Positions 1-64,000 of a stretch of 64,000 nt of DNA are shown in pieces (the first letter of the stretch is position 1; the number at the start of each line of letters is the position of its first letter). Location of the stretch: the NCBI RefSeq assembly GCF_007004665.1, contig NZ_ML660060.1, forward strand, positions 124,001 to 188,000. The letters are read 5' to 3'. The position numbers were made by a program, and so were the translations under genes. The notes under the pieces are model-generated. The model was given only the letters and a program-made list of their open reading frames with translations, was not told the DNA's origin and did no database searches. Source of the stretch: Denitrobaculum tricleocarpae. GTDB lineage: Bacteria > Pseudomonadota > Alphaproteobacteria > Kiloniellales > Kiloniellaceae.

Positions 1-1625
1 CCGACGGCATCACGGTCGATGTGCGCTGCAGTGACGAGATCGACAAGGAAGCCCGGGATTCCGGTCTCTATCCAGGCGTGATCTGGAAAGAGGATTTTCA
101 GGGCACCAACGGCGTGGGCACCTGTCTGGCCACCGGGCAGCCGATCTCCGTGGTGATGGACGATCACTTCGCCATTCACAACACGCCGCTGACCTGCACC
201 GTCGCGCCGATCTATTCCCCGGATCAGGAACTGATCGCGGCGCTGGACGTCTCCACACCGCGCCCGACCGATCACCAGACCCAGCAGCTGGTCATGCAGA
301 TCGTCGCCAATGCGGCGCGCCGGATCGAGAACCAGCTCTTCATGGCGCACTTCCAGAGCGGCCACGCCATCGTTGCCCTGTCCCAGGATTCCCGATTCAG
401 CGATCTGGCGAGCGCGACCCTGCTCGCCATGTCCTCCGGCGGCCGGGTCGCCGCCTGGTCGCCCGCCGCCAAGACACTGCTGGACCCGGTGATCGAACGT
501 TCGACGATGGAGTACCGGCTGCAAGATCAAGTGGATCTCTTCATCCGGACCCGCGCCGAGGGCGAGGAGCCCATCGTTCTGGAGGACGTGACGTCCGGCC
601 GTTTCTTCGCGCGCTGTCTCTCCGACGGCGAAACGGTGCAGAGGCAAAAGTCTGGACCGCAGGCGCGGGCGAAACCCAGAGCGAGACAAGAGCCAACCTC
701 AAAGCAGATTTCCGAGGTCATCGTCGGCGCCGATCCTGTGATGGAGCGCAACTTCGCGCTCGCCGCGCGGATCGTGGATGCCGGTCTGCCGATCCTGGTG
801 ACAGGCGAGACCGGCAGCGGCAAGGAGGTCTTCGCCAAGCACCTGCATCGGATCAGCGCTCGCGCCAAGGGCCCCTTCGTGGCGGTCAACTGTGCTGCCA
901 TTCCCGAGACGCTGATCGAGGGTGAGCTCTTCGGCTACCGCCCCGGCGCCTTCACCGGCGCGGCCAAGAGCGGCTATCGCGGCAAGGTCGCCGAGGCCAA
1001 CGGCGGCGTGCTCTTCCTGGACGAAATCGGCGATATGCCGCTGGAGCTGCAGACCCGCCTGCTGCGGGTGTTGTCCGAGATGGAACTGACCCCGCTGGGC
1101 GGTGCGCCCATCGCGCTGGATCTTCTGGTGATCTCCTCGACCCATCAGGATCTCGAGGCCCTGGTGGCGGAGGGGCGCTTCCGGGAGGACCTCTTCTACC
1201 GCATCGCCGGGGCGAATCTCACGATCCCGCCGCTGCGCGCCCGCCGGGACCGTCGGCTCTTCATCACCGAGATGTTCGAGGGACTTTGTGATGCGGCGGG
1301 GCGGGATCTCACCCTAACGCCGGAGGTTTTGCATCTCTTCGAGACTTACCCCTGGCCCGGCAATGTCCGCGAGCTGCAGCAGATCCTGCGCTATGCGATT
1401 GCCGTGAGCGAAAGCGAGACGGTGGAACTGACCGCGTTGCCCGCCCGCCTGACCGCGGCTCTGGAACCGCGCGCGGCGTCATCGCACAAGACAGAGACCG
1501 AACGCCTGGTGATCGAACAGACCCTGAAGCGCTGCCACGGCAAGGTCTCCGCCGCCGCCGAACTGCTCGGCATCAGCCGCTCGACGATGCATCGCCGGAT
1601 GAAAAGGTTGGGGGTGAAGAGGTAA
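1..1625 (+). CDS. Sigma-54-dependent activator, AcoR-like (5' end missing)
   Basis: The reading frame is open to the left edge, so the start lies outside the window. Visible domains in order are a GAF-like sensor (about the first 110 residues), a variable linker, an AAA+ sigma-54 activator module from about residue 235, and a C-terminal Fis-type helix-turn-helix containing LGISRSTMHRRM. Walker A (GETGSGKE), the sigma-54 contact loop GAFTGA and Walker B (LFLDEIGD) are all intact, so it should open sigma-54 promoters by ATP hydrolysis. There is no receiver domain, so control is probably by a small ligand on the GAF domain, as in AcoR, the acetoin catabolism activator. Its target operon is not identifiable here and probably lies to the left. 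The family call is secure. Acetoin as ligand is only a guess. Confidence 0.9.
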   Translation, partial: DGITVDVRCSDEIDKEARDSGLYPGVIWKEDFQGTNGVGTCLATGQPISVVMDDHFAIHNTPLTCTVAPIYSPDQELIAALDVSTPRPTDHQTQQLVMQIVANAARRIENQLFMAHFQSGHAIVALSQDSRFSDLASATLLAMSSGGRVAAWSPAAKTLLDPVIERSTMEYRLQDQVDLFIRTRAEGEEPIVLEDVTSGRFFARCLSDGETVQRQKSGPQARAKPRARQEPTSKQISEVIVGADPVMERNFALAARIVDAGLPILVTGETGSGKEVFAKHLHRISARAKGPFVAVNCAAIPETLIEGELFGYRPGAFTGAAKSGYRGKVAEANGGVLFLDEIGDMPLELQTRLLRVLSEMELTPLGGAPIALDLLVISSTHQDLEALVAEGRFREDLFYRIAGANLTIPPLRARRDRRLFITEMFEGLCDAAGRDLTLTPEVLHLFETYPWPGNVRELQQILRYAIAVSESETVELTALPARLTAALEPRAASSHKTETERLVIEQTLKRCHGKVSAAAELLGISRSTMHRRMKRLGVKR

Positions 1626-1631
1626 GTTGCC

Positions 1632-1868
1632 TCAGTCGTCCTTATTGCCCAGAAGACTTGCATCTGTTGGGCCAACCATGTGGTCCAACGAAGGGCTTTC
1701 TGTCCCGTCTTTTGCCCAAATGCCAAAGGGGAAGGGCGCTGGAGGTTTGGCCGGTACGCACACAACGACAGCTTTGCCGTCCCGATAAATCGTGACCTCT
1801 TCACCACTTTCTACAGCGGCTAGAAGTTTCGAAAAATGAGTCTGGGCCTCGTCAACGGTGAAGCGCAT
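1632..1868 (-). CDS. Phd/YefM-type antitoxin, apparently without a toxin
   Basis: A 78-residue protein beginning MRFTVDEAQTHFSKLLAAVE, which matches the N-terminal DNA-binding fold of Phd/YefM antitoxins (the 'EAxxxxxxLLxxVxxGEEVxIxRDGKxVV' pattern). GGAG lies 8 bases before the ATG. These antitoxins normally precede a PIN- or RelE/Doc-type toxin gene in the same operon. Here the downstream side runs straight into the convergent activator gene, 6 bases away, and no toxin-sized frame follows. It sits 30 bases after the nicotinamidase gene and may be co-transcribed with it. The C-terminal part (from about residue 42, FPFGIWAKDG) would be the toxin-binding tail. It is either a solitary antitoxin or a relic of a decayed pair. 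Confidence 0.75.
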   Translation of the reverse strand: MRFTVDEAQTHFSKLLAAVESGEEVTIYRDGKAVVVCVPAKPPAPFPFGIWAKDGTESPSLDHMVGPTDASLLGNKDD

Positions 1869-1898
1869 GGTCAGAGCTCCTTGAGCTTTGCAGTTTGA

Positions 1899-2522
1899 CT
1901 ACCAGCTCGGCATAAGTTCAACACCCAGCCCGGTCATCTCGCTCTTGGCGGCGGCCAGAGAACCCTCCAGATCGATCGCCCGGCAGGCGGATTCGATCAC
2001 GGTCGCCTCGAAGCCCTGCTTGCGCGCGTCCACCGCCGAGAAGCGCACGCAGAAATCCGTGGCCAGCCCGACGCAGAAGACCCGCTGAAACCCCCGCTCG
2101 CGCAGATAGCCCGCGAGCCCGGTCGGGGTCTTCTGATCGTTCTCGAAAAAGGCCGAGTAGGAATCGATCTCCGTCCGATAGCCCTTGCGGATCACCATCT
2201 CCGCCTGCGGCAGCTCCAGCTCGTCATGCAGTTCCGCGCCCCGGGTGCCCTGCACGCAATGATCCGGCCAGAGCGTCTGCGCGCCGTAAGGCATGGTTAC
2301 CTGCGAAAAGGGCGCAGCCCCGTCATGGCTGGAGGCAAAGGAAGAATGCCCCGCCGGATGCCAATCCTGGGTGATCACCACATGCGCAAAGTCCCGCGCG
2401 ATCCGATTGATCTCCGGCACCACCGCATCGCCATCCGTCACCGCAAGCCCGCCGCCGGGACAGAAGTCGTACTGCACGTCGATGACAAGAAGGAGATCGG
2501 TTTCAAGAGGCGTGATGGGCAT
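1899..2522 (-). CDS. pncA: Nicotinamidase/pyrazinamidase
   Basis: A 207-residue isochorismatase-fold amidohydrolase that converts nicotinamide to nicotinic acid in NAD salvage. The catalytic triad of the PncA family is visible as D15 (VIDVQYDF), K113 (VIRKGY) and C158 (GLATDFCV). The metal-binding set D53, H55 and H59 is in TQDWHPAGH. Length is normal for the family. It is the first gene of a short minus-strand run with the Phd-type antitoxin behind it. The Shine-Dalgarno before the ATG is weak. I see nothing that departs from the family. Confidence 0.95.
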   Translation of the reverse strand: MPITPLETDLLLVIDVQYDFCPGGGLAVTDGDAVVPEINRIARDFAHVVITQDWHPAGHSSFASSHDGAAPFSQVTMPYGAQTLWPDHCVQGTRGAELHDELELPQAEMVIRKGYRTEIDSYSAFFENDQKTPTGLAGYLRERGFQRVFCVGLATDFCVRFSAVDARKQGFEATVIESACRAIDLEGSLAAAKSEMTGLGVELMPSW

Positions 2523-2914
2523 GAAGATGATCCGTTCTAAAAAGAGTATTCTGGAGAAGTTAACTTAAGCTGTGGGTGTCCTGCCAGACGCGATCGGAGA
2601 CTTCTAAATAAGATATAAACAGGTAGATCGGAATGATCGTGTGTCTGCAAGTCCACGCTTTCGGCCCAGGAGTCCAAGACACTGACGGAAACTAAGTACT
2701 CTTTGAACCGCCGGTTACATGAAAAAGATGGCCGATAGAACTATGATGGTTAGGCAGAATATGCCTAAACCTGACGCATTACAGTTACCAACACTTAATC
2801 TGGATTTTTCAAGAACGTCGAAGAAACGATTCATATCGAGCTACCTTTACGCCGAAAGACAGATCTAAGAAACGTTTCTAGCCAGTGTTGCGCAATTTTT
2901 TTCTAGTGCAACAG
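2523..2914. other. AT-richer intergenic stretch without a recognisable gene
   Basis: About 390 bases with clearly lower GC than the surroundings and no supported coding frame on either strand. It separates pncA from an unknown low-GC gene. I found no tRNA, long hairpin or insertion-sequence end. Together with the next gene it looks like an acquired or degenerating patch. Confidence 0.5.
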
Positions 2915-3604
2915 CTATTCAGGTTTGGATGGCCATTCGATGTTTCCATCTTTGTCGAAGAACTTGGAGAGTTTCTCTGCTTCCTCTTGAAAGCTTGTAC
3001 CTGGAAACCATCGAGCCACAGTACTAGGTGCAACTGCGAAGTGTTGTGCTATCCCTCGGATGGTAGGTTCTGTCCCTTGAGCCTTCATTTGTGCTGCTAG
3101 CCATATCGCGGCCTGACGTTTTTCGTGAGCGTCGATTGTTTGCTGATATTGAGGGTTTGGGCCTCCTAGCCGTTCTCGAATAGGCACGATAAGGTCACGA
3201 TGAATTATTAACTCATTGTTCCAGCTGAGAGAATCTAACATTGCGCAGATGAGCCAGTCGATCAGTTTATCGGGGACAGCAATACCCCTGCGCACTAAAT
3301 GAGTTTCTCCATCGCGCGTTAGTTCCTTAGCCTGAACAATTTTTTCCATCAGCTGCAAGCTTAGAGAACTAACTGCATCCTCATCTGCATCAAAAATTGA
3401 GGCCACAGTTTGTGGATCAAACCCGAACCGCTCAAGTTCATCTTCCATAGCGAATAAAGCATCGATCCCTCCGAATACTGATATTTCTATTTCAGCATCG
3501 GGGTCTGAGCGCCTTAGGTGTAGGTAATTCTCGATGGTAGGATTATTTTTGAACTCAACAGTGGGTTCGTTGTAACCACCGCCTGGCCTTTCGGCGAATT
3601 CCAT
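2915..3604 (-). CDS. Unknown protein with C-terminal helix-turn-helix, AT-rich
   Basis: A 229-residue protein counted from the ATG at 3604, chosen because GAGGAG stands 8 bases upstream; an in-frame start 33 bases earlier has no such site. I do not recognise the family. The middle is acidic and helical (residues about 40-90), with no signal peptide or membrane segment. Near the C-terminus the stretch around IRGIAQHFAVAPSTVARW has the spacing of a helix-turn-helix (IAxxxxVAPSTVARWF), so DNA binding is plausible. Base composition is well below that of the neighbouring genes, which suggests recent transfer. No integrase or transposase is adjacent. It could be a phage- or plasmid-derived regulator. 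Function unknown. Confidence 0.65.
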   Translation of the reverse strand: MEFAERPGGGYNEPTVEFKNNPTIENYLHLRRSDPDAEIEISVFGGIDALFAMEDELERFGFDPQTVASIFDADEDAVSSLSLQLMEKIVQAKELTRDGETHLVRRGIAVPDKLIDWLICAMLDSLSWNNELIIHRDLIVPIRERLGGPNPQYQQTIDAHEKRQAAIWLAAQMKAQGTEPTIRGIAQHFAVAPSTVARWFPGTSFQEEAEKLSKFFDKDGNIEWPSKPE

Positions 3605-3739
3605 TGGTAGGACTCCTCTCGCAGTTGAACAGATCAACGCAATGGTCCGAGTGTTGGATTGGTCCTGTTAGCAGTTTAGTCGATTAGCATTGCTGTCAAA
3701 ACTCCGATTTTGCGATTAGCCAACCATTGAGCGAAACGA

Positions 3740-5524
3740 TTATTTGTCCTGATTACGCCCCAACATCTCCGCCATCCGCTCCCGCATCAGAAACTTCTGC
3801 GGTTTGCCCGTCACCGTCATCGGCAGCTCTTCCACGAACCTGATATGCCGGGGCACCTTGTAGTGGGCGATCTGGCCCTTACAGAAGGCGGTGATGTCTT
3901 CGGTGGTCGCATCGGCCCCCGGCTTTAGGACGATCCAGGCGCAGAGTTCTTCGCCGTACTTGGGATCGGGGATGCCGAAGACCTGGACGTCCTGGACTTT
4001 GGGGTGGCGGTGCAGGAAGTCTTCGACCTCGCGGGGATAGATGTTTTCGCCGCCGCGGATGACCATGTCCTTCACCCGCCCGACAATGGCGCAGTAGCCC
4101 TCGCGGTCCAGGGTCGCCAGATCGCCGCTGTGCATCCAGCCCGCCGGGTCGATGGACTCTTTGGTGCGGGCGTCGTCGTTCCAGTAGCCGCGCATGACCG
4201 AATAGCCGCGGGTGCAGAGTTCGCCTTCCTGGCCGACCGGGACCGTGCGGCCCTCGGCGTCGACGATCTTCACTTCGAGCTGGGGGTGGATGCGTCCGAC
4301 GGTGGAGACGCGGCGGTCGAGCGGGTCGTCGCAGTGGCTCTGGAAGGAGACCGGGCTGGTCTCAGTCATGCCGTAGGCGATGGTGACCTCGCGCATATGC
4401 ATGTCGGCGATGACGCGCTTCATGACGTCGATGGGGCAGGGCGCGCCGGCCATGATGCCGGTCCTGAGCGACGAGAGGTCGTGGTTGCGGAACGCGGGAT
4501 GATCCAGCATGGCGACGAACATGGTCGGCACGCCGTAGAAGGCGGTGCAGCGCTCGCGCGCGACGGCTTTGAGCGCCGTCTCGGCCTCGAAGGCCTCGCT
4601 GGGGAAGACCATGGCCGCGCCCTGGGTCGCGCAGCCCAGGCTGCCCATGACCATGCCGAAGCAGTGATAGAGCGGGACCGGAATGGCGAGGCGGTCGTCG
4701 GCGGTCAGGCGCATGCGCTCCACCACGAAACGCGCGTTGTTGACGATGTTGAAATGGGTCAGGGTCGCGCCCTTGGGCGAACCGGTGGTGCCGCTGGTGA
4801 ACTGGATGTTGATGGGATCGTCCGGGTCCAGCTTCGCGGTGATGTCGTCCAGGCGCAGGCGCTGCGCCGGTCCGGCCAGCGACAGCAGCTCGTCGAAGCG
4901 CAGCATGCCGGGGATGGGTTCGGGACTGGTGACAATGATCGAGCGCAGGAAGGGCAGTTTGCTTGACGACAGACGCCCTGCTTCGGCCTCGGCCAGCTCC
5001 GGCGCGATGGAGGTGATCATCTCGACATAGTTAGTCGACTTGAAAGCCTCGGCGATGATCAGCGCCTTGCAGGCCACCTTGTTGAGAACGTATTCCAGCT
5101 CGGCGCTGCGGTAGGCCGGATTGACCGTCACCAGGACCGCGCCGATGCGCGCGGTGGCGAACTGGGTCAGCAGCCACTCCGGGCGGTTGGGCGACCAGAT
5201 CCCGACCCGGTCGCCCGGTTCGATGCCGATGGCCAGCAGGCCCGCTGCTAGGTCGTCGACCTTGCGCGCCAGTTCCGAATAGCTCCAGCGGACCCCATGC
5301 GCGGGAAAAACCGCCGCGTCGCGCGCGCCGTATTGAAGGGCGGTGTCGGCCAGCACCTGGGGCACGGTCTTGCGCCAGAGCGGTTGGCGGCGGTCGCCCG
5401 TGACGTAGGAGAGGCCGTCATGCGGTTTCAGGCTTTCGGAATCTTCGCTCCGGCTCTCCGCTGCACTGTCCGACAGGGAGGTAATCGGCTGCGAAAGATC
5501 GCCGATGGTGAAGCCGTAGTTCAT
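3740..5524 (-). CDS. AMP-forming acyl-CoA synthetase
   Basis: A 594-residue ANL-family ligase that activates a carboxylic acid to its CoA thioester through an acyl-AMP. The P-loop [12 protein letters not shown], the A5-like motif YGMTETSP, the hinge region [18 protein letters not shown] and the catalytic lysine in VTGKPQK are all present. Its ATG lies 2 bases after the stop of the ATPase-amidase gene, so the two are translationally linked and it is the last gene of the amide operon. That position suggests it activates the acid released by the amidase. The family resembles medium/long-chain FadD-like or methylmercaptopropionyl-CoA ligases. The substrate cannot be read from sequence. Confidence 0.92.
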
Positions 5525-5526
5525 GA

Positions 5527-7992
5527 CTACATGCTCTTCCAGTCGCCGGCCTGCTCGAAGGCATGTGCGGCGCGGTAGATGGTGGACTCGTCGTAATGCT
5601 TGCCGATCAACTGCAGGCCGATGGGCAGGCCCTCGCTCATCCCGCAGGGGATCGACATGGCCGGATGGCCCGTGGCGTCGAAGGGGGCGGTGTTGGAGAT
5701 CATCTCGAAGGCGCGCTGGATATAGAGCGAGAGCGGCGCGTCCGGCCCGGGCAGCGGCGGGGCCTTCAGGGGCAGGGTCGGCATCATCAGCAGGTCGTAA
5801 CGCTGCAGCACCTGATCGTAGTCCTGTTTCAGGCGGCGGCTGAGATTCTGCGCCTTGGCATAGTAGTGGCCGCGATGGTGCTTGAGCATGTACTCGCCGA
5901 TGAACATGGAGATCTTCAGGCTCGGTGAGAGCTCGTCGGCGCGGCTGCGCCAGTTGGCGTGATGATCCAGCAGGCTGGTCATGTAGAGGCCTTCCCAGCC
6001 GGTCGCAAAGCCGTTGCCGTGCATCATGATATCGGTCAGGCCTTCCAGCGCGATGGGCGTCCAGATCGCTGTGCCGTCCAGATGGATGGGCACGGAGATC
6101 TCCTCAACCATCGCGCCGAGCCGCCGGAAGGTCTCGGCGGCCTGCCGTACCTTAGCGTCCACGTCGGCCTCGCTGTTGGGCAGGCCGAAGCCTTCGCGTA
6201 CCAGACCGATCCGAAGACCGGCGACGCCGCGCCCGAGCGCCGTCAGATACTTGTCGATCTTCGGCGCGTACTGGCGCGGGTCCAGGCCGTCTTCACCCGC
6301 CAGCACTTCCAGCAGCAGGGCGTTGTCCTCCACGTTGGTGGTCATGGGGCCGGTGTGATCGATGGTCGGCTCGATGGGCATGATGCCGGTGTAGGGCACC
6401 AGGCCGTGGGTCGGCTTCATACCATAGCCGCCGCAGAAGGAGGCGGGGATTCGGATGGAGCCGCCCTGATCGCCGCCAATGGCCATCTCCACCTCGCCCA
6501 GTCCGACCAGTGCGCCGGACCCGGAGGAAGAGCCGCCCGCCGTATGGCCCAGCTTGTAGGGATTGTGTACCGGGCCAGTAGCGTTGGTGTGGCTGCCGCC
6601 CGAAAGGCAGAAGTACTCGCAATGGGCCTTGCCGACGATGGTGCCGCCCGCATCCAGAATGCGGGTGACGATGGTGGCGTCGATATCGGGCGTGTAGCCC
6701 TCCAGCGTCGAGGCGCCGTTCATCATGGGCACACCCGCCAGACAGACGTTATCTTTCAGGGCAACGCGCTTGCCTTCCAGGGGACCCGAAGGTGCGCCCC
6801 GGATATCGGTCTTGATGTACCAGGCATTGAGCGGGTTTTCCTCCTGGTTCGGGCGGCGGCCCGGCGTGCGCGGATACTTCACCTGGGGCAGGTTGTCCGG
6901 CAGGGCATCGACCCGGTCATAGGCCTGGAGAGTGCCCTCCATGATGGTCATGTAATCCATGATCTCGCGGTCGCTCATGGACATGCCGAGCCCGCCGACG
7001 ACTCCGCGCATCTGATCCAGTGTGGGGCGTCGAACGGTCATGTAGGCCTCCCTGAGTGGCGCCGGTGGGGTGCTGCCGGGCATGGGGTGGATGGGCGATG
7101 GTTTTGCCGTCGTTGCGTTTGGTTTCGTGAAGGAGAGGTGTTCGCTGGCGGCCGGCTGAATGGAGGACGGGACGGCGGGCGCAGTGTTTGCGGGGGCGGC
7201 TACTCTGCCACTGGTCTGCCGTGCCGCGCCGAAGCCGACGAACTCCTCGATCAGCGCCGGATTGACCGCCGCGTCGATGGGCACCTCGCCGGTGATGGCG
7301 CCGCGTTCCAGGATCATCAGGCGGCTGGAGACCGCGCTGAGGAATTCCAGGTTCTGCTCCACAACCAGGATGGTCAGATTGGTCTCGCGCCGGATGGTGT
7401 TGAGAGTCTCTTCGATCTCTTCGATGATCGAAGGCTGGATGCCTTCGGTCGGTTCGTCGAGCAGCATCATCAGCGGTTCGGCGATCAGGCAGCGCGCGAG
7501 CGCCAGCAACTGCTGCTCACCGCCGGAGAGCGCGCCGCCCTGGCGGTCCAGCAGGCGGGTCAGGCGCGGGAACCATCCCAGCAGGCGCTCCACGGCTTCG
7601 TCGGCGGTGCCGCCGGTCTCCGCCGGCCAGGCGAAGCGCAGGTTGTCGAGGACGCTGAGCTGGCTGAAGATCCCCCGGCCCTGGGGCACGTAGCCCAGCC
7701 CGGCCCGGGCGCGCAGGTGCGGGCTGCTCTTGGTGATGTCCTCGCCGTCGAAGATCACCGCGCCGCCGGTGGCGGGCAGGAAGCCCATGATCGTTTTCAG
7801 CAGGGTCGACTTACCCATGCCGTTGTGGCCGAGCAGGCCGACCGCTTCGCCCTCGTGCACCGTCAGGCTGACGCCGCGCAGCACCGGAATGTCGCCGTAG
7901 CCGCCCAGCAGGTTTTTGACTTCCAACAGAAGTGGGGCTTTGTCGTTGCCAGTCTGATCCTTTTCCGGGGCTGTGGAGGTGATCGCGTTCAT
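5527..7992 (-). CDS. Fusion: branched-chain-amino-acid/urea-type ABC ATPase joined to amidase
   Basis: One uninterrupted 821-codon frame holds two complete proteins. Residues 1-255 are a LivF/UrtE-type ABC ATPase: Walker [10 protein letters not shown] (55-63), signature LSGGEQQ (155-161), Walker B LLDEPT (177-182). Residues 256-317 are a linker rich in P, A, S and T. Residues 318-821 are an amidase-signature enzyme with the full Ser-cisSer-Lys triad: K413 in ALKDNV, S488 in [10 protein letters not shown]512 in [11 protein letters not shown]. LivF/UrtE proteins normally end near residue 235-245 and amidases stand alone, so the join is unusual. The amidase methionine (base 7041) has a strong internal AGGGAGG 5 bases ahead of it, so a free amidase may also be made. 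The start overlaps the upstream ATPase stop by 4 bases. It probably couples import of an amide to its hydrolysis. Confidence 0.93.
7041..7053 (-). promoter_or_regulatory. Internal ribosome binding site ahead of the amidase half
   Basis: On the minus strand AGGGAGG (7047-7053) is followed after 5 bases by an in-frame ATG at 7041 (codon 318 of the fusion). This is among the best Shine-Dalgarno matches in the operon. It marks either the ancestral start of a separate amidase gene or a working internal start that yields amidase without the ATPase. Confidence 0.6.
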
Positions 7993-8708
7993 GCCCGTTT
8001 CCCCAGATAGACATCGCGCACCGCCGGGTCGGCCATGACCGCCTCGACCGGCGCTTCGGTCAGCACCCGGCCCTGGTGAAAAACCGTCACGGTCTGAGCG
8101 ATGCTGCGCACGAAGTGCATGTCGTGTTCCACGATGACCAGGGCCGCATCCCGGTTCAGTTCGTGGATCACTTCGATCATGCGCTCGACCTCTTCCCCGG
8201 TCAGGCCCGCCGCCGGCTCGTCCAGCAGCACCAGGGCCGGCCGTCCGGCCATGACGATGCCCAGCTCCACCAGTTGCCGCTTGCCGTGGGCCAGGGTCGC
8301 GACCTCGTCGGTGGCGATATCCTGCAGCTCGAGCCGTTCCAGGACTTCCTCAGTTGTGCGATTGGCTTCGCAGCTGCTTTGCGCCTGCCGGGCCGAGAGC
8401 CAGATGTTTTCGTGGGCCGTGAGGGTGTTCATCACGCTGGGCACCTGGGTCTTGATGCCGACACCGCGCCGCGCGATGGCGTGGGGATGTATGCCGGTAC
8501 AGTCTTCGCCCTGCAGGTAGATGCTGCCTTCGCTGGGCTTGAGCAGGCCGGTCAGGCACTTGAAGAAAGTGCTCTTGCCTGCGCCGTTGGGGCCGATCAG
8601 GCAGCGCAGTTCGTCGTTTTCCAGGCGGAAATCCACGTTCTCGAGAGCGGTGACGCCGCCGAAACGCATGGTGACGGCACGGGTTTCCAGGATCGCGTCA
8701 GCGCGCAT
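7989..8708 (-). CDS. ABC transporter ATPase, LivG/UrtD-like
   Basis: A 239-residue ATPase of the branched-chain amino acid/urea importer class. Walker A is GPNGAGKST, followed by the Q-loop region GIKTQVPSV, a short signature segment around ATLAHGKRQ, Walker B VLLDEPAAG and the switch histidine in IVEHDMHFV. The signature shows AHGKRQ in place of LSGGQ, a change I associate with the UrtD group. Its stop overlaps the fusion start by 4 bases (ATGA), and its own start overlaps the permease gene by 11 bases, so the four transporter genes are translationally coupled. It acts as the second nucleotide-binding subunit of the importer. The substrate is probably urea, an amide or an amino acid. Confidence 0.92.
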   Translation of the reverse strand: MRADAILETRAVTMRFGGVTALENVDFRLENDELRCLIGPNGAGKSTFFKCLTGLLKPSEGSIYLQGEDCTGIHPHAIARRGVGIKTQVPSVMNTLTAHENIWLSARQAQSSCEANRTTEEVLERLELQDIATDEVATLAHGKRQLVELGIVMAGRPALVLLDEPAAGLTGEEVERMIEVIHELNRDAALVIVEHDMHFVRSIAQTVTVFHQGRVLTEAPVEAVMADPAVRDVYLGKRA

Positions 8709-9732
8709 GACGGAGCCTCCGCCGGGCGTTGCGTCCGCCGCGTTTTCCGGCTCCTGCCGCCGTCGCCCTGCGCCGGCGTTTCTTGAAGAAGGGGGCTAGC
8801 GTCGGCACGATCCCGCGCGGCAGGAAGAGAACCGTGACCACCAGGATGCTGCCCAGAACGAAGAGATTGTTCACCAGGGTCTGCTGGCCGAGGAAGAATT
8901 TCAGCGCGCCCAAAGCAAAGGCGCCGACGATGGGACCCAAAAGGCTGCCCGCGCCGCCAACGATGACCCAGATGATGATCTCCGCGGACTGGCTGAGACT
9001 GAAGAGGGCGGGGGTGACGATTTCGGCCCAGTTGGCAAAGAGCATACCCGACAGACCCGCGAGCATGCCGCCGATGGCGAAGGCGAGGGTTTTGACCAAG
9101 CGCACGTCATAGCCAACCAGTTCGGCCCGCAGTTCGTTTTCCCGGATGCCGACCAGGATCCGTCCGAAGGGCGCGGTCAGGAGCCAGCGCAGGCCCAGAT
9201 ACGCGAGCAGCAGAATCAGGGCGCAGAAGTAATAGAGATACTCGTTGATCAGATACTCGCTGGAGTCCCAGGGCAGGGTCAGGGTGTCGAAGCCGGGAAT
9301 GCCGTTGAAGCCGCCGAGGCGGGCGTCGCCGATCTTATAGGCGCTGCCCGCGGTGGAGTTCATGAACTTGAAGAGAATGAGAGTCACGACGAGTGTGACT
9401 ACGGCGAGATAGACATCGCTCAGGCGGCCATAAAACAGCATAGCGCCCAGGGCCGCGGCAAAGAGCGCCGGAATGATCAATGAGACCAGGGCCGCGATCC
9501 AGGGATCGGCGAAGTTGATCGACGCGATGGCAAAGCCGTAAGCGCCGAGACCGAAGAAGGCCGCCTGACCGAAACAGAGAATACCGCCGAAGCCCCAGAT
9601 GAAGCCCAGGCTGAGCGCGAGCAAGCCGTAGATGGTCAAGACTGTCAGGGTGTAGATGTCGTCGAAAAGAAAGGGCGCGGCCACCAGAAGTGCGAGCCCG
9701 ACAGCGGCGGAGAAGGCGGTTTCGCGTAGCAT
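8698..9732 (-). CDS. ABC transporter permease, LivM/UrtC-like
   Basis: A 344-residue inner-membrane permease with about nine to ten hydrophobic segments starting at residue 5. The conserved cytoplasmic loop that docks the ATPase is visible around GIRENELRAELVGYDV and the following LAFAIGGMLAGLSG. The C-terminus is basic (KKRRRRATAAG). It pairs with the LivH-like permease just upstream, 6 bases away. Length agrees with LivM/UrtC proteins. Specificity cannot be told from the permease alone. The amidase in the same operon points to amides or urea. Confidence 0.92.
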   Translation of the reverse strand: MLRETAFSAAVGLALLVAAPFLFDDIYTLTVLTIYGLLALSLGFIWGFGGILCFGQAAFFGLGAYGFAIASINFADPWIAALVSLIIPALFAAALGAMLFYGRLSDVYLAVVTLVVTLILFKFMNSTAGSAYKIGDARLGGFNGIPGFDTLTLPWDSSEYLINEYLYYFCALILLLAYLGLRWLLTAPFGRILVGIRENELRAELVGYDVRLVKTLAFAIGGMLAGLSGMLFANWAEIVTPALFSLSQSAEIIIWVIVGGAGSLLGPIVGAFALGALKFFLGQQTLVNNLFVLGSILVVTVLFLPRGIVPTLAPFFKKRRRRATAAGAGKRGGRNARRRLRHAR

Positions 9733-9738
9733 CGCCCG

Positions 9739-10608
9739 TTACACCTTGTCTTTGAGAAACCGGCCGGTGATGCCGGTTGGCAGGAGGCGCAGGAGCACCA
9801 CAGCGGCGACCAGCAGCGCGATCTCGCCGACCACCGGGGTTGCGAGAAAGGTGAAGGTCTGCGACACGAAACCGAAGAGGCCGGCGCTGGCAAGCGTCCC
9901 TGAAATCACCGCCGTCCCGCCGGAGATCACGGTGATGAAGGCCTTGGCGATGTAGGCGGCACCCGCCGCCGGATTGATCCCGACCAGCGGCGCCATGACG
10001 CCGCCCGCGAGCCCGGCGAGCGCGGAGCCTGCGATGAAGGTGAACATATAGACGCGTTTGGTGTTATAGCCGAAGGCCTGCGCCATTTCCGGGTTCTGCA
10101 TGGCGCCGCGCGCGACCAGACCGGCCCGGGTTGTTTTCAGGACCAGGTAGACGCCGCCGATCACGAGGGCCGCGATGACGATGACAAAGAGATTGTAGCC
10201 GCTGACCTGGTACTGGCCGACGGTGAAGCCGGAAATGGGCGTCGTGATGCCGGTCGTGGTGTTGCCGAAAATCATACTGAAGCCGCCGATCATGGCGAGG
10301 CTGAGTCCCCAGGTGGCCAGCATGGTGTTGATCAAGCGGCCGTAGAGAAAGCGCACGATGAAATGTTCGACCAGAAAACCGAAAAGGGCCGCCGCCAGCG
10401 GGGCGGCGACCAGGATCGAAAGATAGATGTTGAGACCGGCCTGGTTCGACATGATGGCCGCATAGCCGCCCAGGGTCAGAAATTCACCATGGGCAAGATT
10501 GATGACGCGCATCATGCCGAAGATCACCGCGAGCCCGGCGCTGATCAATACCAGCACCGCGATCGCGTATAGGATCTCCATGACGACGACTGCAGAAAAA
10601 TCCATCAA
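9739..10608 (-). CDS. ABC transporter permease, LivH/UrtB-like
   Basis: A 289-residue polytopic membrane protein. The family hallmark INLAHGEFLTLGGYAA is present at about residues 35-50, and the ATPase-docking region NPEMAQAFGYNTKRVY lies at about 180-195. LivH/UrtB proteins form the heterodimeric channel with LivM/UrtC. The gene follows the binding-protein gene after a 115-base gap and precedes the second permease by 6 bases. Length is typical for LivH and shorter than the long UrtB variant that carries an N-terminal extension. Confidence 0.92.
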   Translation of the reverse strand: MMDFSAVVVMEILYAIAVLVLISAGLAVIFGMMRVINLAHGEFLTLGGYAAIMSNQAGLNIYLSILVAAPLAAALFGFLVEHFIVRFLYGRLINTMLATWGLSLAMIGGFSMIFGNTTTGITTPISGFTVGQYQVSGYNLFVIVIAALVIGGVYLVLKTTRAGLVARGAMQNPEMAQAFGYNTKRVYMFTFIAGSALAGLAGGVMAPLVGINPAAGAAYIAKAFITVISGGTAVISGTLASAGLFGFVSQTFTFLATPVVGEIALLVAAVVLLRLLPTGITGRFLKDKV

Positions 10609-10723
10609 GGACGCTCCGGACCGGTCGTGTTTTGAACTCTAGCCCTCGCGCCTAACCCCGTAACAGGCAAAGACGTCATAAAGGACACGAATTTCAGTTC
10701 CACCACACCAGGCACCTCAAAGA

Positions 10724-11944
10724 TCAGATATCGATCTCGTACTGTGTGGTGTCGTTGGGATTTTCTTCCAGATTGCAGACCGTCTGCGTATCGACCGGCG
10801 GCCGCTGCAGGAAGGTCTCTTGCACAGCCATCTTCTGATCTTTCACCTCGATCAGATGGACGTCGAAGGTCGCATGATGGGTTTTGGGATCGATCGAGAT
10901 CCGGCCGGTCGGGCCGTCGAAGGCCGCGCCGGCCTCCAGAGCCGCAATCACGTCATCGCGTGCAACGGAACCGGCTTTGCGTGCGCCCTCCGCCCAGAGG
11001 TGAACGCCCTGATAGGTCGCGACCGCAAGTTCGTGCACATCGTCTGTCGCGCCGTAGCGCTCTGTCCAGCGCTCCAGGAAAGCCTGGTTGGCGGGTGTCT
11101 CGAGTTCCTTGGAGAAGGAGTAGGCCAGCATGATGCCGTCACCCTCTTCCTTGGTCAGGACCACATGCTCGTTGCCCGCACCCATGGTGGTCGAGGCCAT
11201 GGGGATCTTCTTGTTCATACCGGCCGCCGCCCACTGCCGGTAAAAGGACAGATGTGCGCCGCCCACCAGAACGGACATGATGGAGTCCGGGTTCGTGTCC
11301 TGGATTTTCGTGATGGTGGAACCGAAGTCGGCAACGTCGAGCGGGAAGAAATCGACCTGAACGACTTCGCCGCCGGCTTGCTTGGCGTAGTGCTGGATCC
11401 ACTTCGCGGTGATCTGTCCGTAATTGTAGTCGGCGGCCAGAACATAGACCTTCTTGCCCCACTTCTCGATCGCGGCGGGCACCAGAACTTCGGCCTGCTG
11501 CGCCGGGGTGATGCCGGTGCAGAAGATGTTACGGTCGCAGACGCCGCCCTCGTACTGCACGTTGTAGAAGTAGAGCACCTTGTTTTTGCGCAGGGTCGGC
11601 CGGATCGCCTCGCGGGATGCCGAGAGGATGCCGCCGTGCACCACATCCACCTTGTCCTGCCGGGCCAGGCGCTGGCCAAACTGCGTGTAGAGCGCCATAT
11701 CAGACTGGGTGTCGTAGGCAATCTTCTCGACCATGCGCCCCGCAATGCCGCCATCGCTGTTGATCTCATCGATCGCCATGTCGACGGCTTTATCCATGGG
11801 CTTACCGTAGAGGTCGAAGATGCCGGAGGTGTCGAGAATAGAGCCAAGTTTGATGGTGTCTTCAGCACGCACAATGGCCGGCGCCGCAATAAGCGCCGTG
11901 GCGGCGGCGGCACCTTTAAGAACTTTCCTGCGATTTACAGACAT
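10724..11944 (-). CDS. Periplasmic substrate-binding protein, UrtA/AmiC-like
   Basis: A 406-residue type I periplasmic binding protein. The N-terminus carries a twin-arginine-like signal (NRRKVLKG, then a hydrophobic A/L/I stretch ending near APAIVRA at residue 27), so export by Tat is likely. The mature part begins with the family pattern IKLGSILDTSG and continues with the INSDGGIAGR motif. UrtA- and AmiC-like proteins bind urea or short-chain amides. It is the first gene of the transporter block, followed 115 bases later by the permeases. Its relation to the amidase downstream supports an amide or urea-like ligand. Confidence 0.9.
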   Translation of the reverse strand: MSVNRRKVLKGAAAATALIAAPAIVRAEDTIKLGSILDTSGIFDLYGKPMDKAVDMAIDEINSDGGIAGRMVEKIAYDTQSDMALYTQFGQRLARQDKVDVVHGGILSASREAIRPTLRKNKVLYFYNVQYEGGVCDRNIFCTGITPAQQAEVLVPAAIEKWGKKVYVLAADYNYGQITAKWIQHYAKQAGGEVVQVDFFPLDVADFGSTITKIQDTNPDSIMSVLVGGAHLSFYRQWAAAGMNKKIPMASTTMGAGNEHVVLTKEEGDGIMLAYSFSKELETPANQAFLERWTERYGATDDVHELAVATYQGVHLWAEGARKAGSVARDDVIAALEAGAAFDGPTGRISIDPKTHHATFDVHLIEVKDQKMAVQETFLQRPPVDTQTVCNLEENPNDTTQYEIDI

Positions 11945-11996
11945 ATTCAGTTTCCCTGTTCTCTAGAGTCTGGTCCTGGACAAGCGCGTTGTTTTT

Positions 11997-13574
11997 TTAG
12001 CCGGCTTTGTCCGCTGTTTTAGAAGGGTCGCTCTCCCTATTGCCAAGGTCAAGGTTGACCCCGATGCTTTCCCCGAGTTTCTGCATGGCGGGGAGCTGGA
12101 GCGCGAGATTGAGAATCCCGTCCACCGCGCCTGACATGGGGGCGCCGGAGGAATTGCCGCCGGTTCCACCCGCTTGACCCAGGCCCGAGACCTGGTTGAT
12201 CCGGATGGAGTCGATCTTCTCGAGGGGTTTCGCCATGCGTTCCGCGATTTCAGGCAGCTTGTCGACCTTGTGGGTGTCGAGTTTCGCGCGCAGGAGCTCG
12301 CTGCTGGCGATGTTTTCCGCTTCGATCATGGCGGCTTTGCCTTCGGCTTCCGCCTGCATCAGCTTAAGGGTCGCTTCGGCCCGGCGTTCGGTTGCGCTGG
12401 CTTCCGCCGCGGCGCTCTCCTGCAGGGTGGCATTGGCGCTGCGGGTTTGTTCGCCCGAGACCTCGCTTTCCTGCTTTGCCCGGATCATCGCGGTTGCGCG
12501 TTCGCGCTCTGCCGCAAGGCGGTCTTTTTCCAGTTGAACTTCTTCCTGCGCCCGGACGATTTCACCGCGCTTCATTTCGGTTTCGGCCTGCGCGGACATT
12601 TCCTCGGTGCGTTTGCGGGCCAGGGCGATCTGACTCTCGAGCTTGGCGGTCTCCGCCGCAAGCAAGGCCGTGACCTCGTTTTCCCGCAAGGAGCGGTCGC
12701 GCTCGATCTCCGCGACCTTCACACCGCGTTCCCGTTCGATCCTTGCGCGGGCGGCGGTTTCCTCTGCCTGTTGCCGGGTCAATTCGGTTTCCGCAGAAGA
12801 CTTGGCTTTCAGTTTTTCGATGGTCAGGGTCTGGGCGATCTGGGCTTGTTGCTGTTCGCGGTCCAGTTCCAGTTTCCGCTTCAGAGAATCGAGTTGCGTG
12901 TGGCGCACGGCGACATCCGCGTCGGCCTCAATCTCGGCGCGCTTTTTTTTGTTAGCGGAGATAACTTCCGCCAGGCGGCGCATGCCGACGGCATTGAAAG
13001 CATTGTTGTCGTCCAGCGCGCTGAAGGGTGCCTGGTCGAGCCGCACCAGAGACGCCGATTCGAGGTACAGTCCGTTCTGCGCTAAATTCTCCTTCAGGGT
13101 CTCGGCGACTTTCGTCACGAAGACACCGCGGTTTTCGTGCAGTTCATCCATGGTTTGCGTTGCGACTACGGCCTGCATGGCATCGATGAAACGGCCGCCG
13201 AAAAGGGTCTTCAGGTTGTCCGGGTTCAGCGCCCGGGAACCGATGGCCTGGGCCGCGGTTGCGACGCCCTCTGGTGTCGGCTGGACGCGCAGATAAAATT
13301 CCATTTCCAGATCAAGGCGGAGACGGTCTTCCGACATCATCGACTTTTCGCCGGTGCGCAGCACTTCGAGACGCATGGTGCGCATGTCGATCTGGTCGGC
13401 CCGGTGCAGGAAAGGCAGGACCAGCGCGCCGCCGTCCATGACCACCTTCTGTCCGCCGGCGCCGGTCCGGATCAGAGCCTTCTCCCGCGTGGTTTTGCGA
13501 TAGAATCTCTGCAGGAAGGCAATCGCGACTGCCAGGACGACGACGAGGACAATGAGAGTTGCGAGTAGGTCCAC
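11997..13574 (-). CDS. Flotillin-like SPFH membrane protein
   Basis: A 525-residue protein that starts at a GTG preceded by GAGGGGAG. Residues 1-25 form one membrane anchor, about 30-200 an SPFH/band-7 domain, and about 205-430 a long charged coiled coil rich in E, A, R and K with EAEG-like repeats (MQAEAEGKAAMIEAE), as in flotillins such as YqiK. The tail is glycine-rich followed by a short hydrophobic segment (GILNLALQLPAMQKLG). Flotillins scaffold membrane microdomains and other complexes. Its place between the cytosolic AmiC-like sensor gene and the transporter suggests it may organise this importer. That role is inference from position. Confidence 0.85.
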   Translation of the reverse strand: MDLLATLIVLVVVLAVAIAFLQRFYRKTTREKALIRTGAGGQKVVMDGGALVLPFLHRADQIDMRTMRLEVLRTGEKSMMSEDRLRLDLEMEFYLRVQPTPEGVATAAQAIGSRALNPDNLKTLFGGRFIDAMQAVVATQTMDELHENRGVFVTKVAETLKENLAQNGLYLESASLVRLDQAPFSALDDNNAFNAVGMRRLAEVISANKKKRAEIEADADVAVRHTQLDSLKRKLELDREQQQAQIAQTLTIEKLKAKSSAETELTRQQAEETAARARIERERGVKVAEIERDRSLRENEVTALLAAETAKLESQIALARKRTEEMSAQAETEMKRGEIVRAQEEVQLEKDRLAAERERATAMIRAKQESEVSGEQTRSANATLQESAAAEASATERRAEATLKLMQAEAEGKAAMIEAENIASSELLRAKLDTHKVDKLPEIAERMAKPLEKIDSIRINQVSGLGQAGGTGGNSSGAPMSGAVDGILNLALQLPAMQKLGESIGVNLDLGNRESDPSKTADKAG

Positions 13575-13748
13575 GAATCTCCCCTCTTTTTGATGCCGAA
13601 GGTCAAAGCTTCACTTCAGGCGTCGCGAAACGGAGCAACGAGCAAGAGCTCTCCGCTATCGCTTGAACACTTAAAGGGTCAATTTATTTTCCCAGGAAAT
13701 CAATATCTTTTTTCGCGAAGTATTTCATGGGCAAAGGTATCACGTGAT

Positions 13749-13787
13749 TCTGGGCCGAAAGTCTGGGCCGAAAATCTGCCCCGAAAA
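13749..13787. repeat. Three tandem 13-bp repeats
   Basis: Three back-to-back units of the pattern TCTGGGCCGAAAR at 13749, 13762 and 13775, the last with two base changes. They lie in the 238-base gap between the AmiC-like gene and the flotillin gene. They could be regulator sites or slippage products. Confidence 0.7.
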
Positions 13788-13812
13788 GCTACGCCGAGGC
13801 AGTGCTAGCGCG

Positions 13813-14868
13813 CTAGTCGTCCGACAGTTGCTCAACAAGTTGAAAGGCGTGACCTTCGGCTTCCGCGAGATACATGGGCATCCGCGAATGGCCGGATTCC
13901 TGAAACACAGCTCCGCGCGGTCCTTTCACCGGCAGCGCTGTTCGAGGCCGAGACCAATCCGATGCTTGAGTCGCATCGGAGAGGGCCTGCAGGAAATAGA
14001 GACCTTCGTAGAGCGATTCGCCGATGGAGTTGAGCATCGGCCCGCGCTCGCCGAAGCGCGTGTGATAGCGTTCCCGGAAGGCACCATTGGCGGCCGTATC
14101 GAGAGACGAGAAGTATCCTGACGCCGCGAAGAGTCCGTCGGTGGCATTGGCGCCAATGCCCAACAGCGTATTCTCTTCGACGGCGCAGGAGAAACGAATG
14201 ACCTTGCTAGACATAGGACTGCGGGCGAAGTCCCGGTTGAAGCGGATGCAGTCGTCTCCCACCAGTGAGAGCAGCAAGCCGTCAGGCCGGGCACGCCGTA
14301 TGCGTTCCATGACGTGCTCGAAGTTCCGGGTTCCGAAGGGCAGGTAGGCCTGCCCCACGATGCCACGCTCTCCGCTTCGGAAATGACGATGCACGGCGGC
14401 GTGAGATGCGCGCGGCCAAATGTAATCGTTGCCGAGCAGGAACCAGCGCTTCAGGCGGAAGCGTTCCGACAGCCAGTCAAGACCGGGCAGTAGCTGCTGG
14501 CCCGGGGTTTCCCCGATGCAAAATACGCCCTGTCCCGCAGGGCCGCCCTCGAAAAGCGGTGTATAGACGTAGGGAAGACTCCCCGCGATCCGGTCTGCGA
14601 TCGCCTCACGGACATCGCTGGTGTGCATACCGACCACGGCATCGATCATGCCGCTCTCGCGCAAGGCCTCGGCCTCCCGCGCCACCAGCTCGGGGTCGTT
14701 ACCGGCATTCACGATGGTCAGATTGATCGGGCGACCGCCGATGCCGCCGTCCGCGTTTAATTCCTCGGCGGCAAGTTCAGCGCAGGCTCGGCAGGAAGGT
14801 CCCCAGATTCCGGCGGCGCCGCTGGTGGGGATGAATAGACCGACCCGATAGGATTCGCTCGTTTTCAA
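13813..14868 (-). CDS. AmiC/UrtA-family ligand sensor without signal peptide
   Basis: A 351-residue type I binding-protein fold. It starts directly with ESYRVGLFIPTSGAAGIWG and has no signal peptide or membrane segment, so it should stay in the cytoplasm. Family features include the ELNADGGIGGR motif near residue 40 and the FCIGETPGQQ segment near 115. Cytosolic proteins of this fold act as amide sensors, the model being AmiC, which releases the antiterminator AmiR when amide binds. No AmiR-type ANTAR partner is visible nearby, but a MarR regulator gene is divergent from it. It heads the minus-strand amide operon. A sensor role is likely; the output partner is unknown. Confidence 0.82.
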   Translation of the reverse strand: MKTSESYRVGLFIPTSGAAGIWGPSCRACAELAAEELNADGGIGGRPINLTIVNAGNDPELVAREAEALRESGMIDAVVGMHTSDVREAIADRIAGSLPYVYTPLFEGGPAGQGVFCIGETPGQQLLPGLDWLSERFRLKRWFLLGNDYIWPRASHAAVHRHFRSGERGIVGQAYLPFGTRNFEHVMERIRRARPDGLLLSLVGDDCIRFNRDFARSPMSSKVIRFSCAVEENTLLGIGANATDGLFAASGYFSSLDTAANGAFRERYHTRFGERGPMLNSIGESLYEGLYFLQALSDATQASDWSRPRTALPVKGPRGAVFQESGHSRMPMYLAEAEGHAFQLVEQLSDD

Positions 14869-14934
14869 GCCCTGCTCCCAATCGTCTTTGCGCTGCCTGC
14901 GGGGTTGTCACCACGCGCTGCGACATTTTGTCCT

Positions 14935-14943
14935 GACAGTGTC
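14935..14943. promoter_or_regulatory. Small palindrome in the MarR/AmiC-like divergent region
   Basis: GACAGTGTC, extended as TGACAGTGTCTG, lies in the 221-base gap between the divergent amide operon and the MarR gene, just before TATAAC on the plus strand. A MarR dimer would bind a site of this size. The match is short and may be chance. Confidence 0.3.
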
Positions 14944-15089
14944 TGCTATAACACGCCGGATTCCAAGGGCCCCGCACAACGGGTTGATTTTACGGCAAAT
15001 GTTGCGGGTAACGCTTGATTGCCCTTCCAATTTTATTCCGGACGGGCTATCTCCTGACAGAAGCAGGTTTTGTTATTTTGGGATCTTAC

Positions 15090-15512
15090 ATGTCAGCCGA
15101 CTCTCTGACGAATTCTCTGCCTTACCTTCTGGCCCGGGCACATCGCTCGGTGCATGGCGAACTGGATGCCGCTTTGCGGCAGGAAGAACTTCCGGTCGAG
15201 CACTGGCGGGTGTTGCGGGCTCTGGAGAGCGGCGAAGGTCTGACCATGTCGGAGCTGTCGCAGATTGTCTTGATGACGATGTCCGCCCTGTCGAAGGTCG
15301 TCGACCGCATGACGACGCGATCCCTGGTGCACCGAAAGCAGGACATGGGCGATCAGCGCCGGGTTCTGGTTTACATCTCCGATTTCGGTCTTGAGCTTCT
15401 CGCCCGTTGCGAGAGCCACCTCTCGCCTGTCCAGGCTTCTTTGGAGAGCCGCCTGGATCCCGACGATGCGGCACAGCTCAACGGATTGCTGCGTAAGCTG
15501 AACGGCCAGTAG
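15090..15512 (+). CDS. MarR-family transcriptional regulator
   Basis: A 140-residue winged-helix regulator, start placed at the ATG giving MSADSLTNSLPYLLARAHRS because the residues before it in the longer frame do not look like family sequence. The recognition part is MSELSQIVLMTMSALSKVVD and the wing is KQDMGDQRRVLVYISDFG, with the DxRxxxV pattern of MarR proteins. It is divergent from the amide operon across 221 bases. MarR proteins usually repress their own and the adjacent promoter until a small carboxylate or aromatic binds, so control of the amide operon is the simplest guess. Confidence 0.85.
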   Translation: MSADSLTNSLPYLLARAHRSVHGELDAALRQEELPVEHWRVLRALESGEGLTMSELSQIVLMTMSALSKVVDRMTTRSLVHRKQDMGDQRRVLVYISDFGLELLARCESHLSPVQASLESRLDPDDAAQLNGLLRKLNGQ

Positions 15513-15578
15513 AGACCCGGCCTGGGCCGTGCGGCACTCTCTCGTAACTCAGATACAGAACTATTGAACCCGCAGTCA

Positions 15579-15626
15579 GCGTTCCGACCGACCCGGCGAC
15601 CGGAACGCGCGCTTTCGCGAAAAGCG
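15579..15626 (+). terminator. Two adjacent stem-loops after the MarR gene
   Basis: GCGTTCCG (15579-15586) pairs with CGGAACGC (15601-15608). Directly after it CGCTTT (15610-15615) pairs with AAAGCG (15621-15626). They follow the MarR stop by 67 bases. There is no T-run, so an intrinsic terminator is possible but not certain. Confidence 0.4.
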
Positions 15627-15719
15627 ACACGGCACAGGTCAAATCACGTTGGTGGTAGAGACATGCCTACTTCAGATTGTTCTTGATTTGTTCTCATAAA
15701 CTGCTACTCTGAGTTTATT

Positions 15720-16418
15720 ATGCAGCTCCTTCTCGCGTTTGACGATGGAGCCGCGACCTTCGCAGATATCCACTCCAGATTGCTGACCCGTTTCGGGCGG
15801 CAAGGACCATGGCATCACCCCGATCCCGTGAGCCAGTTGGTATTGGGTATTGTCGGCGGTCGGACCCGTGGCTCTGTTTCCCTCTCGGCTTTCGAGACTC
15901 TCATGCAGCGTTTCGGGTCCTGGGACGCCGTTCGCGATGCGCGCTATGCCGAGGTGAGGAAGGCTATCGGCACGGTGACCTTTCCCGACAATAAAACGCA
16001 CTATCTGCAAAGTGCCTTGCGTCAGCTAACGCAGATGCGTGGCCGTCTGGAGCTGGAATTTCTTGCGGATTGGCCGGTGGAGTCTGCGCTGGACTGGCTG
16101 GAACGCCTGCCGGGTGTCGGGCGCAAAGTGAGCGCGGCGACTTTGAATTTTAGCAGTCTGAAAATGAAGGCGTTGGTGATCGATACGCACCATCTGCGGG
16201 TCATGAAGCGGCTTGGCCTTCTGCGGCGGCAAGCCGGTTTCGCAGAGGCCTACCGGCACCTGATGCCACGGTTGCCGGATTATTGGACGGCAGCTGACGT
16301 GGACGAGCACCATCAACTGGTCAAGCTCTTGGGACAGACCACCTGCCATCACGATGTTCCAGCCTGCGCAGATTGTCCTGTTGCAGCTCTTTGCGAGAAA
16401 ACAACCCGTGATGGCTGA
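15720..16418 (+). CDS. Endonuclease III-like DNA glycosylase with 4Fe-4S cluster
   Basis: A 232-residue HhH-GPD glycosylase. The helix-hairpin-helix LPGVGRKVSAATLNF carries the catalytic lysine K136, and VIDTHHLRV carries the catalytic aspartate D155. Four cysteines with spacing C-x6-C-x2-C-x5-C (C209, C216, C219, C225) form the iron-sulfur site of the Nth family. This protein differs from standard Nth in its N-terminal third, so it belongs to a divergent Nth-like group. It should excise damaged bases. It stands alone between the MarR gene and the serine-cycle block. Confidence 0.88.
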   Translation: MQLLLAFDDGAATFADIHSRLLTRFGRQGPWHHPDPVSQLVLGIVGGRTRGSVSLSAFETLMQRFGSWDAVRDARYAEVRKAIGTVTFPDNKTHYLQSALRQLTQMRGRLELEFLADWPVESALDWLERLPGVGRKVSAATLNFSSLKMKALVIDTHHLRVMKRLGLLRRQAGFAEAYRHLMPRLPDYWTAADVDEHHQLVKLLGQTTCHHDVPACADCPVAALCEKTTRDG

Positions 16419-16451
16419 GCACTTCTGTTGTGCTGAACTTAAGGCAGACGA

Positions 16452-17759
16452 TCACTCATAGATCGGAAAGCGGCCGGTCAGGGCAATAACCTTTTCCTTC
16501 ACGGCAGCTTCGACCGCTGCGTTGCCGTCTTCGCCGTTACGGGCCAAACCGTCCAAAACCTCGATGATCAGATCGCCGACCTGTTTGAACTCGGCGGTGC
16601 CGAATCCGCGGGTCGTGCAGGCCGGTGAGCCCAAACGGATGCCGGAGGTCACCATGGGCTTTTCCGGATCGAACGGGATGCCGTTTTTGTTGCAGGTGAT
16701 GTTGGCGCGCCCGAGTGCGGCCTCGGCAGCCTTGCCGGTCAAAGCCTTGGGCCGAAGATCGACCAGCATCAGGTGGGTGTCCGTGCCGCCGGAGACGATG
16801 TCCAGGCCGCCTTCGATCATGGTGCCGGCAAGGACCTTTGCGTTGTTGACCACGGCCCGGGCGTAGCTCTTGAAGTCGGGTTGCAGTGCCTCGCCGAAGG
16901 CGACGGCCTTGGCGGCGATCACATGCATCAGCGGGCCGCCCTGCAGACCCGGAAAGACGGCGGAATTGATCTTCTTGCCGATCGTTTCGTCGTTCGAGAG
17001 GATCATGCCGCCGCGCGGACCGCGGAGCGTCTTATGTGTCGTCGTGGTGACGATGTGCGCATGGTCCAGCGGGTTGGCATGGACACCACCGGCGACCAGG
17101 CCTGCGAAGTGAGCCATATCGACCATGAAATACGCGCCGACGTCATCGCAGATCTTGCGGAAGCGCGCGAAATCGATCGTTCTGGGATAGGCCGATCCTC
17201 CCGCAATAATCAGCTTGGGTCTGGTTTCCCTGGCGAGCCGTTCCAGGTCGTCGTAGTCGATCTGATGATCGTCCTCCCGCACGCCGTAGGGCACCACGTT
17301 GAACCACTTGCCCGATTGATTCACCGGCGCGCCATGGGTCAGATGACCTCCCGCTGCGAGGTTCAGGCCCATATAGGTGTCACCCGGCTGCAGCAGGGCG
17401 AAAAACACCGCCTGATTGGCTTGCGCGCCCGAGTGCGGCTGGACGTTGACGTAGCTGCAGTTGAATAGCTGTTTTGCCCGGTCCCGCGCCAGATCTTCGG
17501 CTGTGTCCACGAACTGGCAACCGCCGTAGTAGCGCCGGCCCGGATAGCCCTCGGCGTACTTATTGGTCAGTACCGATCCCTGGGCCTCCATCACCGCGGA
17601 AGAGACGATGTTCTCCGAGGCGATCAGCTCGATCTCATGCCGCTGGCGCCCCAGTTCCTGACGGATGACGGCCTGCATTTCGGGATCGCTCGCGTCGAGC
17701 GAGCCCCCGAAAAATCCGGGGAAGAGTTTCTGTGTTTGAATTGCGGCCTGTTCGCTCAT
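16452..17759 (-). CDS. glyA: Serine hydroxymethyltransferase
   Basis: A 435-residue PLP enzyme of normal length that interconverts glycine plus methylene-tetrahydrofolate with serine. The PLP-lysine motif [14 protein letters not shown] and the N-terminal [16 protein letters not shown] are intact. It is the last gene of a minus-strand run with hydroxypyruvate reductase, malate thiokinase and serine-glyoxylate aminotransferase. In that setting it is the entry step of the serine cycle, where one-carbon units are joined to glycine. A housekeeping glyA may exist elsewhere. Confidence 0.97.
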
Positions 17760-17808
17760 CCTTGTATCCCTTGCTTTATCTTTGGTTTTTCGCGGTCCCT
17801 ACCCGTCG

Positions 17809-18780
17809 TTACGCGACAAGATCGCGGGGCGCGCGGCCCTCGAAGAAATCCTTGAGGTTCTGAACGACACGAAAGCCCATGGCTTCCCGGGTCTCCAACG
17901 TCGCGCTGCCAAGGTGGGGCAGGAGAACCGCATTCTCACAGGACCGCAGCTCAGGCAGTACGTCCGGCTCGCCGTTGAAGACATCCAGCCCGGCACCGGC
18001 AATGGTCTCGAAGGTCAGAGCCTGGACGAGAGCCCGTTCGTCCACGACCTCGCCGCGTGCGGTGTTGATCAGAAAGGCGGATTCCCGCATCAGGCCCAGA
18101 CGGCGGCAGTCGATCAAGTGCTTGTTGGCGGCACCGCCAGGGCAATGGAGGGATACGAAGTCGGCTTGGGGCAGAAGTTCATCGATCGAAGCGACGCTTT
18201 CCGCGCCGGTCTTGATCAGAACATCTTGTGCGATGGGGGAACGGTTGAAGGCCAGGACGCGCATGCCAAAGCCGTGATGGGCCCGCTTCGCGACTTCCTG
18301 CCCGATCCGCCCGAAACCGATGATGCCCAGGGTCTTACCGGAGACCTTCGAGCCCAGCAAATGGGTCGGACGCCAGCCGGACCAGGCGCCGGTCTTGACC
18401 TCCCGCTCGCCCTCGCTGGCGCGCCGGGCGGCCATGAGCATCAGCGTCAGGGTCAGATCGGCGGTGCATTCGCTCAGGACATCCGGGGTGTTGGTGACGG
18501 TGATGCCATGAGTCCTGGCGCTGTCGATATCGATGTGACTGTAGCCGACGCCATAGTTTGCCAGGATCTTCGTGCGCGGGTTGGCATCGTCCAGCACGCG
18601 GGCGTCAATACGATCGGTCACCGTCGGCAGGACGGCATCCGCAAAGTGGACTGCGTCCTTCAGCTCATCCGCTGTCAGCGCACGGTCCTGCTTGTTGAAA
18701 GTGACGTCGAAATCCTCGACCAGGGCGGCTTCGACCGCTTTCGGCCAGCGCCGGGTGATGACGACTTTCGGCTTGATCAT
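17809..18780 (-). CDS. D-2-hydroxyacid dehydrogenase, probable hydroxypyruvate/glyoxylate reductase
   Basis: A 323-residue NAD(P)-dependent enzyme with the Rossmann motif LGIIGFGRIGQEVA near residue 150, and the catalytic set R (NTARGEVVD), E (NGEPDV) and H (LLPHLGSAT). In the serine cycle hydroxypyruvate reductase turns hydroxypyruvate, made by the aminotransferase encoded at 20946-22154, into D-glycerate. The gene lies between glyA and the thiokinase genes, 12 bases from mtkB. The family also contains glyoxylate reductases, and context favours hydroxypyruvate. Confidence 0.9.
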   Translation of the reverse strand: MIKPKVVITRRWPKAVEAALVEDFDVTFNKQDRALTADELKDAVHFADAVLPTVTDRIDARVLDDANPRTKILANYGVGYSHIDIDSARTHGITVTNTPDVLSECTADLTLTLMLMAARRASEGEREVKTGAWSGWRPTHLLGSKVSGKTLGIIGFGRIGQEVAKRAHHGFGMRVLAFNRSPIAQDVLIKTGAESVASIDELLPQADFVSLHCPGGAANKHLIDCRRLGLMRESAFLINTARGEVVDERALVQALTFETIAGAGLDVFNGEPDVLPELRSCENAVLLPHLGSATLETREAMGFRVVQNLKDFFEGRAPRDLVA

Positions 18781-18792
18781 GGCGAAATTCCC

Positions 18793-19683
18793 TTAGGCTG
18801 CTTTTGAGAGGACACCGGCGATGGTTGATCCTATCTGCGAGGGATCCGGTGCGATGGTGACGCCGACTTCCCGCAGGATCTCGACCTTCTCGCTGGCGCT
18901 TTCACCGAAGGCCGAGATGATGGCGCCCGCATGGCCCATGGTGCGGCCTTTGGGGGCGCTCAGTCCCGCCACATAGGCAACGACCGGTTTGGTCATGTTG
19001 TCGCGGATGAATTCGGCGGCTTCGGCCTCCTGGGGCCCGCCGATCTCGCCGATCATGACGATAGCGCTGGTCTCCGGGTCGTTCTCGAAGAGCGTCAGAA
19101 TATCCTTGAAGGAGGAGCCGTTAATGGGATCGCCGCCGATGCCCACGGAGGTCGAGACACCGATGCCCAGTTCTTTCATTTGCGATGCGGCTTCGTACCC
19201 GAGGGTTCCGGAGCGCCCGACGACACCGATCGAGCCCGGCTGATAGATGTGGCCGGGCATGATGCCCAACAGCGCTTTGCCGGGGCTGATGATTCCGGCG
19301 CAGTTCGGTCCGATCAGCTGCATGCGCTTCTCTGCTTTATAACGGCGCATGTAGCGTTTCACCCGGATCATGTCCTGCGCGGGGATTCCGTCAGTGATGG
19401 CCGCGCAAAGCCTCATGCCGCAGTCGGCGGCCTCCATGATGGAGTCGGCGGCAAAAGGCGGTGGCACGAAAACCACGCTGACCGTCGCGCCGGTCGCCTG
19501 CACCGCGTCTTTCATGGTGTCGTAGACCGGAATGCCGTGCACGTTCTCGCCACCCCGGCCAGGAACCACGCCACCCACGATGTTGGTACCGTAGTCGAGC
19601 ATTTCCCGCGCGTGGAAGCTGCCGATTTTACCGGTCAGGCCTTGCACCAGAACCGGAGTCGTACGGTCGATGAGAATGCTCAT
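18793..19683 (-). CDS. mtkB: Malate-CoA ligase (malate thiokinase) alpha subunit
   Basis: A 296-residue CoA-binding ligase of the succinyl-CoA synthetase alpha type. The CoA site near the start is [16 protein letters not shown], and the phosphohistidine is in the [12 protein letters not shown] segment near residue 250. Its start overlaps the beta-subunit stop by 4 bases (ATGA), so the two are made together. The serine-cycle neighbours make malate thiokinase more likely than succinyl-CoA synthetase. It forms malyl-CoA, which malyl-CoA lyase would split to glyoxylate and acetyl-CoA. No lyase gene is in the window. Confidence 0.9.
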
Positions 19684-20879
19684 GACGATGCCACCATTTT
19701 GACGTTGTGCTTACTGTCGTTCTTCCAGGCGGCAACCGCCCGCTCCGCGGCTTCCTTGAGGGTCGCCGCGCGGATAATCGGTAAGCCGCTTTTTGAGAGG
19801 ATTTTGCGCCCCTCCTCGACGTGCGTGCCTGCCAGGCGGACGATCACCGGCACATTTACCGGGTTGGCCTCCAGGGCTTGAATGATCCCTTCGGCAACCC
19901 AGTCGCAGCGGTTGATGCCCGCAAAGATATTGACCAGGATCGCCTCGACATCGCCATCCGACATTACCAGGCGGAAAGCTTTTGCGACGCGTTCGGGCGA
20001 TGCACCACCGCCGATGTCGAGAAAATTGGCCGGTTTGCCGCCAGCCAGTTCGATCATATCCATGGTTGCCATGGCAAGGCCGGCACCATTCACGATGCAG
20101 CCGATTTTGCCGTCCAGTCCGACGTAGCTCAAACCCCGGTCCGCGGCTTGGGATTCGCGTGGATCTTCCTGGGATTTATCGCGCAGTTCGGAAACGCTCG
20201 GATGCCGGAAGAGGGCATTGTCGTCGAAGGTCATCTTGGCATCGAGGGCCACGATCGCATCGTCGCTCGTGACCACCAGTGGATTGATTTCGACCATGGT
20301 TGCATCGAGTTCGCGGAACGCGCGGTAACAGCCTTTGATCGTGTTGACAGCCTGTGTGATTTGCGCAGGTTTGAGGCCGAGCTTGAACGCGACTTCGCGC
20401 ACCTGGAAATCGCGGATGCCGACGGCAGGCTCGATCACCGAACGGATAATGCTGTCCGGCCTGGTGGCGGAAATCTCTTCGATCTCCATGCCGCCGGCCG
20501 CCGACGCGACCACCATCACCCGTTCAGTCTTGCGATCCAGTACGAAACCCAAATAGATCTCGCGCTCGATCAAGGCGGCGCCCTCGACGTAGACCCGATA
20601 CACCACCTTGCCCTTGGGTCCGGTCTGATGCGTGACCAGACGTTTGCCGAAAAGCTCATCGGCGGCATCATAGACCTGGTGTTCGTCCTGACAGACCTTG
20701 ACGCCGCCCGCCTTGCCGCGGCCACCGCTGTGGATCTGTGCCTTGACGACCCAGGCGTCACCGCCGATTTCCCGCGCCCGGTAGGCCGCCTGCTCGGGGC
20801 TGTAAGCCAGTCCTCCACGGGGCACCGGCACGCCGAAACCGCTCAGAATTTCCTTGGCCTGATACTCGTGAATATCCAT
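19680..20879 (-). CDS. mtkA: Malate-CoA ligase (malate thiokinase) beta subunit
   Basis: A 399-residue ATP-grasp subunit, starting [20 protein letters not shown]. The ATP-grasp region [20 protein letters not shown] and the [16 protein letters not shown] and [12 protein letters not shown] motifs match the beta subunits of CoA ligases, and the overall sequence as I recall it is close to the MtkA of methylotrophic alphaproteobacteria. It works with the alpha subunit encoded downstream by overlapping genes. In the serine cycle the pair uses ATP to join malate and CoA. A true SucC cannot be excluded by motifs alone. Confidence 0.9.
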
Positions 20880-20945
20880 GATTTTGGTCCCGCTTGGGTT
20901 TGTTGTGCCACAAACCGCGCTTTGGTTCCGGCTGCTATTCGGCTG

Positions 20946-22154
20946 CTATTCGGCGGCAGCCCGCGTAATGAGGAGGTCGCTGTAACCGTTCGCGGCGCCG
21001 CGGTAATATTCCTGCGCCGCGGCCACGCCGCTTCCCGCGACGATCGGCACACCGAGATCGCGCAGGGCCATCTCGGTCCCGGCCAGGGCGGAGAGCAGCA
21101 TGACCTCGTTCATATCGCCCAGGTGTCCGATGCGGAACACCCGTCCGGCGACCTTCGAGAGACCTGCGCCGAGCGATATGCCGTACCGGTGATACGCGCG
21201 GGCCAGCAGCTCGCCGGAATCATATCCATCCGGCAGGCAGATGGCACTCACGGTGTCGGAATACCATTTCGGTTCCTTCGCGCAGAGCCTGAGACTCCAG
21301 GCATCGGCTGCTTTGCGCACGCCCTCGGCAAGATAGTGATGGCGCGCGAAGACATTCTCCAGGCCCTCGTCCAGCAGCCGGTCGACCGAGCAGCGCAGGC
21401 CACGGATCAGGGTCATGGGCGGTGTGTACGGGAAGTAGCCGCTGTCGTTGGTCTGGATCATGTCCTGGAAATCGAAGTAGCAGCGCGCAAGGCCTGCGGA
21501 CTTCGAGGCTTCCAAGGCTTTCTCGCTGGCGCACATGATCGCGAGACCGGCGGGCAGCATGAAACCCTTTTGCGATCCCGAAACGGCAAGGTCGACGCCC
21601 CATTCGTCCATGCGGAAATCGACCGAGGCAATCGAGCTGACACCGTCGACGTAAAGCATGGCCGGATGGCCTGCGTCATCGAGTGCCGTGCGGACACCTG
21701 ATACGTCGCTCTGGACGCCGGTTGCGGTCTCGTTCTGCGTGACCAGGACTGCCTTGATCTTGTGGTCTTTGTCGGCCTTGAGTCTCTCAGCATAGATATC
21801 GAGCGGCACACCCTCGCCCCAGTCAACGTCGACGATTTCAACATTCAGACTGTGACGCTGACAGAGATCGATCCATAGGTGCGAGAATTGGCCGAAGCGG
21901 GAGGCGAGCACCTTGTCGCCGGGTCTCAGCGTATTGGTGATCGCCGCCTCCCAGCCCCCGGTGCCGGATGCAGGGAATAGAAACACCCGGCCGGTATCGG
22001 TCTTGAAAATCTTCTTCAGATCGGCGAAGAGCGGAAGGGTGAAAGCCGGCAGATCCGGCGCCCGGTGATCTTCCATGGGCACGTCGATCGCTTTGCGGAC
22101 GTCCTCGGGAACGTTGGTCGGTCCGGGGACAAACAGGCTTCTGGTACCTTGCAT
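20946..22154 (-). CDS. Serine-glyoxylate aminotransferase
   Basis: A 402-residue fold-I PLP enzyme. The ATG at 22154 was chosen because GGGAGGA lies 8 bases ahead and MQGTRSLFVPGPTNVPEDVR is the family start; a longer frame reaches into the promoter region. The PLP-lysine is in DLAVSGSQKGFMLPAGLA. It transfers the amino group from serine to glyoxylate, giving hydroxypyruvate and glycine, the step that links glyA with hydroxypyruvate reductase in the serine cycle. It is the first gene of the block, with a divergent LuxR-type regulator and repeated operator-like sites upstream. The related alanine-glyoxylate aminotransferases are the main alternative. Confidence 0.9.
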   Translation of the reverse strand: MQGTRSLFVPGPTNVPEDVRKAIDVPMEDHRAPDLPAFTLPLFADLKKIFKTDTGRVFLFPASGTGGWEAAITNTLRPGDKVLASRFGQFSHLWIDLCQRHSLNVEIVDVDWGEGVPLDIYAERLKADKDHKIKAVLVTQNETATGVQSDVSGVRTALDDAGHPAMLYVDGVSSIASVDFRMDEWGVDLAVSGSQKGFMLPAGLAIMCASEKALEASKSAGLARCYFDFQDMIQTNDSGYFPYTPPMTLIRGLRCSVDRLLDEGLENVFARHHYLAEGVRKAADAWSLRLCAKEPKWYSDTVSAICLPDGYDSGELLARAYHRYGISLGAGLSKVAGRVFRIGHLGDMNEVMLLSALAGTEMALRDLGVPIVAGSGVAAAQEYYRGAANGYSDLLITRAAAE

Positions 22155-22384
22155 GGATCGGTTCCTCCCTCGTATGTTTTTTTGGCCTCGCGTTTTTCTT
22201 GAAATGCGGTCTCTTCCGGACCGTTTGCTTCCAAGAAAGGGGCCGGACGCTGCCACCAAGACGTGCTGGCCTGGGCGCACTCCGATGGCCCGAAACAAGT
22301 GTTTGAGCGCCGTTGCCGACATAACACCGCTGATTGATCCGGCACACAACACCCATAACTCCTGCTTTTGGGTATCTATTAGAA

Positions 22385-22455
22385 TAGGTAAAAACCTACC
22401 CATTTAGGTAGAAAATGAACACGAACTCCGCTATACTACCTACCCATTCAGGTGG
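22385..22455. promoter_or_regulatory. Iterated TAGGT/ACCTA half-sites between sga and the LuxR gene
   Basis: Two near-identical palindromes, CTACCCATTTAGGTAG (22396-22411) and CTACCCATTCAGGTGG (22440-22455), are 44 bp apart centre to centre, about four helical turns. A further TAGGT-4-ACCTA inverted repeat lies at 22385-22398. A TATACT box stands between them at 22432-22437. The spacing on one face of the helix suggests cooperative binding by one regulator of both divergent genes. Confidence 0.6.
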
Positions 22456-22482
22456 TTTCTCAGTTGCTCTGAGGTGAAATTC

Positions 22483-23163
22483 ATGGAAACAGGGAAAAAA
22501 TCTGCCGCAGTGATCGAGGTGGCGCTGGCCGATAGCAACTCCATCATGTTGTCGGCTTTGTCCGAGTTTTTTGACCGGGATCCCCGCTTCAGCCTTGTTG
22601 CGACCGCCAGCTCGGCCGAGGGCTTTCTTGAGGCGGTTTTACGGGTTCCGGTTGCGGTTGGCGTCATTGACTGGACCCTGCCGATGCTGGGCGGTGAAAA
22701 ACTGATCGAGATTTTGCGCGCGCAGGTGTCTGCGCCCCGGATTGTGGTCTACTCCCACGGTTCGGGCCATGAAGTGCCGCGCCGGGCTATGGCGGCCGGT
22801 GCAGCCGGATTTTGCGCGCGCAGTGAATCGCCCGAGAATCTCTTGGATATCGCCGCCGATGTCGCGAAGGGTCAGATGGTGTTTCCTTTCCTGGACGTGC
22901 GCGAACTGCGCCAGGATCCCATGTACAGCCTGACCGAGCGGGAGCGCACGCTCCTGACCGCATTATCCCAGGGCTGTACCAACAAACAGCTGGCGCACGA
23001 CTTCGGCATCTCGATCAATACCGTCAAGTTCCACCTGCGCAACCTCTTCGAGAAGCTTTCGGTCACCAACCGCGCGCAGGCGATCGCGTTTTACTATGCA
23101 TCGATCGTGGGACAGTCCCATCAGCTGCCTGATTTGCCCCCGGAGGGATCACCCGAGAGATAA
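22483..23163 (+). CDS. LuxR/NarL-type response regulator
   Basis: A 226-residue protein from the ATG at 22483, which has GAGGTG 6 bases upstream; a GTG three codons earlier is part of that site. Residues 10-125 are a receiver-like domain with a probable phosphoacceptor D63 in VIDWTLPM. It has only one of the usual two N-terminal acids (A16-D17), and the conserved lysine is not obvious (GFCARSES). The C-terminus is a NarL-type helix-turn-helix, LTERERTLLTALSQGCTN then GISINTVKFHLRNLFEKL. No histidine kinase gene is adjacent. Its place opposite the serine-cycle block suggests it controls that block. Confidence 0.85.
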   Translation: METGKKSAAVIEVALADSNSIMLSALSEFFDRDPRFSLVATASSAEGFLEAVLRVPVAVGVIDWTLPMLGGEKLIEILRAQVSAPRIVVYSHGSGHEVPRRAMAAGAAGFCARSESPENLLDIAADVAKGQMVFPFLDVRELRQDPMYSLTERERTLLTALSQGCTNKQLAHDFGISINTVKFHLRNLFEKLSVTNRAQAIAFYYASIVGQSHQLPDLPPEGSPER

Positions 23164-23403
23164 CCGAGGGGATCTCTTGGCGGATCAGCGGGGGGATCAA
23201 AGGAGAATTGACTGCCAGCAATCAGTCGCTATCTCCAGTTCCACCACACTAGCTTAAGGATCTTTGCGCCGGATCCAATCTACGAAAAGTGGGTCGACAA
23301 TGGCTCTTGCGCTGACCGCCAGATTGATGAAGATGGCGTCAGAATTCGAGGTTGTCGAAATACCTCTGCAGATAGCGGCTCAGGCCGGCTAGGGAGAAAT
23401 ACT

Positions 23404-24843
23404 ATGTTGAAGAAAACGGACTTTTACATCGACGGAAAGTGGGTCGCGCCTGCGGTCGCGAAGGATTGCGAAGTGATCAATCCGGCAAACGAAACGGCTT
23501 TTGCCACGATCTCTCTCGGATCCGAGGCGGACATCGACCGTGCTGTCACCGCTGCACGCAAGGCTTTCGAGAGCTACAGCCTGACAAGCCGCGAGGAACG
23601 CGTGGCTCTGCTGGAAAAGCTGCTGGAGGTCTACAAACGCCGCTCCGGCGAAATGGCCGAGGCGATCTCCCAGGAGATGGGAGCACCGATCTCCATGGCC
23701 CACCACAGTCAGGCCGCGGCGGGGGCGGGCCATCTGGGTGCTTTCATCAAAGCCCTGAAGGATTACGAGTTCGAGTATGACTTCAACGATTCCGGCGAGC
23801 GGATCGTCCAGGAGGCAATCGGCGTCTGCGGTCTGATCACGCCCTGGAACTGGCCCATGAACCAGATTGCGCTCAAGGTCGTGCCCGCTCTGGCTGTCGG
23901 CTGCACGGTGATCCTGAAGCCGAGCGAGATCGCACCGATGTCGGGGATCCTCTTCGCGGAAATGGTTGATGAGGCAGGTTTCCCGGCCGGTGTCTTTAAC
24001 CTGGTCAATGGCGAAGGTCCTGTCGTCGGCGAGGCTATGTCGCGCCACCCGGGCATCGATATGATGTCCTTTACCGGCTCGACCCGGGCCGGGACCGCCG
24101 TCACCAAAGCGGCGGCGGATACGGTCAAGCGGGTAACGCTGGAACTGGGCGGCAAGTCGCCGAATATCGTCTTTAACGACGCGGATCTTACCAAGGCCGT
24201 CAAGACGGGCGTTCTGCACTGCTTCAACAACACCGGGCAGTCCTGCAATGCGCCGACGCGCATGCTGGTTCAGCGCGATATCTATGACAATGCGGTCGAG
24301 ATTGCCGCAGAGGTCGGGCAGAAGGTTCAGGTCGGCGATCCTTCCGAGGAAGGCCGCCACATCGGCCCGCTGGTCAGCTCCATGCAGTTCGACAAGGTTC
24401 AGGGCCTGATCGAAACCGCCATCGGCGAGGGCGCCCGCGTGGTGATCGGCGGTGCCGGGCGGCCGGAAGGTCTCAACCGGGGCTACTACGTGCGCCCGAC
24501 CATCTTTGCGGACGTGAACAATCAGATGACCATCGCCCGCGAGGAGGTTTTCGGACCGGTTCTCTGCATGATTCCCTTCGACACCGAAGAAGAGGCGGTG
24601 GAGATCGCCAACGACACGCCTTACGGACTGGCGGCCTACGTGCAGAGCGGAAGCCCTGAACGGGCGAATCGCGTCGCCCGCCGTCTTCGGGCCGGCATGG
24701 TTCAGATCAATGGGGCCCAGCGCCCGGCCGGCAGCCCCTTTGGCGGCTACAAGCAATCCGGCAATGGCCGTGAGGGTGGTACCTACGGCCTGGAAGACTT
24801 CCTCGAGGTCAAGGCGATCAGCGGGTATCAGGCCACGGCCTGA
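23404..24843 (+). CDS. NAD(P)-dependent aldehyde dehydrogenase
   Basis: A 479-residue aldehyde dehydrogenase of normal length. The cofactor-site motif ITPWNWPMNQIALKV, the general base glutamate in VTLELGGKSPNIVF and the nucleophilic cysteine in FNNTGQSCNAPTRM are all intact. AGGGAGAA precedes the start. A strong terminator follows. Its substrate cannot be read from the sequence. Being near betaine and phosphonate genes it might oxidise glycine betaine aldehyde, but the family is broad. Confidence 0.93.
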   Translation: MLKKTDFYIDGKWVAPAVAKDCEVINPANETAFATISLGSEADIDRAVTAARKAFESYSLTSREERVALLEKLLEVYKRRSGEMAEAISQEMGAPISMAHHSQAAAGAGHLGAFIKALKDYEFEYDFNDSGERIVQEAIGVCGLITPWNWPMNQIALKVVPALAVGCTVILKPSEIAPMSGILFAEMVDEAGFPAGVFNLVNGEGPVVGEAMSRHPGIDMMSFTGSTRAGTAVTKAAADTVKRVTLELGGKSPNIVFNDADLTKAVKTGVLHCFNNTGQSCNAPTRMLVQRDIYDNAVEIAAEVGQKVQVGDPSEEGRHIGPLVSSMQFDKVQGLIETAIGEGARVVIGGAGRPEGLNRGYYVRPTIFADVNNQMTIAREEVFGPVLCMIPFDTEEEAVEIANDTPYGLAAYVQSGSPERANRVARRLRAGMVQINGAQRPAGSPFGGYKQSGNGREGGTYGLEDFLEVKAISGYQATA

Positions 24844-24860
24844 GGCTGCGAATTCGTCAC

Positions 24861-24915
24861 CAGGCAAGGTTGCCTGATGAGCAAAGGGTGCGGAGTAGTT
24901 CTTCGCACCCTTTTT
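24861..24915 (+). terminator. Rho-independent terminator of the aldehyde dehydrogenase gene
   Basis: AAAGGGTGCG (24883-24892) pairs with CGCACCCTTT (24904-24913), followed by a T-run to 24915. A smaller hairpin, CAGGCAA/TTGCCTG (24861-24876), sits just before it. Confidence 0.85.
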
Positions 24916-25291
24916 CTATTCCGTCGGTAAAGAGACACTCTCCCAGGTGCTTCCCGGATTGTGGTCGTGCACAAACGATAAGATGCTCATTGGATCATGA
25001 TTTCTTGATCAAAGGAGGCTCTGCAGGTTTAAAATATCCGGCGTCATTGCTGATGTAATGATTTAAGAACAAAGGCTTAGTGGGGCTGGTTTTGTAAACA
25101 ATCGCTTTGGTTGAAATTTGCATCGGCTCGTTTTTTCGCATTATCTATTCGACAGACCGGAGATATGAAACGAAACTAAGACTCATCGCAGATATAAAAC
25201 TCGTTTGTCGTATTTGGAACAGCGGCCTTATGAAGGGGGCTGCTTTGATGTCGACTAGATAAAGACTAGAAGAAGCAGGGAGAATTAAGAA
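24916..25291. other. Intergenic leader ahead of the Dpp-like operon
   Basis: About 375 bases of lower GC between the terminator and the binding-protein gene. No coding frame is supported. The promoter of the Dpp-like operon should lie here. AGGGAG precedes the start codon at 25292. I saw no clear operator. Confidence 0.4.
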
Positions 25292-26881
25292 ATGTCGGAT
25301 GAACTCAAAGATCTGGGAATGCTGGTTGCGCGCGGGCAGGTGAGCCGCCGTGACTTCCTGGGACGGGCCGCGGCGCTGGGTGTGGCTGCGCCACTGGCGA
25401 CCAGCCTGCTGTCCTCGACCGTCCTCGCCGCCGGTCCGAAAAAGGGCGGCCACTTGAAGCTGGGTATGAACGGCGGCACCTCCGCTGACAGTCTCGACCC
25501 GGCGACCTTCGCCAGTTCGATCCCCTTTACCTTCGGGCGCGTTTGGGGTGAGACCCTGACGGAGACCAGCCCGGTCGACGGCAAGCCGGTTCCGGTCCTG
25601 GCAGAGTCCTGGGAAGCCTCGGAAGATGCCAAGAGCTGGCGCTTTAAGATCCGCAAGGGCGTCACCTTCCATAACGGCAAGGAAATGACCGCCGACGACG
25701 TGGTCGCCACTCTTCTGCGGCACTCGGATGAAAACGCGAAATCCGGCGCGCTCGGCGTGATGAAGACGATTCAGGGCATCAAGAAGGATGGTGACGACGG
25801 CGTTCTGGTTACACTGGACTCAGGCAATGCCGATCTGCCCTACATGCTTTCTGATTATCACCTGATCATTCAGCCAAACGGCGGCAACGACGATCCGGCT
25901 GCCGGCATCGCGACCGGTCCCTATAAGGTCAGCGTGAATGAGCCCGGTGTCCGTTACGCCGCCGAGCGGTATGAAGGCCATTGGCGTCCCGAGGTTGGTC
26001 ATGCCGATTCCGTCGAGATTCTCGTAATCAACGACCTGACCGCCCGTATGGCGGCACTGACCTCCGGGCAGGTTCACATGATCAACCGGGTCGATCCCAA
26101 GACGATCGGTCTCTTGAAGCGCGCACCGACGGTCTCCATCGCAAATACCGCGGGCCGGGGACACTATGTCTTCATCATGCACACCGACAAAGAGCCTTTC
26201 ACAAACGTCGACCTGCGTTTGGCGCTCAAATATGCGATGAACCGCGAGCAGATGGTCGAGCAGATCCTGCGCGGCTATGGCACGGTCGGGAACGACTTCC
26301 CGATCAACGGCGCCTACGCCAACTTCCCGGACGACATTCCGCAGCGTACGTTCGATCCGGACAAAGCCAAGTTCCACTTCAAGAAATCGGGCCATGACGG
26401 TGCCGTGCTGCTGCGCACCTCGAACGCGGCTTTCAACGGCGCTGAAGACGCAGCCGTGCTATTCCAGCAGTCCTGTGCCCAGGCCGGAATTGAGATCGAA
26501 ATCAAACGCGAACCGGCGGACGGCTACTGGTCGAATGTCTGGAACGTGCAGCCATTCTGCACCTCTTACTGGGGCGGCCGTCCGACCCAGGACCAGATGT
26601 ATTCCGTCGCCTATCAGACTGGCGCGGACTGGAATGACACGAAGTGGAGCCGACCGGCTTTCGACGAGCTGCTGGTCGCGGCCCGTGCGGAACTCGATGA
26701 CGCGCGCCGCAAGGAACTCTATCGGGAAATGGCGCTGATGGTGCGTGACGACGGCGGGCTGATCCTGCCGATGTTCAACGACTTCATCGCGGCTGTTTCC
26801 AATAAGGTCGACGGCTACGTGCACGATGCCGGCGGCGAAATGTCGAACGGTTTTGCGGCCATCCGGGCCTGGTTGGTCTGA
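25292..26881 (+). CDS. ABC importer binding protein, DppA/OppA-like, Tat-exported
   Basis: A 529-residue SBP_bac_5 protein. The N-terminus has a twin-arginine signal (SRRDFLGRAAALG) with a hydrophobic stretch ending near LAAGPKKGG. The mature domain shows TLTETSPVDGKPVPVLAESW and FKIRKGVTFHNGKEMTADDV, the standard pattern for dipeptide, oligopeptide, nickel and opine carriers. It is the first gene of an operon with two permeases and a double ATPase. A stable hairpin separates it from the permeases, a common way of keeping binding-protein levels higher. The ligand is unknown. The hydrolases downstream suggest a peptide-like or ester compound. Confidence 0.92.
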   Translation: MSDELKDLGMLVARGQVSRRDFLGRAAALGVAAPLATSLLSSTVLAAGPKKGGHLKLGMNGGTSADSLDPATFASSIPFTFGRVWGETLTETSPVDGKPVPVLAESWEASEDAKSWRFKIRKGVTFHNGKEMTADDVVATLLRHSDENAKSGALGVMKTIQGIKKDGDDGVLVTLDSGNADLPYMLSDYHLIIQPNGGNDDPAAGIATGPYKVSVNEPGVRYAAERYEGHWRPEVGHADSVEILVINDLTARMAALTSGQVHMINRVDPKTIGLLKRAPTVSIANTAGRGHYVFIMHTDKEPFTNVDLRLALKYAMNREQMVEQILRGYGTVGNDFPINGAYANFPDDIPQRTFDPDKAKFHFKKSGHDGAVLLRTSNAAFNGAEDAAVLFQQSCAQAGIEIEIKREPADGYWSNVWNVQPFCTSYWGGRPTQDQMYSVAYQTGADWNDTKWSRPAFDELLVAARAELDDARRKELYREMALMVRDDGGLILPMFNDFIAAVSNKVDGYVHDAGGEMSNGFAAIRAWLV

Positions 26882-26895
26882 CGAGTCGGAGAGAG

Positions 26896-26919
26896 CGGGC
26901 GGTCCTTCGGGACCGCCCG
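26896..26919 (+). terminator. Intercistronic GC-rich hairpin
   Basis: CGGGCGGTCC pairs with GGACCGCCCG around a TTCG tetraloop, followed by TTTC. It sits 15 bases after the binding-protein stop and about 80 bases before the permease start. It probably acts as a partial terminator or 3'-end stabiliser. Confidence 0.8.
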
Positions 26920-27001
26920 TTTCGATCTGGGCCGCGGCGACAAAAATTTTTTTCCGCGGCCGAGTTGATGATTCCTCGTCACAGAGCTCCGGAAATGAAC
27001 C

Positions 27002-28018
27002 ATGTCCAATGCAAACACCAGTCCGCCGCCCGGCTCCGGGTCGGCTGGAGGATTCTTGAGCAGTAACCCGCTGCTCGTCCTGATTTTTCAGCGTATTCTT
27101 TTAGGATTCGTTCTTCTTTTTGCCATTTCGGCTCTCCTCTTCGTCGGTATCGAAATTCTGCCTGGCGACTTCGCGCAAGCCTACCTCGGTCAGTCGGCGA
27201 CACCCGAAGCCGTGGCGAACATCCGCAAGGAACTGGGGCTCGATGCCCCGCTGCTGCAGCGCTATCTCGGCTGGCTCGGCGGCGTTCTGCAGGGCGATTT
27301 CGGCACCTCCTGGGCCAATAAGGTCAGCGTCTCGGAGCAGATCGGCAAGCGTCTCGGCAACACTCTGTTTCTGGCGTTTTGGGCAGCCGTGGTGTCGGTG
27401 CCTCTGGCTATCGGTCTGGGCATGATCGCTGTCCATTACCGCAACCGCTTCATCGACCGGCTGATCAATATCGTCTCTCTTGCGGCCATTTCGCTGCCTG
27501 AATTCTTCACCGGCTATCTTCTTATTCTTTTCTTCGCGGTGAACTGGGGCGTGGCGGTTTTCCCGGCCACGGTCTTCGCCGATATGGCCTTCACGGACCG
27601 TCTCGCGGCGATTGTCCTGCCTTGCGCCACCCTGGTGCTGGTCGTGCTCGCGCACATGATGCGCATGACCCGGGCGGCGATCCTGAACATCATGTCCTCG
27701 GCTTACATCGAGACCGCCGAGTTGAAGGGTATGAATGCCTTCCGGATCATCGCCAAGCATGCGGCTCCCAACGCGATTGCGCCCATTATCAATGTGGTGG
27801 CGCTGAACCTCGCCTATCTGGTGGTAGGTGTTGTGGTCGTCGAGGTGATTTTCGTTTATCCCGGCATGGGACAATATCTGGTGGACGCTGTTACGATCCG
27901 CGACATGCCGGTGGTACAGGCCTGCGGCCTTGTGTTCGCGGCGGTTTACATCATCCTGAACATGGTGGCTGACGTTTTGGGCATTCTCGCCAATCCGCGC
28001 CTTCGGCATCCGAAGTGA
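27002..28018 (+). CDS. ABC importer permease, DppB-like
   Basis: A 338-residue inner-membrane permease with six expected membrane segments, the first at about residues 25-45. The DppB signature ELGLDAPLLQRYLGWLGG follows the first segment, and the ATPase-docking EAA loop is around ETAELKGMNAFRIIAKHAAPNA. The N-terminal 20 residues are an unusual soluble extension rich in N, P, S and G. It is followed 10 bases later by the DppC-like permease. Confidence 0.92.
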   Translation: MSNANTSPPPGSGSAGGFLSSNPLLVLIFQRILLGFVLLFAISALLFVGIEILPGDFAQAYLGQSATPEAVANIRKELGLDAPLLQRYLGWLGGVLQGDFGTSWANKVSVSEQIGKRLGNTLFLAFWAAVVSVPLAIGLGMIAVHYRNRFIDRLINIVSLAAISLPEFFTGYLLILFFAVNWGVAVFPATVFADMAFTDRLAAIVLPCATLVLVVLAHMMRMTRAAILNIMSSAYIETAELKGMNAFRIIAKHAAPNAIAPIINVVALNLAYLVVGVVVVEVIFVYPGMGQYLVDAVTIRDMPVVQACGLVFAAVYIILNMVADVLGILANPRLRHPK

Positions 28019-28028
28019 GGGCGGGGAT

Positions 28029-28859
28029 ATGAGCATGATCAAAGCCATGCCCTGGAGTGCCCGTATCGGCTGCCTGGGGGTTTTCATCTTTCTCTTTTCC
28101 GCCGTCTTCGCGGATGTCATCGCACCTTATGGTGAGCGGGATATCGTCGGCGATGTCTGGGAGCCGTCGTCCGGCCAGTTCCTGCTGGGGACCGACAATC
28201 TGGGGCGGGATTTGCTCTCGCGCATGATGTATGGCGCGCAGACCACGATCTTTATTTCCGCGGTTGCGTCCGTCCTGTCGTTTTCGGTCGGGATTTTTCT
28301 GAGCTTCCTGGCGGCGGTCATGCGCGGCTGGACCGATCAGGTGCTCTCGCGGCTCAACGATATGATGATGGCAATCCCAACCCTGATCTTCGCGCTGGTG
28401 GTTCTGGCGGCTCTGCCTCAGGAACTCTGGATCCTGGTACTGGTCATGGCCCTGATCGACTCGACGCGCGTGTTCCGTCTGGGTCGGGCGGTTGCCGTCG
28501 ATATCGTGGTGATGGACTTCGTCGAGACAGCGCGCCTGCGCGGCGAGGGACGGATGTGGATCATCTTCCGGGAGATCCTGCCCAACGCCCTGTCGCCTCT
28601 GCTGGCCGAATTCGGGCTGCGCTTTGCATTTGCGGTGCTTTTCCTCTCCTCGCTTTCCTTCCTGGGCCTGGGTATCCAGCCGCCGGAAGCGGACTGGGGC
28701 GGCATGGTGAAGGACAATAAGGACGGCATTATCTTTGGCGTTCCCGCCGCGCTGATCCCAGGCGGCGCTATCGCGGCACTGGCGATCTGCGTCAATCTGA
28801 TCGTGGACTGGCTGCTGAATCGAACCGCCAGCCTGAAGGGAGGACGTGGTGATGTCTAG
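28029..28859 (+). CDS. ABC importer permease, DppC-like
   Basis: A 276-residue permease. It starts with a single membrane segment and the family pattern FLLGTDNLGRDLLSRMMYGA near residue 50, and the EAA loop is VETARLRGEGRMWIIFREIL. It partners the DppB-like protein upstream. The last 8 bases overlap the start of the double ATPase gene, which points to coupled translation. Confidence 0.92.
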   Translation: MSMIKAMPWSARIGCLGVFIFLFSAVFADVIAPYGERDIVGDVWEPSSGQFLLGTDNLGRDLLSRMMYGAQTTIFISAVASVLSFSVGIFLSFLAAVMRGWTDQVLSRLNDMMMAIPTLIFALVVLAALPQELWILVLVMALIDSTRVFRLGRAVAVDIVVMDFVETARLRGEGRMWIIFREILPNALSPLLAEFGLRFAFAVLFLSSLSFLGLGIQPPEADWGGMVKDNKDGIIFGVPAALIPGGAIAALAICVNLIVDWLLNRTASLKGGRGDV

Positions 28860-30501
28860 TGGGGCGATGTCTGATAGACTTCTGGACGTTAAAGACCTGC
28901 GCATTGAAGCCACGGTCTATCCGCCGGGCGAGACGCCCAAGGATATTGTGATCGTGCACGGCGTCTCCTTTACGCTCGAGAAGGGCAAGGTGCTTGGCTT
29001 GATCGGTGAATCCGGTGCCGGCAAATCCACCATCGGCCTGGCCTCCATGGCCTATGGCCGGGGCGGGTGCCGGATCACCGGAGGCACGGCGCATTTTAAC
29101 GGCGAGGATATCCTCGCCGCTTCCAAGGCGCGGGTGCGGGACCTCCGCGGTTCGAAGATCTGCTACGTGGCCCAGTCCGCGGCGGCGGCCTTCAATCCGG
29201 CTCACCGGCTTGGCGATCAGATCGTCGAGGCGACGGTGTTGCACGGGGTGTCGAGCCGGGCCGAGGCCATGGAAAGGGCCGATCATCTCTTCGAGATTCT
29301 GGGACTCCCCAATCCGAAGGAATTCGGTCAACGCTATCCGCACCAGGTCTCCGGCGGGCAGCTGCAGCGCGCTATGACCGCCATGGCACTCTGTTCACAG
29401 CCCGATCTCATTGTTTTCGACGAACCGACGACCGCTCTGGACGTGACCACCCAGATCGACGTGCTGGCCGCGATTAAACATGCGATCGAAGAGACCGGCA
29501 CGGCGGCGCTCTATATCACCCATGACCTTGCCGTGGTGGCGCAGGTGTCGGACGACATCATGGTGCTGCGCCACGGTAAGACCGTGGAATATGGGCCGGT
29601 GGCTCAGATCATCGAAACACCGCAAGAGGACTACACCCGCGAACTGGTGTCGGTGCGCTCCAACATCAAGCCGGAGGCCGAGGATCAAACTCAACCGCTG
29701 CTGACGATTGAGAACATCGATGCCGCCTACGGGAATTCCCTGCAGGTCCTGTTCGATGTTTCCTTCCATCTCCCCAAAGGCCAGACACTGGCGGTGGTCG
29801 GCGAGTCGGGCTCGGGCAAGTCGACCACCGCGCGTGTGATCACCGGTCTGCTGCCTCAGCGCAACGGACGGGTGACCTTCGATGGCCGGGACCTGGCGCC
29901 CAGGTTGGCGGACCGGCCCCGCGAGGACCTGCGTGCGCTGCAGATGATCTATCAGATGGCCGATGTCGCCATGAACCCGCGGCATACGGTGCGGGACATC
30001 ATCGGCCGTCCGCTGACCTTTTATTTTGGCCTGCGCGGGCGTGAGAAGGAAAAGCGGGTGATCGAGCTGCTCGATCAGATCGAAATGGGCGAGTCCTTTA
30101 TCGACCGCTATCCGGCGGAACTCTCAGGCGGTCAGAAACAGCGGGTTTGTATTGCGCGCTCGCTGGCGGCGGACCCCAAGCTCATCATCTGCGACGAACC
30201 GACTTCGGCACTCGACCCGCTGGTTGCGGAGGATATCCTGAAGCTGCTGATGAACCTGCAGAAAGAGACGGATGTTTCCTACCTCTTCATCACCCATGAT
30301 ATCGCCACCGTCCGCGCCATCGCGGATTCGATCGCGGTGATGTACCAGGGGCGGCTGGTGCGCTTCGGTCCCAAGAGCCAGGTTCTGTCGCCGCCTTTCG
30401 ACGACTACACCGATTTGCTGTTGAAGTCGGTTCCCGAGATGGAGCTTGGTTGGCTCGAGAAGGCTCTGGTCGAACGGAAGATGGAGGCCGCTGGCAATTA
30501 A
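28852..30501 (+). CDS. ABC importer double ATPase, DppD-DppF fusion
   Basis: A 549-residue protein from the ATG at 28852, preceded 7 bases earlier by GGGAGGA. It has two complete ATPase halves: Walker A GESGAGKST with signature VSGGQLQRA in the first (to about residue 265), and GESGSGKST with LSGGQKQRV in the second. Each half has its own Walker B (IVFDEPTTALD; IICDEPTSALD). Such double ATPases power some Dpp/Opp-type importers in place of two separate subunits. It completes the operon begun at 25292. Confidence 0.92.
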   Translation: MSSGAMSDRLLDVKDLRIEATVYPPGETPKDIVIVHGVSFTLEKGKVLGLIGESGAGKSTIGLASMAYGRGGCRITGGTAHFNGEDILAASKARVRDLRGSKICYVAQSAAAAFNPAHRLGDQIVEATVLHGVSSRAEAMERADHLFEILGLPNPKEFGQRYPHQVSGGQLQRAMTAMALCSQPDLIVFDEPTTALDVTTQIDVLAAIKHAIEETGTAALYITHDLAVVAQVSDDIMVLRHGKTVEYGPVAQIIETPQEDYTRELVSVRSNIKPEAEDQTQPLLTIENIDAAYGNSLQVLFDVSFHLPKGQTLAVVGESGSGKSTTARVITGLLPQRNGRVTFDGRDLAPRLADRPREDLRALQMIYQMADVAMNPRHTVRDIIGRPLTFYFGLRGREKEKRVIELLDQIEMGESFIDRYPAELSGGQKQRVCIARSLAADPKLIICDEPTSALDPLVAEDILKLLMNLQKETDVSYLFITHDIATVRAIADSIAVMYQGRLVRFGPKSQVLSPPFDDYTDLLLKSVPEMELGWLEKALVERKMEAAGN

Positions 30502-30512
30502 CGCCCCGGAAA

Positions 30513-31466
30513 CTAACGTCCCGCGGCTGCGCCAAGACGCGCAATGGCGTCACAGATACGGGCGAAGCTATGCTTCGCCCGTTCGCTCGAGGTTCTGGCC
30601 CTCAGGTAACCGTGCACCAGCCCTGGTTCATTGATCCACTCGGCTTCGACACCCGCATCGCGCAAGCGCTTGACGTAGGTTGCGCCATCGTCGCGTAGGG
30701 GGTCGCAGTCCGCTGTGACGATTACGCAGGGGGCTGCGCCTGTGAAGTCTCTTGCCGATAAAGGCGCGTAGGTCGGATCATTTCCCGGCACCTCGCCCTC
30801 GACCCGGACGTTCTTGTAAAACATCACGTCCCGTGTCGTGAGCAGAGGCGCATGCGCTTCTTCCCGGTAAGACGGCAGCCCCATGATTTCCCCACCCAGG
30901 CCCGGATAGATCAGGACCTGACCGGCAGGCGCGTCAGGCCGGTGCCGGATCGCCAGGCAAACGGCAGCCGCCAGATTACCGCCCGCGGAATCACCGCAGA
31001 GGATGATCGGATTGCCCTCCTTTGAGATCGCTTCAAAAGCGGCCAGCACGTCGTTGTAGGCTGCGGGGTGCCGATGTTCCGGGCAGAGGCGGTAGTCGAC
31101 GGATACGACGGAAAAGCCCGTTGCTGCTGCGATCTCGGCGCAGACATCGTCGTGGCTTTCCAGTCCTCCGACGACGAAGCCGCCGCCGTGACAGTAGATC
31201 ACTATGGCCGCAGGTTCCGCCGTCGCGTGCGGCTGGTAACGGCGGATTGGTATTTCACCATCACCGCCCGGAATACTCTCGTCTCTTACCGAAAGGCCTG
31301 ACGGTCTTTTCTGCCGGAACGCTGCGCACATCTCGTCGTAAACCGCGCGCTGTGTTGCAATGTCGGCATCGACCGTGTCGGGTGGATAAAAGCTGTCGGT
31401 CCGGTCGATAAATGCCCAGATCTCTTCATCGATTCGGGGGGCGTAGAAGGGATCGCGTTTGGTCAT
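30513..31466 (-). CDS. Alpha/beta hydrolase, hormone-sensitive-lipase family
   Basis: A 317-residue esterase of bacterial family IV. The oxyanion motif HGGG is in YCHGGGFVVGG, the nucleophile serine in CGDSAGGNLA, and the acid and histidine lie near the C-terminus (VTADCDPLRDD; GLVHGYL). No signal peptide, so it is cytoplasmic. It is convergent with the Dpp-like operon, 11 bases from its end, and divergent from the phosphatase-fold gene. These enzymes cleave short acyl esters or amides. The natural substrate is unknown. Confidence 0.9.
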   Translation of the reverse strand: MTKRDPFYAPRIDEEIWAFIDRTDSFYPPDTVDADIATQRAVYDEMCAAFRQKRPSGLSVRDESIPGGDGEIPIRRYQPHATAEPAAIVIYCHGGGFVVGGLESHDDVCAEIAAATGFSVVSVDYRLCPEHRHPAAYNDVLAAFEAISKEGNPIILCGDSAGGNLAAAVCLAIRHRPDAPAGQVLIYPGLGGEIMGLPSYREEAHAPLLTTRDVMFYKNVRVEGEVPGNDPTYAPLSARDFTGAAPCVIVTADCDPLRDDGATYVKRLRDAGVEAEWINEPGLVHGYLRARTSSERAKHSFARICDAIARLGAAAGR

Positions 31467-31672
31467 GGCGGTCTCTGCGGATGTGCCGGAACGATAGTCT
31501 TACGGATAAAGCTTGTGGCGCTTCGAGCGAGGAGTCAATCGCACTCTGGCGTCTTTGATCTTGCAGCCAGTATTTCCTTTCGTTGCTGAGAAAGCGGCTT
31601 GCCGGGATTCGAAATCACCTGCACTCTGCGCTCGGCAGGCAGACAGGGATGTTTTGCGGGGGGAGATCTTAC

Positions 31673-32506
31673 ATGAGTCGAAAAGTCGTCCTGATCATTC
31701 TGGACGGAATGGGGTGGAAGACGGCACGCACGCTGCTCGGAAATGTCGAAGGCTGGGTCGAAAAGGGCGATGCCTCGGTATGGAAAATGCGGGCGACACT
31801 GCCGTCGGTTTCCGGGCCCTGCTACGCCTCGATCCATAGCGGTGTGACACCGCAGGAGCACGGCATCGTCGACAATTACAAAGAGATGAAGACCGATGTG
31901 GCGGATATTTTTTCCGAAGCCCGCAAGGCCGGGCGGACCACGGCGGCTGCGGCGCACTCTCTCTTTTCCAGTTACTTTCAGCGTGCTCCCTTCGATATCT
32001 ACCGCGACCTGGAGGTCGACGACGAGAGCCTGCCGATCCAGCACGGACGTTTCTACACCATGCGCGGCGAGACCAAGGGCAATCTGGCGGTGCCGGCCGA
32101 GGCAGATCTCTTTGCCCAGGCAGCCATCATGATCGACCGGCATCAACCGGACTATCTGTTGCTGCACAGCTGCACGGTGGATTCCACTGGGCATCGCCAC
32201 GGTCCGGATTCCGCCGAGATGGATCATGTGGTCTATGTCCTGGACGGCGTATTGGGGAATGCTCTGCCGCGCTGGCTCGACCAGGGCTACGAGATCATGG
32301 TTACCTCCGACCACGGCCAGTCGCCGCGTGGACATCACGGCGGCACCACGGACGAAATGCGCGAGGTGGCCTTCTATTACTTCGGTGACGGCAAGCGTCC
32401 CGATGCGGGTGTGGTCCTGGACCAGCTTCAGATCGCCCCGACGGTCCTGGCGCGGCTTGGGGTGCCTCCGGCGGACAGTATGCGGCATCCGAGTTTTCTC
32501 ACATAA
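31673..32506 (+). CDS. Alkaline-phosphatase-superfamily hydrolase (phosphodiesterase/phosphonoacetate-hydrolase-like)
   Basis: A 277-residue protein from the ATG at 31673, chosen because GGGGGGAGA lies a few bases upstream and MSRKVVLIILDGMGW is the classic family start. Metal ligands are visible as D10 (ILDGMG), a Ser nucleophile candidate in LPSVSGPCYASI, D and H in CTVDSTGHRHGP, D and H in VTSDHGQS, and a final H in GHHGGTTDE. It is shorter than nucleotide pyrophosphatases and has no signal peptide, so it is cytosolic. It lies close to a phosphonate oxygenase pair, so a phosphonate ester or phosphodiester substrate is attractive but unproven. Confidence 0.85.
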   Translation: MSRKVVLIILDGMGWKTARTLLGNVEGWVEKGDASVWKMRATLPSVSGPCYASIHSGVTPQEHGIVDNYKEMKTDVADIFSEARKAGRTTAAAAHSLFSSYFQRAPFDIYRDLEVDDESLPIQHGRFYTMRGETKGNLAVPAEADLFAQAAIMIDRHQPDYLLLHSCTVDSTGHRHGPDSAEMDHVVYVLDGVLGNALPRWLDQGYEIMVTSDHGQSPRGHHGGTTDEMREVAFYYFGDGKRPDAGVVLDQLQIAPTVLARLGVPPADSMRHPSFLT

Positions 32507-32532
32507 CACAGCAGCCGGGCAGGGACAGGGCT

Positions 32533-34530
32533 ATGTCGAAACGGTCATTTCACGTCATAGAAGATGCATGGATTCCCCTGCGCGACGGGACGCGCCTGGC
32601 GGCGCGCATCTGGATGCCGGAGGGCGCAGAGCAGGATCCCGTTCCTGCCATTCTCGAACATCTGCCCTATCGCCGCCGCGATGGCACCGCACCCCGGGAC
32701 GAGAGCACCTATCCGGTTTTCGCCGAAGCCGGTTATGCCGGTGTCCGGGTCGATATGCGCGGCAGCGGCGATTCCGAGGGGGTCATCGAGGACGAGTACT
32801 CGCCGCAGGAACTGGCCGATGCCGTGGAGGTCATCGAATGGCTGGCGGCCCAGGATTGGTGCAGCGGCTCCGTGGGCATGATGGGAATCTCCTGGGGCGG
32901 TTTCAATTCTCTCCAGGTAGCGGCGTTACGGCCCCCGGCTCTGAAGGCGGTGATCTCACTGAGCTCGACGGTCGACCGCTACAACGACGATATCCATTTC
33001 AAAAACGGATGCCTGCTCTCCGCCAATTTTTACTGGGCGACCAACATGCTGTGTTATTCCTCACGGCCGCCCGATCCGGAGATCGTCGGTGCGGACTGGC
33101 GGACGCAGTGGCTGAAGCGCCTGGAGACCATCGACTATCCGCTGAACACCTGGCTGGCCCATCAGCGGCGCGACGACTATTGGCGTCACGGTTCGATCTG
33201 CGAAGACTACGACGCGCTCGAGGCAGCGGTTCTGATCATCGCCGGCTGGGGCGACGGCTACCGCAATGCCCCGCCGACCGCGGCGGCCCATCTGAACGCA
33301 CCGGTGAAAGCGATCAACGGTCCCTGGATTCACAAGTATCCGCACTTCGCCTGGCCCAAGCCGCGCCTCGACTTTCATGCCGAGGCGATCCGCTGGTGGG
33401 ACCACTGGCTGAAGGGAATCGAAAACGACGCGGAGGATCTGCCCGCGTACCGCGCCTATGTGACCGAGGGCGTTCGTCCGTCGACCTGGCGCGAGAGCGA
33501 CCCGGGCCGCTGGGTCGCCATGGAGAGCTGGCCGTCGTCAGACGTTGCCGGCATGACTCTGCACCTGACCGGCGATGGTTGCCTGAGCGATGCCCCAGGC
33601 GAGGGCGGTATGGCGGTGGTGGCTTCCCCCCAGGACTGCGGGACCGCCTCGGGGGAGTATTTCACTCTGGCGCCCGGTGCAGACCTGCCCGGCGATCAGC
33701 GGGGCGACGACGGTTTGTCCCTGGTCTTCGAGACGGAAGTCCTCGCCGAACCCCTCGAAATTCTCGGACGTCCGAGCCTCAAGGTGAAGCTTGCCATCGA
33801 CGCGCCGCTCGGGAACCTCGCGGTTCGGTTGGTCGATGTGCATCCGGACGGTATGGCGCAGCGCGTAAGCCTCGGCGTGCTCAATCTTGCTCATCGCGGC
33901 GGCAATGCCACGCCGGAGCCAATGACGCCGGGCGCATTCGAAGAGGTCGAGATTCTATTGGATGAGTCCGGGCATCGCTTTCGCGCGGGGCACCGCATCA
34001 GGCTTGCCATTTCGACGGCCTATTGGCCACTGATCTTGCCGCCGCCCAGTCATGTGACCGCGCAGCTTGTGACCGGCTCCGACAGCCGTTTCACGCTCCC
34101 GGTCCTGCAGGCCGCCAAACCCGCCGAGATGCCCGAACCTGCCGACCCGGATCCTCTGCCGAAGTACCCGAACCTGGAACCCGGCGAAACCCGCCGCTGG
34201 ATGGAGCGCGACCTGAGTGCGGGCGTCACGCATTATCTCATTCTTGATGATACCGGCGCGAACCAGCACCCCGGGCACGGCATGGTCTCGCAGGAGATCC
34301 GGCGGGAGTGCTGGTCGATCCAGCCGGAGGATCCGCTGAGCGTCACGGGCGAAGCGCACATGACCGCCAGGCGCAGCCGGGGCGACTGGTCCACCCGCAC
34401 CGAAACCACGACCCGCCTGACCGCCGATGCCACGCACTTCCATCTCACGGCCAAGCTGGAGGCCTACGAAGGCGAGGCCCTTGTGTTTGAGCGGGAATGG
34501 ACCAGAAAAATCCGCCGCGACTTCATGTAG
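32533..34530 (+). CDS. CocE/NonD-family hydrolase
   Basis: A 665-residue serine hydrolase of the X-Pro dipeptidyl-peptidase S15 type. The N-terminal domain starts with WIPLRDGTRLAARIWMPEG, the nucleophile serine is in MMGISWGGFNSLQ, and the C-terminal part (from about residue 335) is the jelly-roll X-Pro C domain, with GHRIRLAISTAYWPLILPPP. Members cleave proline dipeptides, cocaine esters or amide-type antibiotics. It begins 26 bases after the phosphatase-fold gene and is probably co-transcribed. No signal peptide. An additional C-terminal segment of about 100 residues is longer than in the smallest CocE proteins. Confidence 0.9.
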   Translation: MSKRSFHVIEDAWIPLRDGTRLAARIWMPEGAEQDPVPAILEHLPYRRRDGTAPRDESTYPVFAEAGYAGVRVDMRGSGDSEGVIEDEYSPQELADAVEVIEWLAAQDWCSGSVGMMGISWGGFNSLQVAALRPPALKAVISLSSTVDRYNDDIHFKNGCLLSANFYWATNMLCYSSRPPDPEIVGADWRTQWLKRLETIDYPLNTWLAHQRRDDYWRHGSICEDYDALEAAVLIIAGWGDGYRNAPPTAAAHLNAPVKAINGPWIHKYPHFAWPKPRLDFHAEAIRWWDHWLKGIENDAEDLPAYRAYVTEGVRPSTWRESDPGRWVAMESWPSSDVAGMTLHLTGDGCLSDAPGEGGMAVVASPQDCGTASGEYFTLAPGADLPGDQRGDDGLSLVFETEVLAEPLEILGRPSLKVKLAIDAPLGNLAVRLVDVHPDGMAQRVSLGVLNLAHRGGNATPEPMTPGAFEEVEILLDESGHRFRAGHRIRLAISTAYWPLILPPPSHVTAQLVTGSDSRFTLPVLQAAKPAEMPEPADPDPLPKYPNLEPGETRRWMERDLSAGVTHYLILDDTGANQHPGHGMVSQEIRRECWSIQPEDPLSVTGEAHMTARRSRGDWSTRTETTTRLTADATHFHLTAKLEAYEGEALVFEREWTRKIRRDFM

Positions 34531-34541
34531 TGGCGAGCTTC

Positions 34542-35135
34542 TCAGTCTCGTTCGGCGCAGAAGCGGTCAACGACATGTTGCAGAATTGGGGCGTAGTGCG
34601 TGAAGGGGGGCGTTTCCAGGTCCGGGTCCTTGCCGTCTTCGTCCCAGAAACGCACCTGCAGAATATCTTTTAAGTGCGGGTTCTCGCGAAAGGCGGCCAC
34701 CTCGTCATTGGACATAGGGCCGCCCTGCAAGCGGAGGCTATGAACCGAAGCCTCCGACAGGCGGTTGAAGTAGCTCGGGTCCGTGGCGCAGAGGTAACGC
34801 TTGGCGTCGACGTGATAGCGGACACAGTCGACCACGAGCCTCGGAAAGAAGGGCGCCAGGACGGCGGCGCCCGCCGTGTCGTGATAATTGTTCAGGCCCT
34901 TTTCCAGGGCATCTTCCGGAAATTCGCTTGTGTAGTGCCCGATGTCGTGCAGCAGGGCCGCGGCGATCAGCTCGTCCGACGCGTCCGACTCTTCGGCCCT
35001 GAAAGCGCCCTGCAGCATATGCTGGGACATGGTGACCGGTTCGCCCAGATAGGATTCCGCGCCCCGGCGATTGAAGATATCGCCGATGAAATCCACGATG
35101 CTGTCAGGTGTAAGACGTGTCATGGCGTTGGTCAT
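34542..35135 (-). CDS. HD-domain mixed-valent diiron oxygenase, PhnZ/TmpB-like
   Basis: A 197-residue protein that lines up with PhnZ and TmpB, which cleave the C-P bond of 1-hydroxyphosphonates with O2. All six metal ligands known for PhnZ have counterparts: H39, H63, D64 (LLHDIGHY), H85, H108 and D165 (FWDEDGK). The substrate-gating pair of PhnZ (Tyr-x-x-Glu) is present as Y29 and E32 (SYLGEP), and the phosphonate-binding AKRYL and QGGPM segments are conserved. Its start overlaps the stop of the dioxygenase gene by 4 bases, so the two are coupled. If TmpB-like, the product is glycine betaine aldehyde plus phosphate. If PhnZ-like, glycine plus phosphate. Confidence 0.87.
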
Positions 35136-36283
35136 TCCGCGGCTTCCGGCAGCTCTTCCTCGATGGCGGCGAGGGTGGAGAGCAGATCGTCTTTATCCGC
35201 GTAACAGCCCTGAAGCCAGCGCGATCCCGTGCCCGAGAAACCTTTCCGGGCATGGAGCACGCGGGTGTTGTCGACGATGAAAAGGTCGCCGGGTTTCATC
35301 TTGAAGGTGACTTCGCCCTCGGGCCGCTCAATGATCTCCGCCAGGTGCCGGTAGGCGGCGTAATAGGTGGCCATGTCGTCGAAAGGAATGTCCGTGAAAG
35401 GCGCGGCGGAGCGGTTATTGAAACGCAGGCCGAGCAGTTCTCTGTCCGGTCCCAGTTCGACCATCGGGCGCTTGGCCCGCAGCCGGATGCCGTCTGATCC
35501 GGCATATTCGAAGCGAGCCGGGTAGCAGGCGAGCAGGTCGAAATGCTCCGGCGCTTCTTTCTGAAGGATTTCGAGCGCCTTAAAGCCGTCGACGACTTTG
35601 GAGTCCCCGCCCTCCGCGGAGTTTTCCAGGCAGGCCAGAAGCTGAAGGGTCGGCACCGGATCGCGGTAAGGATTGTCGCTGTGGGCCTGCAGGCCTAATC
35701 CCGTGTAGGCCAGATTGACCGGGTTCACCTCGGATCTGACCTCGAACCAGCGCCCGTAGTTGGTTTCGCGCACGTAACCGAAGAGGGCGGCGACCTCCAG
35801 CAGTGCACCGCTTTCCGGTTTCAGCCCCGTCATGACCGCGAAGCCGCAGCGCCGGATAGCACCCAGCCAACCTGCCAGGGCCCGGCGGTCGTTTTTGGCG
35901 GCGGCAAGGTCGACGGTGGGAATTGCGGAGGCGAGATCCGAGCCCCAGCGGGAGATAGCCTCACCGGTCCAGCCTTTCGGGCGGTTCTCGATTCGGTCGT
36001 AGTTGTGTTCGGCGAGCCATGCGGCCGGAAAGCTGACCTCCTTGCCATCAGGCAGGAAGCGGAGCGCGAGAGACTGCTCCTCCGCGCGCGCCGATTCAAT
36101 ACGTGTGTTTTCAGGGCAGTCCAACAGCGTGACCAGACGCTGCCCGTTGCTTGCTGAACGCGTCTCCGGATCCAACGCGTTGTCGCGCAGCCAGATTGCA
36201 TGGAACCGCGCGGTCTTGCCGTTCGACCAGGTGATTGCGAGGGCCTGCCCCTCCTGGAGAAGATTAACAGATTTGATCACCAT
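35132..36283 (-). CDS. 2-oxoglutarate/Fe(II) dioxygenase, TmpA/gamma-butyrobetaine-hydroxylase-like
   Basis: A 383-residue protein. The ATG at 36283 is chosen because AAGGA lies upstream and [12 protein letters not shown] begins the N-terminal domain. Residues 1-100 are the GBBH N-terminal (DUF971-like) domain with FHAIWLRDN, but the zinc cysteines that normally follow (N-C-x-C-x-x-C) are replaced by NALDPETR. Residues about 120-383 are the TauD-type domain with iron ligands H201 and D203 ([10 protein letters not shown]) and H344 (RVLHARKG), and an arginine in GSRWLQGCY for 2-oxoglutarate. Such proteins were long annotated as carnitine-synthesis enzymes. The PhnZ-like partner overlapping downstream makes a phosphonate hydroxylase far more likely. 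Confidence 0.85.
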
Positions 36284-36515
36284 CCACCGCGTCCTTGAAG
36301 TGAGGCCGTTATCTATGAATTTGGACAGTAAGCCGGGCGAAATCTCAAGCGATATATGGTTTAGGCCCTGTGCCGACGTTCGGGGCGCAAAGCCGTGCAT
36401 GGCAGACCCGACGGGTGAGCGCTTGACCGTCAACGCGCATCTGTGACAAGGCATAGCCTCGCGGAAGGTCTCCGCGCGCAGATCATATGAAGCCGATCAC
36501 GGGAAAACGCAGCGG

Positions 36516-37430
36516 ATGTTTTTGCAGGCCAAAGCCCTGGGGCAAAGCCTTTTCAGCCGGCCTTACCTTCTTCTCACCCTGACCATGCTGTTCTGGGGCG
36601 GCAACGCCGTGGCCGGGCAGCTGGTGGTGGGCGAGGTTTCGCCGCTGATGCTGACCTTTCTCCGCTGGCTGTTGGTCTGCAGCTTTCTCTGGGTGACGGC
36701 GGGGCGGCGGGTGATTGCCGAGTGGTCGGGCGTGCGGCCGCGCTTGCTCTGGATCACCGGAATGGCCCTGTGCGGTTTCACCGGCTTCAACTCTCTCTTC
36801 TATGTCGCGTCGCACGACACCACGGCGGTGAATATAGGGATCCTCCAGGGCTCGATTCCCGTGCTGGTTTTTCTGGGCGCATTCGCCCTGCACCGCACGC
36901 GCGTCGGCCTGCTGCAGGTGGTGGGGGCCGTGATTACGATCCTGGGCGTAATGGTGGTGGCGACGGCCGGCGACATCTCGCGCCTCACGACTCTGGCCTT
37001 CAATCCCGGCGACGTGACCATGATGATCGCCTGTCTGTTTTATTCCGCTTACGCGTCGGCGCTGCCGAACCGGCCGAAGGTTTCCGGGCTGGTCTTTTTC
37101 ACGGTCATGTCCCTGGTTGCCTGCGTTACGACCTTACCGCTGGCGCTTTATGAAGTTTTCTCCGGAACCGTCATCTGGCCGACACCCAAAGGCTGGGCCA
37201 TTGGACTCTACATTGCACTTTTTCCTTCCTTCATCGCCCAGATCTTTTTCATGCGGGGCGTAGAGCTGATCGGGCCGGGCAGGGCGGGGATCTTCGTCAA
37301 TCTGGTGCCGGTCTTCGCGGCCGGGCTGGCCGTCGTGATCCTGTCCGAAGTCTTCCAGCTCTATCACGCGGTCGCGCTGGTCTTGGTCCTTGGCGGTATC
37401 TGGCTGTCCGAGCGGCGTAAAGTGAGCTGA
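36516..37430 (+). CDS. EamA/DMT-family transporter
   Basis: A 304-residue membrane protein with about ten hydrophobic segments arranged as two EamA repeats. The first begins at LLTLTMLFWGGNAVAGQLVVGE and the second near MMIACLFYSAYASALPN. DMT proteins usually export amino acids or other metabolites. The gene is divergent from the TmpA-like gene across 232 bases. No substrate can be assigned. Confidence 0.88.
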   Translation: MFLQAKALGQSLFSRPYLLLTLTMLFWGGNAVAGQLVVGEVSPLMLTFLRWLLVCSFLWVTAGRRVIAEWSGVRPRLLWITGMALCGFTGFNSLFYVASHDTTAVNIGILQGSIPVLVFLGAFALHRTRVGLLQVVGAVITILGVMVVATAGDISRLTTLAFNPGDVTMMIACLFYSAYASALPNRPKVSGLVFFTVMSLVACVTTLPLALYEVFSGTVIWPTPKGWAIGLYIALFPSFIAQIFFMRGVELIGPGRAGIFVNLVPVFAAGLAVVILSEVFQLYHAVALVLVLGGIWLSERRKVS

Positions 37431-37562
37431 GACGCGTACCCTCGTTGGATTGAGCCGGGCTTCACGTCTAATTTTCATTCCTTACTGATAGCGTTTGAAT
37501 TATGAAAGAAAAAACTTTATTAATATAATCATCGTTTTCAATTCCCGGTCCAAGGCAACGAA

Positions 37563-38996
37563 ATGAGCAAAGCTGAGCAGGCGGTTTTGGGCTGGGGAGA
37601 TCTTCTGCGCTCGGGACACTTCGCCCGGCTCGCGCTGATCTGCACCGGAGTCTGGCTCCATGCCGCCGATGCCCTGATGGTCGCCACGCTCATTCCAAGC
37701 ATCCTGGCCGACATTGGCGGGGCTGCGCTGGTGGCCTGGACCATCGCCCTCTACGAAATCGGATCGATCGCAGCCGGGGCGGCGAGCGCCCTCTTGAGTC
37801 TGCGCTATGGATTGCAGCGGGTCATGACGCTCGCGGCTTTGCTCTACGGCGCGGGCTGTATCATCAGCGCCCTTGCACCTGATATGCCGGTGATGCTTGC
37901 GGGGCGCCTGTTCCAGGGGCTGGGTGGCGGCGGACTGATGGCCCTGGCCTTTGTGGCGATCAACCGGCTCTTCCCCCGCGAGCATATGCCCCGGGTCATG
38001 GCGGTTCTCTCGATCCTCTGGGGCGCATCCGCCTTCAGCGGCCCTTTGGTCGGCGGGGTTTTCGCGGAGCTCGGCATCTGGCGCGGCGGCTTCTGGTTTT
38101 TCGCGATCCAGGCCTTCGCCCTGTCGGTCTGGATCTTCCTGGGCCTGCGGGACCAGAAAAGGGGAGAGGAAAATCACGAGGGGCGGATTCCGGTCTGGCG
38201 TCTGTTGGTTCTCTCGTCGGGCGTGGTCTGCATTGCCGCCGCCGGGATCGAGGTCTCGCCGATCCGTTCACCGCTGCTGGTGGTTTTAGGCACCGCGATC
38301 CTGGCGGTATTTCTGCGCATGGATAGCCGCCGGCACGCCAATCGTCTCTTGCCCCTGCGCCCCCTCGATCCGCGTCATGGGGTCGGCGCGGCCCTGCTGA
38401 TGATCTTCTGTTTCACGGCTTCGACCATTGCGATCAGCGCCTACGGTCCGGTGCTGATGGTCATCCTCTTCGATAGCTCTGCTCTGGTTGCCGGTTATAT
38501 TCTGGCGCTTTCGGCGATCAGCTGGACGGTTGCGGCGGTCGTCACGTCCGGCGCGCCGGAGCGGCGGGACCCTTGGCTGATCATGACCGGCATGATCGTT
38601 CTGACCGTCAGTATTGTCGGTTTTCTCTATGCCATCCCCAACGGTCCCCTGCCCCTGATTGCTGTCATTGCCGTTATCGAAGGCGCAGGCTTTGGTATGG
38701 CCTGGACCTTCATTCTGCGCCGCGCGACTGCGATTGCCGCGGAGGAGGATAAAGACCGGATCGCGTCGGCCATGCCCACCATCCAGCGCCTGGGCTATGC
38801 GGTCGGGGCTGCCTATGTCGGGATTCTGGCCAATGCGGCGGGCTTCGCCGACGATACGGTCCCGGAGATCGCGAGATCCGTCGGCTTCTGGATCTTCGCC
38901 GGCACGCTTCCCTTCGCGGTGGTTGGCCTGGCCGCGGCCTGGGCATTCGTTCGTGCGGACACCACGGCCGCGCGGCAAGGCGGTTCCGCCGCATGA
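37563..38996 (+). CDS. MFS transporter, probable 14-segment drug/metabolite exporter
   Basis: A 477-residue membrane protein with about 14 hydrophobic segments. The MFS family signs are the loop after the second segment (SLRYGLQRVMTLA) and motif C-like LWGASAFSGPLVGGVFAELG near residue 155-170, typical of exporters. It stands alone with its own AT-rich upstream region. A MITE-like element starts 37 bases after its stop. Confidence 0.85.
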   Translation: MSKAEQAVLGWGDLLRSGHFARLALICTGVWLHAADALMVATLIPSILADIGGAALVAWTIALYEIGSIAAGAASALLSLRYGLQRVMTLAALLYGAGCIISALAPDMPVMLAGRLFQGLGGGGLMALAFVAINRLFPREHMPRVMAVLSILWGASAFSGPLVGGVFAELGIWRGGFWFFAIQAFALSVWIFLGLRDQKRGEENHEGRIPVWRLLVLSSGVVCIAAAGIEVSPIRSPLLVVLGTAILAVFLRMDSRRHANRLLPLRPLDPRHGVGAALLMIFCFTASTIAISAYGPVLMVILFDSSALVAGYILALSAISWTVAAVVTSGAPERRDPWLIMTGMIVLTVSIVGFLYAIPNGPLPLIAVIAVIEGAGFGMAWTFILRRATAIAAEEDKDRIASAMPTIQRLGYAVGAAYVGILANAAGFADDTVPEIARSVGFWIFAGTLPFAVVGLAAAWAFVRADTTAARQGGSAA

Positions 38997-39032
38997 TCCG
39001 CTTCGCCGTTGCGGTCGTGAAATTGCCGGGCT

Positions 39033-39247
39033 AGGGTCTGTTGATGTTCAGGATATCGTCGTGGCGGGTGATATTTTATCAGCGGTTAGGAGCAAGTGGC
39101 ACAGTGTGGTGGATCCACACAAGGCACTTGCGACGCTTCCGCTGGTAAAATACGACCCGTCCTGGAAGGATTGCTCAGAGATAAAGCGAGTTTTCGTCGC
39201 TCTATCTCTGAGCAACCCCGGCGGTGTCCTGAACATCAACAGACCCT
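39033..39247. mobile_element. 215-bp MITE-like palindromic element with 21-bp terminal inverted repeats
   Basis: A perfect 21-bp inverted repeat bounds the element: 39033-39053 (AGGGTCTGTTGATGTTC...) and 39227-39247. Inside are two large hairpins. One is 39065-39085 with 39139-39159 (stem pattern CGGGT..TATTTTA.CAGCGG), enclosing GCAAGTG/CACTTGC and TGTGG/CCACA. The other is 39171-39183 with 39203-39215 (TTGCTCAGAGATA), with AGCGA/TCGCT inside. No transposase frame fits. No clear target-site duplication is seen; the flanks are CT and GG. Nested stem-loops with terminal repeats are typical of non-autonomous mobile repeats. It lies between the MFS gene and the transaldolase, 47 bases before the latter's start. 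Confidence 0.75.
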
Positions 39248-39294
39248 GGGGTCGCCATCGCTGTCCTTCACCTTCAGACAGGCTCTCATCTCTT

Positions 39295-39942
39295 ATGAAG
39301 CTCTTGATCGACACCGCCGAGCGGAGCCTATGGCAAAAGCTTGCATCGAGCGGGATCTATTGCGGCGTGACCACCAATCCCCTGCTGATTCAGCGTGCCG
39401 GTCTGAGCTGCAGTCTCGAGACGCTGTCCGAACTTCACCGGACCGCGGTCGGAGCCGGCTTTGGAGAGATCCAGATGCAGTCCTGGGGTGAGACGCCGGA
39501 AGTCCTGTCGGACATGGCCCTGCGTTTGGCGGACCTGGGACCCGAGGTCGTCGTGAAGTTGCCGGCGACCCCGGCGGGCTTCAGCTCTGCAAGCAGACTT
39601 CGTCTGGAGCGGCGGGAGACCCGGGTGACCATGACGGCGATCTATGCACCGGGTCAGGTGATCGCAGCCGCCGCCTTCGGTGCTGCCTATGCTGCGCCTT
39701 ACTATGCACGCTTGCAGGAGGCGGGAGAAGACGCCGATGCGATTCTCACACGGATGCAGCTTGCGGCAGGAACGGACACGCAATTGCTGCTGGCCAGCCT
39801 GCGCAGCGTCGAGCAGGTGGTGCACCTGAGCAGCCAGGGACACCGCTGCTTCACCTTGCCGCCGCCGGTCGCCCAGAGTCTGCTCGAGAGCGATCTCGCG
39901 GCTAAAGCGGTTGCCGAGTTCGACGCCGCGGCCCGAGGTTAG
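39295..39942 (+). CDS. Transaldolase-family protein (fructose-6-phosphate aldolase-like)
   Basis: A 215-residue TIM-barrel protein from the ATG at 39295 (MKLLIDTAERSLWQKLASSG); a longer frame upstream is only read-through of the palindromic element. The Schiff-base lysine is in VVVKLPATPAG, and TNPLLI and MTAIYAPGQ match the short transaldolase/FSA group. It would move dihydroxyacetone or C3 units between sugar phosphates. It is convergent with a PfkB sugar kinase 31 bases away, so a shared sugar role is possible. Confidence 0.85.
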   Translation: MKLLIDTAERSLWQKLASSGIYCGVTTNPLLIQRAGLSCSLETLSELHRTAVGAGFGEIQMQSWGETPEVLSDMALRLADLGPEVVVKLPATPAGFSSASRLRLERRETRVTMTAIYAPGQVIAAAAFGAAYAAPYYARLQEAGEDADAILTRMQLAAGTDTQLLLASLRSVEQVVHLSSQGHRCFTLPPPVAQSLLESDLAAKAVAEFDAAARG

Positions 39943-39973
39943 AAGATTCACTCAAACCTCATGAGCGGTCAGC

Positions 39974-40975
39974 CTACTGGCTTTCGTCCTGTGCAAGGCC
40001 TTGAACCTGTTCCCGGGTCGGCGGATTGCAGCCGGTTTCCGCGCAGTTTAGTCCGGCGATTGTACTGGCGAAGTCGAGCATCTGAGTGAGATCGTCTTCG
40101 CTCAAGGCGGCGAGGCCGGCCTTCGTGAGCTTGGCGTTGTCTTTCAACCAGGCGAGCAGGCCCGCCTGAAAGGAGTCGCCGGCCCCGATGCTGTCGCCCT
40201 TTTCCTCGTCGTCTCCGGTAAAGGATTTCGCGGGCCGTGAGGCCGACAGGCTCGAAGCCGTGTAGGCCGTTGCCCCTTCCTTGCCGCGGGTCAGGACCGC
40301 GAGAGAGATCGCATGCTCGCTCATGGCGCGGCGGATGGCGTCTTCGGGCGCGAGGCCCGGGTAGAAGTAGTCGAGGTCTTCGTCGCTGGCTTTGATCATA
40401 TCCGCCAGATGCAGCATGGCCATCAGCCGTGCGCGGTAATCAGTGTCATCGGAGATCAGGCGCATCCTGACGTTGGGGTCGAGCGACACCACGGCCCCGC
40501 GTGCGATGGCGGCGTCCATGGCGGTCGCCCAGGAGAGGGTATCTTCCTTTTCGATCAGGGCGAGGGAGCCGATCTGAAAGGCTTCAACCTGGCCCGGCAG
40601 CGCCGCTGTCACCGCTGCGGGTTCCAACTGACGGTCCGCCGTGTCCTGGCGATAGAAGCTGTAGCTTGGGCTGCCTTCCGGGTCGAGTGAGACAACTGCG
40701 AGTGACGTGGGGGCCTGCACCAGGTCCGACATCAGCGCTGTTACGCCCGAGTCCTCCAGGCGTGCCATGAGCAGTGCGCCGAGGGAATCGTCTGACAGCG
40801 GACAGAGAAAGCCGACGTCAATCTGCAAGCGTCCGAGTGCGATCGCGCAGTTATAAGGAGAGCCGCCCGGGCAGGCCTCGTAGAGCGGTCCGCTCTGACC
40901 CTCGCCGGAGAGTTGGGGACGGTGGACGAAATCGATCAGGCTTTCACCGGCAACGACAATCATGGTTCTGCTCAT
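39974..40975 (-). CDS. PfkB-family carbohydrate kinase, fructokinase-like
   Basis: A 333-residue ribokinase-fold kinase. The N-terminus AGESLIDFVH with CPGGSPYNCAIALGRLQ is the sugar-binding part, and the C-terminal signature GDSIGAGDSFQAGLLAWL holds the catalytic aspartate. Length and pattern match fructokinase-type enzymes. The last residues contain CAETGCNPPTREQV. It phosphorylates a free sugar, probably fructose, at the expense of ATP. Confidence 0.9.
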   Translation of the reverse strand: MSRTMIVVAGESLIDFVHRPQLSGEGQSGPLYEACPGGSPYNCAIALGRLQIDVGFLCPLSDDSLGALLMARLEDSGVTALMSDLVQAPTSLAVVSLDPEGSPSYSFYRQDTADRQLEPAAVTAALPGQVEAFQIGSLALIEKEDTLSWATAMDAAIARGAVVSLDPNVRMRLISDDTDYRARLMAMLHLADMIKASDEDLDYFYPGLAPEDAIRRAMSEHAISLAVLTRGKEGATAYTASSLSASRPAKSFTGDDEEKGDSIGAGDSFQAGLLAWLKDNAKLTKAGLAALSEDDLTQMLDFASTIAGLNCAETGCNPPTREQVQGLAQDESQ

Positions 40976-41074
40976 CCAGGCACATCATACGCTGCCGCAA
41001 GAATGGCGCGTTCTGCCTCGGCTGCAATGACTTTTTTCCCAAGAGGGAGATTGTCCCGCGTCCCGGATAGCGCG

Positions 41075-42643
41075 TTATGCTTTCCGCATGCTCGCCCTTG
41101 GCAGCTTGATGTCGAAGTTCGCGCGGATCTGCCGGTCGAGATCCTCGGAGATGTGATCGGGGAAGAGGTTGCCGAGAATGCGGCGCTTTTCCTCAATGGC
41201 TTTGCGGATCAGGTCGGGCTTGCCCAACTCTTCCCACTCCTTGGGCGAGGTGCGGTCGCCCAGCGCCGGGTAAACATATTCGGTCTGCATGAGTTCGAGC
41301 GTCTGCGCGTGGCCCAGGTAGTGCCCCGGACCTTCCAGGCAGACCTGGCGCATGGTCTCGACCGAGATGGATTCGTCGGTGACCTCGATGCCCCGTACGC
41401 AGCGCAGGCACTGGCCGATCATGTCGTTGTCGATGATCAGGCTCTCCATGCAAAACCCGAGAAGCGAGCCGTGCATGCCCACGGATTCGTAGACCATGTT
41501 CAGGCCGGAGAGGCCCGCCATGACATTGGTGATCCCCTTTTCGTAGCCCGACTGTGGATCCGGCAGCTTGGCGTCGGCCATGCCCGCCGCCGAGCCGCCA
41601 GGCAGGCCATAGAAATGGTGCATCTGGGCGCAGGCGGCGCTGAGCAGAGCCTGTTCGCCGGAGCCGCCCGACATGGCGCCGGTGCGCAGATCCGAGACGA
41701 AGGGCCAGGTCCCGAAGATGGCGGGATGACCCGGCTTGATGGCATTCACATAGATAAGGCCCGCGATGCACTCGGCGGTCGCCTGGGTCACCGTTCCGGC
41801 AATGGCTGCGGGGGCGGTCGCGCCCGCCTGACCGGCGGAGAGCAGCAGGACCGGCATACCGCCCCGGATACAAACCTCCATGACTTCGCAGGATTCGGTC
41901 GCGAACTTGAGCGGCGGCACCACGAAGCAGTTGGTATTGGAGACGAAGGGACGGGCGCGCCACTGGTCCTCGCCGCCGGCGATCATCTGCAGCATCTCGA
42001 TGGACTTTTGGGCGTTCTCGGCGGTGGTGAAGCTGGTGCCGATATGTTTCCGGGTTCCGCTAACCGCCGCGTAGACGGTGTTGAGGTCCAGATCCGCCGG
42101 ATCTTCCATGTCCCGGGCGACCATGGGCCGCTGAAAAAAATGGACGTTGTCGAGGGTCTCCACGATCCGGCCCGCATCGTAGATATCTTGAAGGTTAGAC
42201 TCCCGGTACGCGCGGTTCTCCACGTCGACCAGATGGACGGCGGCCCCGGCGGTTCCATAATGCACGCGATTTCCACCCGGCCGGATATCATGCTTTTCGA
42301 CCTGGCCGAAAAGTGTGAAATCCCGGTTGGCTTTTGCCAGCGTGTCCTCGACCAGTGCGGCGGAGAAGCGCAGACGCCCATCGTCGCCCAGTGTTGCGCC
42401 CGCCGCAGTCATGATTTCGATCCCGGACTCCGGCGCATCCGCGAGGCCGATTTCAGCCAGGATCTTCAGGACGGCCTGATGGATCTTCTGCAGCGAGGCA
42501 TCGTCCAGCGGCTTGAAGTTCCCGCCCTCAAGCCCGGGGCGGATCGGGCGTACATTATCCGCAAGGGGTGCGGCGCGGAGGGCCTTCCGGGCGTCCCGTC
42601 CGCCGGCACGGCGGCTTTTGCGTTCTCTTTGCACTTGCGTCAT
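41075..42643 (-). CDS. MttB-family (trimethylamine/quaternary amine) methyltransferase without pyrrolysine
   Basis: A 522-residue TIM-barrel protein of the MttB superfamily. The frame has no in-frame amber codon, so it lacks pyrrolysine and belongs with the MtgB-like group that acts on glycine betaine and similar quaternary amines. Family features include a glycine-rich NRVHYGTAGAAVHLVD segment and MHHFYGLPGGSAAGMADAK. Such enzymes pass the methyl group to a corrinoid protein, yet no corrinoid-binding protein is encoded nearby. It lies 63 bases downstream of the DMGDH-like gene and is probably in its operon. Exact substrate unknown. Confidence 0.88.
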   Translation of the reverse strand: MTQVQRERKSRRAGGRDARKALRAAPLADNVRPIRPGLEGGNFKPLDDASLQKIHQAVLKILAEIGLADAPESGIEIMTAAGATLGDDGRLRFSAALVEDTLAKANRDFTLFGQVEKHDIRPGGNRVHYGTAGAAVHLVDVENRAYRESNLQDIYDAGRIVETLDNVHFFQRPMVARDMEDPADLDLNTVYAAVSGTRKHIGTSFTTAENAQKSIEMLQMIAGGEDQWRARPFVSNTNCFVVPPLKFATESCEVMEVCIRGGMPVLLLSAGQAGATAPAAIAGTVTQATAECIAGLIYVNAIKPGHPAIFGTWPFVSDLRTGAMSGGSGEQALLSAACAQMHHFYGLPGGSAAGMADAKLPDPQSGYEKGITNVMAGLSGLNMVYESVGMHGSLLGFCMESLIIDNDMIGQCLRCVRGIEVTDESISVETMRQVCLEGPGHYLGHAQTLELMQTEYVYPALGDRTSPKEWEELGKPDLIRKAIEEKRRILGNLFPDHISEDLDRQIRANFDIKLPRASMRKA

Positions 42644-42706
42644 GACGGCGGACTCCTGGCGTAATGGGTCTAAAGCAGTTTCCTGAAATCCTGCGGGTCT
42701 GCGGCT

Positions 42707-45145
42707 TTACGCCCGCAGCCGCTCGTTCTCCGGATCGTAGAGCGGTTCGCGCGCGACCACGGCCTTGCGCCGCTCGCCCAGGACCTCCACCTCCAGCTCG
42801 GTCCCTTCCGCGGCGCAGTCGATATCGATGGTCGCCAGGGCAATCGACTTTTCGATCCTGTGCCCGTAGCCGCCGGAGGTCACGAAACCGATACGCTTGT
42901 CGCCTTTCCAGACGCTCGAGAGATAGACGGCATCGGCCGAGCCGTCTTCGAGCAGCAAGGGCGCGAAGGTCTGTTTGACGCCTGCTTCCTTCTCCTTGCG
43001 GAGCGCCTCCTGTCCGATGAAGGGCGTCGGTTTGTCGAGCCTGATAAAGCGGTCGAGGCCACCCTCGAACATGGAGTAGTCGTTGGTCAGGTCATGTTTC
43101 CAGGCGCGGTAACACTTCTCCAGACGCATGGATTCCATGGCGTACATGCCGTAATCGATGATCCCGTAGGGTTCCCCGGCGGCCCAGAGCTTGTCGTAGA
43201 TGCCCAGGACATGCTCGATCGGAAGGTGGAGTTCCCAACCGAGCTCGCCGAGGTAGGAAACCCGCACCGCAAAACCCCGCGCCATGCCGATTTCGATCGG
43301 CTGGTGGGTCAGCCAGGGGAAAGCCTCGTTCGAGAAATCCTTGTTGCAGACCGAAGACAGCAGATCGCGCGACTTCGGCCCCGCAACCACCAGCGAAGTC
43401 CAGCTGCCGGTCTTGTTTTCGATGGTGATGGGCGACCCGGCGGGAATGTGCTGCTCCAGCCAATCCCGGTCGTGCCATTCCGCGGCTGCTGCCGTGATCA
43501 GCAGGAAGTGATCCTCTGAAAAGCGTGTGATCGTCATTTCGGTCAGGATCTTGCCCTTCTCGGTCGCGAAGTAGATCAGGCCGATCCGTCCCGCTTTCGG
43601 CAGCGCGCCGGTCACCATGCCGCGCAGCCATTCTGCGGCGCCTTCGCCAGAAACCTCAAAGCGCGAGAAGCCGCAGAGGTCCATCAGACCGACCCGGTCG
43701 CGGATGGCGAGGCACTCTTCGCGCACCGCGTCGAACCAGTTGGTGTGGTGGTAGCTGGCTTTCTGAACCGCTTCGTCCTTGCCCGGACGTGGGAACCAGA
43801 CCGGGCGCTCCCAGCCTGCCGCGGCGCCGAACATTGCGCCCTTAGCCTTCAGTTTCTCGTAAAGAGGAGAGGTGCGGGCCTGACGACCAGCCGGCCACTC
43901 CTGCGCCGGGAAGTGGATCGCGTACTCGTGGGCGTAGATTTCCTTCGCCTTCTCGACGCAGTACTCATGGGTTGCGTAACTGGTAAAGCGGCGCGGGTCC
44001 ACGGCCCACATGTCACCGTCGGTCTCGCCCTCGACGATCCATTCGGCGCAGACCTTACCGGCGCCGCCGGACTGCACGATGCCGAAAGTGAAGACGCAGG
44101 CCTCAAAGGCGTTGGGGACGCCCGGCATGGGGCCGATGAGGGGATTGCCGTCCGGCGCGTAGGGGATCGGGCCGTTCACGACGCGGGTCACGCCGGCGGT
44201 GCCCAGCAGGGGTACGCGGGCGCAGGCGTCCTCGATGTACCACTCCAGCCGCTCCAGATCATCCGGATAGAGCTGGAACGAGAAATCCTCGGGCATGGGG
44301 TCGTTCTTGGTGATCCAGTGCGGCGTCGCCTGTTCTTCATAGGGACCGAGCAACAGGCCGTTCTTTTCCTGGCGCAGGTAATAGGAGCTGTCGGGATCGC
44401 GCAGAAGCGGCAGCAGTTTGCCGTGCGCTTCCAGCTCGGGAATCTCTTCGGTGATCAGGTACTGATGGGCCATGGTCGCGCAGGGCACTTCCCGGCCGAA
44501 CATGCGGCCGACTTCCTGGGCCCGGTAGCCGGCGGCATTGACCACGAACTCGCAGCGGACTTCGCCTTTTTCGGTCTCGATGACCCATTCGCCGTTTTCT
44601 CGCCGCACGCCGCTGACCGGACAGAAGCGGATGACCTTTGCCCCCAGGTTGCGTGCCCCTTTGGCGTAGGCCTGCGTAAGCTGCGCGGGGTCGATATCGC
44701 CATCGTTGGGGTCCCAGACACCGCCGAGGATGTCGTGGGTTTCCATGAAGGGATAGACCTCCTTCATCTGCGCGTTGGACACCATGTCCATCTCGAGACC
44801 CAGATGGTTGGCCATCGCCGTGACGTGACGGAATTCGTCCATGCGGTCCTGGCTGTGGGCCAGGCGGACCGAACCGGTGACGTGATAGTTCATGGGGTAG
44901 TCGACCTCATCACCCAGGCGGGTGAAGAGATCAGTCGAGTAGGCCTGCATCTTCATCACGGCAAGCGAGCCTGAGAAGTTTGGGCAGTTGCCCGCGGCGT
45001 GCCAGGAAGATCCGGAGGTCAGCTCGTTCTTTTCCAGCAGCAGACAGTCGCTCCAGCCCATTTTGGCGAGGTGGTAAAGGATCGAGCAACCGACCGCGCC
45101 TCCGCCGATAATGACCACACGTGCTGTACTCGGTAACTCCGCCAT
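42707..45145 (-). CDS. FAD-dependent dimethylglycine/sarcosine dehydrogenase-like protein with GcvT domain
   Basis: An 812-residue protein with two parts. Residues 1-400 are a DAO-type FAD domain: dinucleotide motif VVIIGGGAVGCSILYHLAK and SSWHAAGNCP, where DMGDH-like enzymes attach FAD to histidine. Residues about 430-812 are the GcvT/aminomethyltransferase folate-binding domain (GLMDLCGFSRFEVSGEGA; LGELGWELHLP). These enzymes oxidise N-methyl groups and hand the one-carbon unit to tetrahydrofolate, which would feed glyA. No separate electron acceptor gene is seen. A GbdR-like regulator is divergent. Dimethylglycine, sarcosine or a related N-methyl compound is the likely substrate. Confidence 0.92.
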   Translation of the reverse strand: MAELPSTARVVIIGGGAVGCSILYHLAKMGWSDCLLLEKNELTSGSSWHAAGNCPNFSGSLAVMKMQAYSTDLFTRLGDEVDYPMNYHVTGSVRLAHSQDRMDEFRHVTAMANHLGLEMDMVSNAQMKEVYPFMETHDILGGVWDPNDGDIDPAQLTQAYAKGARNLGAKVIRFCPVSGVRRENGEWVIETEKGEVRCEFVVNAAGYRAQEVGRMFGREVPCATMAHQYLITEEIPELEAHGKLLPLLRDPDSSYYLRQEKNGLLLGPYEEQATPHWITKNDPMPEDFSFQLYPDDLERLEWYIEDACARVPLLGTAGVTRVVNGPIPYAPDGNPLIGPMPGVPNAFEACVFTFGIVQSGGAGKVCAEWIVEGETDGDMWAVDPRRFTSYATHEYCVEKAKEIYAHEYAIHFPAQEWPAGRQARTSPLYEKLKAKGAMFGAAAGWERPVWFPRPGKDEAVQKASYHHTNWFDAVREECLAIRDRVGLMDLCGFSRFEVSGEGAAEWLRGMVTGALPKAGRIGLIYFATEKGKILTEMTITRFSEDHFLLITAAAAEWHDRDWLEQHIPAGSPITIENKTGSWTSLVVAGPKSRDLLSSVCNKDFSNEAFPWLTHQPIEIGMARGFAVRVSYLGELGWELHLPIEHVLGIYDKLWAAGEPYGIIDYGMYAMESMRLEKCYRAWKHDLTNDYSMFEGGLDRFIRLDKPTPFIGQEALRKEKEAGVKQTFAPLLLEDGSADAVYLSSVWKGDKRIGFVTSGGYGHRIEKSIALATIDIDCAAEGTELEVEVLGERRKAVVAREPLYDPENERLRA

Positions 45146-45640
45146 CTCTCAGTCTTCCTATCGTGTATGTTTCTTCGCGTATATTTCTGCACAGCCTTCC
45201 GGCTTTGAGGGATTATACCATCCCCTGCAGACGCTTTGTCGTTATTCGAATAGCCGGTATTCATCCGGCTGATTTTTGTTCGGCATCCGTCCCGCTTGAC
45301 GGATAGGCCTCTGCCCCGCGCAAGTCGACATCTTCCCCGTTTTGGGGCTCCGCAGTTTTGTCAATTTGCGGCGCGCACCGCTGCGATATGCGACCGCCGG
45401 ACTTTTGATTTTCCTGGAGGTTGCAAAGCCGCTGAAAACGGGCGTTTTACCTTGTTGCAGTGCAACCTCGAACCTCCAACGCTTCAAATTGGTGTCAAAC
45501 AGTTGTCAGGCCGGGTTTTGAAGGCCCTTTTCTTCATCTTTGGAATGCTATAGTTCAAATCCATGCGCGTTGTCTGCGGATCGTAAGATGAATCGCGTAA
45601 CAGGAAAAATAGTGTAAAAATTCAACTTGAAGTTGGCGGA
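45146..45640. promoter_or_regulatory. Divergent promoter region with inverted repeats
   Basis: About 495 bases separate the DMGDH-like gene from its divergent regulator. GAGGTTGCA (45417-45425) is repeated in inverse as TGCAACCTC (45461-45469), with AACCTCC again at 45471-45477 and a TTGCAGTGCAA palindrome at 45455-45465. Paired half-sites fit an AraC-type regulator such as the adjacent GbdR-like protein. The rest holds no supported gene. Confidence 0.5.
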
Positions 45641-46681
45641 ATGAGTGATCATGCAAACGGCCGGCTTCGCGAGCCACGGGAGACTGGACGCGATGGGCCG
45701 ATAAGATTCGGTTTTTTGATGATTCCCCAGTTCACCCTGACGTCGTTTGCCGCCGCCATAGACTGCCTGCGGGCGGCCAACCGGGTTGCCGAGCAGCAGG
45801 TCTGCAGCTGGCATATTCTTTCGGAGGATGCTGCGCCGGTCGCCTCCTCATCGGGGATCGAAATCGCTGTCGATCAGGCCATCTCCAACGAAGACAAGTG
45901 GGATGTGCTGGTGGTCTGCTCCGGCTTTCAGCCGGAAGCGGCGGAAACCAAGAAAACTCTGAACTATGTCAGACGCCTGTCCCGTTTCGGCAGCATTGTC
46001 GGCGGAATTGAGACCGGGGCCTATGTGCTTGCCGCCGCGCAGGTGCTGAACGATCAGGAGTGCACCGTTCATTGGGAGCTCTTCGACGGCTTTGTTCAGC
46101 GTTATCCCGAGGCGCGCGCGGTGACCCGCCTCTTTGTGATCAATGAAATGAATTTCACCTGCGGCGGCCATCTGGCGGTGGTGGATCTGATGATCGCGCT
46201 TTTGAGCCGCTGGCTGCGCGACAATGAGGTCAGCCGCCTTTCCAGTCTCTTCATGCACGATATCCGGCGCAGCACGGCGGAGGAGTTTTCCAAGGTTCAG
46301 AGCCAGGAACTCTCGACGGTCAACTCCGGCAAGGTGTTGAAAGCCATCGAAATCATGCGCGACAATATCGAAACGGTGGTCGATCGCCGCGAGATCGCTG
46401 CTTACGTGGGCGTGAGCCTGCGCCAGCTGGAACGCCTGTTCAACCGGCATCTAGGCTTGTCTCCCGCATCTTATTACAAACGTTTGCGCCTCAATAAGGC
46501 CAAGCAGCTTTTGCACTATTCGTCGCTCTCCATCACGGAAATCGCGATCATCTGCGGCTTCACCTCCATGTCGCATTTCTCCAAGAGTTACCGGGAGTTT
46601 TTCGGTATCTCTCCAAAGTTCAGCCGGAAGGTCGGGCCGGTCATCGGGGGCCAGCGGCAGGAACTGCGCAGCGGTCTCTGA
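45641..46681 (+). CDS. GlxA/GbdR-family AraC-type transcriptional regulator
   Basis: A 346-residue protein with an N-terminal DJ-1/PfpI-like ligand domain (FGFLMIPQFTLTSFAAAIDC to about residue 210) and a C-terminal AraC double helix-turn-helix (REIAAYVGVSLRQLERLF; ITEIAIICGFTSMSHFSKSY). This architecture is that of GbdR, which senses glycine betaine or dimethylglycine, and of related carnitine and arginine regulators. It is divergent from the DMGDH-like and MttB-like genes, which makes activation of that operon the obvious role. Confidence 0.92.
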   Translation: MSDHANGRLREPRETGRDGPIRFGFLMIPQFTLTSFAAAIDCLRAANRVAEQQVCSWHILSEDAAPVASSSGIEIAVDQAISNEDKWDVLVVCSGFQPEAAETKKTLNYVRRLSRFGSIVGGIETGAYVLAAAQVLNDQECTVHWELFDGFVQRYPEARAVTRLFVINEMNFTCGGHLAVVDLMIALLSRWLRDNEVSRLSSLFMHDIRRSTAEEFSKVQSQELSTVNSGKVLKAIEIMRDNIETVVDRREIAAYVGVSLRQLERLFNRHLGLSPASYYKRLRLNKAKQLLHYSSLSITEIAIICGFTSMSHFSKSYREFFGISPKFSRKVGPVIGGQRQELRSGL

Positions 46682-46762
46682 ACGTCCTCAACCTCGTCTC
46701 CATTGACGAACAGGCCGCAGAACTGCATCTCTTGTTCTTAACGACTGAAGCGGGAGTGCGAG

Positions 46763-47644
46763 ATGGACAGCAGTGAACTGGTTTCTCTCATCATTGAGCC
46801 AAGGGCCAAGGACGTCGGCGGGTTCGATGTCCGGCGTGTTCTTCCCTTCAGGAACCGCCGCACAGTCGGTCCTTTCATCTTCTTTGATCACATGGGGCCG
46901 GTCGATTTTCCCTCCGGACAGGGCATTGACGTCCGCCCGCATCCCCACATCGGCCTGGCCACCGTCACCTATCTCTTTGAGGGCGAGATCTTTCATCGCG
47001 ACTCTCTGGGCGTTGAACAGGCGATCCAGCCCGGCGCGGTAAACTGGATGGTGGCGGGACGCGGCATCGTGCATTCCGAACGCACGGCCCCGGAAGAACG
47101 CGCCAAAGCAGGCCGCCTGAACGGCATCCAGTCCTGGATCGCCCTTCCGCTGTCCCATGAGGAGAGCGAGCCGTCGTTCCAGCATCACCCTGCCGACAGC
47201 CTGCCGGTGATCGAGGGCGAGGGTGTCCGTATGTGCCTGATCGCCGGTGCCGCCTATGGCAAGCGCTCTCCGGTCGAGACGCCTTCGGAGATGTTCTATC
47301 TGGATGCCCAGCTCTCGGACGGTGCCGAGCTGGTGCTGCCGGACGCCTACGAGGAAAGGGCGCTTTACGTGGCGGAGGGCGAGGTGCGGCTCAGTGATGG
47401 CAGCCTGGTCAAGGAGGGCACCATGGCGGTCTTCCATCCTTCGGTAAACGTCGGTCTCTCGGCCAGGGAAAAGACCCGGGTCATGCTGCTTGGCGGCGCG
47501 CCGCTGGATGGAAAGCGGCATCTCTGGTGGAACTTCGTGGCCAGCACGCCGGAGCGTCTGGAGCAGGCCAAGGCCGACTGGAAGAACGGCCGCTTCGATA
47601 AAGTGCCCGGCGACGATGAGTTCATTCCCTTGCCCGAAAACTGA
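46763..47644 (+). CDS. Pirin-family protein
   Basis: A 293-residue double-cupin protein. The metal-binding motif of the N-terminal cupin is visible as DVRPHPHIGLATVTYLFEGE and RGIVHSER. The C-terminal half begins around QSWIALPLS and ends GGAPLDGKRHLWWNFVAS. Bacterial pirins are of several kinds: some have quercetinase activity, others only bind iron. It follows the GbdR-like gene by 81 bases on the same strand. Confidence 0.93.
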   Translation: MDSSELVSLIIEPRAKDVGGFDVRRVLPFRNRRTVGPFIFFDHMGPVDFPSGQGIDVRPHPHIGLATVTYLFEGEIFHRDSLGVEQAIQPGAVNWMVAGRGIVHSERTAPEERAKAGRLNGIQSWIALPLSHEESEPSFQHHPADSLPVIEGEGVRMCLIAGAAYGKRSPVETPSEMFYLDAQLSDGAELVLPDAYEERALYVAEGEVRLSDGSLVKEGTMAVFHPSVNVGLSAREKTRVMLLGGAPLDGKRHLWWNFVASTPERLEQAKADWKNGRFDKVPGDDEFIPLPEN

Positions 47645-47691
47645 ACGCGTGACGTTCAACGGGCCCTGAAATGAAAAGAGTAGGCTGAGCT

Positions 47692-48321
47692 ATGGGCGAA
47701 GCGGCACTGAGTACCTTCGTTGCGGCGCTGTTTTCCATGATGAATCCCATCGGCAACGTCGGAATTTTTGTTGGGATGACGACAGACAGAGACGCTGCCG
47801 AGGTGCGGAAAATCGCCTGGAAATGCGCTTTGGCCTGCGCCGTGACTCTCCTGACTGTCATCTGGACCGGTGGACTGCTGCTCACATTTTTTGGGATCAC
47901 TGTCGACGAGCTACGTGCGGCTGGTGGGATTATTGTTATGCTCATCGGCTTGCACATGCTCTTCAACAAAAGTGGCCACAAAACCAGTGCGACCGAAACC
48001 GACGACGCCAAGACCCGGGACTCGATCGCCGTTGTGCCGCTTGCCATTCCGATTGTTGCCGGTCCGGGCACCATCGCCACGGTTCTGGTCGCGGCGGAAC
48101 GCCACCCGGGCCTCATGGCGCGGGTCGATATCTCCTTGGCGGTGATCCTGCTTTCAATTCTGACCGGACTGCTGTTTGCTTACTCGAAGCCGGTCGCGGC
48201 TTGGCTCGGTGAGAGCGGAATGGCCGTGGTGACGCGCATTATGGGTATGGTCCTGGTTGCGATCGCCATGGGCATGCTGGCCTCCGGTCTTACTGGTCTG
48301 ATCCCGGCATTGGCGGGTTAG
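47692..48321 (+). CDS. MarC-family membrane protein
   Basis: A 209-residue protein with six hydrophobic segments, in the family pattern: FSMMNPIGNVGIFVGMT near the start, LAIPIVAGPGTIATVLV in the middle and RIMGMVLVAIAMGMLASG near the end. MarC proteins are widespread; their transport role is not settled. It lies 47 bases after the pirin gene and is probably co-transcribed. No drug-resistance genes accompany it. Confidence 0.93.
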   Translation: MGEAALSTFVAALFSMMNPIGNVGIFVGMTTDRDAAEVRKIAWKCALACAVTLLTVIWTGGLLLTFFGITVDELRAAGGIIVMLIGLHMLFNKSGHKTSATETDDAKTRDSIAVVPLAIPIVAGPGTIATVLVAAERHPGLMARVDISLAVILLSILTGLLFAYSKPVAAWLGESGMAVVTRIMGMVLVAIAMGMLASGLTGLIPALAG

Positions 48322-48593
48322 GTCATGAGCTCGTAAAACGCGATTGTAATTCGCTTCCCGGAGCATCGTCATGTCGCCCATCCTGGATACACGGGGTCAC
48401 GATGCTTTAGCGTCGCTCCGCTCCTGACTCCTTGCCAGAACAGGAATTATAACCGTCAGGACAGCCGCAGTTTACGGGTTCATGATCTGGAGCCTCACTC
48501 TCGGGGACACGTTGCCACTTCGACGCAAAGTGGCTTATCGTCTGCGCGGGTCCGTTCTTCGGCCCCAAATACATCCGAGTTCGAGGCAGTTTT
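48322..48593. other. Intergenic region with a long-range inverted repeat
   Basis: About 270 bases without a supported gene. AGCATCGT (48362-48369) pairs with ACGATGCT (48399-48406), followed by TTAG, a weak terminator candidate for the MarC gene. GAGG lies shortly before the ammonia-lyase start. Confidence 0.4.
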
Positions 48594-50201
48594 ATGATTC
48601 TGGACGGCGGCACTGTGACTTTGGAGCAGGTTATTGCTGTTGCCAAAGGTGGCGAGAAGGTCGAGCTCTCGGCGCAGGTTGCGGCAAGCCTCGCCGAAAC
48701 ACGTGCACTGATCGACGGTGCCTGGATGACGGACGATGCGCCCCTGATCTATTCCTTCAACACCGGGGTCGGGGCTTTCAAGGACCGCCGGATCGCGGTC
48801 GAGGACATCAAGCGGTTTCAGACCAATCTGATCCTGGCCCATGCCACCGGTTTGGGGGAACCTCTCACAATCGCCCAGAGCCGCGCGGTGATGTTCCTGC
48901 GTCTCAATGCTTTCTGTTCGGATCATTCCGGTGTGACCCTTCCGGTCGCCCAGCGTTTGATCGACTTTCTGAACAAAGGCCTGTCTCCGGTTATCCCCGT
49001 CCAGGGCTCGGTCGGCGCTTCCGGCGATCTGGCACCCCTGGCCCATATGACCGGAGCGCTCTGCGGCTTCGAGGAAGCCGAGGTGATCTTCGAAAGCCGC
49101 CGCCTGTCCGCACGTGAGGGGCTCGAGGCTGCGGGCCTGTCGCCGGAGCTCGACATGCAGTCGAAGGATGCTTCGGCGCTGATCAACGGCTCGACCGTCT
49201 CGCTGGCGGTGGCGGTCCTCGCCTTGGCGGAGGCGGGGGAGATTGCCCGTAACGCCGACATCGGGCTGGCTCTGTCGCTGGAAGCCATGCGCTGTGAAAC
49301 CGATGCCTTTATCGCGCCGCTGCATGCGGCCCGTCCGCACCCCGGTCAGCAACTTGTGGCGCGGAACGTCTCGGCATTGGTGGCAGGCTCCAAGCGCATG
49401 TCGGAAGCGGCCCGCAAGACGGTCTTCCCGGAAGAAGCGCGTACAGAGGGGTGCGATCCCGCCCCGCGCGTTCAGGACACCTATTCCCTGCGCTGCGCGC
49501 CACAGGTTCATGGTCCCGCGCGCGAAGCTCTGAGCTATGCGAGGACCGTCATCGAGCGGGAGATCAACTCGGCGACCGACAATCCCCTGATTGTCGACGA
49601 TGGCGGTCAGCGCCGCGCGGTATCCGGCGGACACTTCCATGGTCAGTACGTCGCCCAGGTGATGGACTTGCTGGCCATCGCCATGACCGATCTGGGTTCG
49701 ATCTGCGAACGCCGTATCGCGCGCCTGATCGACCCCAACATGAGCTACGGACTGCCGCGCAACCTGGCGTCCGGCATTCCCGGCCTGAACACCGGCTACG
49801 GCACCGTACAGTGCTCGCTTTCGGCGCTGGTCATGGAAAACCGCACGCTCTCGACACCCGGCTCGGTCGATTCCATTCCCGGCAAGGGCAACGCGGAAGA
49901 TCATGTCTCCAACTCCATGTGGTGCGCCCGCAAGGCGAGCCAGGTGGTCGAGAACCTCCGCGCCATCGTGGCCGGCGAGATCCTGGTTGCCGCCCAGGCC
50001 TTATCTCAGGTCGCCGAGCTCGCAAAAGGTCACGAGATTGCGCCCGCGACCGCCGCGGTCGTCGCCGCGGTGCGTAACGAAATCCCCGCGCGCCTCGAAG
50101 GCGATATCTGGTTCGCAAAGGATATGAACGCCATCATCGATCTGGTGTGCGACGGTCGCGTCGTCGCGGCCTGCGAGTCCGTCATCGGAAGGCTGGAGTA
50201 A
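48594..50201 (+). CDS. MIO-type aromatic amino acid/histidine ammonia-lyase family enzyme
   Basis: A 535-residue enzyme with the Ala-Ser-Gly triplet (142-144, in GSVGASGDLAPLAHM) that cyclises into the MIO cofactor. Other HAL active-site residues have counterparts: Y53, H83 (LAHATG), N198, Q294/Y297/R300 (VQDTYSLR). It differs from ordinary HutH at two pocket segments: GGHFHGQYVA replaces GGNFHAEPVA, and SIPGKGNAEDHV replaces SIPTSANQEDHV. It is about 25 residues longer than HutH and no other hut gene is near. It eliminates ammonia from an aromatic or imidazole amino acid. The substrate is uncertain. Confidence 0.88.
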   Translation: MILDGGTVTLEQVIAVAKGGEKVELSAQVAASLAETRALIDGAWMTDDAPLIYSFNTGVGAFKDRRIAVEDIKRFQTNLILAHATGLGEPLTIAQSRAVMFLRLNAFCSDHSGVTLPVAQRLIDFLNKGLSPVIPVQGSVGASGDLAPLAHMTGALCGFEEAEVIFESRRLSAREGLEAAGLSPELDMQSKDASALINGSTVSLAVAVLALAEAGEIARNADIGLALSLEAMRCETDAFIAPLHAARPHPGQQLVARNVSALVAGSKRMSEAARKTVFPEEARTEGCDPAPRVQDTYSLRCAPQVHGPAREALSYARTVIEREINSATDNPLIVDDGGQRRAVSGGHFHGQYVAQVMDLLAIAMTDLGSICERRIARLIDPNMSYGLPRNLASGIPGLNTGYGTVQCSLSALVMENRTLSTPGSVDSIPGKGNAEDHVSNSMWCARKASQVVENLRAIVAGEILVAAQALSQVAELAKGHEIAPATAAVVAAVRNEIPARLEGDIWFAKDMNAIIDLVCDGRVVAACESVIGRLE

Positions 50202-50236
50202 CAAAGAATATTGCTTACAAGTCTACGAGGAGACTG

Positions 50237-50629
50237 ATGGCTTTCAATCTGGAAGAGAAGTATGTCGCCGCCGCCGAAGAAGCTCTCCAGGCCCGACTGC
50301 CTGACAGTTATCGGTCAGCGTTGCAGACGGAAAATGGCGGTGAAGTTTTTGCTGGAAATGATTGGTGGGAACTCCATCCCATTAGCGATTCGTCGAACCG
50401 AAAAAGACTAAGCCGGAGTTCCAACGATATTGTCAGAGAGACTGCCTCGATGCGGGAATGGACAAATTGGCCGGCGGGTGCCCTGGCGATTGCGCAAAAC
50501 GGAACTGGCGACGCACTTGTGTTGCTCAAGAAAGCATCGAGCTTTGAGCCTCAAGTTTATGTTTGGAAACACGAAGATGGAGACCTGACCGAAGTTGCTG
50601 GGGATTTTTCGGAGCTTGAGCGTGCCTAA
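50237..50629 (+). CDS. SMI1/KNR4-family protein
   Basis: A 130-residue protein from the ATG at 50237, preceded by ACGAGGAG; the frame continues upstream into the ammonia-lyase but that part is out of family. The family signs are EEALQARLPDSYRSALQTEN near the start and the W-rich NDWWELHPI and the LAIAQNGTGDALVLLKK segment. SMI1/KNR4 proteins are often immunity proteins or contact regulators. No toxin gene is adjacent, so it may be a solitary copy. It starts 35 bases after the ammonia-lyase stop. Confidence 0.75.
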   Translation: MAFNLEEKYVAAAEEALQARLPDSYRSALQTENGGEVFAGNDWWELHPISDSSNRKRLSRSSNDIVRETASMREWTNWPAGALAIAQNGTGDALVLLKKASSFEPQVYVWKHEDGDLTEVAGDFSELERA

Positions 50630-50645
50630 CATGCGCTTTGATGGC

Positions 50646-51518
50646 TCATGATCGGCGGCGGGTGGTTGCTGGCGGCTCCCAACCCGGGCGCCTGACGGTG
50701 TAACCCCAGGCGTCACCCAGTGATTTTGCCCGTAGGCAATCGCGCGCGATGGCGAGGAACTCTCCGAAGTTGATGGTGAGCGGGTTGGCGGTCTCCAGCG
50801 GTTTGGTGATGCCGAAGGTCACGGGTTCGGTTTCCGGCTGATAGGTTCCGAAAAGCCGGTCCCACAAGATCAGGATGCCGCCGTAGTTTTTATCCAGGTA
50901 CTCCGGGTTCGCGCCGTGATGTACCCTATGCACCGACGGTGTGTTGAAGACTCTGTCCAGCCAGCCGAGCCGCCCGATTTTCTGGGTGTGGATCCAGGTC
51001 TGATAGGCGACCACGACAAGGATCGCGACCAGCGTCTGCACCAGATCGAAACCCAGCAGGATCATGGGCAGGAAGAAGACCCACTCCACCAGACCTTCGA
51101 CCCAGGCGAGCCGGAAGGCCGTGGTCAGATTGAATTCGGGCGAGGAGTGGTGGACGCTGTGGTACGCCCAGAGCGCGCGGATCTCGTGTTCGAAACGATG
51201 CATCCAGTAATAGGTAAAGTCGGCCAGCAGAAGGGCCGCGATCCAACTCCAGGCGTTCACCGGCAGGCGATACGGTACCAGGCTCTCCGCAATGGCCAGC
51301 GCGACGATGAAGACCAGGCCGTAGGCCGTGCGTTCCAGCAGGCTGTTAACCGCCGCGATCACGATATTGGCGGCGGTTTCTTTCCAGCCGGGGCGTTGTT
51401 TGAAGGCCAGGTCCCAGAGGATTTCGATCACCGCCAGGGCAATCATGGCCAGGCTGTAGAGGCCGAGAATTTCGAGCGTGCCGGAGACGGCTTCGAAACG
51501 GAGTTCCAGATCGTCCAT
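50646..51518 (-). CDS. Sterol desaturase/fatty acid hydroxylase family membrane protein
   Basis: A 290-residue protein with four or so membrane segments and the histidine clusters of non-heme diiron hydroxylases: MHRFEHE, WAYHSVHHSS, WIHTQKIG and HRVHHGANPEY. The clusters hold two iron atoms. Members hydroxylate or desaturate lipids, for example alkylglycerols, sterols or carotenoids. It is followed upstream by a TetR gene reading in the same direction (25 bases), so both may be one transcript. Substrate unknown. Confidence 0.9.
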   Translation of the reverse strand: MDDLELRFEAVSGTLEILGLYSLAMIALAVIEILWDLAFKQRPGWKETAANIVIAAVNSLLERTAYGLVFIVALAIAESLVPYRLPVNAWSWIAALLLADFTYYWMHRFEHEIRALWAYHSVHHSSPEFNLTTAFRLAWVEGLVEWVFFLPMILLGFDLVQTLVAILVVVAYQTWIHTQKIGRLGWLDRVFNTPSVHRVHHGANPEYLDKNYGGILILWDRLFGTYQPETEPVTFGITKPLETANPLTINFGEFLAIARDCLRAKSLGDAWGYTVRRPGWEPPATTRRRS

Positions 51519-51543
51519 TGTCTTTGATTTCCTTCAGATCCGG

Positions 51544-52146
51544 TTATGCGCGCGGTTGCAGCAGGCCGACGACAAAGGCGTCGATGGCGGACGCGAGCGC
51601 GACCGGTTTGTAATCCGGGTCGAGGATCGCGCGGGCGCAGAGGCCGTCGATCATGGCCAGCATGACCTGGGCGAGGGCGGGAGAGGGCAGGTCAGGAGTG
51701 ATTTTTCTGGCCTTCTGTCCTCTGTCGAGCGCCGCGATCAGGGCCTCTTTGAGTTCGCGCTCGTTCCGGGCCAGCAGATCCCAGACGTTTTTGTTGCGGG
51801 CTCCCTCCGCGTGCAGCTCCAGGGCCAGCCGGCCGTGGGACTCATCCGCGAAGAACTTCAGGAGTTCGAAGAAAATGACCCGCAGGCTACCGACCGGGTC
51901 CTTCGTCTGCTTGAGTTCGTCGATGATCTCCTGATTGTCGCGCCGCTCTTCCTCGGCCATGGCGACAATGATTGCCTCCTTGCCTTCGAAGTAGCGATAG
52001 ACCCCGCCGGGGCTCATAGCGGCTTCCGCGCAGATATCCTGCATGGAAGTCTGGTGGAAGCCTTTGCGCAGGACGCAGCGGGCCGTGGCCGCCAGGATCT
52101 GTTTGCGTCTGGTTTCGGATAGGTCCGGATCGAATTTGCGCGCCAT
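51544..52146 (-). CDS. TetR/AcrR-family transcriptional regulator
   Basis: A 200-residue regulator. The DNA-binding domain is RRKQILAATARCVLRKGFHQ followed by DICAEAAMSPGGVYRYFEGK. The C-terminal part from residue 60 should bind ligand. A perfect CGAATATTCG palindrome lies 58 bases upstream of its start. It precedes the lipid hydroxylase gene in the same direction and likely controls it. Confidence 0.93.
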   Translation of the reverse strand: MARKFDPDLSETRRKQILAATARCVLRKGFHQTSMQDICAEAAMSPGGVYRYFEGKEAIIVAMAEEERRDNQEIIDELKQTKDPVGSLRVIFFELLKFFADESHGRLALELHAEGARNKNVWDLLARNERELKEALIAALDRGQKARKITPDLPSPALAQVMLAMIDGLCARAILDPDYKPVALASAIDAFVVGLLQPRA

Positions 52147-52200
52147 GAGTCACCTGCTTTCCCGGCCGATAAGCTTTGCTTCGGTCGTGATAAATTAAAA

Positions 52201-52216
52201 GAGCGAATATTCGTTC
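52201..52216. promoter_or_regulatory. Probable operator of the TetR gene
   Basis: The perfect palindrome CGAATATTCG (52204-52213), extended imperfectly to GAGCGAATATTCGTTC, lies in the upstream region of the TetR gene. The remaining bases to ribH2 (52217-52455) hold no supported gene. Confidence 0.55.
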
Positions 52217-52455
52217 TATTTATAAATGCTCGACGATCCTGTCAAGATGTTGCGCTGTCCGAAGGAGAAAAGAAGCCCGATAACAGGAGGGTGGCGGTCC
52301 TGCGATGCTTGCCGGGGTCACGGTCTCGAGCTGCATTTTTGCAGCGGAGGATCGGCTTTGAGCTCTAGCAGCCAAACCTGTCTTGACGCAAACTCAGGGG
52401 CTCGGACCAGGGCAGTGACGCCGCCCCGGTCTTCACGCCGGTCGAGACGGCTCGC

Positions 52456-52962
52456 TCAGGACGCCAAGGCGCGCTGGTTCTCCAGGGTCGCCACGCAGGC
52501 GCGGGCCGCTTCGGCGCCTTTGGTCACGAAGTGTTCCGTAAAGAACGCGATCTGCTCCGGGGATTCCTGGAAGGTCTTGGGGGTCAGCACCACCGACAGC
52601 ACTGGAACCTCGGTTTCCAGCTGTACCTGCATCATGCCCGAGACCACGGCGTCCGCGACGAACTCGTGGCGGTAGATGCCGCCGTCGACCACAAAGGCGG
52701 CCGCGACCACGATCCCGTAGCCGCCCGTCTTGGCCAGGCGCTTTGCCTGCAGCGGAATTTCATAGGCGCCCGGCACCTCGAAGACGTCAATCCTGTCGGT
52801 GGGTTGTCCCAGCGCTTCCAGTTCACGCCGGAACCCGGCCAGACTCTGGTCGACGATGTCACTGTGCCAGCCCGCCTTGATAAAGGCGATGCGGGACTGG
52901 CCGCTGCCCCCGGCGAGGCTTGCGCCGCTATCGTTGTTGGAAACGGAAAGAACCTGACTCAT
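52456..52962 (-). CDS. ribH: 6,7-dimethyl-8-ribityllumazine synthase, RibH2 type
   Basis: A 168-residue enzyme that condenses a ribityl-diaminouracil with 3,4-dihydroxybutanone phosphate, the step before riboflavin. The sequence follows the decameric RibH2 group known from Brucella and Mesorhizobium: IAFIKAGWHSDIVD, FEVPGAYEIPL, AAFVVDGGIYRHEFVADAV and MMQVQLETEVPVLSVVLTP are all near-identical in kind. The ATG at 52962 follows a GGGGTG; an ATG 12 bases earlier has no clear site. An FMN riboswitch controls it. No other rib gene is adjacent. Confidence 0.93.
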   Translation of the reverse strand: MSQVLSVSNNDSGASLAGGSGQSRIAFIKAGWHSDIVDQSLAGFRRELEALGQPTDRIDVFEVPGAYEIPLQAKRLAKTGGYGIVVAAAFVVDGGIYRHEFVADAVVSGMMQVQLETEVPVLSVVLTPKTFQESPEQIAFFTEHFVTKGAEAARACVATLENQRALAS

Positions 52963-53049
52963 CTCGCACCCCATCAAAATATCGGTTCAGGGCGCGCAGA
53001 ACGCGAACGCGCACGAAGCCAAAGGGCCTTCGCACAACGATCGTATCTC

Positions 53050-53195
<146 letters not shown>

Positions 53196-53382
53196 CAATC
53201 GGAAGTCTGGCCCTTTTCACATCCCATGCGAAAAACGGAGACCAACCTCCACTTTATGTAACTTCCGTGATCAAAAACCTTCGCTGATCTCTGATCAAGT
53301 CATTTTTCATCTGACTGGTCACCATATGATTCGAAAGCCTTTTGTTTCAAGCCGGGCCTGAATGGGGGTTAAGCACCACAAT

Positions 53383-53409
53383 CTCTACTTGACGTTAGGT
53401 TTTATTTTG
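53383..53409 (+). promoter_or_regulatory. MerR-type promoter/operator copy 1
   Basis: CTCTACTTGACGTTAGGT followed by TTTATTTTG, 13 bases before the MerR start. Nearly the same 27 bases occur upstream of the RidA-like gene at 53928-53954. A -35-like TTGACG lies inside it, as in MerR-controlled promoters. Confidence 0.6.
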
Positions 53410-53422
53410 CTTAGCAAGTTTC

Positions 53423-53836
53423 ATGGCCAGATCAGACTCCCTCAACAAAGACCGTATGCAGATCGGCGAGCTTGCCGCGTGCGCGGGCGTCAGCCACCGG
53501 ACAATTCACTACTACGAACGTCTCGGTCTTCTGGTGCCAAGCGAACGCGAAGGCGCGGGCTACCGCTACTACAACGAGGAAGCTCTGAAGCGCCTCGAGA
53601 AGATTGCGGCGCTGAAGCGTTTGGGCCTGAGCCTCGATGAAATTGCGTCGGTGATCGATCTCTATTTCGAAGACGACAGCGGCATCCGGGGCAAAGAGCG
53701 TGTTCTCGAGATTCTTGAGACGCAGCGGGAAAAGACCGACAGGCAGATAAACGAGCTTTCGCAGTTCCGGCGCGACATCGACAAAAACATTGCGCGCATG
53801 AAGCGGCTGATTGCCGAAGCGAAAGGCAAGCGGTGA
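53423..53836 (+). CDS. MerR-family transcriptional regulator
   Basis: A 137-residue regulator. The winged helix is MQIGELAACAGVSHRTIHYY with ERLGLLVPSEREGAGYRYY, followed by a long coiled coil (about residues 85-135) rich in E, R, K and L. No metal-binding cysteines are present at the usual positions, so the inducer is not a heavy metal of the MerR/CueR kind. It probably controls its own promoter and the RidA-like gene 149 bases downstream, since both carry the same 27-base sequence. Confidence 0.88.
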   Translation: MARSDSLNKDRMQIGELAACAGVSHRTIHYYERLGLLVPSEREGAGYRYYNEEALKRLEKIAALKRLGLSLDEIASVIDLYFEDDSGIRGKERVLEILETQREKTDRQINELSQFRRDIDKNIARMKRLIAEAKGKR

Positions 53837-53927
53837 GGAAGAGCTTCCTCCGCGCAGTGCGGTTCGAGCGTGGAGGACGGACGCGCTTCTATCGGGTCTG
53901 ATTGACGCGTATTTTTCTATCTCAAAC

Positions 53928-53954
53928 CTCTAGCTGACGTTGGTTTTAGTTTTG
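53928..53954 (+). promoter_or_regulatory. MerR-type promoter/operator copy 2
   Basis: CTCTAGCTGACGTTGGTT followed by TTAGTTTTG, matching the copy at 53383-53409 with few changes (one base gained, one lost). It stands 31 bases before the RidA-like start. Confidence 0.6.
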
Positions 53955-53985
53955 ACAGAATTGTCTTATCGGGAAGGAAGAAAAG

Positions 53986-54471
53986 ATGTTCACACTTGCG
54001 CGAAACCTATGGATTGCTGCGGCTTCGGCCAGTCTCTTTCTGCTTTCTGCGACTGTTTCCATAGCTGCCGAGGAGAGAAGGCTGCAAGCCGTCAATCCGC
54101 CGGGCGCCGATATACCGGGTATCTCCCAGGCCATGATCGTGCGTTCGGGCAAGCTCATGTATCTGTCCGGTCACGTTCCCTTTGGCGGTGACGGCAAACT
54201 AGCGGTCGCGGATTTCGAAGCTCAGCTCGATCAGGTCTTCGCGAACATGGGCCGGACCCTGGAAGCGGCGGGGACGGATTTCTCGGCACTGGCAAGGGTC
54301 ACCTTCTTTGTCCGCGACTACGACATCAGCAAGCTCGAAGCACTACGCGTGATTCGCGACCGCTGGATCGACACTGAAAATCCGCCAGCCAGCGCATTGG
54401 TGGGCGTCGCGGCCCTGTTTCATCCGGATGTCCTGGTGGAAGTGGATGCCATTGCGGTTCTGCCGGATTAG
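53986..54471 (+). CDS. Exported RidA/YjgF-family protein lacking the catalytic arginine
   Basis: A 161-residue protein with a clear signal peptide (MFTLARNLWIAAASASLFLL, cleavage near SIAA-EER at residue 28). The Rid fold follows: LMYLSGHVPFGGDGKL, then NPPASALVGVAALFHPDVLV. Enamine deaminases of the RidA type need the arginine of the PAR motif; here it is PAS, so deaminase activity is unlikely. Export to the periplasm is also unusual. Its stop overlaps the convergent GST stop by 4 bases. It is likely regulated by the MerR protein upstream. Confidence 0.85.
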   Translation: MFTLARNLWIAAASASLFLLSATVSIAAEERRLQAVNPPGADIPGISQAMIVRSGKLMYLSGHVPFGGDGKLAVADFEAQLDQVFANMGRTLEAAGTDFSALARVTFFVRDYDISKLEALRVIRDRWIDTENPPASALVGVAALFHPDVLVEVDAIAVLPD

Positions 54472-55181
54472 CTGAAGCGCAGGCGCTCGCGCGGCCGCAG
54501 CGCGGCGCGCCAGTGTATCGGCGCAGTTGCAGCCACTCCGGGCAGATCCGAAACACGTCCGTACCATGCTGAGAGGTGCGGGAACCTCTGCTCCAGGCGA
54601 AGATACCCCAGTGAAGCCATGACATGGGGTTTGGTTTCGATCGCGCGCTGGACGCGGCCGATCTCCGCAAAGGCGACCGCGTCCGCCGCACTTGGATCTG
54701 GGCCGCAAAGGAAGCGTCTTTCGCCCAGTGTCCTCTCCAGGAATTCGCATTCTCCATCCAACACCTTGGCGGCGGCGCGTAGATTTTCCGCCGCTTGCGT
54801 ATTGGCCGCCGACGCTTCGCCATCGCCCGCGAAAACCGGGAAAACCACGCCGTTCGTCGCGGGCTGCAGGTACTCGGCGCATTCCAGCAGCATCTGCCAG
54901 ATCGCGGCTGTCTCCTCCGTTGTCCTGCCGAACAGCGGCCGCGCCGGGTAGGCGCTTTCCAGCCAGGCCAGGATTGCAATCGAGTCCCGCAGCACCAGGC
55001 CGTCAGCTTCCAGCACCGGCACCTTGGCCCTGGGGTTCAATTCCAGGAACGTTGGCGTTTCATGTTCGCGCCGGCTGCCGTCCAGGTAGCGCACCTCCAC
55101 GTCGATCTGTTTGAAGGCAAAGCCGAGCAAGGCGCGCCAGCCACAGGGCGCGCCGCTAATGGTATGAAGGATCATCGTCAT
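54468..55181 (-). CDS. Glutathione S-transferase family protein
   Basis: A 237-residue protein from the ATG at 55181 (GGAAG upstream). The thioredoxin-like N-terminus reads MTMILHTISGAPCGWRALLG, with ELNPRAKVPVLEADG and RDSIAILAWLE for glutathione binding. The C-terminal helical domain contains GPDPSAADAVAFAEIG. The SGAPCGWR active-site start places it near the Cys/Ser-type classes. It is divergent from an HxlR regulator over 152 bases with a palindrome in between. Confidence 0.88.
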   Translation of the reverse strand: MTMILHTISGAPCGWRALLGFAFKQIDVEVRYLDGSRREHETPTFLELNPRAKVPVLEADGLVLRDSIAILAWLESAYPARPLFGRTTEETAAIWQMLLECAEYLQPATNGVVFPVFAGDGEASAANTQAAENLRAAAKVLDGECEFLERTLGERRFLCGPDPSAADAVAFAEIGRVQRAIETKPHVMASLGYLRLEQRFPHLSAWYGRVSDLPGVAATAPIHWRAALRPRERLRFS

Positions 55182-55261
55182 CGGGACTTCCAGCCGGTTC
55201 GTCAAGCTTGCTGGAAGGCTATGTGATTGGTATAAAAGAGCAAGTAGGCAGATTTTTCGTA

Positions 55262-55285
55262 TATAGTATCGATTTTGATACTATA
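55262..55285. promoter_or_regulatory. Palindromic operator between GST and HxlR genes
   Basis: TATAGTATC (55262-55270) and GATACTATA (55277-55285) form a perfect inverted repeat around six bases. The GTATC-6-GATAC spacing suits an HxlR-type dimer controlling both divergent genes. Confidence 0.65.
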
Positions 55286-55333
55286 GGGATGCAGGATTCG
55301 TGACTGAACCCGCGCAGGAATCGAGGAGTGGTG

Positions 55334-55765
55334 ATGACGACCAAGTCCGCGGCTGAGGTTTTGAAGCCTTCTGACGATGCGCCCCGTCCGCTGCCCGATA
55401 CGGCGCCCATCCCCAATGCGGCCATCCCTGCGCCGGCCATTCCCGGAACCTGCCCGATGCCGGATATCGCGCAGCTGATCGGGGGGAAGTGGAAGCTCAT
55501 TATCCTGCAGATTCTGCTCTTCCAGGGAATGAAACGCTTCAACGAACTCCGGCGGCAGATCGACGGCATCACCCAGACCATGTTGACCAACCAGCTGCGC
55601 GCCCTGGAACGCGACGGGCTGGTATCGCGCAAGGTCTACGCGGAGGTGCCGCCCCGTGTCGAATACCGGGCCACGCAGCGCGCGCAGGATCTGGAGGAGA
55701 TGTTTCACGCCATGCACAACTGGTGGCTTAAGGGACAGGAGCAGCCGGAACCGGGCTCCAAATAA
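55334..55765 (+). CDS. HxlR-family transcriptional regulator
   Basis: A 143-residue winged-helix protein from the ATG at 55334, with GAGGAG just before. After a proline- and alanine-rich N-terminus of about 40 residues, the domain starts at IPGTCPMPDIAQLIGGKWKL, with MKRFNELRRQIDGITQTMLT as recognition region and RKVYAEVPPRVEYRATQRAQ as wing. The C in GTCPMP is typical for HxlR proteins sensing electrophiles or redox changes. It is divergent from a GST gene. Confidence 0.92.
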   Translation: MTTKSAAEVLKPSDDAPRPLPDTAPIPNAAIPAPAIPGTCPMPDIAQLIGGKWKLIILQILLFQGMKRFNELRRQIDGITQTMLTNQLRALERDGLVSRKVYAEVPPRVEYRATQRAQDLEEMFHAMHNWWLKGQEQPEPGSK

Positions 55766-55870
55766 ATCGCTAAACCCTGATATTCCGCTCAGGCGGTATT
55801 CTCCGAACCACGGGCAGCAATCACGTCAAGCCGTCGGTTTACATTCGCCGCGGGCCCGGGCTTCACTTTC

Positions 55871-56164
55871 CTACAGCTTGCTGAGGTAGCCCATGGTCGA
55901 GAGAGGAACAAGCGCGGCAACGCAGGCGAAGTAAGCGATCGAAAACATGAGCGTTGGTTTGGTCAAAGCCGGATTTTCCGCCATCTGATGTGCCGACACG
56001 GACATGGCCAGGCTGGTCAGGGCAACGATCAGAATTGCGATGTTTGTGATCGGCACCGTCAGGGCCGTCTGGTAACTCGGGCTCATCTGGTTGTGGACAA
56101 TGACCCCTGCGAAAAGGGCGGCCGATCCGGCGGCCATGAAAAGGGGTATCAACAAAGCAATCAT
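55871..56164 (-). CDS. Small membrane protein of unknown function
   Basis: A 97-residue protein from the ATG at 56164 with AGGAAG 7 bases upstream. It has three hydrophobic segments (about residues 1-25, 38-56, 70-90). I do not recognise the family. It stands alone with a long upstream region of about 450 bases. GC content and codon use fit the neighbourhood. Confidence 0.6.
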   Translation of the reverse strand: MIALLIPLFMAAGSAALFAGVIVHNQMSPSYQTALTVPITNIAILIVALTSLAMSVSAHQMAENPALTKPTLMFSIAYFACVAALVPLSTMGYLSKL

Positions 56165-56617
56165 ACTCAAACTTCCTGATCATCTGAACGCGCTTGCCGA
56201 TAAGCACTGGATTGTGGGTGCCCTGGGGCGGGACAGGGCTTCGCGTACCGCAAGGCTCAGGCGAAACCTGCGCCGTGAGCCCTGCGGATAATCTTGCGGG
56301 TTTTGATCGACCCCGGTTCAAAGGAGCCTGTATCGGTCGATCCTGGCGAAAATTGGCCCCGGACCCGCTCGTGAAAGAGATTTGCTTGCTCTGAAAGCAA
56401 GTGACTATGTGCTTCTTTTAAAGCTTCTGAGGGTGGTGATGAAGCCGTACAGGCGCATAAACAGCATGTATTTTTGCATGTTTACCTGGGAATGAGGGTC
56501 TGATGTTGACCGTTGCCCTTGTTTCAATGCAGAGCTGTATTGATGCCTGGGCAGGACACACTTCACCGGTTCTCGAAGTAAACGGCTACTTCGTTGCTTC
56601 CAGGGATGCCGCCGGCA
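56165..56617. other. Intergenic stretch without a supported gene
   Basis: About 450 bases. GGCTCA and TGAGCC with an inner GGCG/CGCC form a hairpin on the minus strand in the 5' leader of the small membrane protein gene. A frame of 56 codons from 56503 runs into the osmC-like gene on the other strand and is not supported. No known riboswitch pattern was recognised. Confidence 0.4.
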
Positions 56618-57223
56618 TCAGATTTCCCTACCATTGCGGATCACGTGCGTTGCGGCAGGGACCGCATTGACGACTGTCTGTGCCGCCATGCAGGCCTTTT
56701 CGGCCGTCTCGACCATCTGAGCGATGGCTTCCGGCGTTTCGTCGCTCTCTATGTGCACAAAGGTTTCAACGCCCTTTGACAGCCCTTCCATATGGCGGCT
56801 GGCCCCTTTGGCGGTTGTCATGCCCGGGATTCGGGATTGGAACTTCATCCTCTGTTCGATCCTGATTGACGAGATCCTCAGCCTTTCGATCTCGGCATAG
56901 CCCTTCAGATGTGTCAGGAAGCAAAAGGCGATGCCTGCGGCCAGATAGGACAGGGGCGCCGGTGCGGTGTCGGTGCCGCCGATGGACGTGCCCTCGTCGC
57001 AGCGAAGCTCGAAGGCGCCGAAGCCCGGAATGTTGGGCTTAACGTAACCACGTTTCACAAGACCGGGACCGGGCAGGAGTTCGGCCAGAACACTTACTTC
57101 GAGATCCAGACCTTCTTTCGACTTCTTTGCCGGTTCAAGTGTAAAGGCGGTGGGTGCGGGCAGGCTGTCGATCTTTGTGACAATAGTCTCGTCATGCTGT
57201 GCGGCTGCGGTTTCTGCGGACAT
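56618..57223 (-). CDS. OsmC-family protein
   Basis: A 201-residue protein from the ATG at 57223, with GAGGAA 7 bases upstream; a TTG two codons earlier is less likely. The family cysteines are visible in AGIAFCFLTHLKGY and in AEKACMAAQTVVNA, as in OsmC/Ohr peroxidases that reduce organic hydroperoxides. The body also shows the DTAPAPLSYLAAG segment of OsmC-like proteins. It is divergent from a TetR gene over 163 bases containing a palindrome, so repression by that TetR is likely. Confidence 0.87.
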   Translation of the reverse strand: MSAETAAAQHDETIVTKIDSLPAPTAFTLEPAKKSKEGLDLEVSVLAELLPGPGLVKRGYVKPNIPGFGAFELRCDEGTSIGGTDTAPAPLSYLAAGIAFCFLTHLKGYAEIERLRISSIRIEQRMKFQSRIPGMTTAKGASRHMEGLSKGVETFVHIESDETPEAIAQMVETAEKACMAAQTVVNAVPAATHVIRNGREI

Positions 57224-57237
57224 GTTCAATTCCTCAT

Positions 57238-57274
57238 ATTTGTAAAAAGGTACGGTACAGTACCGTTTACAAAT
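57238..57274. promoter_or_regulatory. Palindrome between OsmC-like and TetR genes
   Basis: ACGGTACAGTACCGT (57252-57266) is a perfect 15-base palindrome, embedded in an ATTTGTAAA...TTTACAAAT repeat (57238-57246 and 57266-57274). It is close to the OsmC-like start and a good TetR operator candidate. Confidence 0.65.
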
Positions 57275-57386
57275 ATGCGTATGATGCTGTATCTGTCAAG
57301 TCGGTTCGCTGATCGCACAAACGCTCGCAATGGAGACGAACTGCGGAAGTCGCGGTTTGGTGTGAGCCGGAACGGGGAGACGGATT

Positions 57387-58019
57387 TTGAACGAAAAGCC
57401 CAATGGACACGCCCGGCGGCGAGCTGCCAAGCGCGCGGAAATTCTTACGGCGGCGACGGAAATCTTCTTTGAAGAGGGCTATGGGCGGGCCAGCATGGAT
57501 GCGGTTCTGGTTAGAACCGGCGGCTCAAAACGCACGCTTTACAAGTACTTTCACAGCAAGGACGAGCTCTTCGCGGCGATTGTAAGCAACGTCTCGGACC
57601 GGGTGCTTGCTGCCCTTCGGCCCCCGCTCGAGGATGGGGATATCAGGGAAACACTGACCACCATGGGCGAGCGGTATCTTGGCGTTCTCCTCTCGCCCGA
57701 AGGACTCGCGCTTTACCGCAATATGGTTGCCGAAGCGCCATATTTCCCAGAACTGGCGGAGACTTTCTTCAGCAACGGGCCCGGCCGGGCCAGCTGTCAT
57801 CTCGCCGCTTTTCTCCGGGATCGCAAGGCGCGGGCTGGTCTGCAGATCGAGGATCCGCAACGCGCCGCTGAACAATTTCTGGGAATGGTGCGGGGCGATG
57901 TGCATCTCAGCGCCGTCCTCGAGGTCCGCAGACCGGCAAAGACAGCGGTCAGAAAAGCCGTCGCAACGGCCGTTGACATATTTCTCGTTGGTACGGCGCC
58001 GGATGTCCGTAAAGGCTGA
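57387..58019 (+). CDS. TetR/AcrR-family transcriptional regulator
   Basis: A 210-residue regulator starting at a TTG, with GGGGAG a few bases upstream. DNA-binding part: RAEILTAATEIFFEEGYGRA then VLVRTGGSKRTLYKYFHSKD. The C-terminal domain (about residue 80 on) has the TetR_C AefR-like pattern AALRPPLEDGDIRETLTTMG. It is divergent from the OsmC-like gene and probably represses it and itself. Confidence 0.9.
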   Translation: MNEKPNGHARRRAAKRAEILTAATEIFFEEGYGRASMDAVLVRTGGSKRTLYKYFHSKDELFAAIVSNVSDRVLAALRPPLEDGDIRETLTTMGERYLGVLLSPEGLALYRNMVAEAPYFPELAETFFSNGPGRASCHLAAFLRDRKARAGLQIEDPQRAAEQFLGMVRGDVHLSAVLEVRRPAKTAVRKAVATAVDIFLVGTAPDVRKG

Positions 58020-58152
58020 TCCTGTCAAAGGAGAGAGACGCTGGCACGCCTGGGTGACAGGGAGCCGGGTGACAAGGAGCCCCGGGTGCGGGGCGGAGGG
58101 ATCGCACCCTGCCGCCCCGTATTCGGCTGGTAAGAGGATCGGACGAGAGGCT

Positions 58153-59046
58153 TTAGCGACGCGCCCGGGTTTCCTGCGTGACAACCTGCATCTGCCGGCT
58201 TCCAAAAGCGGCCATCGCCAGCAGGGCAAACCCGAAGATGAAGAGCGTCGAGGGTTCCGGCACCCTGATCACCTCGACCGGCTGGTCCACGTCGATGAAA
58301 GGCGGGTTGAACACCGTATCGGGATCCGTGATCGGATCGTCGGGCCCGTCGCCGGGACCTTGGCCGCCCGGGTTATTTGGATTGCCGGGGTTATTGGGTC
58401 CCCCCGGGTTATTGGGATTACCCGGGTTATTGGGTCCGCCAGGATCATTGGGTCCACCAGGAGGGGAGCCCGGATTCCGGCCTGGAGGGGTGGAACCGGG
58501 GCCTCCAACCGGACCTGTAGAGAAGGCTTGTGCGGCGACCGGGCTCCCGGAAGTGTTGCCCGATCCGCCGGAGAAACGGCTCGCAAAGCGGCGGGTCGCG
58601 GGGGCACCTGTAAGGTAGGCCGTGTGAATCGACGGGCTGGGAAAGCTCTGCTGTCCGGATCCCTGGTCGCTGGTGAGCTCCAGGATGCCGGGGACGCCGA
58701 CATGATCAGGATCGCTCGGTTGGCCGGGAATGAGGGTCACACAGATGCCCGACGCGCCACAGCCGACGGTCAGGTCAGGGTTTGATTTGGCGTGCCCCAG
58801 CATAACGTCCATCACGACCTTGTTTGACAGAGCATGGGCAGCCAGGTTCCGGGACTTCTTGTTTTTGAAGACGCTCCCAGCGGCTCCGGCGCACTGGCCT
58901 CCAGTGACTGCGCAGGCATGATCCTGCAGCGTGGCGGCCTGTCCGGGGGACGGCGTCAGTCCCACTGTTGCAATTCCTGCCAGGGTTGCTGCTGCAAGAG
59001 CCGTCGCGGTCAGTCCGGCCGATATGTTTGTTGCGAACAGTCGCAT
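58153..59046 (-). CDS. PEP-CTERM sorted surface protein with proline/glycine/asparagine repeats
   Basis: A 297-residue exported protein. Residues 1-37 form a signal peptide (GLTATALAAATLAGIATVGL to QA-ATL). The middle (about 195-235) is a low-complexity collagen-like run of GPNNPGNPNNPGG units. The C-terminus VPEPSTLFIFGFALLAMAAF with a basic tail (GSRQM) is a PEP-CTERM sorting signal, processed by exosortase. Four cysteines lie in the N-terminal part, two of them in CGASGICV. It is probably an exopolysaccharide-linked surface protein. No exosortase gene is in the window. Confidence 0.85.
   Translation of the reverse strand: MRLFATNISAGLTATALAAATLAGIATVGLTPSPGQAATLQDHACAVTGGQCAGAAGSVFKNKKSRNLAAHALSNKVVMDVMLGHAKSNPDLTVGCGASGICVTLIPGQPSDPDHVGVPGILELTSDQGSGQQSFPSPSIHTAYLTGAPATRRFASRFSGGSGNTSGSPVAAQAFSTGPVGGPGSTPPGRNPGSPPGGPNDPGGPNNPGNPNNPGGPNNPGNPNNPGGQGPGDGPDDPITDPDTVFNPPFIDVDQPVEVIRVPEPSTLFIFGFALLAMAAFGSRQMQVVTQETRARR
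58363..58460 (-). repeat. Tandem repeat encoding GPNNPGNPNNPGG units
   Basis: Repeated blocks of the type GGRTTATTGGGTCC/GGGTTATTGGG, which on the minus strand encode NNPGGPNNPGN units. Copies differ by a few bases, so length variation by slippage is likely. Confidence 0.75.
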
Positions 59047-59529
59047 GATGTCGTCCCTTTAATCTGCGTTCTTAAACTGCCGATAGGACCTGAAAAGCAA
59101 TTCGCGTGCCATTGGGATAAAAATTAATTATTACAATATGTTAGACCGATACTGTCAGCCGTATGCCTACGAAAATTTAACGAATTTGTAAGGCTTTCCG
59201 ACAAAAACGGCTTTATATGTCTGTATGCAATCGAGTTGCACGCCATAGGGGATTAGGTGTTAACTATAACTCTCGTTACGGAGCCTTCCGTCCGTCCGGA
59301 ACCGGTGGGTGTAAGGAAATTCGACTCAACCGCGGGCATCAGAAGGTTAAGAGGGCGGTTTCCGCTTCATCGCCATCTGCGCGCCAGCCGGACCGGGCCG
59401 GGGTTGCCCGTGACATGATCCCATCGGAACGGGAACGCTGCGCCGGATACGGCCCAAAAGCTTGATATCCCGCGCAAAGTCTTTAGACCGGACAAAGAGC
59501 CGCGATCAGAAACCGGTGGGACAGAGGTT
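59047..59529. other. AT-rich promoter region between PEP-CTERM and LysE genes
   Basis: About 480 bases. The first 170 are AT-rich (AATTAATTATTACAATAT at about 59123) and should hold the PEP-CTERM promoter. The remainder is of ordinary GC without a supported gene. AGAGG precedes the LysE start. Confidence 0.4.
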
Positions 59530-60249
59530 ATGGATACAGCGATCGTTATTCTCTCGATCATCGGTGCCCTCCTGATCGGAACCATGTCGCCGGGCCCGAG
59601 CTTTCTCGTGGTCGCGCGGATTTCCCTGGCCCAATCAAGGCACGAGGCGATCGCGGCCGCACTGGGTGTGGGGCTGGGTGGAGTCGTCTATGGTGGATTG
59701 GCACTTCTCGGCCTCCATCTGCTATTGGCGCAGGTGGAATGGCTTTATCTTGGATTGAAGATTCTGGGCGGATCTTACCTGATGTATCTCGCCTACCTTT
59801 TGTGGAAGGGGGCTGGCGACGACCTGCAGCTGTCTTCTGCACATAGCAAAGATGGGGCAAAGGGCAAAACTGCGGTCCGCGCCCCCGAACTCCACACCCC
59901 CGAACTCCGCGCCCCCGAACTCCGCGTCCCTGAACTCCGAGGTTCGAAATCCCGGGGTTTCGGCCGTGCGCTGCTGGTCGGTATGACGACGCAGCTCAGT
60001 AACCCGAAAACTGCAATCGTCTACAGCAGTATTTTTGCGGCTTTTTTGCCCGCGGCTTTCCCCCTGAGCCTCTCGGTTGTCCTCCTGAGCCTCATCTTTC
60101 TGGTCGAGAGCAGCTGGTACGGCCTCGTCGCCGTCACCCTGTCGTCGAGCGGCCCACGCGGGGTTTATCTGCGTGCCAAGCGCTGGATCGACCGTCTGGC
60201 CGGATCGGTGATGGGCTTCCTCGGGGTACGCCTGATTGCCGATAGCTGA
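59530..60249 (+). CDS. LysE/RhtB-family exporter with an inserted peptide repeat
   Basis: A 239-residue amino acid exporter with about six membrane segments. Family signs are GTMSPGPSFLVVARISLAQS near the start and LVGMTTQLSNPKTAIVYSSI in the middle. Between segments three and four the cytoplasmic loop holds four imperfect repeats of the unit APELR (residues about 118-137), which ordinary LysE/RhtB proteins do not have. The repeat is in frame so the protein can still be made. Substrate is probably an amino acid such as homoserine or threonine. Confidence 0.88.
   Translation: MDTAIVILSIIGALLIGTMSPGPSFLVVARISLAQSRHEAIAAALGVGLGGVVYGGLALLGLHLLLAQVEWLYLGLKILGGSYLMYLAYLLWKGAGDDLQLSSAHSKDGAKGKTAVRAPELHTPELRAPELRVPELRGSKSRGFGRALLVGMTTQLSNPKTAIVYSSIFAAFLPAAFPLSLSVVLLSLIFLVESSWYGLVAVTLSSSGPRGVYLRAKRWIDRLAGSVMGFLGVRLIADS
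59881..59940 (+). repeat. Four tandem 15-bp units inside the LysE gene
   Basis: Units GCCCCCGAACTCCAC, ACCCCCGAACTCCGC, GCCCCCGAACTCCGC and GTCCCTGAACTCCGA encode APELH, TPELR, APELR and VPELR. Because the unit is 15 bases, changes in copy number keep the frame. Confidence 0.9.
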
Positions 60250-60311
60250 GCTTCCCGCCGGCGGGGGGTGTCCATACCGGACATTAAAAGTTTCCTGGGA
60301 AAGCCTTGAAG

Positions 60312-60325
60312 ATACCGAACGGTAT
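60312..60325. promoter_or_regulatory. TetR operator ahead of the RND-pump regulator
   Basis: ATACCGAACGGTAT is a perfect palindrome 85 bases before the TetR start. Similar ACCG/CGGT sites occur before the RND adaptor gene, which suggests one regulator for both. Confidence 0.65.
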
Positions 60326-60409
60326 GCTATCTCTCTACTAGGATTTAGTCCTGTACCGGTTGTCGTGTGTGGCAGCTGGTGATGGTTCGGTTCTGACGAG
60401 GTTGATGAC

Positions 60410-61069
60410 ATGCGAAACGCTGCTGAAACACGAGAAAAACTGCTGGAAACGGCAACGGGCCTGATCTGGCAAAGCAATTACAGCAGTGTGGGTGTCAACG
60501 AGATCTGCAAGCAGGCCGGCGTGACCAAAGGCGCATTCTACCATCACTTCGAATCCAAGGCTGACCTCTTCATCGCGGCTTCACGGCACTATTGGGACCG
60601 GATGAAGCGGGATATGGACGCGATCTATTCCCCCTCTTTCACGCCTTTGGAGCAGCTTGAAAACCTGATTCAGTTGATCATCGAAAAGCAGATAAACGAA
60701 TGTTCTTCCAAGGACATGGAGGTCGCGGGCTGTCCGTTCTTTACCTCGGGAGGGCAGGCCGGCATCGATGAAGAGAAGATCTGCCAGGCCGCGCGGGAAA
60801 TGGAAGACCATATGCAGCGCTACAGCGTTGCCCTGGTGCGCGGCCTCAAGGCCGATGGCGCGCTGAGGGGCGATCCCGACGTCGACCAGATTGCCAGATT
60901 TCTCCATCACTTTGTTCAGGGGCTGCTGATCTACGGCCGCCTGATGAACTCTTTGGATGCGGTTCGCGCCGATCTGCGCGAGGGTATTTATCGGCTGCTT
61001 GACCTTAAGGATGCTTACCGCTCCGAAGGGGCCGAACAGCCCGTCTCTTCTGCGGCGGATGCCGCATAA
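60410..61069 (+). CDS. TetR/AcrR-family regulator of the RND pump
   Basis: A 219-residue regulator. The DNA-binding part is TREKLLETATGLIWQSNYSS then ICKQAGVTKGAFYHHFESKA. The C-terminal domain matches the YsiA/AcrR-type group with CSSKDMEVAGCPFFTSGG. It is followed by the RND adaptor gene 158 bases later, with shared palindromes, so it likely represses the pump until an effector binds. Confidence 0.93.
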   Translation: MRNAAETREKLLETATGLIWQSNYSSVGVNEICKQAGVTKGAFYHHFESKADLFIAASRHYWDRMKRDMDAIYSPSFTPLEQLENLIQLIIEKQINECSSKDMEVAGCPFFTSGGQAGIDEEKICQAAREMEDHMQRYSVALVRGLKADGALRGDPDVDQIARFLHHFVQGLLIYGRLMNSLDAVRADLREGIYRLLDLKDAYRSEGAEQPVSSAADAA

Positions 61070-61137
61070 AACTGCGCTTTCGCTGGCCAAATGCATTAAA
61101 CGCATGGCTAGGTCCCGAAAAAAAATGCGCCTTTCCA

Positions 61138-61203
61138 TTGACAACATACCGATCGGTTTCTACCTCTATGCCAGCCAACTAAACTGATCAGTGTACCGAT
61201 CAG
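61138..61203 (+). promoter_or_regulatory. RND operon promoter with TetR sites
   Basis: TTGACA (61138-61143) is a -35 box. ACCGATCGGT (61148-61157, within ATACCGATCGGTTT) lies in the spacer behind it. ACTGATCAGT (61183-61192) and TACCGATCAG (61194-61203) follow. A regulator bound in the spacer would block transcription. Confidence 0.6.
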
Positions 61204-61226
61204 GACTCCCCGGAAGGACGTGTGAG

Positions 61227-62462
61227 ATGAGCGCAGGATCGAAACTCAAGACGGCATCTGTGACCGTGGCCCTGATTGGCGCTGTTGCAGCCGGCGGCTA
61301 TTTTGCCAAGCCTTACCTGGTCGGGAGCATGGGCGCCGGCCCGGCGGTTGCGCAAACGGCACCGCAGGCGATGCCCGTGAAGGTCGCGCCGGTCGAGACC
61401 CAGCAGATCCGGCTCTGGAGCGAATTCTCCGGGCGGCTTTCCGCCATTGACCAGGTCGAGCTGCGTCCGCAGGTCAGCGGAACGATCCAGGAAGTGCGGT
61501 TCGAAGACGGCCAGATGGTTCAAAAGGGCGATGTCCTCATGGTGATCGATCCGCGCCCCTACGAGGCCGCGGTTGCGGAAGCCAAGGCCGAACTCAATGC
61601 AGCGGGTCATACCCTCAGGCTGGCCAAGAAGCAGCGTGTCCGCGCTGAACAGCTGGTCAAGAAGGGCCATGTGTCAAAGGCCGTCCGTGATCAGCGGGTC
61701 AGCGACCACACGGTTGCGGTCAGCCGGGTCAACAGTGCCAAGGCGCAGTTGATTCAGGCGGAAATCAATCTGAACTACGCCTATGTAAAAGCGCCGATCA
61801 GCGGACGTCTGAGCCGCGCCGAGATCACGGTCGGAAACCTCGTCGAGGCCGGACCGAATGCGCCTGTTCTGACCTCCATCGTATCGACCGACGAGATCTA
61901 CGCCGACTTCGATGTCGATGAGCGCAACTACCTGCGCTACGTGCACGAGCTGACGAAAGTCGGCGGCGCCGTCAGTGAGCTTCCGGTCGAACTGACGATC
62001 GATGTCGGCGAGCTGCGGGTTTACAAAGGCCACATCCACAGTTTCGACAACCAGATCGATCCGGCGACCGGTACGATCCGTGCCCGGGCGATCTTTTCCA
62101 ACGAAAGCGGCAGTCTTCTTCCCGGCATGTTTGCCGAACTCCGCCTGGGCGGCTCCGACGTCGAAGACCTGGTGCTCCTGAACCCGGGCGATATCGGAAC
62201 CGATCAGGACCGCAAGTTCGTTTACGTGGTCGGTGAGGGCAGCACGGTCGAATACCGCGAAGTTGCGCTGGGTGCATCGGTCGAGGGCAAGCGTGTGATC
62301 ACGCGCGGTCTCGCACAAGGCGACCAGGTCATCCTGGGCGGTCTCATGAAGGTGCGTCCGGGTGTTCCGGTCACCCCGATTCTGCCGGAGACGGCCCAGA
62401 CCGCGGAAACGACTCAGCTTTCCGCGACGGCCGACACCGCCAAGGCCGAACCCTCAAACTGA
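61227..62462 (+). CDS. RND efflux periplasmic adaptor, AcrA/MexE-like
   Basis: A 411-residue membrane fusion protein from the ATG at 61227 (GGAAGGA upstream). Residues 8-28 anchor it in the inner membrane. The lipoyl-like domain starts around LRPQVSGTIQEVRFEDGQMV, the helical hairpin around residues 105-160, and the beta-barrel and membrane-proximal parts continue to residue about 385. A T/A/E-rich tail follows (ETAQTAETTQLSATADTAKA). It links the RND pump to an outer-membrane channel, no gene for which is seen here. Confidence 0.93.
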   Translation: MSAGSKLKTASVTVALIGAVAAGGYFAKPYLVGSMGAGPAVAQTAPQAMPVKVAPVETQQIRLWSEFSGRLSAIDQVELRPQVSGTIQEVRFEDGQMVQKGDVLMVIDPRPYEAAVAEAKAELNAAGHTLRLAKKQRVRAEQLVKKGHVSKAVRDQRVSDHTVAVSRVNSAKAQLIQAEINLNYAYVKAPISGRLSRAEITVGNLVEAGPNAPVLTSIVSTDEIYADFDVDERNYLRYVHELTKVGGAVSELPVELTIDVGELRVYKGHIHSFDNQIDPATGTIRARAIFSNESGSLLPGMFAELRLGGSDVEDLVLLNPGDIGTDQDRKFVYVVGEGSTVEYREVALGASVEGKRVITRGLAQGDQVILGGLMKVRPGVPVTPILPETAQTAETTQLSATADTAKAEPSN

Positions 62463-62734
62463 TGCCAGGCAGCCGCGTGATCTGCGGTGGAAGCCCCGAA
62501 CCGGCTGCCTGTCACTCTCTTCATGAGCCAACGGGAGTGAGAGCACCCGACGGCTTACTCATTTTCGCAGACCCTGTTTTTACCCATCCGGCGGAACGCA
62601 TAGCGCCGCCAGATCTTCTGTTTGTTGCGGCAGGATCCGTTCGGTTCGAGTGTCCGCACCAGGTACCGCCCGCCGTTCACATCAGCGTTTAACCGTCACG
62701 GTTCCTACTCGAGGTTCCAGGAGAGACCCGTCCC
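62463..62734. other. Gap between adaptor and pump genes
   Basis: About 270 bases, longer than usual between AcrA- and AcrB-like genes. A frame of 76 codons starts at the adaptor stop, but it has no family features. I see no strong terminator. Confidence 0.35.
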
Positions 62735-64000
62735 ATGTCCTTCCCACGCTTTTTCATCGATCGGCCGATTTTTGCCGGTGTGGTATCGATCCTGATCCTG
62801 ATCGGCGGCCTGATCGCCATGCTGAACCTGCCGATCTCGGAGTATCCCGAGGTCGCGCCGCCGTCGGTGGTGGTGCAGGCTCAGTTTCCGGGCGCCAATC
62901 CCTCGGTCATTGCCGAAACCGTCGCGACCCCGCTGGAGGAGCAGATCAACGGCATCGAGGGCATGCTCTACATGAACTCCCTGGCCACCACCGACGGCAA
63001 TCTTTCGCTGACCGTGACCTTCGAAATCGGAACCGATCCGGATTTGGCGCAGCAGAAGATTCAGAACCGGGTATCCCAGGCCCTGCCGCGTCTGCCGGAG
63101 GTGGTGCGCCAACTCGGCGTTACGGTGATCAAAAGCTCACCCGATCTGACCATGGTGGTGCATCTGCGTTCGCCGAACGAACGCTATGACATGCTCTATC
63201 TGCGCAACTACGGAACCTTGAACGTCAGGGACGCCCTGGCGCGGGTCAAGGGCGTGGGGCAGGTCCGCCTGTTCGGTTCCGGCGACTACGCCATGCGGAT
63301 CTGGCTGAACCCGGACCGGATCGCAGAGCGCGATATGACCGCCTCGGAAGTCCTGGATCAGATCCGCAGTCAGAATATCCAGGTGGCCGCCGGCCAGATC
63401 GGCGGGCCGCCGTACGACGACGGCATCCAGGTGCAGTTGCCGATCAATGTGAAAGGACGGCTCCAGAGCGTCGAAGAGTTCGAACAGATCATCGTAAAGC
63501 GGGATGTGGACGGCACGATCGTACGGCTTGGCGATATCGCGCGGCTGGAGATGGATTCCCAGCAGTATTCCCTGCGTTCCCTGCTCGATAACAAGCCCGC
63601 CGTGGCCATTCCGATCTTTGCGTCTCCGGGTGCCAACGCCCTGGATATCTCCAGCGGCGTGCGCGCGACCATGGCGGAACTCGCCGAGTCCTTCCCGGAG
63701 GGTGTCGACTACAGCATCGTCTATGATCCGACGGTCTTCGTGCAGAAATCCATCGAGTCGGTGATCATGACGCTGCTGGAAGCTCTGGCGCTGGTGGTGC
63801 TGGTGGTCATCGTCTTCCTCCAGACCTGGCGCGCCTCGATCATTCCTCTTCTGGCCGTGCCGGTTTCCATCGTCGGCACCTTCGGCCTGATGCTTGCTTT
63901 CGGGTTTTCGATCAACGTGCTGTCGCTCTTCGGCCTGATCCTGGCGATCGGTATCGTGGTCGACGACGCCATCGTTGTCGTGGAAAACGTCGAGCGCAAC
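62735..64000 (+). CDS. RND efflux inner-membrane pump, AcrB/MexF-like (3' end missing)
   Basis: The first 422 codons of an RND pump, cut by the window edge. It begins MSFPRFFIDRPIFAGVVSIL. The porter domain follows (PLEEQINGIEGMLYMNSLAT), then the second and third membrane segments and the RND motif with IVVDDAIVVVENVERN, where two aspartates carry the proton relay. GGAG lies 12 bases before the ATG. It exports drugs, solvents or metabolites, driven by the proton gradient. With the TetR and adaptor genes it forms one efflux operon. Confidence 0.94.
   Translation, partial: MSFPRFFIDRPIFAGVVSILILIGGLIAMLNLPISEYPEVAPPSVVVQAQFPGANPSVIAETVATPLEEQINGIEGMLYMNSLATTDGNLSLTVTFEIGTDPDLAQQKIQNRVSQALPRLPEVVRQLGVTVIKSSPDLTMVVHLRSPNERYDMLYLRNYGTLNVRDALARVKGVGQVRLFGSGDYAMRIWLNPDRIAERDMTASEVLDQIRSQNIQVAAGQIGGPPYDDGIQVQLPINVKGRLQSVEEFEQIIVKRDVDGTIVRLGDIARLEMDSQQYSLRSLLDNKPAVAIPIFASPGANALDISSGVRATMAELAESFPEGVDYSIVYDPTVFVQKSIESVIMTLLEALALVVLVVIVFLQTWRASIIPLLAVPVSIVGTFGLMLAFGFSINVLSLFGLILAIGIVVDDAIVVVENVERN

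Follow-up and report, generated by a model that had tools for sequence, protein, structure and literature searches.

An importer ATPase fused in frame to an amidase, with a conserved, probable internal start site, in a putative amide-uptake operon of Denitrobaculum tricleocarpae

A LivF/UrtE-type importer ATPase and a complete amidase are joined by a disordered linker in one gene of Denitrobaculum tricleocarpae, within the 64,000-nucleotide stretch analyzed here (hereafter the window; contig NZ_ML660060.1, positions 124,001 to 188,000, forward strand). The same fusion is conserved in other proteobacteria, likely has a single evolutionary origin, and retains at its junction a ribosome-binding site and start codon from which free amidase is probably also translated. 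The features of the fused gene and its operon are given in Table 1.

Table 1. Features of the fused gene and neighboring genes in the window (positions are those of the window)
Feature	Position	Strand	Basis or remark
Fused ATPase-linker-amidase gene	5527..7992 (stop codon included)	-	821 aa
ATPase part, LivF/UrtE type, residues 1-255	7228..7992	-	
Linker, residues 256-317 (62 aa)	7042..7227	-	Disordered, Pro/Ala/Ser-rich, hypervariable
Shine-Dalgarno-like AGGGAGG	7047..7053	-	Read from sequence; ends 5 nt before internal ATG
Internal ATG, residue 318, ancestral amidase start codon	7039..7041	-	Kept in relatives; NF005565 begins here
Amidase part, residues 318-821	5527..7041	-	NF005565/PRK07235 profile, structure match 3a1k
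Second ATPase, LivG/UrtD type, separate gene	7989..8708	-	Pfam/NCBIfam profiles
Permease 2, LivM/UrtC type	8698..9732	-	Pfam/NCBIfam profiles
Permease 1, LivH/UrtB type	9739..10608	-	Pfam/NCBIfam profiles
Substrate-binding protein, urea-/AmiC-like, Tat-like signal	10724..11944	-	Profiles
Flotillin	11997..13574	-	Pfam Band_7 and Flot
Acyl-CoA ligase, directly downstream of fusion	3740..5524	-	NF009233, 869.3 bits, cut-off 832
AmiC-like binding protein, no evident signal peptide	13813..14868	-	Profile match
MarR-type regulator, divergent	15015..15512	+	Pfam

Read from position 7992 to 5527, the gene is a single frame of 821 codons with an ATG start and zero internal stops, which bears out the continuous frame of a preliminary description made from the sequence alone and adds the strand, absent from that description; its first codon shares bases with the stop codon of the ATPase gene preceding it. 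Pfam placed ABC_tran on residues 38–182 (E = 1e-32) and Amidase on residues 393–805 (E = 4.3e-93). As previously described, the ATPase is full and of LivF/UrtE type with Walker A (K61), signature (LSGGEQQ), and Walker B (D179/E180) intact; the Q-loop (Q104) is present as well. Residues 318–820 matched NCBIfam NF005565/PRK07235 over its full length, starting exactly at residue 318 (807.8 bits; cut-off, 545), and the closest solved structures were those of the Rhodococcus N-771 amidase, 3a1k (E = 1.1e-143) and 3a1i (E = 2.8e-143). K413, S488, and S512, which we take to be the catalytic Ser-cisSer-Lys triad, were kept in 87/87 fused homologues, in keeping with the full amidase proposed at the outset, and the amidase half is complete and apparently active; these residues and the ATPase motif residues were identical in 86 or 87 of the 87, where one alignment row was gapped at Walker A and the Q-loop and another (L086) began after that ATPase part. 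An AlphaFold model of the fused protein had both parts folded (mean pLDDT 77.5, pTM 0.58), and pLDDT was below 50 over residues 253–314, matching the 62-residue disordered-looking linker described earlier. No single solved chain covering both halves was found among the 50 best structure-search matches. Within the genus, dN/dS was 0.07–0.10 for the ATPase and 0.03–0.09 for the amidase.

A search for homologues with both domains, as the preliminary description had advised, yielded 136 loci after removal of those with identical amidase DNA: 87 fused, 22 with adjacent but separate genes, 25 without an adjoining ATPase gene, and 2 cut by contig ends. Because the search query was the fusion itself, this sample is biased to fused genes; 80 of the loci were the best 80 of 162 matches to the whole fusion, and among the first 84 loci (3 of them repeats) 82 were fused in one frame, 1 was separate (L076), and 1 was cut. 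In a less biased sample of the class, 44 of 385 genomes contained the amidase, and the 30 matches read comprised 10 fused, 11 adjacent, 8 without ATPase, and 1 cut; in a sample of the phylum, 21 of 398 genomes had a match, and among the loci read the fusion occurred only in the window's own genome. Across the 23 genomes of the window's family, the amidase (E up to 1e-100) was confined to the four members of the genus, all of which carry the fusion, the three others in the same single frame and at 88–93% identity. Further carriers include alpha- and betaproteobacteria, among them isolates of Sulfitobacter, Variovorax, and Hydrogenophaga, gammaproteobacterial MAGs, and one MAG labeled SAR324; the matching contigs also include uncultured Kiloniellaceae and Pelagibius sp. 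RefSeq protein WP_071974000.1, encoded on a complete plasmid, is such a fusion labeled simply “amidase.” The preliminary description had advised checking relatives for two genes with a stop codon at the junction; the 22 adjacent loci have separate genes, and the 87 fused loci do not. Nor do all relatives have separate genes, the outcome that was to count against a genuine fusion; instead, there is a fused clade with unfused outgroups in the same gene order.

The linker varied from 25 to 121 residues across the fused loci (median, 58), was always in frame, and was composed of 22% Ala, 16% Pro, and 11% Ser. No in-frame stop occurred in any of the 87 linkers, whereas the other two frames contained stops in 41 and 35 of them. 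Linker dN/dS within the genus was 0.24–0.46 in five of six pairs (the sixth was saturated), and the linker evolved faster than both domains. The absence of in-frame stops and a dN/dS below 1, in what would otherwise be an intergenic region, indicate that the linker reading frame is under selection.

When 135 amidases were placed in a quick maximum-likelihood tree (L153, which duplicated the place of L109, was left out), the 87 fused sequences and the two cut rows formed one clade (SH-aLRT 96), and fused versus adjacent needs a single change; one origin of the fusion is therefore likely on the amidase phylogeny. The ATPase tree (108 sequences, without L086, which was too short) needs two changes; however, a single clade of fused ATPases was not rejected (p-AU = 0.589): with the 86 fused rows constrained to group, the likelihood exceeded that from the unconstrained search by 2.2. 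Independent fusions elsewhere were rejected on inspection of six more amidases whose open frames were long, none of which had an in-frame ATPase. The unfused adjacent relatives share the gene order and have ATPase-amidase gaps of 7–369 nt. In the nearest of them by amidase identity (L076, 72%), the ATPase stop lies 18 nt before the amidase start, an arrangement that may be close to the pre-fusion state.

The junction also carries a signal that the preliminary description had not mentioned. An internal ATG was present in all 87 fused loci, whereas 94 of the other 5114 linker codons were ATG; in 16 loci it was shifted one or two codons upstream and was still ATG, which argues for conservation of a start codon and not of a structural methionine. 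A four-base Shine-Dalgarno (SD) core preceded it in 80 of 87 loci (7 lacked the core), against a background of 409/4418 other linker positions and 446/2598 other in-frame ATGs. The mean pairing energy with the 16S tail was −6.6 kcal/mol at the internal start, whereas the 2598 other in-frame ATGs averaged −3.0 and 4331 positions within linkers averaged −1.8; true starts of unfused amidases gave −8.3 (22) and −7.2 (17). Synonymous shuffling weakened the mean SD energy to −4.4, and 75 of 87 loci were stronger than their own shuffles, although the shuffle is weak at any single locus (median P = 0.21) and 69 fused genes contain another in-frame ATG that scores as well, with the remaining 18 standing alone (2.8 expected). 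The SD motif fell in all three codon phases (33/27/27 loci); what is conserved is thus the nucleotide sequence, not the amino acids it encodes. Predicted mRNA structure was weaker at the internal start (−7.0) than at other ATGs (−11.5; 83/87 loci above their own median) or in the linker (−12.4; 67/87 loci). A promoter for a separate amidase transcript was looked for with a sigma-70-type scan: neither the ATPase nor the linker had a promoter-like site on the minus strand, and the region contained 2 sites, where 2.0 would be expected.

The start codon and SD are thus conserved beyond background, as in genes with two products, across 87 loci that share ancestry and are accordingly not independent for these statistics. 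Lying beside a hypervariable linker, they make it probable that the fused gene yields both the fusion and free amidase, the 504-aa amidase part being predicted as a protein of its own. With the internal ribosome-binding site and start codon kept, the products of ~88 and ~54 kDa, which the preliminary description had set against one another, would not be alternatives; both are probably made from one gene.

The minus-strand operon runs from an AmiC-like protein through flotillin, binding protein, two permeases, ATPase, and fusion to an acyl-CoA ligase, with the MarR gene divergent. The flotillin, likewise missing from the preliminary description, exceeded the Pfam cut-offs for both domains (Band_7, 55.7 against 23.6 bits; Flot, 105.5 against 27 bits). 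Neighbors were counted by tBLASTn with 12 window proteins in loci with enough flanking sequence. Among distinct fused operons other than the window's own, 60 of 61 had flotillin; among distinct operons with adjacent, unfused genes, 0 of 22 had it, its absence from the unfused contig L156 being weaker evidence, as that contig has only ∼1.5 kb ahead of the binding-protein gene. The sole fused locus without flotillin (L071) has runs of N and a binding protein reduced to its last 44 residues and may be a broken assembly. The ligase was present in 56 of 61 fused operons and 1 of 22 unfused operons, in the latter at 31% identity. Other flotillin-like genes elsewhere in the genus genomes were only 35–42% identical; the operon flotillin is thus a distinct copy. 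The MarR gene was found in 32 of 61 fused operons and the AmiC-like gene in 31, counting matches of at least 35% identity and not those of 22–29%, which are cross-matches to the binding protein. The AmiC-like protein, whose gene is divergent from the MarR gene, is a probable amide sensor and has no obvious AmiR partner.

Several other genes of the surroundings are recorded here. A gene at window positions 1899–2522 (minus strand), which we take to be of the nicotinamidase/isochorismatase family, lies near the operon; relatives of it occur, within the sequence retrieved, in 6 of 51 fused loci, and in L028 one comes directly after the fusion. The 240-aa protein at 2915–3637 (minus strand) had zero Pfam or NCBIfam matches. 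In locus L075, a second amidase (10095–11567), 58% identical to the query amidase, begins just where the fused gene stops and takes the place of the ligase. Outside the fusion operon, nitrile hydratase is encoded in 4/4 and aldoxime dehydratase in 3/4 genus genomes; in the window's own genome (contig C7, L189), aldoxime dehydratase lies ∼2.5 kb from another Liv-type transporter.

The reading we favor, with moderate confidence, is a Liv/Urt-type amide importer to which amidase is tethered, with additional amidase made in free form from the internal start and with the ligase and flotillin acting at the membrane. The operon would encode an ABC importer for an amide-like compound, and the gene of its second ATPase would have fused once with the neighboring amidase gene. 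Any ribosome starting at the first ATG must, as the frame shows, make a transporter ATPase to which the amidase is flexibly tethered, at the importer's cytoplasmic exit, and the former amidase ribosome-binding site and ATG, kept inside the frame, would allow the same mRNA to yield free amidase as well. Substrate captured by the binding protein would pass through the permeases to an amidase that the ATPase keeps at the cytoplasmic face. Amidases of this family dimerize, and the free form may pair with the tethered form, which would place more enzyme than transporter at the membrane. As it enters, the amide would be hydrolyzed, giving ammonia plus an acid that the downstream ligase, from the gene content, would convert to acyl-CoA; the co-inherited flotillin probably gathers importers in a membrane patch, and the AmiC-like and MarR proteins probably sense the amide. 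Coupling of import to hydrolysis at the membrane, as the preliminary description had inferred, would fit the presence of flotillin and ligase genes in the same operons. Possible, if doubtful, is a fuller metabolon in which flotillin-gathered importers, tethered and free amidase, and ligase carry out import, hydrolysis, and activation at one spot, with the two start sites setting the transporter-to-enzyme ratio. Flotillin and ligase could instead be merely co-inherited with the clade and not act together, and, as the same transporter also occurs in unfused operons, the pathway does not need the fusion.

Other explanations differ in how much of the fused gene they take to be functional. That the fusion is incidental, with stop loss merely coupling translation and the long protein cut in the linker or working as if unlinked, accords with the disorder, variable length, and fast evolution of the linker and with the same gene order in unfused operons; it is nonetheless unlikely, as no lineage among the 87 fused sequences has reacquired a stop or gone out of frame in linkers of 25–121 codons, and linker dN/dS is below 1. 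It is decidedly unlikely that the gene makes nothing but the 821-aa protein, its internal SD and ATG being a relic or reflecting a residue preference before the amidase. Frequent R, E, and G residues just before the Met would give SD-like DNA in any case; however, the loss of SD strength on synonymous shuffling, the spread over three phases, an ATG that moves in 16 loci and is never lost, and the weaker mRNA structure all speak against this. The amidase part might also be a sensor that gates the ATPase by amide or acid level, as the importer ATPases MalK and MetN have regulatory C-terminal domains and the amidase sits at that usual place; we regard this as very improbable, because the catalytic residues are invariably kept, a long loose linker fits tethering better than gating, and the separate AmiC-like protein looks like a sensor, although the amidase could sense in addition. 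The chance of an assembly or sequencing artifact is negligible: the fused loci come from isolates, complete plasmids (including that of WP_071974000.1), and MAGs, the same fusion in three other genomes of the genus is neither chance nor local error, and a sequencing error or linker stop, which the preliminary description had allowed for, was looked for in the relatives and rejected, along with a chance frame, on their conserved single frame and stop-free linkers.

The tethered-amidase reading matters because substrate handover from importer to enzyme is hard to test, contacts of this kind usually being transient, whereas here evolution has supplied a covalent link, kept across proteobacterial classes and with unfused sister operons as natural controls. 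The system also offers a genetic handle on the role of operon-borne flotillins and a clear case of a gene fusion apparently keeping an old start site for two products.

The importer and the enzyme belong to known families; their joined, two-start, flotillin-linked arrangement is new, and no paper describing a fused importer ATPase-amidase system was found by title or abstract in the open-licence literature. The amidase part resembles RHamidase of Rhodococcus sp. N-771 (PDB 3a1k/3a1i, PRK07235) over its whole length (∼46% identity; TM-score 0.84 over the target) and with the same triad spacing, but RHamidase is free-standing whereas the window amidase is joined to an ATPase by a linker. UrtABCDE and Liv transporters have the same five-part layout and gave the best profile matches for the window subunits; however, none of the four Urt-type subunits reached its curated NCBIfam cut-off, nor did the fused ATPase (UrtA 235.0/492.75, UrtB 197.5/250.3, UrtC 189.9/296.2, UrtD 238.8/304.1, UrtE 253.3/285.8); scores with the archaeal-type models were likewise too low, and the binding protein is also AmiC-like. 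A urea transporter was rejected on these equivalog cut-offs. For Cas8b/Cas11b, SpaO, and two-polypeptide phage endolysins, a short C-terminal form, made from an in-frame internal start, is described as joining the full-length form (PMC11899642; PMC13059759; PMC9430671); their roles are in CRISPR, secretion, and lysis, whereas the window gene encodes a transporter ATPase and a metabolic enzyme whose two forms are predicted. The Isd heme importer of S. aureus is, by its abstract, an ABC importer dependent on flotillin-organized membrane microdomains (PMC10147376), but it has neither fusion nor enzyme and, as far as that abstract tells, its flotillin lies outside the transporter operon. An aldoxime-nitrile-amidase cluster is described on a Pantoea plasmid (PMC3137637). 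Further parallels are the unfused plasmid amide operons of Agrobacterium, Aureimonas, Pleomorphomonas, and Tistrella, which share the order binding protein-permease-permease-ATPase-ATPase-amidase and have nitrile hydratase or aldoxime dehydratase near two of the four annotated operons, but which differ from the window operon in keeping ATPase and amidase as two genes, with a gap of ∼80–180 nt, and in having neither flotillin nor ligase.
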